Source: Campylobacterales bacterium (lineage in GTDB: Bacteria; Campylobacterota; Campylobacteria; Campylobacterales; Nitratiruptoraceae). From it: a stretch of DNA of 38,957 nucleotides. The number at the start of each line of letters is the position of its first letter. Position 1 is the first letter of the stretch. The notes under the pieces are model-generated. The model had not been told where the DNA came from. It made no database searches and saw only the letters and a program-made list of their open reading frames with translations. Where the stretch lies: NCBI GenBank assembly GCA_027065825.1, contig JAMONM010000058.1:1-38957 (forward strand), given 5' to 3'. This document shows positions 1-38,957 of this stretch, in pieces. A program made the translations under genes and the position numbers.

Positions 1-987
1 AGAATACCGGACGTTGATACCAAAAACCGGGCTCTGTTCCTTGAAGGGATCAAAAGTTATCAAAAACTTACCGTAAAATTCGGAGCCAGGTATGACAAAA
101 CCGACGTAAGGGCAAACAATCTGGACGATCCCACGATAGTAAATATAGCCGATATTCAAAACTACTATCAAAATAAGGATAGTAGAAGCTTCAACGATTT
201 TAGCGCGAACGTTACGGTAAACTATACTTTGAACGAAAAGACATCCTTGTTTGTAGGTATAGGCCAAAGCATCAGGGTTCCGGACGCTCAGGAGCTCTAT
301 TTTATAGGCTATATGAACGGAAACTGGAGCAGAAAGGGAAATCCGGATCTAAAAGAGACAAAAAACAGGGAGATAGATCTGGGAATCGAAGGTAGCGTAA
401 AAGATGTGGGATACAGGGTTACGGTTTTTTACAGCGATCTAAAAGACTATATCTACGCGTATAAAACCAACGCGGGAAATCTCTCTCCTACGGCGTACTA
501 TTTGACTTGGGCCAACATTGACGCGCATATTTACGGCGCCGATCTATCCTTGGCGGCTCCTTTGGGGGAGGAGTATATTCTAGAGGCCGGCGTCGCATAT
601 CAAAGAGGCAAAAAAGACTCTCAGCCTACGGCCGGTATGAGCGATACCGATTTGGCCCAGATTCCTCCTTTGAAAACGAGAGTAGCGCTGAGCTACGATG
701 GAGGGGATTACTTCGCGCGAGCGGAATTGATAGCGGTGGACAAGTATAGAAACTACGACTCCGATAACGGAGAGCAGGAGATTTCGGGTTGGGTTACGAT
801 GAATCTGAAAGCTTCGAAAGAGATTACGAAAAATATGGTGCTAAATCTGGGCGTGGATAATCTTTTTGACGCAACGTACGCTGTTAACAACACGTACGTC
901 GGACGCGCTCTTATTGGAGGTTCTCAACCGCTGTTGATTAACGAACCAGGCAGATATCTTTACGCGAATTTGAATCTGAGATTTTGA
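1..987 (+). CDS. TonB-dependent outer-membrane receptor, C-terminal part (5' truncated)
   Basis: The frame is open from base 1, so the gene begins before the window and 328 residues are visible. The sequence is a run of alternating aromatic/charged beta-strand segments. It includes a QSIRVPDAQELY-type segment and an N-L-F-D-A-T-Y motif near the end, both typical of the last strands of siderophore or vitamin B12 receptor barrels, and it ends in Leu-Arg-Phe, the C-terminal aromatic used for BAM-dependent insertion. The family takes up metal chelates across the outer membrane with energy from TonB-ExbBD. The ligand cannot be told because the plug domain is missing. No TonB box or regulatory site is visible. 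Confidence 0.9.
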   Translation, partial: RIPDVDTKNRALFLEGIKSYQKLTVKFGARYDKTDVRANNLDDPTIVNIADIQNYYQNKDSRSFNDFSANVTVNYTLNEKTSLFVGIGQSIRVPDAQELYFIGYMNGNWSRKGNPDLKETKNREIDLGIEGSVKDVGYRVTVFYSDLKDYIYAYKTNAGNLSPTAYYLTWANIDAHIYGADLSLAAPLGEEYILEAGVAYQRGKKDSQPTAGMSDTDLAQIPPLKTRVALSYDGGDYFARAELIAVDKYRNYDSDNGEQEISGWVTMNLKASKEITKNMVLNLGVDNLFDATYAVNNTYVGRALIGGSQPLLINEPGRYLYANLNLRF

Positions 988-1016
988 TATAATTTTTTAC
1001 TAAACATCAAACAACT

Positions 1017-1033
1017 GGGAGGATGCACCTCCC
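1017..1033 (+). other. Perfect 6-bp hairpin between receptor gene and TauE-family gene
   Basis: GGGAGG at 1017-1022 and CCTCCC at 1028-1033 form a perfect stem around a 5-base ATGCA loop. It lies 29 bp after the receptor stop codon. No T-run follows, so it is a poor intrinsic terminator. The left arm is a strong Shine-Dalgarno-like sequence that would be hidden when folded. Function is unknown. Confidence 0.4.
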
Positions 1034-1090
1034 GTCAAAAGGATTCCCATAGAAGCCATAGATATTGTCAGTATAATAACCGTTGCCTTC

Positions 1091-1756
1091 TTGGGGAGTT
1101 TGGGACACTGCATAGGGATGTGCGGTGGATTCGTCATAGCCTACACTGCCGCCAAAATAGAACCGGCAACCCCAAGAGGCAGACAGTTCGTATATCATTT
1201 GGCTTATAATCTGGGCAGGATATCGTCCTATGCTTTAATAGGAGCTCTTTTTGGGTTTTTGGGCGGTATTTTGCTCATATCGCCTTTGACTCAAGGCATA
1301 TTGTATCTCGCGGTCGGTATATTTATGGTCCTGATGGGATTTTCGCTGCTGGGGAATTTGAAGTTTTTAAACTCGATAGAGGTCTCTTTGACCAGATACT
1401 CTTTTTTTAAGAGGCTCTTTTCCAAACTGATACACTCCAAATCGATGCCGAGTTTTTTCTTTTTGGGTATGCTAAACGGATTTTTGCCCTGCGGTCTGGT
1501 ATATTTTTTTGCGGCCAGCGCCGCCGCCACGGCCAGCCCTTTTTGGGGAGCCGTTGTTATGATCATATTTGGTCTCTCTACCGTTCCCGTTATGTTGGGT
1601 TTGGGAACTGTCGCCGGATTTTTGAAAAGTTCCCGTTTTAGAACGGTAATGATAAAACTCGCTTCCGTTGTGATCGTACTGTACGGGATCTATATAGTAT
1701 ACAAAGGCTACTGGTTCATATTCGATCCCGCCGCCTCTATCCATACCTGTCACTAA
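1091..1756 (+). CDS. TauE/DsbD-like integral membrane protein (PF13386-type), start uncertain
   Basis: The product is a multi-helix inner-membrane protein of about 221 residues or a little more. The conserved G-H-C-x-G-M-C-G-G motif at the N-terminus and the L-P-C-G-L-V-Y motif in the middle mark the cytochrome-c-biogenesis / sulfite-exporter-like transmembrane family. Members often sit with cbb3 oxidase genes and are suspected to act in copper or thiol handling for oxidase assembly, and here ccoNOQP lies 2.6 kb downstream. The given start is TTG at 1091. The frame is open back to 1004 and encodes a plausible first helix (about 1055-1090), but no ATG, GTG or TTG exists there. The true start may be ATA 1049 or ATT 1043 behind AAAAGG at 1037-1042, or the region may hold a frameshift. 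Confidence 0.75.
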   Translation: MGSLGHCIGMCGGFVIAYTAAKIEPATPRGRQFVYHLAYNLGRISSYALIGALFGFLGGILLISPLTQGILYLAVGIFMVLMGFSLLGNLKFLNSIEVSLTRYSFFKRLFSKLIHSKSMPSFFFLGMLNGFLPCGLVYFFAASAAATASPFWGAVVMIIFGLSTVPVMLGLGTVAGFLKSSRFRTVMIKLASVVIVLYGIYIVYKGYWFIFDPAASIHTCH

Positions 1757-1764
1757 GGATCGAG

Positions 1765-3459
1765 ATGACTCCCCTGTTTAGAAGGTACGATATCAAAAAC
1801 ATCGGAGAGATAAAGTTTAAAAATCTTCCTCTAAAGAGATTCAATATACTCTACGTGGAGAATTCGCCTCTCGATCAAAAGAGGGCGCTTCCTCTGCTTA
1901 GATCCTATGCCAAAAAGCTTTTTGTCGCATCGGACGGAGCCGAAGGGCTGAAGATTTTCAAAAACGAAAATATCGATATAGTGGTTTCGGATACCAAGAT
2001 GCCCGGACTTGACGGAATCGCTATGTTGAGGGCGATGAAAGAGATCAAAAGCGACATCGCCGTAATTGTTACCGGCGAAAAGAGCGCCGAATGTCTATAT
2101 GAGGCTATAAATCTGGGAGTGGATAAATATCTCCTAAAACCGGTGTGCGAAAAGGCGTTGAAACTGACGTTAGAGAGCGTAGAGACAAAACTATTTATGG
2201 AGAGAGCCAGAGAGTATAACCTGTATATGTTGCATCAGTACAAACACGCCATTGACAACTCCAACATAGTCTCCAAAACGGATATCAACGGGATTATAAC
2301 TTATGTCAACGAGGAGTTTTGCAACATATCCGGATATAAAAAAGAGGAACTGCTGGGGAAAAACCACAATATCGTCAGGCATCCGGACATACCAAAAGAG
2401 GTCTTTGAGCGGTTCTGGAAGACGATTCTGGCGAAAAAGATATGGAAAGGTACGGTAAAAAACAGGGCCAAGGACGGCAGTACCTTTTTTGTAAACACGA
2501 CGGTTATTCCGATAGTTGACTGGAACGGCAAGATAGTGGAGTTCGTGGCTATCAGGTACGATGTGACGAAAAACGTGCTTTTGCAGGAGAAACTGCAAAA
2601 AAAAGAGAGAGAGCTCGAAGCGCTGAACAAAGATCTCGAACGCAGAGTAGAAGAGCAGACTAAAAAATTAAGAGAACTGAATTTAACGCTCGAAAAGAGG
2701 ATCGAAAAGGAGGTGGAGAAAAATAGGCAAAAAGATAGAATGATGTTCCAGCAGGCCAGATTGGCTTCGCTGGGCGAAATGCTCGGAAATATCGCTCATC
2801 AGTGGAGGCAGCCCCTAATGGAGCTGGGTATTCTGTTTTATAAGATAAAAAGAGAGCTGACAAAAGAGAAAACGAATAAAAATATAGAGGAGCTCTATTC
2901 GAAAGGGGTTTCGATTTTGGAGAGGATGTCCCAGACGATTGTGGACTTTCAAAACTTTTTCAGACCGGACAAAAAAAGGGAGTTTTTCGACGTTTACGAG
3001 ACGGTCAAACACAGTATCGCCATAGTTGAGGGTAGTCTGAAAAAGAGCGGTATCAAAATAGAGGTCAAAAGAGAGGCCGATCTGAAAGTATACGGCTATA
3101 AAAATGAGTTTTCGCAGGTGATTCTAAATCTGATAAATAACGCGAAGGACGCTCTTAACCAAAACAGTTTGATAGAAAAAAGGATAGAGATTCTTCTGGG
3201 TATCGAGTCAAAAGATGGAGAAAAATTTGCGAAAATAGAGGTAATTGACAACGGGGGTGGCATAAAAGAGTCAATTTTGGATAAAATATTCGAACCCTAT
3301 TTTACAACGAAGCACAGCACTCAAGGAACCGGGCTGGGACTCTATATGTCCAAAATGATTATAGAGCAGAGTATGCACGGCTCTTTGGATGCCCAAAATT
3401 ACGCAAAAGGGGCCAAGTTTACGATACTGCTCCCTTTGCGGGAAGGAGAACCACGATGA
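1765..3459 (+). CDS. Sensor histidine kinase with N-terminal receiver and PAS domains
   Basis: This 564-residue protein has no membrane segment and so looks cytoplasmic. A receiver domain covers about residues 25-140, with phosphoacceptor D76, T103 and K125, but the acidic pocket reads E32-N33 instead of two acids. A PAS domain follows (about 160-270), then a coiled coil (about 270-325), an H-box with H345 in A-H-Q-W-R-Q-P, and an HATPase domain with N-L-I-N-N-A-K-D, D-N-G-G-G-I and G-T-G-L-G-L boxes. The ATG is preceded by TAAGGA at 1754-1759. The gene overlaps the response regulator by ATGA at 3456, so the two form a translationally coupled pair. The signal sensed is unknown. The position upstream of ccoN suggests control of respiration. 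Confidence 0.9.
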   Translation: MTPLFRRYDIKNIGEIKFKNLPLKRFNILYVENSPLDQKRALPLLRSYAKKLFVASDGAEGLKIFKNENIDIVVSDTKMPGLDGIAMLRAMKEIKSDIAVIVTGEKSAECLYEAINLGVDKYLLKPVCEKALKLTLESVETKLFMERAREYNLYMLHQYKHAIDNSNIVSKTDINGIITYVNEEFCNISGYKKEELLGKNHNIVRHPDIPKEVFERFWKTILAKKIWKGTVKNRAKDGSTFFVNTTVIPIVDWNGKIVEFVAIRYDVTKNVLLQEKLQKKERELEALNKDLERRVEEQTKKLRELNLTLEKRIEKEVEKNRQKDRMMFQQARLASLGEMLGNIAHQWRQPLMELGILFYKIKRELTKEKTNKNIEELYSKGVSILERMSQTIVDFQNFFRPDKKREFFDVYETVKHSIAIVEGSLKKSGIKIEVKREADLKVYGYKNEFSQVILNLINNAKDALNQNSLIEKRIEILLGIESKDGEKFAKIEVIDNGGGIKESILDKIFEPYFTTKHSTQGTGLGLYMSKMIIEQSMHGSLDAQNYAKGAKFTILLPLREGEPR

Positions 3460-4160
3460 GCAACTGCGGAGAAATATTAAAGGAGCTCTCTATACTTTAT
3501 GTGGAGGACGAGGATGAGATAAGGGAGATGCTAAAAGACGTACTGCAGGAGGATTTCAAGAGATTCGTAACTGCTCGCGACGGAAGAGAAGGACTTTCGA
3601 AATTTAAAGAGTCCCGTTTCGATATAGTTATAACGGATATAGAGATGCCCAAGATGGACGGACTGGAACTGGCGAAGGAGATAAGAGCCATATCCAAAGA
3701 GACTCCCGTTATACTTTTGACCGCCTATAGCGAAAAAGAGAGACTGTTCAAGGCTATCGACGTGGGCGTGAGTAAATATCTCGTAAAACCGTTTACTCCC
3801 GATAAGCTTCTTGAGGTGGTTTGCGAGATTGCGAAAGAGCATCTCGAAAGACACAGAATGGTAAATTTGGGAGATAGATTTATTTTCGATACGCGAAAGA
3901 GGGAGGTCTTGACGAAAGAGGGCGATGTCGTTCCTTTGACCAGAAAGGAGCTGAACTTTTTCGAACTGCTGGTAAAAAACAGAGATAGGGTCGTTACCGT
4001 GGAGGAGATTGAGAGCGTCATCTGGCGTGACGAAATCTTTACCGAAGCGGCACTGCGGGCGCTGGTAAAAAGAGTTAGACAAAAGACCGCTAAAGATCTG
4101 ATAAAAAACTTTCCCGGAATAGGTTATAAACTCTCTCTGCCTCAAGAGGAAAACGATTAA
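3456..4160 (+). CDS. OmpR-family response regulator
   Basis: This 234-residue response regulator has a receiver domain (about residues 10-125) with acidic pair E17/D18, phosphoacceptor D61, T89 and K111, all canonical. A winged-helix DNA-binding domain (about 138-230) follows and ends in the G-I-G-Y-K-L signature of OmpR/PhoB proteins. It is the presumed output partner of the kinase whose stop codon it overlaps by 4 bp. It is followed by a 233-bp AT-rich gap and then ccoN, a likely but unproven target. From memory, the homologous C. jejuni pair (Cj1491c/Cj1492c) sits in the same place. Confidence 0.93.
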   Translation: MSNCGEILKELSILYVEDEDEIREMLKDVLQEDFKRFVTARDGREGLSKFKESRFDIVITDIEMPKMDGLELAKEIRAISKETPVILLTAYSEKERLFKAIDVGVSKYLVKPFTPDKLLEVVCEIAKEHLERHRMVNLGDRFIFDTRKREVLTKEGDVVPLTRKELNFFELLVKNRDRVVTVEEIESVIWRDEIFTEAALRALVKRVRQKTAKDLIKNFPGIGYKLSLPQEEND

Positions 4161-4201
4161 GTTTTGGTTTATTTATGTCATATACTCTCCTTCTATTGCT
4201 T

Positions 4202-4232
4202 CGGCAAAGGTTGATTTCAAAACCCTTTGCCG
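4202..4232 (+). terminator. 9-bp hairpin after the response regulator gene
   Basis: CGGCAAAGG at 4202-4210 pairs perfectly with CCTTTGCCG at 4224-4232 around a 13-base loop that itself holds TTGA/TCAA. It lies 42 bp after the regulator stop codon and about 100 bp ahead of the ccoN promoter. No T-tract follows directly, so it may be a Rho-assisted end point or an mRNA-stabilising structure. Confidence 0.45.
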
Positions 4233-4336
4233 CTGCCGATGTATCAAATCTTCACACTTTAAACTTACAATTATCTTAAATATGTTTTATAAAAATATTT
4301 TTTTTAAATTTAAGGTTTATAACAACTTACATCTAT

Positions 4337-4342
4337 TATAAT
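4337..4342 (+). promoter_or_regulatory. -10 element of the cco operon promoter
   Basis: There is an exact TATAAT with AT-rich, T-periodic sequence upstream and no clear -35 box, as is usual for Campylobacterota sigma-70 promoters. The predicted start would fall near 4349, giving a leader of about 45 nt to the ccoN ATG. The ccoN ribosome binding site is AGGAGGT at 4383-4389. Confidence 0.6.
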
Positions 4343-4359
4343 TCAATCTTGTGAGAAAA

Positions 4360-4375
4360 TGTCAAAGTTGTGACA
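4360..4375 (+). promoter_or_regulatory. Candidate operator: inverted repeat TGTCA-N6-TGACA
   Basis: TGTCA (4360-4364) and TGACA (4371-4375) form a perfect inverted repeat with a 6-base spacer, the half-site and spacer geometry of Crp/Fnr-superfamily operators. It lies just downstream of the predicted transcription start, a position suited to repression. TTGTGA also occurs twice here, at 4349 and 4368. The binding protein is unknown. Confidence 0.4.
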
Positions 4376-4393
4376 AATCAATAGGAGGTATTC

Positions 4394-5857
4394 ATGCAAA
4401 ACCCTGCAGTCGAGTATGATTATACCGTTGCGAAATGGTTCAGTTATCTGGCCATTTTGTTCGGTATATTGGGGATGGGCGTAGGCGTATTGATCGCGTT
4501 TCAGCTCGCGTTTCCCGAGTTGAACTACATCTTCGGTCAGTACAGCCTCTTTAGTAGACTAAGACCTATCCATACAAACGTAGTCGCGTATGGATTTACA
4601 CTCAGCGGGATCTGGGCCACGTGGTACTATGTGGGCCAAAGAGTCCTGAAAGTATCTCTAAAAGAGTCACCCTTTTTGAGCGGATTGGCCAAAGTACACT
4701 TTTGGCTCTATTTCGTAACCGCTCTGCTGGCGGTTGTCTCTCTTCTGTTTAGGGTTACCACTTCTAAAGAGTATGCCCAGTTCGAGTGGCCTTTGGATAT
4801 TCTGGTCGTTGTGATATGGGTAATGTGGGGAATCAGCATATTCGGTCTGATAGGACTCAGAAGAGAAAAGACCCTCTATATATCCATGTGGTATTATATA
4901 GCCACTTTCCTGGGCGTCGCCATGCTCTATCTGTTTAACAATATGGCCGTTCCTACATACTTGGTAACAGGTATGGGCGATCCGTTGCACTCTGTCTCTA
5001 TGTACGCGGGCAGCAATGACGCTTTGGTACAGTGGTGGTTCGGACACAATGCCGTTGCGTTTGTTTTTACAGTGCCTATTATTGCGATGATCTATTACTT
5101 CCTTCCGAAAGAGTCCGGTCAGCCGGTTTATTCGTATAAACTATCTCTTCTGTCTTTCTGGGGATTGATGTTTGTGTATCTGTGGGCCGGCGGGCACCAT
5201 TTGATCTACTCTACCGTTCCTGACTGGATGCAGACTATGGGTTCAATATTCTCGGTTATTTTGATTCTGCCTTCTTGGGGTAGTGCGCTGAACATGCTAC
5301 TGACCATGAAGGGAGAGTGGAGTCAGCTAAAAGACAGTCCGCTAATCAAATTTATGGTTTTGGCTTCCACTTTCTATATGTTGTCCACTCTCGAAGGGCC
5401 TATTCAGTCAATCAAATCTGTAAACGCCTTGGCGCACTTTACGGACTGGATTCCGGGACACGTACACGACGGAACTCTCGGATGGGTCGGATTTATGATA
5501 ATAGCGGCGATCATGCATATGGCGCCTAGATTCTTCAAAAGGGAAATATACAGCAAGAAGCTGTTGGAGGCTCAGTTCTGGCTACAGACTACGGGTATAG
5601 TTCTGTACTTCTCCAGCATGTGGATTGCAGGGATTACTCAGGGTATGATGTGGAGAGCGGTAGACCAGTACGGTAACCTGGCCTACTCTTTCATCGATAC
5701 GGTTACGGTTCTTCATCCGTACTATACTCTAAGGGCTATAGGCGGGTTGATGTATTTCATAGGTCTGTTCATGTGGGCCTACAACTTCTATAAAACTATG
5801 ACAGCGGCAAGACAAATTGAGGAAGAACCGAAATTTGCTTCACCGATGGCAGCATAA
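4394..5857 (+). CDS. ccoN: cbb3-type cytochrome c oxidase subunit I
   Basis: CcoN is the catalytic heme-copper subunit of the high-affinity oxidase, reducing O2 to water and pumping protons in the inner membrane. The 487 residues form about 12 transmembrane helices. Visible metal ligands are H60 (low-spin heme b), H218, H268 and H269 (CuB), and H356/H358 in the G-H-V-H-D-G motif (heme b3 and low-spin heme b). Length and ligand spacing match the family. It is the first gene of the cco operon, with AGGAGGT 4 nt before the ATG, and ccoO follows after 10 bp. Confidence 0.98.
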   Translation: MQNPAVEYDYTVAKWFSYLAILFGILGMGVGVLIAFQLAFPELNYIFGQYSLFSRLRPIHTNVVAYGFTLSGIWATWYYVGQRVLKVSLKESPFLSGLAKVHFWLYFVTALLAVVSLLFRVTTSKEYAQFEWPLDILVVVIWVMWGISIFGLIGLRREKTLYISMWYYIATFLGVAMLYLFNNMAVPTYLVTGMGDPLHSVSMYAGSNDALVQWWFGHNAVAFVFTVPIIAMIYYFLPKESGQPVYSYKLSLLSFWGLMFVYLWAGGHHLIYSTVPDWMQTMGSIFSVILILPSWGSALNMLLTMKGEWSQLKDSPLIKFMVLASTFYMLSTLEGPIQSIKSVNALAHFTDWIPGHVHDGTLGWVGFMIIAAIMHMAPRFFKREIYSKKLLEAQFWLQTTGIVLYFSSMWIAGITQGMMWRAVDQYGNLAYSFIDTVTVLHPYYTLRAIGGLMYFIGLFMWAYNFYKTMTAARQIEEEPKFASPMAA

Positions 5858-5867
5858 GGAGGCGTAG

Positions 5868-6563
5868 ATGTTCGGATGGTTGGAAAAAAATCCATTTTTC
5901 TTTGCGGTTGGAGTTTTCGTAGTGATCGCGTTTGCGGGGCTGATCGAAATCATTCCAGATTTCGCGCAGGCCTCCAGGCCGCTGGTTGGTACGAAACCGT
6001 ATTCGGTGTTGGAGCTGGCCGGTAGACAGGTATATATAAAAGATAGCTGCAATGCTTGCCACTCCCAGTTGATTAGACCTTTCAAATCTGAAACTGACAG
6101 ATACGGCATGTACTCTCTAACCGGAGAGTATGCTTATGATAGACCTTTCTTGTGGGGATCGAAAAGAACTGGGCCAGATCTTCACAGAGTCGGTAACTAC
6201 AGAACCAGCGACTGGCACGCTAACCATATGTGGGATCCTACCAGCGTAGTTCCCGGTTCGATCATGCCCGCTTATAAACATATGTTTACGAATGTTACCG
6301 ACCTTGAGACCGCTTTCGCGGAAGCTTTGACGGTAAAAAAAGTGTTTAACGTACCTTATGACAAAGATATCGACGGCGACGGTAAAATCGACGTGGTTCT
6401 CGGAGATTCTCCTGCGGATTTCGAGGCGGCAAAACAAAGAGCGCTTCAAGAGGCTCTCGTAATAGCCAAAGAGACCAAGAGAGAGGATCTGGTCAACATG
6501 GTAAAAGAGGGGAAAATACCGGAGATCGTAGCGCTGATAGCATATCTTAACAGGTTGAAATAG
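5868..6563 (+). CDS. ccoO: cbb3-type cytochrome c oxidase subunit II, mono-heme
   Basis: CcoO carries one c-type heme and passes electrons from CcoP to CcoN. An N-terminal membrane anchor (about residues 9-27) is followed by a periplasmic domain with C61-x-x-C64-H65 and the likely axial M133 in G-S-I-M-P-A-Y. Its 231 residues are a normal length. One oddity is the stretch at residues 165-178, which contains D-x-D-x-D-G-x-I-D and resembles a calcium-binding loop of EF-hand or dockerin type (see findings). The stop is 1 bp before ccoQ. Confidence 0.97.
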   Translation: MFGWLEKNPFFFAVGVFVVIAFAGLIEIIPDFAQASRPLVGTKPYSVLELAGRQVYIKDSCNACHSQLIRPFKSETDRYGMYSLTGEYAYDRPFLWGSKRTGPDLHRVGNYRTSDWHANHMWDPTSVVPGSIMPAYKHMFTNVTDLETAFAEALTVKKVFNVPYDKDIDGDGKIDVVLGDSPADFEAAKQRALQEALVIAKETKREDLVNMVKEGKIPEIVALIAYLNRLK

Positions 6564-6564
6564 T

Positions 6565-6783
6565 ATGGAGTTGAAAGAGATACAGGGCTATCTGTACTTC
6601 TTCTTCATACTCTTTTTGACGGCTATTCTGTACGGATACATCGTCCATCTGTACAGAAGTGAAAAAAAGGGGGAGAGAGATTACGAAAAATACGGCAAGA
6701 TGGCTCTGGACGACGAGCTGGACTCCAAGCCGGTAGAGCCTTTGGACGAAAACGACGTAAACGAAAAAAGGAGCGGTAAATGA
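6565..6783 (+). CDS. ccoQ: cbb3 oxidase small subunit CcoQ
   Basis: This 72-residue protein has one transmembrane helix (about residues 9-28) and a charged cytoplasmic tail rich in Glu, Asp and Lys. By size and position between ccoO and ccoP it is CcoQ, which stabilises the association of CcoP with the oxidase core. Its TGA overlaps the ccoP start (ATGA at 6780), so the two are translationally coupled. Confidence 0.9.
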
Positions 6784-7631
6784 ATTGGTTGAACGACAAT
6801 GTAAACCAGTTGGCCCTGCTCGGTGCTGCTGCGATACTTATTCTGACTATCGCGATATCCGCCAAATATTTCAAGGATATTAAAGAGGGCAAGAGCGAGG
6901 GTGAACTAAAGGATGAAAACTGGGACGGAATAGGCGAATATAAAAACAATTCGCCTATCGGCTGGTCTTTGGCTTTTATCGGAACTATCATCTGGGGAAT
7001 CTGGTACTGGCTGGCCGGCTATCCTCTCAACGCCTACTCCCAGATAGGAGAGTACAACGAGGAGGTTGCGGCGCATAACGCTAGATTTGAGAGCAAGTGG
7101 GCAAATCCTACCAAAGAGGATCTTCTCGGTATGGGTGAAGGCGTATATCTGGTTCAGTGTTCTCCTTGTCACGGTATTGACGCCACCGGTATCGAAGGCA
7201 AGGCTCAGGATTTGACCAAAAGATTGCTCAAAAAGAGCGTTCTTGCCGTTATAGAAGAGGGTTCGGCCGCGCTGGGCGATAAAGAGATGGACGGTCAGGG
7301 TAAATTTGGCTACTCTATGGGCGAAATGCCTCCGGGCCTTGTAAGCGGAGCTGACGCGGAGGCTGTTGCGGAATATGTAGCCAACGGCTTTAAAGGCAAC
7401 GAAAGAGGCGCCGAAGTTTACGCCAACGCGTGCGCCAGCTGTCACGGTCCCGACGGAAGAGGTATGGACGGTATGTCTCCAAACCTGAGAGAGTATGACG
7501 ATAAAATTATAGAAGCCGTTCTCGAGCACGGTAAGCAGTCCGTAATAGGTACTATGCCCAGCTTCAAAGGGATGCTGACCAAGGTTCAAGAAAGAGCCGT
7601 TGCGGCTTATATCCGCTCTTTGAGCGAGTAA
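6780..7631 (+). CDS. ccoP: cbb3-type cytochrome c oxidase subunit III, di-heme
   Basis: CcoP is the electron entry subunit. This form has two N-terminal transmembrane helices (about residues 8-28 and 62-80) and then two cytochrome c domains in the periplasm, with heme motifs C127-x-x-C130-H131 and C218-x-x-C221-H222. Likely axial methionines are M183 and M259. The 283 residues are typical of the two-helix type. The natural donor is probably a cytochrome c reduced by the bc1 complex encoded at 29327-32020. Confidence 0.97.
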
Positions 7632-7641
7632 GGAGAGTGCG

Positions 7642-7905
7642 ATGAACGAAAACAGATCACTATTTAGCCTACACGGATTGACGGGCTTTTTCATTGCGGT
7701 TGCGCTGCTGTTGTCCATTTTGGCGCTTTTGGTTACTGCCGCAATTAAAACTCAGCAGGCTACCGCCCAGCAGGCATACGAGATAAAGAATCCGCAAGAG
7801 ATCAAAAAATTCGGTCCTGACCGATCTAATGAGACTCACGTGGTCGTTTACGGGACTCCGGTAGGCGGCGATAAAATGCATAAATATCAGTTCGTGAACA
7901 AATAA
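7642..7905 (+). CDS. DUF4006 family small membrane protein in the cbb3 operon
   Basis: The 87-residue protein has a short N-terminal stretch, one transmembrane helix (about residues 14-36) and a polar tail with a conserved-looking V-V-Y-G-T-P-V-G segment. It matches what I recall of DUF4006, a family found next to ccoP in Campylobacterota. Function is unknown; a role in assembly or stability of the oxidase is inferred from position only. It starts 10 bp after ccoP behind AAGGAG. Confidence 0.75.
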   Translation: MNENRSLFSLHGLTGFFIAVALLLSILALLVTAAIKTQQATAQQAYEIKNPQEIKKFGPDRSNETHVVVYGTPVGGDKMHKYQFVNK

Positions 7906-7915
7906 GGAGGCCCCA

Positions 7916-8017
7916 ATGGTAGATAAACTGGAGATGATAATAAGCTTTCTGCTTCTTGGTACCGCGATCATCACTCTATGGGCGGTGGCTACGCCGTTTC
8001 ACGCATACGTAGGTTGA
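7916..8017 (+). CDS. 33-residue single-helix membrane peptide in the cbb3 operon
   Basis: ATG at 7916 follows a very good AAGGAGG at 7903-7909 with 6-nt spacing. The peptide has a charged start (MVDKLE), one hydrophobic helix (about residues 7-26) and a short tail ending in AYVG. Its TGA at 8015-8017 shares one base with the ATG of the next gene. The strong ribosome binding site, the tight coupling and the helix argue that it is a real gene despite its length. It may be an extra small oxidase subunit comparable to CcoQ, CcoM or CydX, but I recognise no named family. Confidence 0.65.
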   Translation: MVDKLEMIISFLLLGTAIITLWAVATPFHAYVG

Positions 8018-8625
8018 TGAGAGGTCTTTTGCTTTCGGGGTTTTTCGCCCCGATGCTCCTTTTTCTTTCCGCTATCGACGCGTTGGCTTCGTTCGTAGTG
8101 ATAAACGAGGATGTTCTGCCCAAAAAAACGGTGGACAAAATTGAGCAGATGGGTGCAGAGTTAAAGGACAAATGCGGCGTGTGGGTATATCTCGCCGCCA
8201 AAAAGAGTCTGGACAATGGCGATATTTTAGCTTTCGAAGAGAGATTGAGCAAAAACTTAAACACTCCCTTTATTTTACTCTCCATATCTGTAAATGATAA
8301 AAAAATAGATATCATAGCCAGTGACGAGGTAAAGGGGAAATTCGACAAAGAGCAGATTTTAAGTCCCCTGCCGTGGAGGGGTTCCATACTTCCTCTGATA
8401 ACGGCAAAATCGAAAGATCCTCACGCCAATATCGAAGCCGGGCTTCTAAACGGCTATGCGGAAATAGTTGAACAGGTCGCCGCCTCATGCGGAGTGGAGC
8501 TTGATTCGGCGATCGGCAACCAAAACAGAGTGGTCTTCGATATATTGAAGCTCTTTTTTTACGGAATAATAGCAATAGTGCTCGTTAGGATGATCTATGG
8601 CAGACTCAAAAAGAACCGAACGTAA
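8017..8625 (+). CDS. Periplasmic TPM-like protein with C-terminal membrane anchor
   Basis: The 202-residue protein has an N-terminal signal or anchor helix (about residues 3-24), a periplasmic domain and a C-terminal helix (about 178-196) followed by basic residues. The domain has the alternating pattern of the TPM fold: an L-P-K-K-T-V-D-K-I-E start, a strand with G-V-W-V-Y-L, then an F-I-L-L-S-I-S strand and a G-L-L-N-G-Y-A-E helix near the end. This assignment is by eye and uncertain. I chose ATG 8017 because it overlaps the previous stop; a longer frame exists to 7978. From memory, C. jejuni has a comparable gene (Cj1484c) in this place. A role in oxidase or heme protein assembly is inference. 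Confidence 0.65.
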   Translation: MRGLLLSGFFAPMLLFLSAIDALASFVVINEDVLPKKTVDKIEQMGAELKDKCGVWVYLAAKKSLDNGDILAFEERLSKNLNTPFILLSISVNDKKIDIIASDEVKGKFDKEQILSPLPWRGSILPLITAKSKDPHANIEAGLLNGYAEIVEQVAASCGVELDSAIGNQNRVVFDILKLFFYGIIAIVLVRMIYGRLKKNRT

Positions 8626-9088
8626 CTACTGGCCCCATTTCATAGTTGGGCTTGTCCTCTTTGCGGCTGTATTGGGAGTATGGACCATAAAAGCGGCCAT
8701 GGATAATCCCGTGGAGCTGGATAACAGTTACATGCTGGATTACCACAACGCGGATGAGGAGATCAACGAGATACTGAAAAAGCAAAGAGTATTCGACAAA
8801 AAGTATCGCGTAGATCTGAAAGAACGCAAGATTTCCGCAGGCGAAAATATTTTGACCATACTGGTTACCGATATAAACGGCAGTATGGTAAAAAACGCCG
8901 ACGTTACTGTGTTGGTTACGAGACCGGAAACTACTAAGCTGGATAAGAAACTAAAAGCCCGAAAAACTTCGCAAGGCTATCAAATAAAGGTGGATCTTGA
9001 AAAAGAGGGCAGATGGAATTTCGTGGTAAAAACCGAGATAGAAGAGGCGCAGGGATTTAAAACCTTCAAACTCTCCACATTGGAATGA
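8597..9088 (+). CDS. FixH-family protein, cbb3 oxidase assembly factor
   Basis: The 163-residue protein has one N-terminal transmembrane helix (about residues 13-34) and a periplasmic immunoglobulin-like domain. It fits the FixH/CcoH family, including the segment D-N-S-Y-M-L-D-Y, the beta-rich middle and the G-R-W-N-F-V-V strand near the end. FixH proteins are needed for cbb3 oxidase assembly. The gene overlaps the preceding one by 29 bp and the following addB by 4 bp (ATGA at 9085), so oxidase and repair genes appear to share one mRNA. No ccoG or ccoI copper ATPase gene is in the window. Confidence 0.8.
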   Translation: MADSKRTERNYWPHFIVGLVLFAAVLGVWTIKAAMDNPVELDNSYMLDYHNADEEINEILKKQRVFDKKYRVDLKERKISAGENILTILVTDINGSMVKNADVTVLVTRPETTKLDKKLKARKTSQGYQIKVDLEKEGRWNFVVKTEIEEAQGFKTFKLSTLE

Positions 9089-11394
9089 GACTTCGCGTAT
9101 ATCCTACCTCAAGAGCGATTAGAGCCGCAAAGGAGTCCTATAGATCCAAAAGGGCTCTGATTCCTTTGATGATGACCGCCGAAGAGTTTCAAAAACGAGC
9201 TCTCTATGTTCCTCAAAAGAGATACGCCACCGAGGATATCCAAAAACTGATTTTGAATGAGGCCGCCGATTTTTCGAGACTGAAAAAGCTTGGATTCGAG
9301 GATGATTTTTTTAAATTTTTCTATTCGTCCGAGCTTTTAATCTCCTTTTTCAAGGAGATATCGAGAGAGAGGGTTCGGTTCGAAAAGATAGCGGCCGGCG
9401 ACTATTATGCAGAATATAGCGAGCATACCGAAATATTAAAAGAGCTCTACGACTCTTACCGCGAGCTTCTCAAAAAGAGAGGTTTTTATGATGAAATTAC
9501 GTTGCCGACTCAATATAGATTGAACGATTCTTTTTTAAAAAGATTCGATTCGATAGAGATTGTTTTAGAAGGTATGTTGAGTCTGTTCGAGATAGAGATA
9601 TACGAACAGATTTCAAAAATTGTATCTTTAAAGATTGAATATACCCATCTTGATACGCTAAAAAAAATGTCACAACGATTTGGGCGGCTGGGAATCGAGT
9701 TGCCCAAAGAGGGAATATACGAGATCGATCTGAGGAAAAAAGAGGCTAAAATCGTAAAAAGTATAGATAAATCCGCAAATATTAAGTCCTACACTTTTCA
9801 AGCGAGGCTCCAGCAGGTTTTTTTCGTTAAAAACGCCGTTTTTGAGATGTTGAAAGCGGGTATCGATCCGCAAAAAATAGCCGTTGTTTTGCCAAAAGAG
9901 GACTTCAAGGAGTTTCTGAACTTTTTTGACGAGAGTAACGGATTCAATTTCGCTATGGGATTCGATTTTTCCAAAAGATCGCTCTATCTGCGTCTAAGAA
10001 ATCTTTATCTTTATCTCGTGGCCGAGCCTTATCGCAAAAGAAGATACAAAGAGCGGCTTCCGGATATTTTTTCGGAAAAAAATCTTCCGAAAAAGCTGGA
10101 TAGTTTCGAAAAGTTTAACGAACTCATAGAGGCGATGATTATCGACGACCCCAAAGAAGATACGGATATTTTAAAAGAGGAGCTTGCAGAGTTTAGATAT
10201 CTGTTTGAGCATATCAAAGAGCGATCTACCGCGAAACTGCTACATCTGTTTTTGGATCGTTTAGCTAGGAGAAAAATCGAAGATATTGGCGGCGGCCAGG
10301 TTACTGTAATCGGCATACTCGAAACCAGGGGAATGGAGTTTGAGGGACTGGTTATAGTGGATTTTAACGAAGATGTAGTACCAAAGCCTTTGCAAAAGGA
10401 TCTTTTTTTCGATTCGAGAGTGAGGGCGAGGGCCGATATGCCTACGAAAGAGGACAGATACGCCTTGCAGAGATATTTTTACGAACGCGCCATAAGCTGC
10501 GCCAAAACAGTATATATATCTTCGGTTGAAAACGAAAGTTCGTCTCCTTCGCGCTTTTTGAGGCGGCTGGGAGTAAAACCCAAAAGAGCCGGATTCGAAT
10601 TTGAAACGGTTAAAAAAGATAGATACGATACCGGCATAGTCATGGAATACGATTTTGCCGCAACCGGGATCTCCGCCAGCAGGCTTAAAACCTTTCTGCA
10701 GTGCAAAAGAAGATACTATTACTATTACATCCTGGAGCTTAAAGAGTTCAAAAAGAGCAAAGAGATGTCCGACAGAAGGGACATCGGCTCGTTTTTGCAC
10801 GAAGTGTTGAAAAGAGTATACGCAACGAACGATAGTTTTTTCGATTCGGAGGAACTGAAAAAAAGCTTTTTGAGCGTAGGCAGAAGTATGGTCAACAGGG
10901 AGGATCACTATCTGGCTCTATCTTTGGAGTTGTGGGCGCGAAAACTGACCCCTTTTTTTGAAAGAGAGTGCGCCGATTTCGAAAAAGGGTGGAGAGTCGC
11001 GTATCGTGAAAAAAAGATCGAAGTCGCGGTAAACGGAATGCGTTTGTACGGGATTGTGGATAGAATAGATAAAAAAGATAGTCTAATTAGGGTTTTTGAT
11101 TACAAAAGCTCCTTTAAAAAAGAGACGCTCGACTCGCAAAAAAGCGGGGATTACCAGCTGCCTTTTTACGCCGTATTGTGCGAATCGTTTTTTAAAGAGG
11201 AGCTCGAGGGGGTCTATGTCAAGGATCTTGAAAAGGGCGAGACTGTTCCGGTGGAGAATCTGGAAAAGAAGACCGAGGAGTTGATAGAGCTTTTGAATTC
11301 TCTAAAAGGTAGAAAGATCTACAGTTTCGATATGTGCGACGATCCGCAAAAGTGCAGATTCTGCCCATACAGTATCTTATGCAACAGAGAGTAG
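9085..11394 (+). CDS. addB: AddB-like subunit of the helicase-nuclease, iron-sulfur nuclease protein
   Basis: AddB partners AddA in double-strand break resection for recombination repair. The 769-residue protein is short for AddB (about 1160 in Bacillus). Its N-terminus lacks a Walker A motif, as expected for the inactive helicase arm in Campylobacterota. The C-terminal third is a PD-(D/E)XK nuclease, with V-F-D-Y-K-S-S at about residue 668. C539 and the trio C757-x2-C760-x5-C766 match the four cysteines that hold the 4Fe-4S cluster around the AddB nuclease domain. It starts inside the fixH stop and ends 2 bp before addA. Confidence 0.9.
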   Translation: MRLRVYPTSRAIRAAKESYRSKRALIPLMMTAEEFQKRALYVPQKRYATEDIQKLILNEAADFSRLKKLGFEDDFFKFFYSSELLISFFKEISRERVRFEKIAAGDYYAEYSEHTEILKELYDSYRELLKKRGFYDEITLPTQYRLNDSFLKRFDSIEIVLEGMLSLFEIEIYEQISKIVSLKIEYTHLDTLKKMSQRFGRLGIELPKEGIYEIDLRKKEAKIVKSIDKSANIKSYTFQARLQQVFFVKNAVFEMLKAGIDPQKIAVVLPKEDFKEFLNFFDESNGFNFAMGFDFSKRSLYLRLRNLYLYLVAEPYRKRRYKERLPDIFSEKNLPKKLDSFEKFNELIEAMIIDDPKEDTDILKEELAEFRYLFEHIKERSTAKLLHLFLDRLARRKIEDIGGGQVTVIGILETRGMEFEGLVIVDFNEDVVPKPLQKDLFFDSRVRARADMPTKEDRYALQRYFYERAISCAKTVYISSVENESSSPSRFLRRLGVKPKRAGFEFETVKKDRYDTGIVMEYDFAATGISASRLKTFLQCKRRYYYYYILELKEFKKSKEMSDRRDIGSFLHEVLKRVYATNDSFFDSEELKKSFLSVGRSMVNREDHYLALSLELWARKLTPFFERECADFEKGWRVAYREKKIEVAVNGMRLYGIVDRIDKKDSLIRVFDYKSSFKKETLDSQKSGDYQLPFYAVLCESFFKEELEGVYVKDLEKGETVPVENLEKKTEELIELLNSLKGRKIYSFDMCDDPQKCRFCPYSILCNRE

Positions 11395-11396
11395 CG

Positions 11397-14108
11397 ATGA
11401 AGAGGATTTTGGCTTATGAAGCGAGCGCCGGCACCGGAAAGACTTTTGCGCTCGTAACCAGATATCTTTCTCTTCTGTTTATGGGAGCCAGCCCATCCTC
11501 CATTTTGGCGCTGACGTTTACGAACAAGGCGGCCAACGAGATGAGGGAGAGAATAGTGAGCAGGCTAGAGAATCTGGAAGAGAGCCCCGAATTGGCTCAG
11601 ATAGAGAGCATTACCCAAATGGGGCGCGAAGAGATTTTGAAATTGGCTCCCAGAGTTTCCGAAAAATTTTTAAACGCAGAGGTGAAAATCTCCACAATAG
11701 ACAGTTTTTTTCTTTCAGTGCTGAGAAGCTTTTTTATGTATGCCGGTTTGAGGTTCGATTTCTCTATCGAACCGGACGAAAAAGAGGAGCTGCTGTATCG
11801 CTTTTTGGGCGCGGTGAGGGCTCTTGGCAAAAGCGAGAATATGATCAGGGTGGCTCTTTCGGCGAGAGGAGGGGTCGATAGAGCGCTCGGTACGATAGAG
11901 TCCATATACTCGTTCAATGCGGCGGATCTGAGAGTTTCGAAATCGGAGGCGAAAAAAGAGGAGCTTGCAAAAGAGATCGAAAAGGAGCTGAGGTTTTTGC
12001 GGGAGTGGATCGAAAGCTGCGAGGAGGCTTCATCGATGGCGAAAAAAGCGCTCATGGTTAACACTCCCCAAGAGATATTGGAAAAGACGTGGATAAAAAA
12101 AGAGTCGCTCCAAGATTATAGATACTTTAAAAAGTGCTACCGAAACGAAGCGGATGATATATTTTTCAGACTGAAAGCCTTGATGGGAGAATATCTCAAA
12201 TCCTCGGAAAAAGAGCTTTTGAATGATTTTTTGGATCTGGCTTTACTGTACAAAGAGACCAGAAAAAAATTAAAAAGGGACTCCAATACTCTCTCTTTTG
12301 AGGATTTGCCTCTATTTTTGGCGGATCTGTTGAGAGGAAAAATCAAAAACGACTTTTTATATTTCAGACTCGATTCCAGAATCGATCATATTTTGATAGA
12401 CGAGTTTCAAGATACGTCTATTTTGCAGTATAGAATTTTGGAACCGCTTATAGAGGAGATCTGCTCCGGCGCAGGTTCTAAAGAGTTCAGGAGCTTTTTC
12501 TACGTAGGGGATACCAAACAGTCCATATACCGCTTTAGGGGCGGATACAAGGATCTTTTCGGTTACGTGGCGGAGCGTTTCGATATAGAAGTGATCCCTA
12601 TGGAGGTGAACTACCGAAGCGCGAGGAATATAGTCGAGTTTGTAAACGAAACCTTCTCGCCCCTTTACAAAGAGGATGGCTACGTAATGCAAAAGGCCGC
12701 CTCGAAAGATGAGGGATACGTTGAGGTTATATACGGCGAGGATATTCCAAAGAGCGTGGTTGAAACGGTGGTCTCGTTGAAAAACAAGGGCGTTCGATAC
12801 GGCGATATGGCGATTTTATGTTTTAAGAACGAGGATGTGGAGATTATAAAAGATCATCTGCAAAAGAGCCTGCCCGACGTTAGAATATCGACCGTTACCA
12901 CTGCCAGACTTCTGGCGAAAGATAACGTAAAAGCCGTATGTAAATTTTTTGAGTATCTACACTACGGCGAGGATATATTCAAAGCCGCCTTTTTGTCTCT
13001 AATAGGGATAGATCCAACGGAAAAGATCGATTCGAAAAAGTACGAGCATCTGCTCTCTTCTCCGTTGCAACTGCTAAAGAGAGTATGCGCCGATTTCGGC
13101 ATTGACTGCAAAGATGACAATATGTTGGCGTTTATGGAAATTTTGTCTGGTTACGGCGATATAGCCGAATTCGTATCAAACATGGAGAGAATAGACGCCG
13201 TTGCGGTTTCGGGGGCGGAAGAGGGTATAAAAATTATGACTATTCACAAATCCAAAGGTTTAGAATTCGAACATCTCGTTCTTTGTGACCGTTTAAGCAG
13301 GCGCGCTCCGGATACCTCCTCGCTTATTCTGGATAGGGAAGGTCCTCGAATTAGAGGAGTTTTCAAAAAGATTCAAAATAGAGAGTATGTGGATCGCGAG
13401 TATGCCGCCGCCCTGGAAAAGGAGAAAGAGGAGAGCGAGCTAGAGCGTATCAATCTCCTATACGTGGCGATGACAAGAGCCAAAAACTCTTTGAACATAG
13501 TGGCTTCTAAAAACGGAGAGTTCGGTTCTATAGGTCTAAAAGAGGGAAAAAGGGGAGAACTGAAATCTTCGCGCACCGAGGATAGGACGGCGTTGGTCAG
13601 ACTGTATCCAAAAGAGATAAACGTAGCCAGACAGAAAATAGAGACGCAAAATGAGAAAACCGATATCAAAACCAAAGAGATAATTTTCGGTACGGCGTTG
13701 CACTACGCTCTCGAAGTTGCTGATTTGAGATCGCCGAATATCGAAAGCTCTATCCATTCCGTTAAGAACAGATTCGGCTTTTACCTGGAGGATTTCGAGA
13801 TAGAGGATATAAAATGTAGAATAGAGCGTCTAATGGACGATCCTTTTTTCAATGAGCTGGTCTCTTTCGGCGATCTTTTCGTTGAACAGCAGTTAGCCTA
13901 CGGCGACAAGATTCTTCAGCCGGATCTTTTTATAGTTAAAGACAAAGAGTGCCTGATAGTGGATTACAAAACCTCAAAAGAGTCCAGAAGCGACCATATT
14001 CGCCAGATCAGAGAGTATTCCCGGGCGCTGGAGGATATCTTGGAGAGGGGAACGAGGGGGTATCTATGCTATCTGCACGCTACGGGGCCGGAGTGGCTCG
14101 AAGTTTAA
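11397..14108 (+). CDS. addA: AddA-like UvrD-family helicase-nuclease
   Basis: This 903-residue superfamily 1 helicase carries a nuclease domain. Walker A is A-S-A-G-T-G-K-T at residues 9-16. Other motifs are D-E-F-Q-D-T (II), G-D-T-K-Q-S-I-Y-R-F-R (III), V-N-Y-R-S (IV), T-I-H-K-S-K-G-L-E-F (V) and Y-V-A-M-T-R-A (VI). A PD-(D/E)XK nuclease closes the protein, with G-T-A-L-H-Y and I-V-D-Y-K-T-S. I chose ATG 11397, just after the addB stop, because the Walker A motif then starts at the usual distance from the N-terminus; the frame also opens at 11334. Confidence 0.95.
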   Translation: MKRILAYEASAGTGKTFALVTRYLSLLFMGASPSSILALTFTNKAANEMRERIVSRLENLEESPELAQIESITQMGREEILKLAPRVSEKFLNAEVKISTIDSFFLSVLRSFFMYAGLRFDFSIEPDEKEELLYRFLGAVRALGKSENMIRVALSARGGVDRALGTIESIYSFNAADLRVSKSEAKKEELAKEIEKELRFLREWIESCEEASSMAKKALMVNTPQEILEKTWIKKESLQDYRYFKKCYRNEADDIFFRLKALMGEYLKSSEKELLNDFLDLALLYKETRKKLKRDSNTLSFEDLPLFLADLLRGKIKNDFLYFRLDSRIDHILIDEFQDTSILQYRILEPLIEEICSGAGSKEFRSFFYVGDTKQSIYRFRGGYKDLFGYVAERFDIEVIPMEVNYRSARNIVEFVNETFSPLYKEDGYVMQKAASKDEGYVEVIYGEDIPKSVVETVVSLKNKGVRYGDMAILCFKNEDVEIIKDHLQKSLPDVRISTVTTARLLAKDNVKAVCKFFEYLHYGEDIFKAAFLSLIGIDPTEKIDSKKYEHLLSSPLQLLKRVCADFGIDCKDDNMLAFMEILSGYGDIAEFVSNMERIDAVAVSGAEEGIKIMTIHKSKGLEFEHLVLCDRLSRRAPDTSSLILDREGPRIRGVFKKIQNREYVDREYAAALEKEKEESELERINLLYVAMTRAKNSLNIVASKNGEFGSIGLKEGKRGELKSSRTEDRTALVRLYPKEINVARQKIETQNEKTDIKTKEIIFGTALHYALEVADLRSPNIESSIHSVKNRFGFYLEDFEIEDIKCRIERLMDDPFFNELVSFGDLFVEQQLAYGDKILQPDLFIVKDKECLIVDYKTSKESRSDHIRQIREYSRALEDILERGTRGYLCYLHATGPEWLEV

Positions 14109-14147
14109 AGAAACCTAAAATTAAGCTGCTTTTAATAAAAAAATCTG

Positions 14148-14153
14148 TATCAT
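14148..14153 (+). promoter_or_regulatory. Possible -10 element for rplM-rpsI
   Basis: TATCAT in an extended TG-T context lies 35 bp before the rplM ATG, in the only sizable gap (80 bp) after addA. It is the best candidate promoter there, but the match is weak. Confidence 0.3.
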
Positions 14154-14188
14154 CTCACTCACCAAAAAGCAATTAAAGGTTTGGGAAA

Positions 14189-14608
14189 ATGAAGTTTACA
14201 AAGATGATCAAACCCCAAGAGGTCCAAAGGGACTGGATAGTCATTGACGCCGAAGGAAAGACTTTCGGTAGAATCATTACGGAGATCGCCTCCAAGCTTA
14301 GAGGCAAACACAAACCCTATTATACTCCGCACGTGGACTGCGGCGACTACGTGGTAGTGATCAACGCCTCCAAAGTGAACGTGAGCGGAAACAAACTCCA
14401 AAATAAAGAGTATCACAGACATACCGGCTATTTTGGAGGGGTCAAAAGCGAAAAACTCGAGGATCTTTTGAAAAAAAACCCTGAAAAGCTTTTTAAACTG
14501 GCGACCAGAGGTATGCTGCCTAAGACCAAACTAGGCAGAAAGATGCTTAAAAAACTAAAAGTGTATGCGGGAAGCGAGCATCCGCATACAGCTCAAGTAA
14601 AGGGATAA
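14189..14608 (+). CDS. rplM: 50S ribosomal protein L13
   Basis: The 139-residue protein is close to the usual 142. It has the L13 hallmarks: W-I-V-I-D-A-E-G near the start, [12 protein letters not shown], the G-D-Y-V-V-V-I-N-A segment, and M-L-P-K-T-K-L-G-R near the end. L13 binds 23S rRNA early in large-subunit assembly. It is paired with rpsI 3 bp downstream, the standard bacterial arrangement. Confidence 0.98.
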
Positions 14609-14611
14609 TAG

Positions 14612-15001
14612 ATGGCAAAAGTATACGCTACAGGAAAGAGAAAGACCTCCGTAGCCAAAGTATGGATAAGCAGCGGCAGCGGAAAGATCACTGTCAACGG
14701 GATGAGTCTGGATGAGTGGCTGGGCGGACACGAGGCTATAAAAAAGAGGGTAAAACTCCCTTTGGCTCTGACGAAAATGGAGGGCAGCGTGGACGTTGTC
14801 GCTCAGACTCTCGGCGGCGGATATTCCGCTCAGGCCGACGCGCTCAAGCACGGAATATCCAAGGCGCTGGTGGCTATGGACGAGAGTCTAAGAGCGATTT
14901 TGAAGCCCCAGGGTCTGCTCACTAGAGACTCCAGAGTCGTGGAAAGAAAGAAATACGGAAAACACAAAGCGAGAAGATCGCCGCAGTTCTCTAAAAGGTA
15001 A
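14612..15001 (+). CDS. rpsI: 30S ribosomal protein S9
   Basis: The 129-residue protein starts [13 protein letters not shown] and ends in the [11 protein letters not shown] tail that reaches the P-site tRNA in the small subunit. Length and motifs are exact for S9. It is co-transcribed with rplM and followed directly by a hairpin terminator. Confidence 0.98.
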
Positions 15002-15008
15002 CTCTTTT

Positions 15009-15031
15009 GCCCCCTCTTGCGGGGCTCTTTT
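15009..15031 (+). terminator. Intrinsic terminator of rplM-rpsI
   Basis: GCCCC at 15009-15013 pairs with GGGGC at 15021-15025 over a 7-base loop and is followed by TCTTTT. It starts 8 bp after the rpsI stop codon. Confidence 0.65.
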
Positions 15032-15046
15032 CTCCAAGGAACGAAC

Positions 15047-15448
15047 ATGGCAAGAATTGCAGCCTTATTACTTCTGTTTGCGGGATTGCTTATGGCGCAG
15101 CTTAGGGATCTCTCTCCCAAAGATCTTGAAGCCCTCAAAAAAGAGGGTGTGGTGGTAATAGATATCAGAACTCCCGCCGAATGGAGCCAAACCGGTATAA
15201 TTCCCGGCAGTAAAAAGATAATGTTTTTCGATCAATTCGGCAGATACGATCTCAATAGGTTTATGAGCGAATTTCAAAAATATGTGCCGAACAAGGAGAG
15301 CAGATTTATCCTGGTATGCAGAACCGGCAGCAGAACCAAGGCTGTAGGAGAGTTTCTCTCCGAAAAGCTCGGATATAAAAACGCCATGCATCTGCGCGGC
15401 GGAATATATGCCTGGATCAGGGAACACAAGCCGTTGCAAAAACAGTAA
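15047..15448 (+). CDS. Periplasmic rhodanese-like sulfurtransferase
   Basis: The 133-residue protein is a single rhodanese domain behind a signal peptide (about residues 1-17, M-A-R-I-A-A-L-L-L-L-F). The active loop is V-C-R-T-G-S-R-T with a conserved catalytic cysteine, and V-V-V-I-D-I-R-T-P-A-E-W marks the start of the domain. Such proteins bind or transfer sulfane sulfur outside the cytoplasm; the substrate is not known here. I chose ATG 15047 behind AAGGA at 15036-15040; the longer frame would run into the rpsI terminator. Its stop overlaps the next start (TAATG). Confidence 0.88.
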   Translation: MARIAALLLLFAGLLMAQLRDLSPKDLEALKKEGVVVIDIRTPAEWSQTGIIPGSKKIMFFDQFGRYDLNRFMSEFQKYVPNKESRFILVCRTGSRTKAVGEFLSEKLGYKNAMHLRGGIYAWIREHKPLQKQ

Positions 15449-16944
15449 TGCGATTTTTGATACTACTATCTTTGGCGATATCCGTTTTCGCTTCCACTCT
15501 TCACCTCTCTATAGGCGCCAGTCCCAGTAGAATAAATCCTATTCTGGCAACTGACAGTGCCAGTGCGGAAATAGCGGGCTGGGTGTTCAGCTCTTTGGTT
15601 AAATATGACAAAAACGGCGATATAGTCGGGGACTTGGCGGAGAGTTTCGAGTTCTTGAACGAAAGAGAGCTCCTTTTTAGATTGCGAAAGAATGTTTACT
15701 GGCATGACGGCGAGCCTTTTGAGGCCGAAGATGTGGTGTTTACCTACGAGACCATCGTTTCCCCCAAGGTTTTTACCCCTTATGCCAGCCAGTTTAGATT
15801 CGTCCAGAGCGTAGAGGCGATAGATTCCCATACCGTTTTGGTAAAGTACAAAAAGCCCTATTTCAAGGCTCTCGAAATTTGGATGACCGGTATTTTACCG
15901 CAACATATCCTAAAAAACGAAGATAACCTGATGACCAGCTCATTTAATCAAAAACCCGTGGGGACGGGTCCTTACATGATAAAGGAGTTCGAAGTCTCTA
16001 AAGATATCGTTTTGTACGCCAACGACAGATACTACGAGCATCCGCCCAAAATAGATAAAATCGTATACCATTTTATACCCGATCCCTCCACAAACTTTTT
16101 GATGCTAAAATCCGGCAAACTGGACGTAGGATCTTTGTCGAGTCTGCAGTATGAGAGGCAGATAGATGATAAATTCAAAAAGAGATTTAACATATACGAA
16201 CAGATTTCTCACGGGTATACCTATTTGGGATTCAACCTCAAAAGGGAGAAATTCAAGGACAGACGGGTTAGAGAGGCTTTAAGTCTGGCTGTTGATAGAA
16301 AAGAGCTGGTGGATATTCTATTTTTTTCTCACGGAAGAGTATGTACCGGGCCTTTTATGCCGGGGAGCTTCGCTTTTGATGAGAGCGTCAAACCCCCGAA
16401 AGTGGATCTGGAAAAAGCGAGGCGACTGCTCAAAGAGGCCGGATACGACGAGAATAATCCGTTGGTTTTCGAGCTCGCTACAAACTCCAACAACTCCATA
16501 AGGCTCTATGCGGCGCAGATAATTCAATACCAGCTGGCAAAAATAGGCGTAAAAGTCAAGATAAAAGCGATGGAGTGGCAGGCCTTTTTGAATACCGTGG
16601 TACATCCCAGGAGGTTTGACGCGGTACTTTTGGGATGGAGTTTGGGGCTGACTCCCGACGCATATCCTCTATGGCACAGCGACTCCGCAAAACCGGGCGG
16701 TTTCAATCTGGTGGGCTACTCCAACAAAGAGGTGGATAGATTGATAGTAGAGGCGGAGGCCACGGTGGATAGAAAAAGGCTTTCCGAAATTTACAAAAAG
16801 ATATTCAGACTCATCGTCGACGATCTACCCTATCTTTTTTTGTACATTCCAAACTCCATCGTCGCCGTCAACTCCTCGATCAAACCGGTCGAGCCGTCTA
16901 TAATAGGGATTTTCCACAACGAAATAGAGTGGATCAAGCCGTAA
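15448..16944 (+). CDS. ABC-type peptide-binding protein (SBP family 5), orphan
   Basis: This 498-residue periplasmic binding protein of the OppA/DppA type has a signal peptide at residues 1-15. Typical segments are S-R-I-N-P-I-L-A-T-D near the start, W-H-D-G-E-P-F-E-A-E-D-V-V-F-T-Y around 90-110, G-T-G-P-Y and a V-R-E-A-L-S-L-A-V-D-R block. It should capture oligopeptides or a similar ligand and hand it to an ABC permease, but no permease or ATPase gene is adjacent. It is coupled to the rhodanese gene by a one-base stop/start overlap. Confidence 0.9.
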   Translation: MRFLILLSLAISVFASTLHLSIGASPSRINPILATDSASAEIAGWVFSSLVKYDKNGDIVGDLAESFEFLNERELLFRLRKNVYWHDGEPFEAEDVVFTYETIVSPKVFTPYASQFRFVQSVEAIDSHTVLVKYKKPYFKALEIWMTGILPQHILKNEDNLMTSSFNQKPVGTGPYMIKEFEVSKDIVLYANDRYYEHPPKIDKIVYHFIPDPSTNFLMLKSGKLDVGSLSSLQYERQIDDKFKKRFNIYEQISHGYTYLGFNLKREKFKDRRVREALSLAVDRKELVDILFFSHGRVCTGPFMPGSFAFDESVKPPKVDLEKARRLLKEAGYDENNPLVFELATNSNNSIRLYAAQIIQYQLAKIGVKVKIKAMEWQAFLNTVVHPRRFDAVLLGWSLGLTPDAYPLWHSDSAKPGGFNLVGYSNKEVDRLIVEAEATVDRKRLSEIYKKIFRLIVDDLPYLFLYIPNSIVAVNSSIKPVEPSIIGIFHNEIEWIKP

Positions 16945-17005
16945 ATAACTTTTTTTGATTAAAGTGTTCAGTTTTTCTTTATTATCGAAACGTTTTTGAA
17001 ACAAT

Positions 17006-17011
17006 GAGGTG
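17006..17011 (+). promoter_or_regulatory. Ribosome binding site fixing a TTG start
   Basis: GAGGTG sits 5 nt before TTG 17017. The nearest ATG, at 17004, is in another frame and overlaps the site, so the phosphatase gene very likely begins with TTG. Confidence 0.6.
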
Positions 17012-17016
17012 CAATT

Positions 17017-17667
17017 TTGAAAAGAGCGACTGTTATGTTCGATCTTGACGGTACTATAATAGACTCTACCGAAGCGATTCTGGAGAGTTTCGAATACGCT
17101 CAAAGAGCGCTGGGAGAGAAGATTAGCAAAAGAGATGAAATTTTGGAACTGATCGGCCATCCGCTCGATTTTATGTTTGAACATCTGGGCACTCTGGATG
17201 TAGAGAGGGCCGTAAAGGCATACAAAGAGCACTACAAAAAGATCTACCTGGAAAAGACCACTCTTTTAAAAGGGGCCGACGAGGCCGTTTACGAGGCCGC
17301 TAAATTTGCCAAAGTGGCCGTGGTAACCACAAAAACCTCTTTTTATTCCCGACTGATTCTTGAACATTTCGGTTTGAGTCCGTACGTGGAGACCGTTGTA
17401 GGAAGAGAGGACGTTATAAGGCCGAAGCCTGATTCCGAGCCTGTTTTGAAGGCTCTTTCGCGCGTAAAAGGAGATAGAAAACGGTCCTGGATGATAGGGG
17501 ATACCTGTCTTGACGCCGTTGCCGCCAAAAGCGCGGGAGTAAAAGCCGTTGGAGTGTTGTGCGGTTACGGCAAAAAAGAGGCGCTCAAAGAGTGTTCCCA
17601 TCACCTGTGCGAGGATGCGCTGGAGGCTGTGAGACTGATTGGGAAAATAGAGTCCCAGCTACCGTAA
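17017..17667 (+). CDS. HAD-superfamily phosphatase, phosphoglycolate phosphatase-like
   Basis: The 216-residue protein carries all HAD motifs: nucleophile region F-D-L-D-G-T (D9, D11), the T-T motif in V-A-V-V-T-T-K, K in R-P-K-P-D-S, and M-I-G-D-T-C-L-D. A helical cap lies between motifs I and II. The layout fits Gph/PpaX-like enzymes hydrolysing small phosphorylated metabolites; the true substrate cannot be read from the sequence. Initiation is at TTG 17017. From memory, a HAD gene also lies between rpsI and a pyruvate oxidoreductase gene in C. jejuni (Cj1477c). Confidence 0.88.
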   Translation: MKRATVMFDLDGTIIDSTEAILESFEYAQRALGEKISKRDEILELIGHPLDFMFEHLGTLDVERAVKAYKEHYKKIYLEKTTLLKGADEAVYEAAKFAKVAVVTTKTSFYSRLILEHFGLSPYVETVVGREDVIRPKPDSEPVLKALSRVKGDRKRSWMIGDTCLDAVAAKSAGVKAVGVLCGYGKKEALKECSHHLCEDALEAVRLIGKIESQLP

Positions 17668-17742
17668 AACGCCATCTTTTTAAACTTTTTCTCCCTCTTT
17701 TTTTCAATATATTAATAAAGCCTTGTTTAAGAACAAAATGAT

Positions 17743-17748
17743 TACAAT
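17743..17748 (+). promoter_or_regulatory. Possible -10 element for porCDAB
   Basis: TACAAT lies 38 bp ahead of the porC ATG in an AT-rich 118-bp gap. The ribosome binding site is the purine run GAGGGAGAGAAG just before the ATG. No clear -35 box is seen. Confidence 0.4.
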
Positions 17749-17785
17749 TAAGCAACAAACTACAACTGTTTAAGAGGGAGAGAAG

Positions 17786-18343
17786 ATGTTAGAGATCAGA
17801 TGGCACAGCCGCGCGGGACAGGGAGCCGTGACGGGAGCAAAAGGTCTGGCCGACGTGGTGGCCAATACCGGTAAATTTGTCCAGGCTTTCGCTTTTTACG
17901 GTTCGGCCAAAAGAGGTGCGGCAATGACCGCCTACAACAGGGTCGACGACACTCCGATACTAAATCACGAAAAGTTTATGAGACCCGATTATGTTCTCGT
18001 GATAGATCCCGGTTTGGCGTATACGGCCGATATTACAGCCAACGAAAAAGAGGATACTAAATATATCATAACCACCCACCTCTCCAAAGAAGAGCTGGTA
18101 GAAGCGATTCCCAAACTAAAAGGAAAAGAGGTCTATGTGGTAGACTGTATGCAGATTTCGCTCGACACCATCGGCAGAGCTATTCCCAATACCCCTATGC
18201 TGGGAGCTTTGATGAAGGTTTCGGGAATGTTTGATCTTGAATATTTCCAAAACGCTATGAAAAAGGTGCTTTCGAAATTTCCTCAAAAAATCATCGATGC
18301 CAATATGGCCGCCATCGAAAGAGCCTACAACGAAGTTAAATAA
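17786..18343 (+). CDS. porC: Pyruvate:ferredoxin/flavodoxin oxidoreductase, gamma subunit
   Basis: The 185-residue gamma subunit of the four-subunit pyruvate oxidoreductase has R-W-H-S-R-A-G-Q-G-A-V-T-G-A-K near the start and the F-Y-G-S-A-K-R-G-A segment, which contact coenzyme A and the other subunits. The enzyme interconverts pyruvate plus CoA with acetyl-CoA, CO2 and reduced ferredoxin or flavodoxin. It is the first gene of the operon, with gaps of 10-23 bp between genes, in the order gamma-delta-alpha-beta known from Helicobacter pylori. Confidence 0.95.
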   Translation: MLEIRWHSRAGQGAVTGAKGLADVVANTGKFVQAFAFYGSAKRGAAMTAYNRVDDTPILNHEKFMRPDYVLVIDPGLAYTADITANEKEDTKYIITTHLSKEELVEAIPKLKGKEVYVVDCMQISLDTIGRAIPNTPMLGALMKVSGMFDLEYFQNAMKKVLSKFPQKIIDANMAAIERAYNEVK

Positions 18344-18353
18344 AGGATAGAAA

Positions 18354-18761
18354 ATGGCAAAAGATATTAAAGATTTGGGATGGAATGAATTGATTCCCGG
18401 AGCGGCGCTCTTTTCCTTTACCGAACCGGTAGAAGACGTGGCTGAGGTGCCAATGGATGAAAGGCCGTACGCTCCCACTAATTCGCATCAATACAGCGTC
18501 GGAGACTGGAGAGTCGAAAAGCCGGTATTCAACAGGGACCTGTGTATCGACTGTCAATTTTGCTGGGTTTTTTGTCCGGATCTGGCTATTTTGAGCAGAG
18601 ACAAGAAAATGATAGGAGTTCTTTACGATCCTTGTAAAGGGTGCGGAATATGCGTCGAGGTCTGCCCTACCAATCCGAAATCTCTTTTGATGTTCCCAGA
18701 GCAGGTAGATAACGAGGAGGCTCTATCTAAGTGGCCTCAAAAAGATGAAAAGAAAAAGTAA
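18354..18761 (+). CDS. porD: Pyruvate:ferredoxin/flavodoxin oxidoreductase, delta subunit (2x 4Fe-4S)
   Basis: The 135-residue delta subunit carries two 4Fe-4S sites of ferredoxin type: C64-x2-C67-x2-C70-x3-C74 and C94-x2-C97-x2-C100-x3-C104. They pass electrons from the thiamine site to the external carrier. About 60 residues precede the first cluster, an extension typical of the Campylobacterota form. It is a cytoplasmic part of the PorCDAB complex. Confidence 0.96.
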   Translation: MAKDIKDLGWNELIPGAALFSFTEPVEDVAEVPMDERPYAPTNSHQYSVGDWRVEKPVFNRDLCIDCQFCWVFCPDLAILSRDKKMIGVLYDPCKGCGICVEVCPTNPKSLLMFPEQVDNEEALSKWPQKDEKKK

Positions 18762-18773
18762 AAGGAATAGAAA

Positions 18774-19991
18774 ATGGCAAAAAAGTATGAACTGAACGAA
18801 GTTGAGGTCTGGGACGGTAATATGGCGGCCGCCCAGGCGCTGAGACAGGCTCAGGTGGACGTGGTGGCCGCCTATCCTATTACGCCTTCTACTCCGATAG
18901 TGCAGAACTATTCGCAATTTCTCGCTGACGGATACGTGGACGGCGATTTCATTATGGTAGAGAGCGAACACTCTGCGATGAGCGGCTGCGTCGCGGCCTC
19001 TGCTTCCGGCGCCAGAGCGGCCACCGCCACAAGTTCCCAGGGTTTTGCTCTGATGGTGGAGGTTCTGTATCAGGCCAGCGGAATGAGGCTGCCGATTGTA
19101 TTGACCGTGGTAAACAGGGCATTGGCCGCTCCGTTGAACGTAAACGGCGATCATTCGGATATGTATCTTGGACGGGACGCGGGATGGATAAATCTATGCT
19201 CCTACAATCCTCAAGAGGCCTACGATCTGACGCTGATGGCTTTTAAAATAGGCGAGGATCTGGATGTAAGACTGCCAGTAATGGTACACCAGGACGGATT
19301 TTTGTGCTCTCATACGGCTCAGAACGTAAAGCCGCTTCAAGATGAGGTCGCCATAGAGTTTGTTGGAGAATATAAACCGGTAAATACTATGCTTGACGTT
19401 TCCAATCCGGTAACGCACGGCGTTCAGACCGAAGAGGATTGGCATTTCGAACACAAAGCCAGACAGCATAACGATCTGATGAATTCGCCTAAAGTTATCA
19501 AAAGGGTTTTTGAAGAGTTCAAGGCTCTCACCGGTAGAGAGTACGATTTTGTCTACAAATACAAGATGGATGATGCCGAGGTTGCGATTTTTGCTCTGGG
19601 GACTACAGTAGAGAGTGCCGAAGTCGCGGCCGATAGAATGAGGGAAAAGGGGATAAAAGCCGGCGTCGTCAGTCTTAGAGTGCTCAGACCCTTTCCATTT
19701 GAACAGATTCAAGAGGCTCTTAGCGGCATAAAGGCTCTAGCCGTTATGGACAGGAGCGCTCCGGGCGGTACTCTGGGCGCGATGTTTAACGAGCTGAGCG
19801 CGGCCATGTTGGCCAAAGGCGAGAGCCCCATAATGTTAAACTACATTTACGGTCTAGGGGGCAGGGATACCACGATAGATCATCTGACGGAGATTTTTGC
19901 CCAACTGGACGAGTGTGCGAAGGCCGGAGAGAGAAAATATCCGCTGCAGCAGTTCATCGGACTTAGAGGTCCGAAACTGAGCTTTTATTGA
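18774..19991 (+). CDS. porA: Pyruvate:ferredoxin/flavodoxin oxidoreductase, alpha subunit
   Basis: The 405-residue alpha subunit begins with W-D-G-N-M-A-A-A-Q-A-L and A-Y-P-I-T-P-S-T-P-I, the conserved pyrimidine-binding segment of oxidoreductase alpha chains, followed by E-S-E-H-S-A-M-S-G. The C-terminal part holds V-S-L-R-V-L-R-P-F-P and V-M-D-R-S-A-P-G-G of the CoA/transketolase-like domain. With porB it forms the thiamine diphosphate active site. Confidence 0.97.
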   Translation: MAKKYELNEVEVWDGNMAAAQALRQAQVDVVAAYPITPSTPIVQNYSQFLADGYVDGDFIMVESEHSAMSGCVAASASGARAATATSSQGFALMVEVLYQASGMRLPIVLTVVNRALAAPLNVNGDHSDMYLGRDAGWINLCSYNPQEAYDLTLMAFKIGEDLDVRLPVMVHQDGFLCSHTAQNVKPLQDEVAIEFVGEYKPVNTMLDVSNPVTHGVQTEEDWHFEHKARQHNDLMNSPKVIKRVFEEFKALTGREYDFVYKYKMDDAEVAIFALGTTVESAEVAADRMREKGIKAGVVSLRVLRPFPFEQIQEALSGIKALAVMDRSAPGGTLGAMFNELSAAMLAKGESPIMLNYIYGLGGRDTTIDHLTEIFAQLDECAKAGERKYPLQQFIGLRGPKLSFY

Positions 19992-20014
19992 TGCGTAAAT
20001 GAAGGAGAAAAGAG

Positions 20015-21013
20015 ATGACCAAAAAAATAAAGAATCTAAAAGAGTTTTCGCTCTCCAACGATAGATACGAGGGCGGCAACCTGATGTGTCCGGGTTGCTC
20101 TCACAACATAATAGTCAGAGAGGTGCTCAACGCCACGAACGATCCGGTTATCGTAGCTACGGCGACCGGCTGTCTGGAGGTTTGTACCGCGGTTTATCCG
20201 AGAACCTCTTGGGACGTGAGCTGGATACATATCGGCTTTGAGAACGCCGCGGTGGCAATCGCCACGGCCAGTGCCGCGTACGAGGTCCTAAAAAGAAAAG
20301 GAAGACTCCCTGAGGCTACGCAGAAAATGGTAGATGAGGGAAGAGAGCCTAAATTTGTCGCATTTGCTGGTGACGGCGGAACCTTTGACATAGGATTTCA
20401 GTCTCTAAGCGGCGCTTTTGAAAGGGGCCACAACTTTATGTACGTGTGTCTGGACAACGAAGTATACGCCAACACCGGAGGTCAGAGGAGCTCTTCAACT
20501 CCGATAGGGGCCGCTACAACTACCAGTCCGGCCGGAAAGGTAAGCTACGGCGAGAAGATGATGAAAAAGAGCATGATAGAGATCATGGCCGATCACGGAG
20601 CCCCGTACGTTGCTCAAGTGAGTCCTTCAAAATGGAAAGATCTGGTTAAAAAGGTGCAAAAAGGGTTCGAAGTAAAAGGACCGGTCTATATCAACGCTCA
20701 AAGTGCATGTACCACCGAGTGGAAACATGCGCCCGAAGACACCATCGAAGTGAGCGATCTAGGTGTTGATAGCTGTGTTTGGCCTCTGTATGAGATTATC
20801 AACGAAAGAGACGAGCACGGAATAATTTACAGCACGAAACTAAATATTACTTACAGACCTAAAAACAAGATTCCGGTTGAGGAGTATCTTGCGGCGCAGC
20901 CGAGATTTAGACATCTTTTCAAACCGGAAAACAGACATATTATCGATCTATGGCAAAAAGCCGTAGACGCCAGATGGGAATATCTGCAAAAAAGAGAGGA
21001 AGCCGGGGTCTGA
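20015..21013 (+). CDS. porB: Pyruvate:ferredoxin/flavodoxin oxidoreductase, beta subunit
   Basis: The 332-residue beta subunit binds thiamine diphosphate and a proximal 4Fe-4S cluster. C25-x2-C28, C53 (with C57 close by) and C232 are the likely cluster ligands. The thiamine motif runs from G-D-G-G at about residue 119 to the L-D-N-E-V-Y-A-N-T-G-G-Q-R-S segment. It is the last gene of the operon. Confidence 0.97.
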   Translation: MTKKIKNLKEFSLSNDRYEGGNLMCPGCSHNIIVREVLNATNDPVIVATATGCLEVCTAVYPRTSWDVSWIHIGFENAAVAIATASAAYEVLKRKGRLPEATQKMVDEGREPKFVAFAGDGGTFDIGFQSLSGAFERGHNFMYVCLDNEVYANTGGQRSSSTPIGAATTTSPAGKVSYGEKMMKKSMIEIMADHGAPYVAQVSPSKWKDLVKKVQKGFEVKGPVYINAQSACTTEWKHAPEDTIEVSDLGVDSCVWPLYEIINERDEHGIIYSTKLNITYRPKNKIPVEEYLAAQPRFRHLFKPENRHIIDLWQKAVDARWEYLQKREEAGV

Positions 21014-21030
21014 TCCCCTCTTCTCTTTTC
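21005..21030 (+). terminator. Weak terminator-like hairpin at the porB stop codon
   Basis: GGGG (21005-21008) and CCCC (21015-21018) flank the porB TGA and are followed by a long pyrimidine run (TCTTCTCTTTT). The stem is only 4 bp, so this is tentative. Confidence 0.3.
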
Positions 21031-21060
21031 CTCTTTTTCTTCCGATTTACACTTTTATGA

Positions 21061-21066
21061 TAAAAT
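21061..21066 (+). promoter_or_regulatory. Possible -10 element for luxS
   Basis: TAAAAT lies 33 bp before the luxS ATG, with AT-rich sequence upstream. The ribosome binding site AAAGGGG is at 21088-21094. Confidence 0.4.
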
Positions 21067-21099
21067 TCTGACAATTTTGAAACTAATAAAGGGGTTTTC

Positions 21100-21648
21100 A
21101 TGCCTTTACTGGAGAGTTTTACGGTAGATCATACCAAAATGGAGGCCCCGGCCGTCAGAAAGGCAAAGAGCGTCTCCACTCCCTCGGGGGATATTATAAC
21201 CGTATTCGATCTGAGATTTTGTCGTCCCAATAGGGAGATTCTGCCCCAAAAGGGCCTTCATACCATGGAACATCTGATCGCTCAATATATGAGAGAGCAT
21301 CTAAACGGCGAGGATGTCGAGATAGTAGATATTTCGCCCATGGGATGCAGGACCGGTTTTTATATGAGCGTAATAGGTAGCCCCTCCGAGCTGGAGGTTG
21401 CGCAGGCTCTTGAGAAGAGTATGAGAGATATTGCCGCCATAAACGATATATCGAAAATTCCGGAACTGAACATATATCAGTGCGGCAGCTGCTATCTGCA
21501 CTCGCTGTCAGAGGCGCAAAAGATCGCTCAGCATATTTTAAAAAACGATATCAAGATTCTTTACAACGAGGATTTGGCGCTCGATACGGAGTCAATAGAA
21601 GCTGACTGCGAGGTGGATCCAAAGAGCGTAAAAGTAATAGGAGAGTGA
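21100..21648 (+). CDS. luxS: S-ribosylhomocysteine lyase
   Basis: LuxS cleaves S-ribosylhomocysteine to homocysteine and the precursor of autoinducer 2 in the activated methyl cycle. Zinc ligands H54 and H58 (H-T-M-E-H) and C128 (Q-C-G-S-C) are present, with catalytic E57 and C83. At 182 residues it is some 10-20 longer than usual, the excess being an acidic C-terminal tail after about residue 165. The next gene starts 1 bp after the stop, so it heads a tight gene run. Confidence 0.96.
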
Positions 21649-21649
21649 G

Positions 21650-21943
21650 ATGGTGGTCGCGGTACCGGTGGATAATGAGAGTTTCGAGGAGGCGAGGGTC
21701 GTTCCCATAAGCGACGCAAAAGGCTTTTTATTGATGGAAGTGGAGGGGGGAAAACTGTTAAAAAGCGGTTTTTTCTCTACTTTGGGAGAGGAGTTTTTTG
21801 ATTATATCGTGGTCGCATCCAAGAATGAGGAGCTCGAGGAGATATTCGATTTGGGAGCCAGGGCTCTATTGGGCAGAAAAGGGATGTATATGGAAGAGAT
21901 AATCGAGGCGCTGATGTTTGCCGAACTGGACGAGATTCACTAA
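21650..21943 (+). CDS. Small protein, possibly NifX/NifB-like cofactor-binding fold
   Basis: This 97-residue cytoplasmic protein has an opening (V-V-A-V-P-V-D-N) and a pattern of strands and helices (S-D-A-K-G-F-L-L-M-E-V, D-Y-I-V-V-A-S) recalling the dinitrogenase iron-molybdenum cofactor biosynthesis domain. It has no cysteines or histidine cluster, so metal binding is not supported. No nif genes are near. It is coupled to luxS (1-bp gap). The family call is weak and the function unknown. Confidence 0.5.
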   Translation: MVVAVPVDNESFEEARVVPISDAKGFLLMEVEGGKLLKSGFFSTLGEEFFDYIVVASKNEELEEIFDLGARALLGRKGMYMEEIIEALMFAELDEIH

Positions 21944-21953
21944 AGGAAAAACT

Positions 21954-22304
21954 ATGGCGAAATATACTCTGTGGCATAATCCAAGATGCGCAAAAAGCAG
22001 AGAGGGATTCAAAATTCTCGAGGGGCTCGATGTGGAGATCAGACGATATCTGGAGAATCCGCCTGACTGCCGAGAGCTTAGGGAAATTCTAAAAAAACTG
22101 GGTATGAAACCGACGGAGCTGGTTAGAAAAAAGGAGAAGCTCTTTAGAGAACTCGGTTTGAAAGATGCTTCGGAGGAGGAGATTTTAAAAGCGATGTGCA
22201 CACATCCCAAATTGATAGAGCGCCCTATTCTCATCAAAGGTGAAAAAGCCGTTCTTGGCAGGCCTCCCGAAAGATTTTTGGAACTGATAGATGAGAATAG
22301 TTAA
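21954..22304 (+). CDS. ArsC/Spx-family reductase, arsenate reductase-like
   Basis: The 116-residue thioredoxin-fold protein of the glutaredoxin-dependent ArsC family has catalytic C12 in H-N-P-R-C-A-K-S-R. The R-P-I-L-I-K and L-G-R-P-P-E segments near the end hold the arginines that bind the oxyanion in ArsC. No ars operon genes are adjacent, so an arsenate role is likely by motif but not by context; ArsC-like proteins can have other roles. I chose ATG 21954 behind TAAAGGA; an upstream in-frame ATG at 21918 lies inside the preceding gene. It overlaps the next gene by 14 bp. Confidence 0.8.
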   Translation: MAKYTLWHNPRCAKSREGFKILEGLDVEIRRYLENPPDCRELREILKKLGMKPTELVRKKEKLFRELGLKDASEEEILKAMCTHPKLIERPILIKGEKAVLGRPPERFLELIDENS

Positions 22305-23034
22305 AACCGATGACGAGAGCTTTACGCTTTATAGCGACAAATATGAAGAGTGTTATCATAACGTTAAAGACGGAGCTTTGCGCGAGTCTTTATCAAAACA
22401 TGTAGAGCCGGCTCTTGATGAGTCTCTTTGGAAGAAGAGCAGTCTAAAGATTCTCGATATCTGCTTCGGGCTCGGCTACAATACCTTAGCAACCCTCTAT
22501 TTTTTACGAAAACGCGGTTTTGACAAAAGGGTCAAAATCGTCTCTCCCGAGCTTGATAGAGAGCTGGTGCGATCCTTGAGAGAATTTAAATATCCAAAAG
22601 AGTTCGAGGAGTTTCGGGAGGTGATAGAGTCTATATCAGAAACAGGATGTTATAAAAGCGAGAATTTCGAGGTAGAGGTCCGTTTTGAAAACGCCAGAGA
22701 GACTCTGATGGAGATAGGGGATATAGATATCGTCTATCAAGATCCTTTCAGTCCCCGCAAAAATCCGGAATTGTGGACCGTTGAGTATTTCGCCTCTTTG
22801 TACGCAGCCACTTCCGAAGAGGCTATTGTTACGACCTACTCGGTAGCTTCGGCAGTAAGATTCGCGATGTACGAGGCCGGTTTTAGAGTCTACGAGCGAG
22901 AGATCGAAGGCGTAAAAAAACATACCGTTGCTTCCAAAAGAGCTCTGCCTTTTAAAGAACTCGATATCAAAGCCAAAATGGAGCGAAGCGACAAAAAGGC
23001 TCTCAAAGATGAGGATCTGGCTCAAACGATATAG
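22291..23034 (+). CDS. MnmC-like tRNA methyltransferase domain protein (DUF752), stand-alone
   Basis: The 247-residue Rossmann-type methyltransferase has the SAM motif I-L-D-I-C-F-G-L-G-Y-N-T and the catalytic-region motif D-P-F-S-P-R-K-N-P-E-L-W, which corresponds to D-G-F-A-P-x-K-N-P-x-M-W in MnmC. MnmC finishes the wobble modification mnm5(s2)U34; this protein holds only the methyltransferase half, without the FAD oxidase domain. mnmG, which acts earlier in the pathway, lies 3.5 kb downstream. It overlaps arsC by 14 bp and the diguanylate cyclase by 26 bp. Confidence 0.8.
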   Translation: MRIVKTDDESFTLYSDKYEECYHNVKDGALRESLSKHVEPALDESLWKKSSLKILDICFGLGYNTLATLYFLRKRGFDKRVKIVSPELDRELVRSLREFKYPKEFEEFREVIESISETGCYKSENFEVEVRFENARETLMEIGDIDIVYQDPFSPRKNPELWTVEYFASLYAATSEEAIVTTYSVASAVRFAMYEAGFRVYEREIEGVKKHTVASKRALPFKELDIKAKMERSDKKALKDEDLAQTI

Positions 23035-24769
23035 CGTCTTGCTGCTTTTGGTCGCTACATTTTTGATTTTCGGCATATATAACTACAACTCTTTTAGATC
23101 GCTTTTGGCTAGAGAGTCTTTTGAAAGAGCCAAAATAGAGATAGAAAACGAGATAGAGAACAAGCTAAAAAGTACAATGGCCATAGCTTTGACGATCGCC
23201 GAGAGTATCTCCGGGACCAAGGATATGGACTCCATCGTAGAGAGCGTCTCCGATCTTCCTGAAATCTATAAACGATATACCAAGTACAAAAACGTCTGGA
23301 TAGAGCTGGTAGATTCCGATCAAAACGTAATTTTTAGAAGCTGGGACGAAAAGAGGGGTGACAAAGCGTTGAGTATGCAAAGATATCCCGGCTTTGTATC
23401 CACGATCTCTTTGAACAAATACACTTTGGCCCTGTACGCCATAGCTCCGTTTCAAAAGGAGGGGAAAAACGGCGGTTACGTGAACGTTATTACGCATTTC
23501 AACTCTATAATAAAGAATCTGGAGCGCTACGGATACGATATAGTGGTCGTGGCGGACAGAAAGTTCGCCAACAGCCTCGAATATGCCAGATCCGATCGCT
23601 TTCTTGAGGGTTACTATGTGGTCAATTTCGAGCCATCGATAGAGACGCTTTCCGTGATTTCCAAAATAGGAATAGATTCGATAATTCAAAATGAAAACTA
23701 TATTTATACCGAGGACAGGTATATTTACAAATTTGCCCTGAGGGATTTTAACGGGGAGATTCTGGGATGGGCTTTGGTGGTTAAAAGCGGAGAGAATCTG
23801 AATCAATTTCTGTACAAGAACGAGATTATCAAGCGACTTTTCGTTCTATTTTTCGTGGTTTCGCTTTTTGTGGCGCTGATAATATATCTATATACCAAGG
23901 ATAAAGAAAAGGCGCTAAAAAAGCAGGCGGATTACTACTTTAAGATATTCGATTCGCTGCAAGAGATTTTAGTAATCTATTCCGGGAGAAAACTGAAATA
24001 CGCCAATCGACGTTTCTTGGAGCATTTCGGAAACTTCAACAGCGTAGAGGAGTTCATATCAAGATACGGTTCGCTCGAACGTTTTTTTAGGCCCAAGGAG
24101 GGTTTTTTATATTCGGTGGAAGAGGGCGACTGGCTTGAAAAACTTCTGCAAGAGCCATCCGCGAAGATATTTATAGATTTCGAGAGAGAGTTTTACGTGT
24201 TTCAGGCAAAGGCCTCAAAGATAGAAAAGGAGGATATCGCGATAATTTTTACCGATATTACGGACGAGTATAGAAATCGCCGCAGATTAGAGGAGGAGGC
24301 GCGAAAAGACAGACTTACCTCTTTGCTTAACAGACGCTCCTTTGATCTCTCTTTTGCCGAAATCGTGAAAAACCACAAAGAGCCGCTCTGGCTCGCTATC
24401 GCCGATATTGATCATTTTAAATCTATTAACGACAGATACGGGCATAAAAAGGGGGACGAAGTTCTAAGGGAAGTCGGTTCTATTTTAAAAGGAGCCGTAA
24501 GGGAAGAACCGGTCTTTAGAATCGGCGGCGAGGAGTTTGCTATAATTGTCGAAGGCATAAACAAACATGAGTTAAGATCGCTTTTACAAAGAGTTAATAT
24601 GAAAATAAAGAGCGAAACCTTAAAAAGAGTGGGTTTTGCCGTAACCGTAAGTATAGGGGCCGCTAGATTTCGACACAAGGGGGCCGAAGATCTGTTCGAT
24701 AGAGCCGACGCCGCTCTGTACGAAGCTAAAAGAGGCGGACGCGATACGGTGGTGATAAAGGATTTTTGA
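23009..24769 (+). CDS. Membrane diguanylate cyclase with periplasmic sensor and PAS-like domain
   Basis: This 586-residue protein has an N-terminal transmembrane helix (about residues 9-27), a periplasmic sensor domain of about 250 residues, a second helix (about 277-296), a PAS-like cytoplasmic domain and a C-terminal GGDEF domain. The active loop reads G-G-E-E-F at 506-510, with D-I-D-H-F-K-S-I-N-D-R-Y-G-H upstream, so it should make cyclic di-GMP. The inhibitory I-site RxxD is absent: the aligned residues are V and E. I chose ATG 23009 because the longer frame (22928) would overlap the methyltransferase gene by more than 100 bp. Confidence 0.9.
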   Translation: MRIWLKRYSVLLLLVATFLIFGIYNYNSFRSLLARESFERAKIEIENEIENKLKSTMAIALTIAESISGTKDMDSIVESVSDLPEIYKRYTKYKNVWIELVDSDQNVIFRSWDEKRGDKALSMQRYPGFVSTISLNKYTLALYAIAPFQKEGKNGGYVNVITHFNSIIKNLERYGYDIVVVADRKFANSLEYARSDRFLEGYYVVNFEPSIETLSVISKIGIDSIIQNENYIYTEDRYIYKFALRDFNGEILGWALVVKSGENLNQFLYKNEIIKRLFVLFFVVSLFVALIIYLYTKDKEKALKKQADYYFKIFDSLQEILVIYSGRKLKYANRRFLEHFGNFNSVEEFISRYGSLERFFRPKEGFLYSVEEGDWLEKLLQEPSAKIFIDFEREFYVFQAKASKIEKEDIAIIFTDITDEYRNRRRLEEEARKDRLTSLLNRRSFDLSFAEIVKNHKEPLWLAIADIDHFKSINDRYGHKKGDEVLREVGSILKGAVREEPVFRIGGEEFAIIVEGINKHELRSLLQRVNMKIKSETLKRVGFAVTVSIGAARFRHKGAEDLFDRADAALYEAKRGGRDTVVIKDF

Positions 24770-25347
24770 TGATCGACGAAAGAACCAAAAGAGCGATTTT
24801 ATCGCTGGCCAGAATAGCTATCAAAGAGGAACTGGCATCGCACAAGGAGCTGAACGAAGATGTATTAGGGCGTCTTTTGGAGATGTTTCCGACTCTAAAA
24901 GAGCCTGGAGCTGCTTTCGTTACGATAAAGGAAAGGGGATCTTTGAGAGGATGTATAGGCTCTTTGGTAGCTTATCGTCCACTTTACGAAGATGTGATAC
25001 AAAACGCCAAGGCGGCCGCATTCTCGGATCCGAGATTTCCGCCTTTGTCCGCAGAGGAGTTTGAGAGGATAACTATTGAGATCTCTTTGCTAACTCCTCC
25101 TAGACCTGTTGAATACAAGGACCGAGAGGATCTAAAAAACAAGATCGTACCGTTTAGAGACGGAGTCGTTTTGGAATATAATGGGAAAAAGGCCACTTTT
25201 TTACCTCAAGTATGGGAAGAGCTACCCGATTTCGACGCTTTTTTCGCGCATCTGTGCATGAAGGCCGGACTAATGCCCGAGTGTCTGAGACTTCATCCGG
25301 ATATATCGGTATACGAAGTGGTGAGTTTCAGCGAAGAGGAGATTTAA
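24769..25347 (+). CDS. AMMECR1-domain protein
   Basis: The 192-residue protein has the hallmark L-R-G-C-I-G-S (about residues 59-65) and the later D-P-R-F-P-P-L segment, matching the AMMECR1 family found in bacteria, archaea and eukaryotes. Its biochemical function is not established; links to radical chemistry and MEMO/AmmeMemoRadiSam modules are known from genome context elsewhere, but no MEMO gene is seen here. ATG 24769 shares its first base with the cyclase stop codon. It is convergent with thpR, and the two stop codons overlap. Confidence 0.88.
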   Translation: MIDERTKRAILSLARIAIKEELASHKELNEDVLGRLLEMFPTLKEPGAAFVTIKERGSLRGCIGSLVAYRPLYEDVIQNAKAAAFSDPRFPPLSAEEFERITIEISLLTPPRPVEYKDREDLKNKIVPFRDGVVLEYNGKKATFLPQVWEELPDFDAFFAHLCMKAGLMPECLRLHPDISVYEVVSFSEEEI

Positions 25348-25835
25348 AAACTCTCCAATAACGTATAGACGGCTCCTTCAGGTTTTAGTTCGCTTTTGTA
25401 AAGACCTATTTCGTTTACTACGCTCAGTATCGGCTTTTTGTTGAATCCCGAGACGGTTTTGTAAAGACCTTCGAGATCCGATATACCCTTTATTCTGGCC
25501 AGAGTTACGTGCGCTACGAACTTTTTGTCGAACTTTTGGAATCGGGATGCTATCTGTCGTTGTATGAGATAAACTCTTTTTTCTTTTATCGGGGTATAAA
25601 GAATTCTGGGCGGTTTTCCAAAAAGAGCTAGGCCTATACCGGGAGCTTCGAATTTTTCGTATTTGATCCCTTTTAATCTATTTATCGCCTCTTTTGGATC
25701 GTATTCTCCCAAAAATAGATACGTCAGATGAAGGTTTTCCGGAACCACCCATTTTGCTTTTAATGTTTCGCAAAAGGTTTCGCGGAGCTCTTCATACCTC
25801 TTTATTTTTGCGGGCGCGGCTATAAAGAGTCTCAT
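25344..25835 (-). CDS. thpR: RNA 2',3'-cyclic phosphodiesterase (2H family)
   Basis: The 163-residue 2H phosphoesterase has the paired catalytic motifs H36-L-T38 and H109-V-T111, as in ThpR/LigT, which open 2',3'-cyclic phosphates. M-R-L-F-I-A-A-P at the N-terminus is typical, which is why I placed the start at 25835 and not 36 bp further out. The start overlaps the ribE stop codon (ATGA), so the two genes are translationally coupled. Confidence 0.9.
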   Translation of the reverse strand: MRLFIAAPAKIKRYEELRETFCETLKAKWVVPENLHLTYLFLGEYDPKEAINRLKGIKYEKFEAPGIGLALFGKPPRILYTPIKEKRVYLIQRQIASRFQKFDKKFVAHVTLARIKGISDLEGLYKTVSGFNKKPILSVVNEIGLYKSELKPEGAVYTLLESF

Positions 25836-26443
25836 CAGTACAGCGCCATTATTTTGTCGATTTCGGACCATGTAAGGTCCGATTTTTCCTTAAATATATG
25901 ATATAGATATCTTGCGAACATATCGGTTTCGATATTAACCCTACGCCCGGCAAAAAACTCTCCAAAGAGTGTGTTTTCAAGCGTTATGGGTACCAAAGTT
26001 ACCCAAAAACCGCTCTCATAGACGCCGTTGATTGTGAGACTGACCCCGTCTACGGCCACGCTTCCTTTCGGTACGGCAAATTTTATGATATCTTTTGGGA
26101 CCTTTAGATAGAACTCTTTGGCGTTGGTTTTAGGGACGATCTTCTCTATGGTTCCTATCGCGTCTATGTGGCCCTGTACCAGATGCCCCTCGATTCTCTC
26201 CCCCAGTCTCATGGCAGGTTCGATATGGACTTTACCGCTGAAATTTTCCAGTGCCACCATATTTTTCGTTTCGTCTCCTATCTCTACGGTGAAACCTTTT
26301 GAAAAGAGTTCCGTTACGCTGAGACAGACGCCGTTTACGGCGATGGAATCGCCCAGTTTCGGTCTATGTTTCGCCACGATAGATAGCTCGGTGCCGTCGA
26401 AACGGTCAACTTTGGCTATTTCTCTGATAAGGCCGGTAAACAC
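25835..26443 (-). CDS. ribE: Riboflavin synthase, alpha subunit type
   Basis: Riboflavin synthase dismutates two 6,7-dimethyl-8-ribityllumazines to riboflavin. The 202-residue protein has the internal duplication of the family: F-T-G-L-I near the start, two lumazine-binding halves, and both N-G-V-C-L-S-V-T and D-G-V-S-L-T-I-N signatures. The start is GTG 26443, with V-F-T-G-L-I as the usual N-terminus; the frame runs on to 26659 but that part overlaps mnmG on the other strand. No FMN riboswitch fits in the 76-bp divergent gap. Confidence 0.94.
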   Translation of the reverse strand: MFTGLIREIAKVDRFDGTELSIVAKHRPKLGDSIAVNGVCLSVTELFSKGFTVEIGDETKNMVALENFSGKVHIEPAMRLGERIEGHLVQGHIDAIGTIEKIVPKTNAKEFYLKVPKDIIKFAVPKGSVAVDGVSLTINGVYESGFWVTLVPITLENTLFGEFFAGRRVNIETDMFARYLYHIFKEKSDLTWSEIDKIMALY

Positions 26444-26449
26444 ATCGTT

Positions 26450-26454
26450 TCCTT
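26450..26454 (-). promoter_or_regulatory. Ribosome binding site supporting the GTG start of ribE
   Basis: On the minus strand AAGGA lies 6 nt before GTG 26443. No ATG is suitably placed, so this decides the start. Confidence 0.6.
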
Positions 26455-26471
26455 GATTTTGATAGACGATT

Positions 26472-26477
26472 ATTGTA
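26472..26477 (-). promoter_or_regulatory. Possible -10 element for ribE-thpR
   Basis: TACAAT on the minus strand lies 28 nt before the ribE GTG, inside the 76-bp gap shared with the divergent mnmG gene. Confidence 0.35.
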
Positions 26478-26519
26478 TAAAACGTTAAATAATTATAGCC
26501 AAAACTCTCAAGGAGAGAT

Positions 26520-28394
26520 ATGAAGTTCGACATTATCGTTATAGGCGGAGGACACGCAGGAATAGAGGCCGCGTTGGCCTCTGCGAGAATGGGTATGAAA
26601 ACTATGCTGATGACCATGCTGGTGGAGCAGATCGGAGCAATCAGCTGCAATCCGGCCATAGGCGGATTGGCTAAAGGACACCTGGTAAAGGAGATCGACG
26701 CGTTGGGGGGACAGATGGGTCTATGTACCGACGCGGCCGGAATTCAGTTTAGAATACTCAACGCCTCAAAGGGCCCGGCTGTGCGTGGCAGTAGGGCCCA
26801 AATCGATATGGATAGGTACAAAAACTATATGAGAAATCTGATTCTAAACACCCCCAATCTACACGTTATTCAAGAGAGTGCGGAGGAGATCGTCGTAAAA
26901 AACGGAGAGGTTGCGGCGGTAAAGGGGTCTTTGCAAAATCTATATCACGCCAAAAAGGTTATAGTGACTACCGGTACCTTTTTAAAAGGTGTAATCCATA
27001 TCGGAGAGATCAAGCAAGAAGCCGGCAGAGCGGGCGAATTTCCATCGGTTAGATTGAGCGACTCTCTAAAGGAGCTGGGTTTGGAGATGGGACGTCTAAA
27101 GACCGGTACGTGCGCTAGGATCGACGCAAAGAGCATAGATTTTTCAAAAATGGAGATTCAGCCTGGCGACGAGAACCCGACTCCTTTTAGTTTCAGAACG
27201 GCAAAGGAGGGCTTCGCCCCAAGACAGCTGCCGTGCTATATTACCTACACCAATGAAAAGACGCACGAAATCATCGAGTCAAACTTTTCGAGAGCCCCTC
27301 TTTTTACCGGTCAGATCGAGGGCGTAGGCCCCCGTTACTGCCCGAGTATAGAGGATAAGATATACAGGTTTAGGGATAAAGAGAGACACCATATATTCGT
27401 CGAACCTCAGACCTTTGAGGCTACGGAATACTATATAAACGGAATGAGCACCTCTTTGCCGCCGGATGTTCAGGAGGAGATGATAAGAAGCGTCAAAGGA
27501 TTGGAGAAGGCCCGTATCGTCAGGTACGGATACGCTATCGAGTATGATTACGTCCAGCCTACCGAGCTTGATCACACTCTGCAGACAAAGGCTATAAAGG
27601 GACTCTATCTCGCCGGACAGATCAACGGAACCACCGGTTACGAGGAGGCCGCGGCTCAGGGACTGATGGCGGGGATCAACGCCGTTTTGTCGATTAAAGA
27701 GGAAGAGCCTTTCATTCTAAGAAGAGATGAGGCCTATATAGGCGTTTTAATAGACGATCTGGTTACGAAAGGAACGAACGAACCGTATAGGATGTTTACT
27801 AGTCGTGCGGAGTTTAGGCTGCTCCTTAGAGAGGACAACGCCGATTTGAGATTGATGCCCTACGGCAGAAAACTGGGACTTATAGACGAGGATACCTACT
27901 ATAAAATGCTCAAGAAAAAAGAGGAGATCCAAGATGGCCTGCGGATTTTACAAAACAGCTATTTAACTCCCACCAAAGAGACTCTGGAGTTTCTGGAATC
28001 GATACACGAGCCCAAAATTACGGATAAGATATCTTTGAAAAAGCTGGTCTCCAGAAAGAGCTTCGATATGGAGAAACTGGAAAAAGCGGCGCCGGAAATT
28101 TCGAAATTCAGCCGCGAAGCCAAAGAGCAGATACTAATTGAGGCAAAGTATGATCAATATATATCGAAGCAAAGAGAACAGATCGAAAAAATGAAGGAAC
28201 TGTTGGATCTTAAAATACCTCGAGACCTCGATATCGACTCCATTTCGGGTCTTTCCAACGAGGTCAAGGAGAAGTTGAAAAAATTCAGGCCCGAAACGCT
28301 GTTCGCGGCTTCGAGAATCAGCGGCGTTACGCCGGCCGCCATCGAGATTTTGCATATATATATAAAAATGAAGGAGAGGGGAAAGAGAAAATGA
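26520..28394 (+). CDS. mnmG: tRNA uridine-5-carboxymethylaminomethyl(34) synthesis enzyme, FAD-binding
   Basis: MnmG (GidA) with MnmE installs the cmnm5/nm5 group on wobble U34 of tRNA. The 624 residues match family length. The FAD-binding start is [10 protein letters not shown] (residues 8-17), followed by [12 protein letters not shown] and the later T-R-L-K-T-G-T-type segment (here [11 protein letters not shown]) and [16 protein letters not shown]. The C-terminal helical domain for MnmE and tRNA is complete. AAGGAGA precedes the ATG. It overlaps the next gene by ATGA. Confidence 0.98.
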
Positions 28395-29263
28395 GACTCT
28401 ATTTTTACGCCAAAACGGGACATAGGGTGGGTCTTGATAGACTAAGGAGAATAAAGAGTTTGATAAAGGAGTTTGAGGAGTACGAACCGCTGTTGATGGT
28501 TCAGGACTTTAGGGCGGCCGATTACGCCAAGAGAGAACTGGGAATCAAAAGAACCCTCGGTATAGACGACGTTAGAAACATGGCCAACGTTTGCGAACGA
28601 GGAGATGCGGTAATTTTCGATAGCGACGAATTCAACGAAAGTATGCACGCTCAAATGTGCGATTTCTTTTCGGATTTCGTAAGGATATCCTATTCAGCTT
28701 TGGAGGAGCCTAAAAACGGAGAGATTTTGATCAATCCCTATAAAGGAGGCGACAACAGGATAGAGGCTCTTTTGGTGGAGAAGGATTATCTAAACGCTAA
28801 TACCGTAAAAAAAGGGAGCTACTTTTTTTACGGAGACGAAGATTATGAAAAGGAACTGAAAAAAATAGCCGGGGCATTCAAAGGAAGAGAATTTTCTCTG
28901 CTGGAGGGCTTTTATTTCTTTTTGGATTACGCGAAGGAGCTAAATGAGTGTTTTGAGAGGATAGAGGAGATAGAGAACTACGATAGGACGATAAAAAGCG
29001 CATCAGTATTTGTCACCTCCTCCTGGCAGAGCGCGATAGAGTCCGCCGCGGCCGGCGCCAGGACCATCTATCTTGAAAGGGAGGGAAGATTGTGCTTTGA
29101 ATGCGACGTTCTGGATTTTCTGGGGATAGAGAGGGTCGATAATATTGATAACGATTATCTTTTTAATATGGTTGATGGCGGAAATGGCGTTAAAAAAGAG
29201 ATTTTTGATGAAAAAAATGTGACAAAAGCCGCACAAACCATAAAATCGATGCTTAATTTATGA
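28391..29263 (+). CDS. Unknown protein, possible GT-B-like fold
   Basis: This 290-residue soluble protein belongs to no family I can name with confidence. The opening [11 protein letters not shown] followed by an alternating strand/helix pattern, and the segment [26 protein letters not shown] near residue 205-230, recall the GT-B glycosyltransferase/PseG layout, where such a loop binds nucleotide sugar. That is inference. It is coupled to mnmG by a 4-bp overlap and ends 63 bp before petA. Confidence 0.55.
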
Positions 29264-29281
29264 TAATTTAATTTCCGTTCA

Positions 29282-29289
29282 TATAAAAT
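29282..29289 (+). promoter_or_regulatory. -10 region of the petABC promoter
   Basis: TATAAAAT lies 37 bp before the petA ATG in an AT-rich 63-bp gap. The ribosome binding site AAAGGAAG is at 29314-29321. Confidence 0.45.
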
Positions 29290-29326
29290 TAACTCGACAT
29301 TAATCACTTTTTGAAAGGAAGTCATT

Positions 29327-29830
29327 ATGGCGGATCAGAAAAGACGCGACTTTATCGGTATGGTCTTTGGCGGTTTCGCTGCAGCCGGAGGAGCGGCGGC
29401 GCTATATGCCATGAAGAGAACATGGGATCCGTTGCCGAGCGTTATGGCGGCAGGTTTCACGACCGTCGATCTATCTCCGATGAAGCCAGGAGAGTTCAGA
29501 ACGGTTACGTGGAGGGGAAAACCGATTTTTATACTCAAAAAGGATCACACCGATCTTAAAAAGTGTGACGATGCCGATGTAAAGGTAGGCGAAGGAGACT
29601 ATCTGGTTAGAATCGGACTCTGTACCCACCTGGGATGTATTCCCGCATGGGAGCCCGGCAAACAGATTTTTAAATGCGCATGTCACGGTGGAGAGTTCGA
29701 CGCCTGCGGAGCAAACACCTTCGGTCCACCACCAAGACCTCTGGATATACCTCCGTTTAAAATCGAAGGAACCAAACTGGTACTCGGCGAAGAGGGACCT
29801 GAATACAAAAAGTTAGTCGGTAAAGCGTAA
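29327..29830 (+). CDS. petA: Ubiquinol/menaquinol-cytochrome c reductase, Rieske iron-sulfur subunit
   Basis: The 167-residue Rieske protein has a twin-arginine start (R-R-D-F-I-G) with an adjoining hydrophobic helix that serves as Tat signal and anchor. 2Fe-2S ligands are C99 and H101 (C-T-H-L-G-C) and C117 and H120 (C-A-C-H-G-G), with C104-C119 as the likely disulfide. It takes electrons from quinol and passes them to the cytochrome c1 subunit. It is first in the petABC operon with gaps of 10 bp and -4 bp. Confidence 0.96.
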   Translation: MADQKRRDFIGMVFGGFAAAGGAAALYAMKRTWDPLPSVMAAGFTTVDLSPMKPGEFRTVTWRGKPIFILKKDHTDLKKCDDADVKVGEGDYLVRIGLCTHLGCIPAWEPGKQIFKCACHGGEFDACGANTFGPPPRPLDIPPFKIEGTKLVLGEEGPEYKKLVGKA

Positions 29831-29840
29831 GGAGCGGGAT

Positions 29841-31097
29841 ATGGCACAGTTCGAGAAAGCTAACAGCGTTTACGAGTGGCTCGATCAGAGACTTGCTCTG
29901 ACGAAGCTCACCAAGGTATTGATGACGGAGTATTGGATTCCGAAAAACATCAACTTCCTCTGGGCGATGGGCGTGGTTTTGATGACCATGTTCAAAATAC
30001 TGCTCATTTCGGGAATCTTTCTTTTGATGTATTACAAGCCGGATACGAAACTGGCTTTTGATAGCGTTAACTACACCATCATGCAAGAGGTCTGGTTCGG
30101 ATGGCTTTGGAGACATATGCACGGTGTCGCCGCCTCGGTGGTGTTTTTGGTGATCTATATCCATATGTTTACGGGTATATATTACGGCTCTTACAAAAGA
30201 GGCAGAGAGATGATTTGGCTCAGCGGTATGCTGCTGTTTGTTACCTTTAGCGCCGAGGCCTTCAGCGGATATATGCTTCCTTGGGGACAGATGAGCTATT
30301 GGGCCGCTCAGGTTATTACAAATCTTTTCGGCGGAATTCCTTTTATAGGTGACGAGCTGGTTATCTGGATCAGAGGTAACTTCTATGTGGCAGACGCCAC
30401 TTTGACCAGATTCTTTATGTTGCACGTCCTGCTTTTGCCTTTGGTTATCATGGGAATTATAGGACTCCATTTTTATAGCCTCAGAATTCCGCACGTAAAC
30501 AATCAAGAGGGCGAAGAGATAGATTTCGACGCCGAAGCGGAAAAATTTAAAGCCGGTAGAAAAGCCGAGGCAAAAGTTATTCCTTTTTGGCCGGTCTTTA
30601 TCAGCAAGGACCTCTTTGTTCTGGGCGTATTCATGATTTTCTATTTCTATCTGGTCTTTTACCATTACAATTTCGCGATGGATCCGATCAACTTCGATCC
30701 GGCCAATCCTATGAAAACTCCGCCGCACATATATCCTGAGTGGTACTTCCTGTGGTCTTACGAAGTTCTAAGAGGATTCTTCTTTGACGTAGGTCCGCTT
30801 TCGGCAATGGATATTGGTCTGATGGCTTTCGGTATCGCCAACGTCATTTTCTTCCTTATGCCTTGGCTGGACAGATCGCCCGTAGTCGCTCCTGCTCACA
30901 AGAGAGGCCCCTTCTTTATCTGGTTTTGGGTTCTTCTTGTAGATATGATCGTTTTGACCATATGGGGTAAGCTACCTCCTACGGGTATCAACGCCTGGAT
31001 AGGCTTTTTCGCGTCAATTACGTTTTTGGGGCTGCTACTGGTAGCGCTGCCGATGATTACCAAACAAGAGGCTAAAAGAGCAGGAGGTGCCGCATGA
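29841..31097 (+). CDS. petB: bc1 complex cytochrome b subunit
   Basis: The 418-residue integral membrane protein carries both b hemes and the two quinone sites. Features include R-H-M-H-G-V-A-A and the distal helix with M-L-H-V-L-L-L-P (heme ligands on helices II and IV), L-P-W-G-Q-M-S-Y-W-A-A (Qo region) and P-P-H-I-Y-P-E-W-Y-F-L (PEWY motif, ef loop). It is a single full-length cytochrome b, not split as in b6f. It overlaps petC by 4 bp. Confidence 0.97.
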   Translation: MAQFEKANSVYEWLDQRLALTKLTKVLMTEYWIPKNINFLWAMGVVLMTMFKILLISGIFLLMYYKPDTKLAFDSVNYTIMQEVWFGWLWRHMHGVAASVVFLVIYIHMFTGIYYGSYKRGREMIWLSGMLLFVTFSAEAFSGYMLPWGQMSYWAAQVITNLFGGIPFIGDELVIWIRGNFYVADATLTRFFMLHVLLLPLVIMGIIGLHFYSLRIPHVNNQEGEEIDFDAEAEKFKAGRKAEAKVIPFWPVFISKDLFVLGVFMIFYFYLVFYHYNFAMDPINFDPANPMKTPPHIYPEWYFLWSYEVLRGFFFDVGPLSAMDIGLMAFGIANVIFFLMPWLDRSPVVAPAHKRGPFFIWFWVLLVDMIVLTIWGKLPPTGINAWIGFFASITFLGLLLVALPMITKQEAKRAGGAA

Positions 31098-32020
31098 GAG
31101 AGCTTAAAATTCTGGGTGTAGTGATACTATTTACCTTGATTACCTATTGGGGAGTCGAGCCGTTCGCCCACTCCCAGATGCATGCGCACCATGAGCCTGC
31201 TACTTTCAAATACGAAGATATAACGCCTTTGGGGAAAAAGGGCAATCCTCAAAGGGGTGCCGAAATTTTCGCGAACGCCGGCTGTACGGGCTGCCACTCC
31301 GTAAAGTCTCAGAATCTGCCCGCTCCTATGGATCCGGTAGCGGCCAGCGCCAGCTACGGGGTTAATCCTCCGGATTTGAGCGACGCGGGTGCTCTGTACG
31401 ATCCGAAATATCTTGCCGCAGTTATAAAAAATCCCGCTCACGCGATGAAGCTGGATCATAAATTCAACGAAAACAGACCTTTTCCTATGCCTAACTTTTA
31501 CGGCGTAGGCGGCGATCTGGATCAAGAGGTAGCCGACATAGTGGCCTATTTGCAATCTATAGCGCCTAAAGAGGTAGAGCCCAAAGAGGCTTTCGTTAAC
31601 GCCTGCGGCAGATGTCACGATATGAAGTATGACAACTGGTACGTAATCGGGCCCAAGCCAAAAATGGATACCGAACTGGAAGAGGCACAGTTTAATCTTA
31701 AACACGCCGAGTATCAGGAAAACCTGAAAAAGTATCTGGGAACCAATCCTCCGGATCTATCTATGTATATCAGATCCAGAGGCCACGAGTATATCAGGGA
31801 TTTCATCGAAGATCCTCAAAAGATTCTCCACGGAACCGCAATGCCTAGAGTCGGTTTGACCGAAGAGGCTACGGAAAAAGTGGTTACCTATATGGAGAAC
31901 GTGGGTGACAGAAAGAAAGAGAAAAGAGAGTCTTTGGGACCTCTGGTACTACTCTATTTCATCATTTTCGCTCTTCTTGCCTACGCGTGGAAGCAGAAGG
32001 TCTGGAGAGACGTACACTAA
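31094..32020 (+). CDS. petC: bc1 complex diheme cytochrome c subunit
   Basis: This 308-residue c-type cytochrome has an N-terminal signal or anchor helix, two heme sites (C64-x-x-C67-H68 and C171-x-x-C174-H175) and a C-terminal transmembrane helix (about residues 280-300). The diheme form is characteristic of Campylobacterota bc1 complexes, which lack the classic mono-heme c1. It would donate electrons to soluble cytochrome c or directly to CcoP of the cbb3 oxidase. Confidence 0.95.
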   Translation: MRELKILGVVILFTLITYWGVEPFAHSQMHAHHEPATFKYEDITPLGKKGNPQRGAEIFANAGCTGCHSVKSQNLPAPMDPVAASASYGVNPPDLSDAGALYDPKYLAAVIKNPAHAMKLDHKFNENRPFPMPNFYGVGGDLDQEVADIVAYLQSIAPKEVEPKEAFVNACGRCHDMKYDNWYVIGPKPKMDTELEEAQFNLKHAEYQENLKKYLGTNPPDLSMYIRSRGHEYIRDFIEDPQKILHGTAMPRVGLTEEATEKVVTYMENVGDRKKEKRESLGPLVLLYFIIFALLAYAWKQKVWRDVH

Positions 32021-32021
32021 T

Positions 32022-32045
32022 TTCAAGAGGCTTTCGCCTCTTGAA
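32022..32045 (+). terminator. Perfect 10-bp hairpin after petABC
   Basis: TTCAAGAGGC at 32022-32031 pairs perfectly with GCCTCTTGAA at 32036-32045 around a TTTC loop, starting 2 bp after the petC stop. The stem is strong, but no T-tract follows, so termination may be Rho-aided, or the structure may protect the mRNA end. Confidence 0.6.
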
Positions 32046-32090
32046 CAGCTCCGTTAATCTTTCATAGCTCTACTTTAATCAATTTTCTGC

Positions 32091-32096
32091 TAAAAT
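32091..32096 (+). promoter_or_regulatory. -10 element for moaA-queE-queD
   Basis: TAAAAT in an extended TGC-TAAAAT context lies 29 bp before the moaA ATG. The ribosome binding site is AAAGAGGA at 32114-32121. The space is too short for a molybdenum cofactor riboswitch. Confidence 0.45.
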
Positions 32097-32125
32097 CGTT
32101 CCAGAAATTCGGTAAAGAGGAATAT

Positions 32126-33094
32126 ATGTTAATAGACCAGTACGGAAGAAAAGTCGATTATCTGAGAATTTCGTTGACCGAGCGATGCAATTTCAGATGT
32201 CAATACTGTATGCCGGAAAAGCCTTTTTCATGGGTACCGAAAGAGAATCTGCTAGATTTTGAGGATCTGTTTAAATTCGTCAAGGCGGCTATTGACGAAG
32301 GTATAACGAAAATTAGACTTACAGGCGGCGAGCCGACTCTCAGAGCGGATCTGGATAGTTTTATAAAGATGATCTGCGATTACAAACCCGATATAGATCT
32401 GGCCATGACCACAAACGGCTATCTTTTAAAGGATATCGCGCACAGACTCAAAGATGCCGGACTAAAGAGACTGAACGTTTCATTGGACAGTCTCAACCCG
32501 AAAACCGCGGCCATCATAGCAGGCAAGGATGTTTTGGATAACGTTTTGGCTGGTATCGAAGCGGCTCTGGATGCGGGATTGAAGGTAAAGATAAATATGG
32601 TGCCGCTAAAGGGCGTAAACGAGCATGAGATCTGCGATATTCTCGATTTTTGCAAAGAGCGCAAAATACAGGTGAGATTTATAGAGTATATGGAAAACGT
32701 CCACGCCCACAGCGAGTTAAAGGGAATGCACGGCAAAGAGATCCTAAATAGAATAAAACAGAGATACGATATAGAAAAGATAGGCCGCCAGGGCAGTAGT
32801 CCGGCCTTTTTATATAGAATCAAGGGCGAGGAGTATATATTTGGACTTATAGACCCTCATAAACACGACTTTTGCGAAAGCTGTAACCGAATAAGGCTGA
32901 CGGCCGAAGGCTATCTCATTCCATGTCTCTATTTCGACGAGGCTATGAGTATCAAAGATGCGGTCAAAGAGGGGGATATAGATCGTGCCGTGGTAATTTT
33001 AAAAGAGGTTCTTTCGAACAAGCCTAAAGAGAACAGATGGAACGAAGGCGATTCGGAGGCCTCTTCTAGAGCCTTTTACGAAACCGGAGGTTGA
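32126..33094 (+). CDS. moaA: GTP 3',8-cyclase, molybdopterin biosynthesis radical SAM enzyme
   Basis: MoaA makes the first intermediate of molybdenum cofactor from GTP. The 322-residue protein has both iron-sulfur sites: N-terminal C21-x3-C25-x2-C28 for SAM, and C-terminal C250, C253 and C267 for GTP. T-G-G-E-P-T and the C-terminal Gly-Gly are present. moeA, a later step of the same pathway, is at 35040-36263 on the other strand. It is followed directly by queE. Confidence 0.97.
33086..33090 (+). promoter_or_regulatory. Ribosome binding site selecting the GTG start of queE
   Basis: GGAGG touches TTG 33091 but lies 6 nt before GTG 33097, a much better spacing, so queE is taken to begin at the GTG. 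Confidence 0.6.
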
Positions 33095-33096
33095 TT

Positions 33097-33855
33097 GTGC
33101 CGTATCTTGTAGAACATTTTTATTCCCTTCAGGGTGAGGGTAAATTTATAGGTACGCCTTCGATATTTTTCAGATTCGGAGGATGCAATCTGAGTTGCAA
33201 ATCCTTCGGAGAGTATTTTATAAAGGGTAAGAAAGTCTACGGCTGCGACAGTCTAAGAGCCGTTAACAGAACTCTTTTCGAGGATGAATGGAAACGGGTG
33301 GAGGATAGTGTCTATTTGATAGATGTTTTGAAGGACTATCTGGAGAATCTAGACTTTAGGCCTCACGTGGTCATAACCGGAGGCGAACCTCTGATATATT
33401 GGAACGATAGGGTTTTTTACGGTTTCGTGGAGTATCTGATCAACGAGGGTTTTACGGTTACGATCGAAACCAATGCTACTCAAACTATAGATTTCGAGCG
33501 ATTTGGTGCCTACAAAAGCGTGATATTCGCCATGGCCGTAAAACTCTCCAACAGCGGCGAACCCTACGAAAAGAGAGTAGTCAAAGAGGCGATCGCCGCG
33601 ATTGCCGAGAATACGGATTACAGTTTTTTCAAATTTACTCTTGATCGCTCCGTTATAGAGATGAGAGCTTATGAGGAGATCGTCGACATAGTGGGGGACT
33701 ATCCCCATATAGAGGTCTTTTGTATGCCTCTTGGCGACAACAAGGAGACTCTTTCAAAAAACGACAAAGTCGTTGCGGAATTCTGTATGATTTACGGATT
33801 TATATACAGCGACAGACTTCAAGTTAGATTATGGAACAGACAAAAGAGAAGATAG
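33097..33855 (+). CDS. queE: 7-carboxy-7-deazaguanine synthase
   Basis: This radical SAM enzyme contracts the pterin ring in the queuosine/7-deazaguanine pathway. The 252-residue protein has the S-L-Q-G-E-G start, G-G-C-N-L-S-C and T-G-G-E-P-L. The cluster cysteines are C30, C34 and C50, with 15 residues inserted between the second and third instead of the usual two. It starts just past the moaA stop and is followed directly by queD. Confidence 0.92.
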   Translation: MPYLVEHFYSLQGEGKFIGTPSIFFRFGGCNLSCKSFGEYFIKGKKVYGCDSLRAVNRTLFEDEWKRVEDSVYLIDVLKDYLENLDFRPHVVITGGEPLIYWNDRVFYGFVEYLINEGFTVTIETNATQTIDFERFGAYKSVIFAMAVKLSNSGEPYEKRVVKEAIAAIAENTDYSFFKFTLDRSVIEMRAYEEIVDIVGDYPHIEVFCMPLGDNKETLSKNDKVVAEFCMIYGFIYSDRLQVRLWNRQKRR

Positions 33856-34437
33856 ATGAAAATTAGAAAACTGTTTAAATTCGAAAACGCCCATATCGTT
33901 AGAAACTGTACCTCTTCAAGATGCTCCCAAAGCATCCACGGCCACTCCTACAGGGTTGAGCTCTTTTTGATTTCGGATTCTCTTGATAGAGGGGAGATGG
34001 TTTACGATTTCGGATTGACCAAGCTATACATAAAAGAGCTGATAGACTCTTTCGATCACGCCATAACTTTATGGAAGGGGGACGATCCGGGTTATCTGGC
34101 CGATATGAAAAAGTGGAGCAAAAGGTGGGTAGAGATACCGGTAAACCCCAGCGCCGAGCAGTTTAGCAGGCTCTTTTTCCTAATGATAGACAGAGTTTTG
34201 CGCCTTTCGATAATGAAAAACGGCGAAGGAAGCGTCAAAGTGGATTCGGTTATAGTCCACGAAACCGATACCGGTTACGCTCTTTGCGAGAGAGACGACG
34301 CTTATAGCGAGGCTTTGGGAAAAATTGATCTAAAAGATGTTATATTTTCAGAAGGGGTCGTTCAGGAGTGGAGCGATCCTAAGATGTGGGATAATATTTT
34401 AAACGATAAAAAAATAGAAAACCCCATTATAATATAA
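33856..34437 (+). CDS. queD: 6-carboxy-5,6,7,8-tetrahydropterin synthase, long form
   Basis: QueD makes the substrate of QueE from dihydroneopterin triphosphate. The 193 residues are longer than the common 120; extra sequence is spread through the middle and end. Zinc ligands H13, H28 and H30 (F-E-N-A-H, H-G-H-S-Y) are present. C23, five residues before H28, may be the catalytic cysteine, which in the short form is four residues before. The ATG abuts the queE stop codon. Confidence 0.93.
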   Translation: MKIRKLFKFENAHIVRNCTSSRCSQSIHGHSYRVELFLISDSLDRGEMVYDFGLTKLYIKELIDSFDHAITLWKGDDPGYLADMKKWSKRWVEIPVNPSAEQFSRLFFLMIDRVLRLSIMKNGEGSVKVDSVIVHETDTGYALCERDDAYSEALGKIDLKDVIFSEGVVQEWSDPKMWDNILNDKKIENPIII

Positions 34438-34447
34438 AGGAGTAACG

Positions 34448-35047
34448 ATGATTAGGTTGGCTTTGTCCTCTGTGATAGCGCTATTGCTGTTGGCCGGCTG
34501 CGCCAAGGAGAGTTCCGAGGAGGCAAAAAAGCAGGCTTCCGCTAAAGAGAGCGCAACGCAAACGCTGCAGCAGAACCTCCAAGATGAAAAACAGGAAACA
34601 AAAACAGAGACAGAGAGTGGATCCTCCGATACTCAAACTAAAAGCTCTTCTGGCGAAGCGGCGGCGGCAGAGATGGAGAATACTCTAAAGCAAGCCGAGT
34701 CCGCCGCTAGCGAGAATATATCCAATGCCGCAACCGAAGCTTCCGCCGCGGTTTCGGATCGGATCGAGGATAAAAAAGAGGAGCTAAAAGAGAGCGTCGA
34801 TATCGACGGAGCGAAACTGTACGCGAAATGCGCAGGCTGTCACGGTCAAAAAGGCGAAAAGAAAGCTCTTGGCAAATCGGCCCCCATAGGAGGACTCTCC
34901 AAAGAGTCGCTACTAGAGAGCTTAAAAGGGTATAGGGCCGGAGATCTGAACAGATACGGAATGGGAGCCCTCATGAAATCCCAGGTCTCCTCATTCGGGG
35001 ACAAGGAACTGGAGAAGCTGGCCGAATATATCTCCTCCCTCAAATAG
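34448..35047 (+). CDS. Cytochrome c lipoprotein with long low-complexity linker
   Basis: The 199-residue lipoprotein has a signal peptide ending in L-L-A-G-C, so C18 should be lipidated. Residues 19-118 are a Glu/Ala/Ser/Lys/Gln-rich, probably helical or disordered linker without cysteines. The last 80 residues are a class I cytochrome c with C128-x-x-C131-H132 and M172 or M176 as likely axial ligand. It should be a membrane-tethered periplasmic electron carrier, perhaps between the bc1 and cbb3 complexes. It is convergent with moeA, overlapping 8 bp at the 3' ends. Confidence 0.85.
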   Translation: MIRLALSSVIALLLLAGCAKESSEEAKKQASAKESATQTLQQNLQDEKQETKTETESGSSDTQTKSSSGEAAAAEMENTLKQAESAASENISNAATEASAAVSDRIEDKKEELKESVDIDGAKLYAKCAGCHGQKGEKKALGKSAPIGGLSKESLLESLKGYRAGDLNRYGMGALMKSQVSSFGDKELEKLAEYISSLK

Positions 35048-36263
35048 CTTCGCTAAAGATCTCCGTTCGCCGGGCCGATAAAGAGTCGGGTCCGGTGGGG
35101 AGGAAAATCACCTCCGCCCCCTCTTTGAGTGGTTTGTCTCTGTTTGCTGCCAGGATGAAGCCGTTGGCGAAAGCCATAGGCGAGACCATTCCCGGCCCCT
35201 GTTTTTTCGATACGACAAAAGATTTTCCGTCAAAACTTCCTACGAGAGCCGTTACCCTTTTTACTGGCTTTATCTCTCCTTTTAGCGCGGTTCGTATAGT
35301 CTTGTGAAACCGTTCATTCGCCCCTTTTAGTACGCCTATAATCGCTTTGCCGAAAATTTCGAAATTGATCGCGGCGGCCAGAGGGTTGCCCGGCAGATTC
35401 AGAATATAGCACTCTTGCGCTTTTGCGAAGGTTGTTGGTTTTCCCGGTTTGATCTCAACTTTGTCGAAATAGATCGTAGCTCCGCTCTCTGCAAAAGCGG
35501 CTTTCGTAAAGTCCGCCTCTCCTACGCTTACGCCTCCGCTGGTAACTATCAGATCGAAATCGCTTAGGGCTTTAGATATAATATTCTTGATCGACTCTTT
35601 GTCATCTTTGCAACCGCCCAGAAGGAGGGTTTCGCATCCGAGTTCGATCGCTCTTTGATATAGCATAGGGGCGTTTGAGTTGTATATGCTTCCTTCGGTT
35701 AGCTGCTGGTACGGCATTTTCAGTTCGCTTCCGGTGGCCAATATAGCCACTTTCGGCTTTCGTTTTACTTCAATATGAGATATTCCCTGAGAGGCTAAAA
35801 GCGCTATTTTGTAAGGAGTTAGAGTCTCTCCCTCATTTATGAGCACTTCGCCCTCTTTTATATCTTCGCCGCTTCGTCTTATATTAGCGAATGGGGAAAT
35901 TTCGTTGTAAAATATTACCTTGTCGCCTTCGAGGGTAATATCCTCTTGTGGAACCACCGCTTCGCATCCTAAAGGAATTCTGGCTCCCGTCATTATTTTG
36001 ACTGTTTTGTCTTCTTCTATTTTTAACTCTCTGTCGTCTCCTGCCAGCAGGGTGTCGATAACCGACAAACTCTTTCCTCTCTGCTTTGTTTTTACGCAGT
36101 AGCCGTCCATTGCGGAATTGTCGAATCGAGGGAGCGATATTTTTGCCCGGTACTCTTTCGCGCATACTCTGCCCAGTGCCGATTCTATCGGAATCTCATA
36201 CGATAACGGATCCTTTTTTATCGAGTAGATTATCTCAAGGCCTTCTTTAGGTGTTACTTTCAT
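35040..36263 (-). CDS. moeA: Molybdopterin molybdenumtransferase
   Basis: MoeA inserts molybdate into adenylylated molybdopterin. The 407-residue protein has the family landmarks: R-F-D-N-S-A-M-D-G-Y near residue 55, M-T-G-A-R-I-P, A-T-G-S-E-L, V-T-S-G-G-V-S-V-G-E-A-D-F and L-P-G-N-P-L-A-A. The start is ATG 36263, preceded by AAGGA; an in-frame ATG 24 bp further out would put that site inside the gene. It is divergent from the gene at 36313. Confidence 0.96.
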   Translation of the reverse strand: MKVTPKEGLEIIYSIKKDPLSYEIPIESALGRVCAKEYRAKISLPRFDNSAMDGYCVKTKQRGKSLSVIDTLLAGDDRELKIEEDKTVKIMTGARIPLGCEAVVPQEDITLEGDKVIFYNEISPFANIRRSGEDIKEGEVLINEGETLTPYKIALLASQGISHIEVKRKPKVAILATGSELKMPYQQLTEGSIYNSNAPMLYQRAIELGCETLLLGGCKDDKESIKNIISKALSDFDLIVTSGGVSVGEADFTKAAFAESGATIYFDKVEIKPGKPTTFAKAQECYILNLPGNPLAAAINFEIFGKAIIGVLKGANERFHKTIRTALKGEIKPVKRVTALVGSFDGKSFVVSKKQGPGMVSPMAFANGFILAANRDKPLKEGAEVIFLPTGPDSLSARRTEIFSEAI

Positions 36264-36269
36264 ATAATT

Positions 36270-36274
36270 TCCTT
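36270..36274 (-). promoter_or_regulatory. Ribosome binding site fixing the moeA start
   Basis: AAGGA on the minus strand lies 6 nt before ATG 36263 and rules out the ATG 24 bp upstream as main start. Confidence 0.6.
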
Positions 36275-36278
36275 TTGA

Positions 36279-36284
36279 TATAAT
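36279..36284 (+). promoter_or_regulatory. -10 element in the moeA / membrane protein divergent gap
   Basis: There is an exact TATAAT 28 bp before the ATG at 36313. The gap is only 49 bp, so the moeA promoter must overlap it. Confidence 0.45.
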
Positions 36285-36312
36285 CATCTTATACGAAAAT
36301 CAAAGGGTTGCG

Positions 36313-36720
36313 ATGTTTGAAATGAGTGTCGATATACATAAGCTGTTGGCGCTGTTTATGATTTTATCACAATTAGCTTATTTTGCGATCAAAAAAGAGT
36401 CCAATTTTATTCTTTTTTCCGAGAAGTTTCGAACGATGCTGCTCGTTCAGAATGTTATTTTGGGAATGGTCGGTTTCACCGGACTTCTGGCCATGGCTTT
36501 GACGGGTTTCGCGCACTGGAGCGTTTCTGTGGTTTTGATGATTTTTTTGTATGTGGGGGTCGTAGTACACCAGATACTTCTGTATCGTCGGATACGACCT
36601 ATAAAATCTAAAGAGTTCGATCTGCAAAACGAATTTAAATCCTACGCTTCTAAAATCTATCTGAGCGAAGCCGCGGCCGGCGCCGGCTTGTACATTCTTT
36701 CGGGACTGATGGGAAGATGA
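36313..36720 (+). CDS. Small integral membrane protein, unknown function
   Basis: The 135-residue protein has four predicted helices (about residues 8-25, 43-63, 68-88 and 115-132) and a basic cytoplasmic loop (R-R-I-R-P-I-K). I do not recognise a family. It has AAAGGG 6 nt before the ATG and overlaps rsmE by ATGA at 36717, so it is co-translated with it. Nothing in the sequence points to a substrate. Confidence 0.7.
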   Translation: MFEMSVDIHKLLALFMILSQLAYFAIKKESNFILFSEKFRTMLLVQNVILGMVGFTGLLAMALTGFAHWSVSVVLMIFLYVGVVVHQILLYRRIRPIKSKEFDLQNEFKSYASKIYLSEAAAGAGLYILSGLMGR

Positions 36721-37382
36721 AATTTCTATATCATCGCGATGCGGCAAAAGAGAGGGTTCTGCTCGAAGGCGAGGAGTATCGACATCTTTTTAAAAGCCGC
36801 AGGCATAAACGCGGAGAGCTACTACTGCTTAGAAATATGAAAGACGGCAATCTATACAGGTACAAGATTTTAGAAGTTGACAGAAAATTCGCTCTTTTGC
36901 AACTGGAGGATATGGAGCAAAAAGAGAGTCTGCCTCTAGGTTTTTTACGACTGGGTTGGTGCGTGATAGATCCCAAAACGGTGGAGAAGAGTCTGCCGAT
37001 GCTGAACGAAATAGGCGTATCCTCGATATGTTTTGTGTATTGCGAAAGGAGCCAGAGAAATTTTCGTCTTAGAATGGAAAAGCTAAAAAAAATATTGATA
37101 TCCTCTTCTCAACAGTGCGGCAGAAGCCGCCTGATGGAGCTTGAGGTATACGATTCGCTGGAGAGATTTTTATCGGACTATCCGGACTGCGCCGTTTTGG
37201 ACTTTGGCGGCGAGGTTCTCGAAAACGAGAAACCGCGTACGCTCTTGGTCGGTTGCGAGGGGGGATTTTCCCAAAAAGAGAGGGAGCTGTTTAAAGATCG
37301 TAAAATTTTTTCCTTACGAACCGACAATGTTTTAAAGAGCGAAACGGCCGCCGTAGCCGCCGCGGCCAAAATATTACTGTGA
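36717..37382 (+). CDS. rsmE: 16S rRNA (uracil1498-N3)-methyltransferase
   Basis: This 221-residue SPOUT methyltransferase has an N-terminal PUA-like domain (H-L-F-K-S-R-R-H-K-R-G-E) and a C-terminal knot. The SAM loop reads G-C-E-G-G-F at residues 179-184 (usually G-P-E-G-G-F), followed by L-K-S-E-T-A-A-V-A-A. It methylates U1498 in the decoding region of 16S rRNA. It overlaps neighbours by 4 bp on both sides. Confidence 0.9.
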   Translation: MKFLYHRDAAKERVLLEGEEYRHLFKSRRHKRGELLLLRNMKDGNLYRYKILEVDRKFALLQLEDMEQKESLPLGFLRLGWCVIDPKTVEKSLPMLNEIGVSSICFVYCERSQRNFRLRMEKLKKILISSSQQCGRSRLMELEVYDSLERFLSDYPDCAVLDFGGEVLENEKPRTLLVGCEGGFSQKERELFKDRKIFSLRTDNVLKSETAAVAAAAKILL

Positions 37383-38638
37383 GAGTCGCCGGTATGAAGA
37401 AGATTCTATTCTCTTGCGAGTCGGATAGGACTCGTTGCGTTACCTTGAGCCGTCGAAACGGAAAATATACGATTGTCTCCGAAGAAACCACCGGTTTTGC
37501 CGACTGCTCCGAGGCCGGCTTTGATATATACGTGGCGGTCGATCCCGCAAAGATGAAGCGGCTTAGAATCGAAAATATAAGCGATAAGATCGACAAGAAG
37601 GATCTTGCGAAGAGCTTGCGGCTCAGGCTGGAACTGGAGGGGGAAAAGAGCCGCTTTTTCGTATACGATTACGATAAAAACGGTTCGGTCGCCTTGATCG
37701 AGTATCTTTCCTCTGATGAGTGCGAAGATGTTTTGTCAAAATCGAAAATCGCATGCGCGTGGCATCACGCCCTGATCTGTTATTACTCTTTGAAACATCC
37801 GGAGGTTTCCTCTTTTACGGGAGCGCATATATACGAGGGGGGGTTTCTGTTTTTCGCGTATCACGAAAGGGTTTTGTATCTGCGCAACAGAAAGAGCGAC
37901 GCCAGAAGAATCAAAGATGAAATAGCCAAAAGCAGAGAGTACGTCCTAAGAGCTTTCGATTTCGATTCTCAACGGTTTTATCTAAGCGGATCTACCGCGG
38001 TTTGCGATGAATTTGAGGAAAATTTCGCAGGCGCGTGCGCCAGTATAGCCCTTTGCGAAACGATTGAGGTGCCGCCTTCCAAAGCCGTTTCGGATCTGAA
38101 TATATTTTCGCTCCTATTTTGCGAAGAGTCCGAATATAATCTGGTAGCCGACTATCTACGAAAAAAGAGCAAAAACGCCAAACTCGCATTTTTAGGCGTT
38201 ATAGCTGTTTTGGCGGTTTTTGCCTATTCGGTTAACTTTTTCTACAACGCATATTCCGAGTATGAAAGATCGAAAGAGACTTTTGAAAAGGTGATGGACA
38301 GACTGAACCTCCTGGTGGAAAAATCTCCGCCAAGATCGCAAAGCGAGTTTTATGTAAGACTTTCGAAACTCTCCAAAAAAGCGGCGAAAAGCGGCTTTGC
38401 GACCCTTTTGGAAAGATACGGGGATATTTTTATTTTTCCTCCGAAAAAGGTGATTTTCGATAGAGGCGCTTTTCTTGCGGAGTTTGAGCTAAAGTTTGAC
38501 GATCCTTTCGAAATTATCGGGGTCCAAGAGAGGCTCGAGAGGGTTTTGAGAGGACATAAAGAGCTGCGTTATCGGTTCGAGACGGATTTCCAAAAAGGGG
38601 AGCTTAAACTTTCGGTTTCACTCGGGGGAAGCAAATGA
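37379..38638 (+). CDS. PilM/PilN- or GspL-like inner-membrane protein of a secretion/competence system
   Basis: This 419-residue protein has a cytoplasmic domain (1 to about 265) with the strand/helix pattern of a degenerate actin-like fold, one transmembrane helix (about 268-288), a short coiled coil and a periplasmic domain (about 325-415) that looks like the small alpha-beta domain of PilN/GspL. This is the architecture of the platform protein GspL, or of PilM fused to PilN. From memory, C. jejuni has its transformation gene ctsX (Cj1475c) in a comparable place, so this may be its counterpart. GTG 37379 overlaps the rsmE stop; ATG 37394 is the alternative start. Confidence 0.6.
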   Translation: MRVAGMKKILFSCESDRTRCVTLSRRNGKYTIVSEETTGFADCSEAGFDIYVAVDPAKMKRLRIENISDKIDKKDLAKSLRLRLELEGEKSRFFVYDYDKNGSVALIEYLSSDECEDVLSKSKIACAWHHALICYYSLKHPEVSSFTGAHIYEGGFLFFAYHERVLYLRNRKSDARRIKDEIAKSREYVLRAFDFDSQRFYLSGSTAVCDEFEENFAGACASIALCETIEVPPSKAVSDLNIFSLLFCEESEYNLVADYLRKKSKNAKLAFLGVIAVLAVFAYSVNFFYNAYSEYERSKETFEKVMDRLNLLVEKSPPRSQSEFYVRLSKLSKKAAKSGFATLLERYGDIFIFPPKKVIFDRGAFLAEFELKFDDPFEIIGVQERLERVLRGHKELRYRFETDFQKGELKLSVSLGGSK

Positions 38639-38957
38639 GAGCGCTTATATCCGCCGTGTTGGTAATTTGCGTTTTTTCTTTTTCCCTGGCGGTAGGCGGA
38701 TGTTACCTATACAAAAAGGCGCAGGGATACCTAACGGCCTCTTTCGAAAACCGAAAAAAGATAGACGATCTCATCAAAAAGGATTTGCTGATTCAAAGGG
38801 CAAAAAAACTGGAGATAGAACCCGCTCGAAATTACGAGACTGCGAAAAAAACGGCAGTATGGGCCTACGAAAGAGCCAAGGAGAGAGGCTTTGAATTGAT
38901 AGATTACAAAAAAGGGAGAGATTTGATCTACATGCGTTTAAAAGCGACCGGTTCCGA
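38635..38957 (+). CDS. Small TM protein, possibly GspM/PilO-like (3' truncated by window)
   Basis: 107 codons are visible before the window ends. An N-terminal transmembrane helix (about residues 2-25) is followed by a highly charged helical stretch rich in Lys, Glu and Arg that could form a coiled coil. It overlaps the preceding gene by ATGA. A bitopic protein with a coiled coil directly after a PilN/GspL-like gene is where PilO or GspM is expected. The sequence alone does not prove the family. Confidence 0.6.
   Translation, partial: MRALISAVLVICVFSFSLAVGGCYLYKKAQGYLTASFENRKKIDDLIKKDLLIQRAKKLEIEPARNYETAKKTAVWAYERAKERGFELIDYKKGRDLIYMRLKATGS

Follow-up and report, generated by a model that had tools for sequence, protein, structure and literature searches.

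A phylum-wide ccoXYZ–ccoH cassette bound to the cbb3 oxidase operon of Campylobacterota

The four genes that follow ccoNOQP in the stretch of DNA analysed here (38,957 nucleotides from a Campylobacterales bacterium, hereafter the window), namely ccoX, ccoY, ccoZ and ccoH, belong to a cassette that is a phylum-wide, oxidase-bound trait of Campylobacterota. The cassette very probably constitutes the accessory part of a single oxidase operon, in which CcoX and CcoY would be helices of the oxidase or of an assembly intermediate, and CcoZ and CcoH a pair facing the periplasm, possibly in contact with the Qcr (bc) complex. The enzyme concerned, cbb3, is the high-affinity oxidase of Campylobacterota in low oxygen. 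The functional idea itself, that these genes encode additional subunits of the oxidase or factors for its assembly, was put forward in the original prediction and is right in substance, but it had already been published in 2021 for C. jejuni, where full activity depends on the orthologue of each of the four genes (PMC8267372). What is new here is the phylum-wide distribution of the cassette, the insertion of ccoG into it, the behaviour of ccoZ and ccoH as a unit, and a caution about the comparison of CcoZ with MSMEG_4692.

According to open reading frames and family models, the plus strand of the window carries ccoNOQP at 4394–7631, followed by ccoX, ccoY, ccoZ, ccoH and an addB-like gene. The genes ccoN (4394–5857), encoding subunit I of the cbb3 oxidase, ccoO (5868–6563) and ccoQ (6565–6783) match TIGR00780 (E = 1.6e-209), TIGR00781 (E = 5.8e-78) and TIGR02736 (E = 7e-25), respectively, and ccoP (6780–7631) has FixP_N and cytochrome c domains, its match to TIGR00782 (E = 5e-38) lying under the curated cut-off. 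The cassette proper consists of ccoX (7642–7905, 87 aa), a DUF4006 gene (PF13179, E = 6.1e-27); ccoY (7916–8017, 33 aa), which encodes a single membrane helix and was recognized by its position and conservation, being of the same length as Cj1485; ccoZ (8017–8625, 202 aa), which matches PF04536 (E = 2.5e-05, above the cut-off); and ccoH, or FixH (8597–9088, 163 aa; PF05751, E = 3.9e-12). The addB-like gene (9085–11394; PDDEXK_1 and TIGR02786, the latter at E = 6.5e-18 and below the cut-off) overlaps ccoH by 4 bp and is not part of the oxidase system. The order of genes, from ccoNOQP through DUF4006, the 33-residue helix and the anchored periplasmic TPM protein to FixH, is as originally described. 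By contrast, the description of the cassette as following ccoP without a gap, with its genes coupled by overlaps of 1–29 bp, holds in part: of the four junctions between ccoP and ccoH, just two are overlaps (ccoY/ccoZ by 1 bp and ccoZ/ccoH by 29 bp), whereas ccoP/ccoX and ccoX/ccoY are separated by 10-bp gaps with good ribosome-binding sites of the AAGGAG type. A mechanical list of open reading frames places the start of ccoZ at 7978. However, the true start is likely the ATG at 8017, because it yields a one-base TGATG stop/start overlap with ccoY, a signal-like initial segment and a protein of 202 aa, compared with the 200 residues published for Cj1484. The window also contains a qcrABC operon (Rieske protein, cytochrome b and cytochrome c) at 29327–32020; it lies downstream of the cassette, at a distance of about 20 kb.

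In C. jejuni, Garg et al. (2021) deleted the orthologues at the matching places and gave the names ccoX, ccoY and ccoZ to the genes between ccoP and ccoH (PMC8267372). In their account, cj1486c (DUF4006, ccoX) and cj1483c (ccoH) are essential for oxidase activity, cj1485c (ccoY, 33 residues) and cj1484c (ccoZ, TPM, 200 residues) are important for it, and deletion of cj1482c, the gene at the addB-like place, leaves it unaffected (PMC8267372). With these phenotypes in print, the original view of FixH as the sole protein with a known role is outdated. Cj1486–Cj1483 are arranged identically between ccoNOQP and the cj1482c place. Their products are likewise a protein with DUF4006, a helix of 33 residues, a TPM protein some 200 aa long and a homologue of CcoH; judged by order and family, the window genes are orthologues of Cj1486–Cj1483. 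CcoX of the window differs from that of C. jejuni by a longer C-terminal tail, G.PVGGD..HKY, and is otherwise of the same kind. The need for each gene for full cbb3 activity has been shown for C. jejuni only and would extend to the window by orthology. Among open-access publications, which leave subscription journals mostly uncovered, we found no later biological paper on CcoXYZ or CcoZ, and Garg et al. was, by title, the only one on the oxidase among those concerning Cj1484, Cj1485 or Cj1486. The questions that these authors left unanswered, namely the role of CcoXYZ and whether Qcr and the oxidase form a supercomplex (PMC8267372), are those on which the natural experiments described below bear: ccoG within the cassette, ccoZ–ccoH behind qcrABC, and genomes with Qcr but no oxidase.

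Of 249 genomes from the phylum, 237 encode DUF4006, and 11 of the 12 genomes without it also lack ccoN. In the twelfth (G230), ccoNOQP sits at the edge of a contig of 8,843 bases, with ccoZ, ccoH and addB together on another contig. Similarly, CcoH is present in 381 of 397 genomes; 15 of the 16 lacking it have no ccoN, and in the remaining one (G394) ccoN is cut by a contig end. For the analysis of gene neighbourhoods, 127 DUF4006 loci were chosen from the 237 genomes for family spread, so that the presence of ccoX is by construction and the neighbours are what is tested. The N-O-Q-P order is intact in all 129 loci (128 fetched ones and the window), and ccoX follows ccoP in 128 of them, the exception being G230 with its contig end. 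CcoY, 29–41 aa long, occurs in 128 of 128 loci, 104 of which were recognized by profile and 24 by positional search; the profile missed 25 of the 129 loci (24 with ccoX, all recovered by the positional search, and the contig end of G230). Finally, ccoZ and ccoH follow in 126 of 128 loci, with G218 and G245 as exceptions. Across these 129 loci the cassette genes are neither absent nor scattered in most relatives, in line with the original proposal. Moreover, pooled dN/dS values of 0.11 for ccoX (28 pairs), 0.13 for ccoY (28 independent pairs), 0.17 for ccoZ (10 pairs) and 0.18 for ccoH (18 pairs) show that the cassette genes, including the 33-codon ccoY, are under purifying selection. Since gene order is conserved phylum-wide and all four genes are constrained in this way, the linkage is more than chance. 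A search started from a 15-sequence alignment of CcoX yielded 321 relatives, and the titles of all 80 that were kept name Campylobacterota, the search pattern itself having been built from Campylobacterota. Two of the records (L230 and L242) are titled Helicobacter cetorum and bear isolate names suggestive of a cave metagenome; their species names look doubtful.

Linkage alone is no proof of a role, as addB, which is unrelated in function, comes after ccoH in at least 84 of the 129 loci, and the cassette genes could in principle be mere passengers that share the operon by position and contribute nothing to the oxidase. This explanation is extremely improbable: the deletion phenotypes published for C. 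jejuni contradict it there (PMC8267372), and more widely ccoX, like ccoH, goes missing wherever ccoN does.

CcoX scores 93.8 bits against DUF4006, far above the curated cut-off of 22, and is modelled as one N-terminal membrane helix (residues 11–42) with a short C-terminal tail (pLDDT 77.7); its conserved positions are F8, G12, G15, Q38 and Y46. A Foldseek search with this model found no similar structure at E up to 0.001, a result that says little for a one-helix model at pLDDT 78, and the single sequence gave nothing among PDB sequences at E up to 1. The CcoX profile hit only helices of calcium channels and MerF in the PDB (best E = 0.033), which we judged to be chance helix matches. CcoY has no Pfam or NCBIfam match, and its profile found nothing at E up to 10 in the PDB, a query of 33 positions being so short that similarity to a solved cbb3 small subunit may have escaped it. 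Other small proteins of terminal oxidases are known, such as CcoM (36 aa) of the Pseudomonas stutzeri cbb3 enzyme (PMC10433244) and CioY (34 aa) of C. jejuni CioAB (PMC11955535), but a sequence link of either to CcoY was not seen. By analogy with CcoM, a subunit of Pseudomonas cbb3, and with CydX/CioY of bd-type oxidases, the single helices of CcoX and CcoY probably pack against CcoNOQP or an assembly intermediate, which they would stabilize. In C. jejuni, mass spectrometry of a blue-native band detected CcoX, CcoZ and CcoH alongside CcoNOP and QcrABC, CcoY being missing from the nine proteins listed there; the same bands contained hundreds of proteins, and the supercomplex is called unconfirmed by the authors (PMC8267372).

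In seven loci (L042, L043, L045, L046, L094, L100 and L106), a gene of ccoG length is inserted between ccoX and ccoY. Two of these genes were compared with the CcoG model TIGR02745 and matched it at E = 1.8e-151 and 1.5e-153, and the other five were assigned by the likeness of their translations. The insertion occurs in four of the six fetched relatives from the family of the window and in three of four from family f11. The window itself has no ccoG or ccoI near the cassette, as originally noted, yet those four relatives carry ccoG inside it; in the host genome of the window, ccoG is located on contig C70, and ccoS adjoins a P-type ATPase gene on contig C56. Directly after this genome's ccoG lies a gene for a 71-aa protein that resembles a single helix (L169:2347–2562). 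The extended CcoX tail, G.PVGGD..HKY (window positions 7830–7902), with its conserved His and Tyr, is present in 11 of 128 CcoX proteins, seven from family f1 and four from family f11, and in no others; the window thus has it in common with 10 of the 127 other CcoX examined. We considered whether the tail goes with ccoG, which is found in just seven of the 11 tail-bearing loci, and rejected the association because shared descent or transfer explains the distribution as well.

CcoG, whose gene is inserted in the cassette in those seven loci, is listed for C. jejuni as a cupric reductase for oxidase biogenesis (PMC8267372), and FixH/CcoH of Rhodobacter has been termed an assembly factor (PMC7876108); both would fit a cassette that serves as a factory for copper-centre or haem assembly, its products staying outside the finished enzyme. 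Such a factory is nevertheless unlikely, given that added copper rescued none of the ccoX, ccoY, ccoZ and ccoH mutants of C. jejuni, that CcoX and CcoH of this species co-migrate with CcoO and CcoP in gels (PMC8267372), and that a chain of the FixH family is retained in a solved cbb3 structure (9g6b). The same PDB entry surfaced with our own CcoH, which scores 46.8 bits against PF05751 (cut-off 23): a CcoH profile built from 38 of 77 chosen sequences matched chain 9g6b_C (‘FixH family protein’) with an E value of 0.76; this hit ranked last of three weak ones and serves as a lead only.

The distribution of the genes shows that the cassette is made up of two units, ccoNOQP-X-(ccoG)-Y on the one hand and the ccoZ–ccoH pair on the other. 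Within the pair, the two genes overlap in 100 of 126 loci, a count that depends on the rule (nearness and ribosome-binding site) by which gene starts were set in the survey. The two informative REARRANGEMENTS are G218 and G245, in which ccoZ and ccoH are not behind ccoY and are found elsewhere, still together. In G245 (L177:2558–7463), the place after ccoY is empty, and ccoZ–ccoH lies directly behind the genes for the Rieske protein, QcrB and QcrC, on the same strand and about 120 bases downstream. The other 13 of the 14 genomes of this genus keep the standard cassette, so the position next to qcr represents one relocation event. The arrangement in G245 is suggestive of a link between ccoZ–ccoH and Qcr, no more.

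The CcoZ alignment comprised 98 sequences, as five of the 103 chosen (L109, L128, L151, L162 and L163) were left out for their unusual length. The AlphaFold2 model based on it (pLDDT 92.1) shows one short helix at the N-terminus, then the TPM domain and a further helix at the C-terminus (residues 169–201), and reads as a protein with a signal-like N-terminus, a periplasmic TPM domain and a membrane anchor provided by helix 169–201. At the sequence level, the score against PF04536 is 24.7 bits (cut-off 22.1), just 45 of the 98 CcoZ proteins match at E of 0.01, and searches of PDB sequences with the single CcoZ and with its profile gave nothing at E up to 1. At the level of structure, the best matches are BA41 (Z = 16.4), PG_0361 (16.3), a TPM domain from Rhodothermus (16.0), TLP18.3 (15.1) and Psb32 (14.6). 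The bcc-aa3 subunit of M. tuberculosis follows at Z = 12.6 and that of M. smegmatis at 12.0–12.3, the latter via chains 6hwh_O, 6adq_J and 8ovc_V, which we take to be MSMEG_4692. Like CcoZ, MSMEG_4692, which belongs to the III2-IV2 supercomplex of mycobacteria, and the corresponding M. tuberculosis protein (8hcr_J) have the TPM fold, over 109–112 residues, and a respiratory oxidase as partner; however, their identity to CcoZ is 12–16%, and the mycobacterial oxidase is of aa3 type (title of 8hcr), not cbb3. Psb32/TLP18.3 (8c7i, 3ptj, 3pvh; Z = 14.6–15.1) likewise combine this fold with a role as extracytoplasmic partner of an energy-converting membrane complex, photosystem II, but that is a different complex, and the two functions need not be of common descent. 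The match is therefore not specific to MSMEG_4692 (Z = 12.0–12.6, versus 14.6–16.4 for other TPM proteins), and the published likeness, as judged from the model, is real but is that of the general TPM fold. Since CcoZ fits other TPM proteins better, this resemblance alone is no argument for a supercomplex.

The CcoZ–CcoH pair could instead serve mainly as a tether of Qcr to the oxidase, in the manner of MSMEG_4692, with CcoX and CcoY as separate oxidase subunits. In C. jejuni, CcoZ was found in the Qcr-containing band and was 10-fold depleted in the band without QcrB and QcrC (PMC8267372); the structure of an engineered Rhodobacter bc1–cbb3 supercomplex tentatively locates the CcoH helix where CIII and CIV meet, adjacent to CcoN TMH9 (PMC7876108). 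These data, the position of ccoZ–ccoH behind qcrABC in G245 and the TPM fold shared with MSMEG_4692 (Z about 12) speak for a tether. The last point is offset by the lack of specificity of the fold, with BA41, PG_0361, TLP18.3 and Psb32 all scoring higher (Z = 14.6–16.4). Furthermore, the ascorbate/TMPD oxidase assay bypasses Qcr. Loss of ccoZ nonetheless lowers ascorbate/TMPD oxidase activity in C. jejuni, whose QcrB, in addition, is noted to be without a long C-terminal extension (PMC8267372). The lowered activity would be unexpected for a pure Qcr tether and makes a purely tethering CcoZ less likely. On balance, a tether as the main function is a tentative alternative that we consider somewhat improbable.

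The distribution of CcoZ bears on the same question. QcrB is present in 55 of 62 genomes, four of which have no ccoN; CcoZ is absent from three of these four, and the fourth has just a distant, generic TPM protein. So CcoZ follows the oxidase and not Qcr, as it is missing from Qcr-bearing genomes without ccoN. In the other direction, each of the 51 genomes tested that carry the oxidase has Qcr as well, and the dependence of CcoZ on one or the other is thus inseparable there. CcoZ-like matches in two oxidase-less genomes, G105 (31 bits) and G040 (35 bits), were rejected as orthologues; they are TPM-like proteins of 283–287 aa, the DNA retrieved around them carries no cco gene, and the adjoining gene encodes a lipoprotein that is presumably LemA-like.

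Returning to the accessory part of a single oxidase operon, CcoZ (TPM domain and C-terminal anchor) and CcoH (N-terminal anchor and periplasmic domain) would act together on the periplasmic face, with CcoH sitting on CcoN and CcoZ beside CcoH, possibly at the contact with the Qcr complex. The stronger proposal, that the two serve throughout the phylum as a dedicated periplasmic clamp joining the cbb3 oxidase to Qcr, is doubtful. If it were true, TPM domains would have been recruited separately by three energy-converting systems, as accessory parts of photosystem II, of the bcc-aa3 supercomplex of actinobacteria and of the oxidase of Campylobacterota.

Two further observations concern the surroundings of the operon. 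Contig C73 of the host genome (L037, L040) gives weak, split matches to the ccoN model, which probably stem from another protein of the haem-copper or nitric-oxide-reductase type. Upstream of ccoN in the window, positions 1091–4160 encode a DsbD_2 (PF13386) membrane protein, an apparent sensor kinase and an apparent response regulator; genes related to this set are found on 40–42 of the 129 loci, most fetched loci ending too early upstream to tell.
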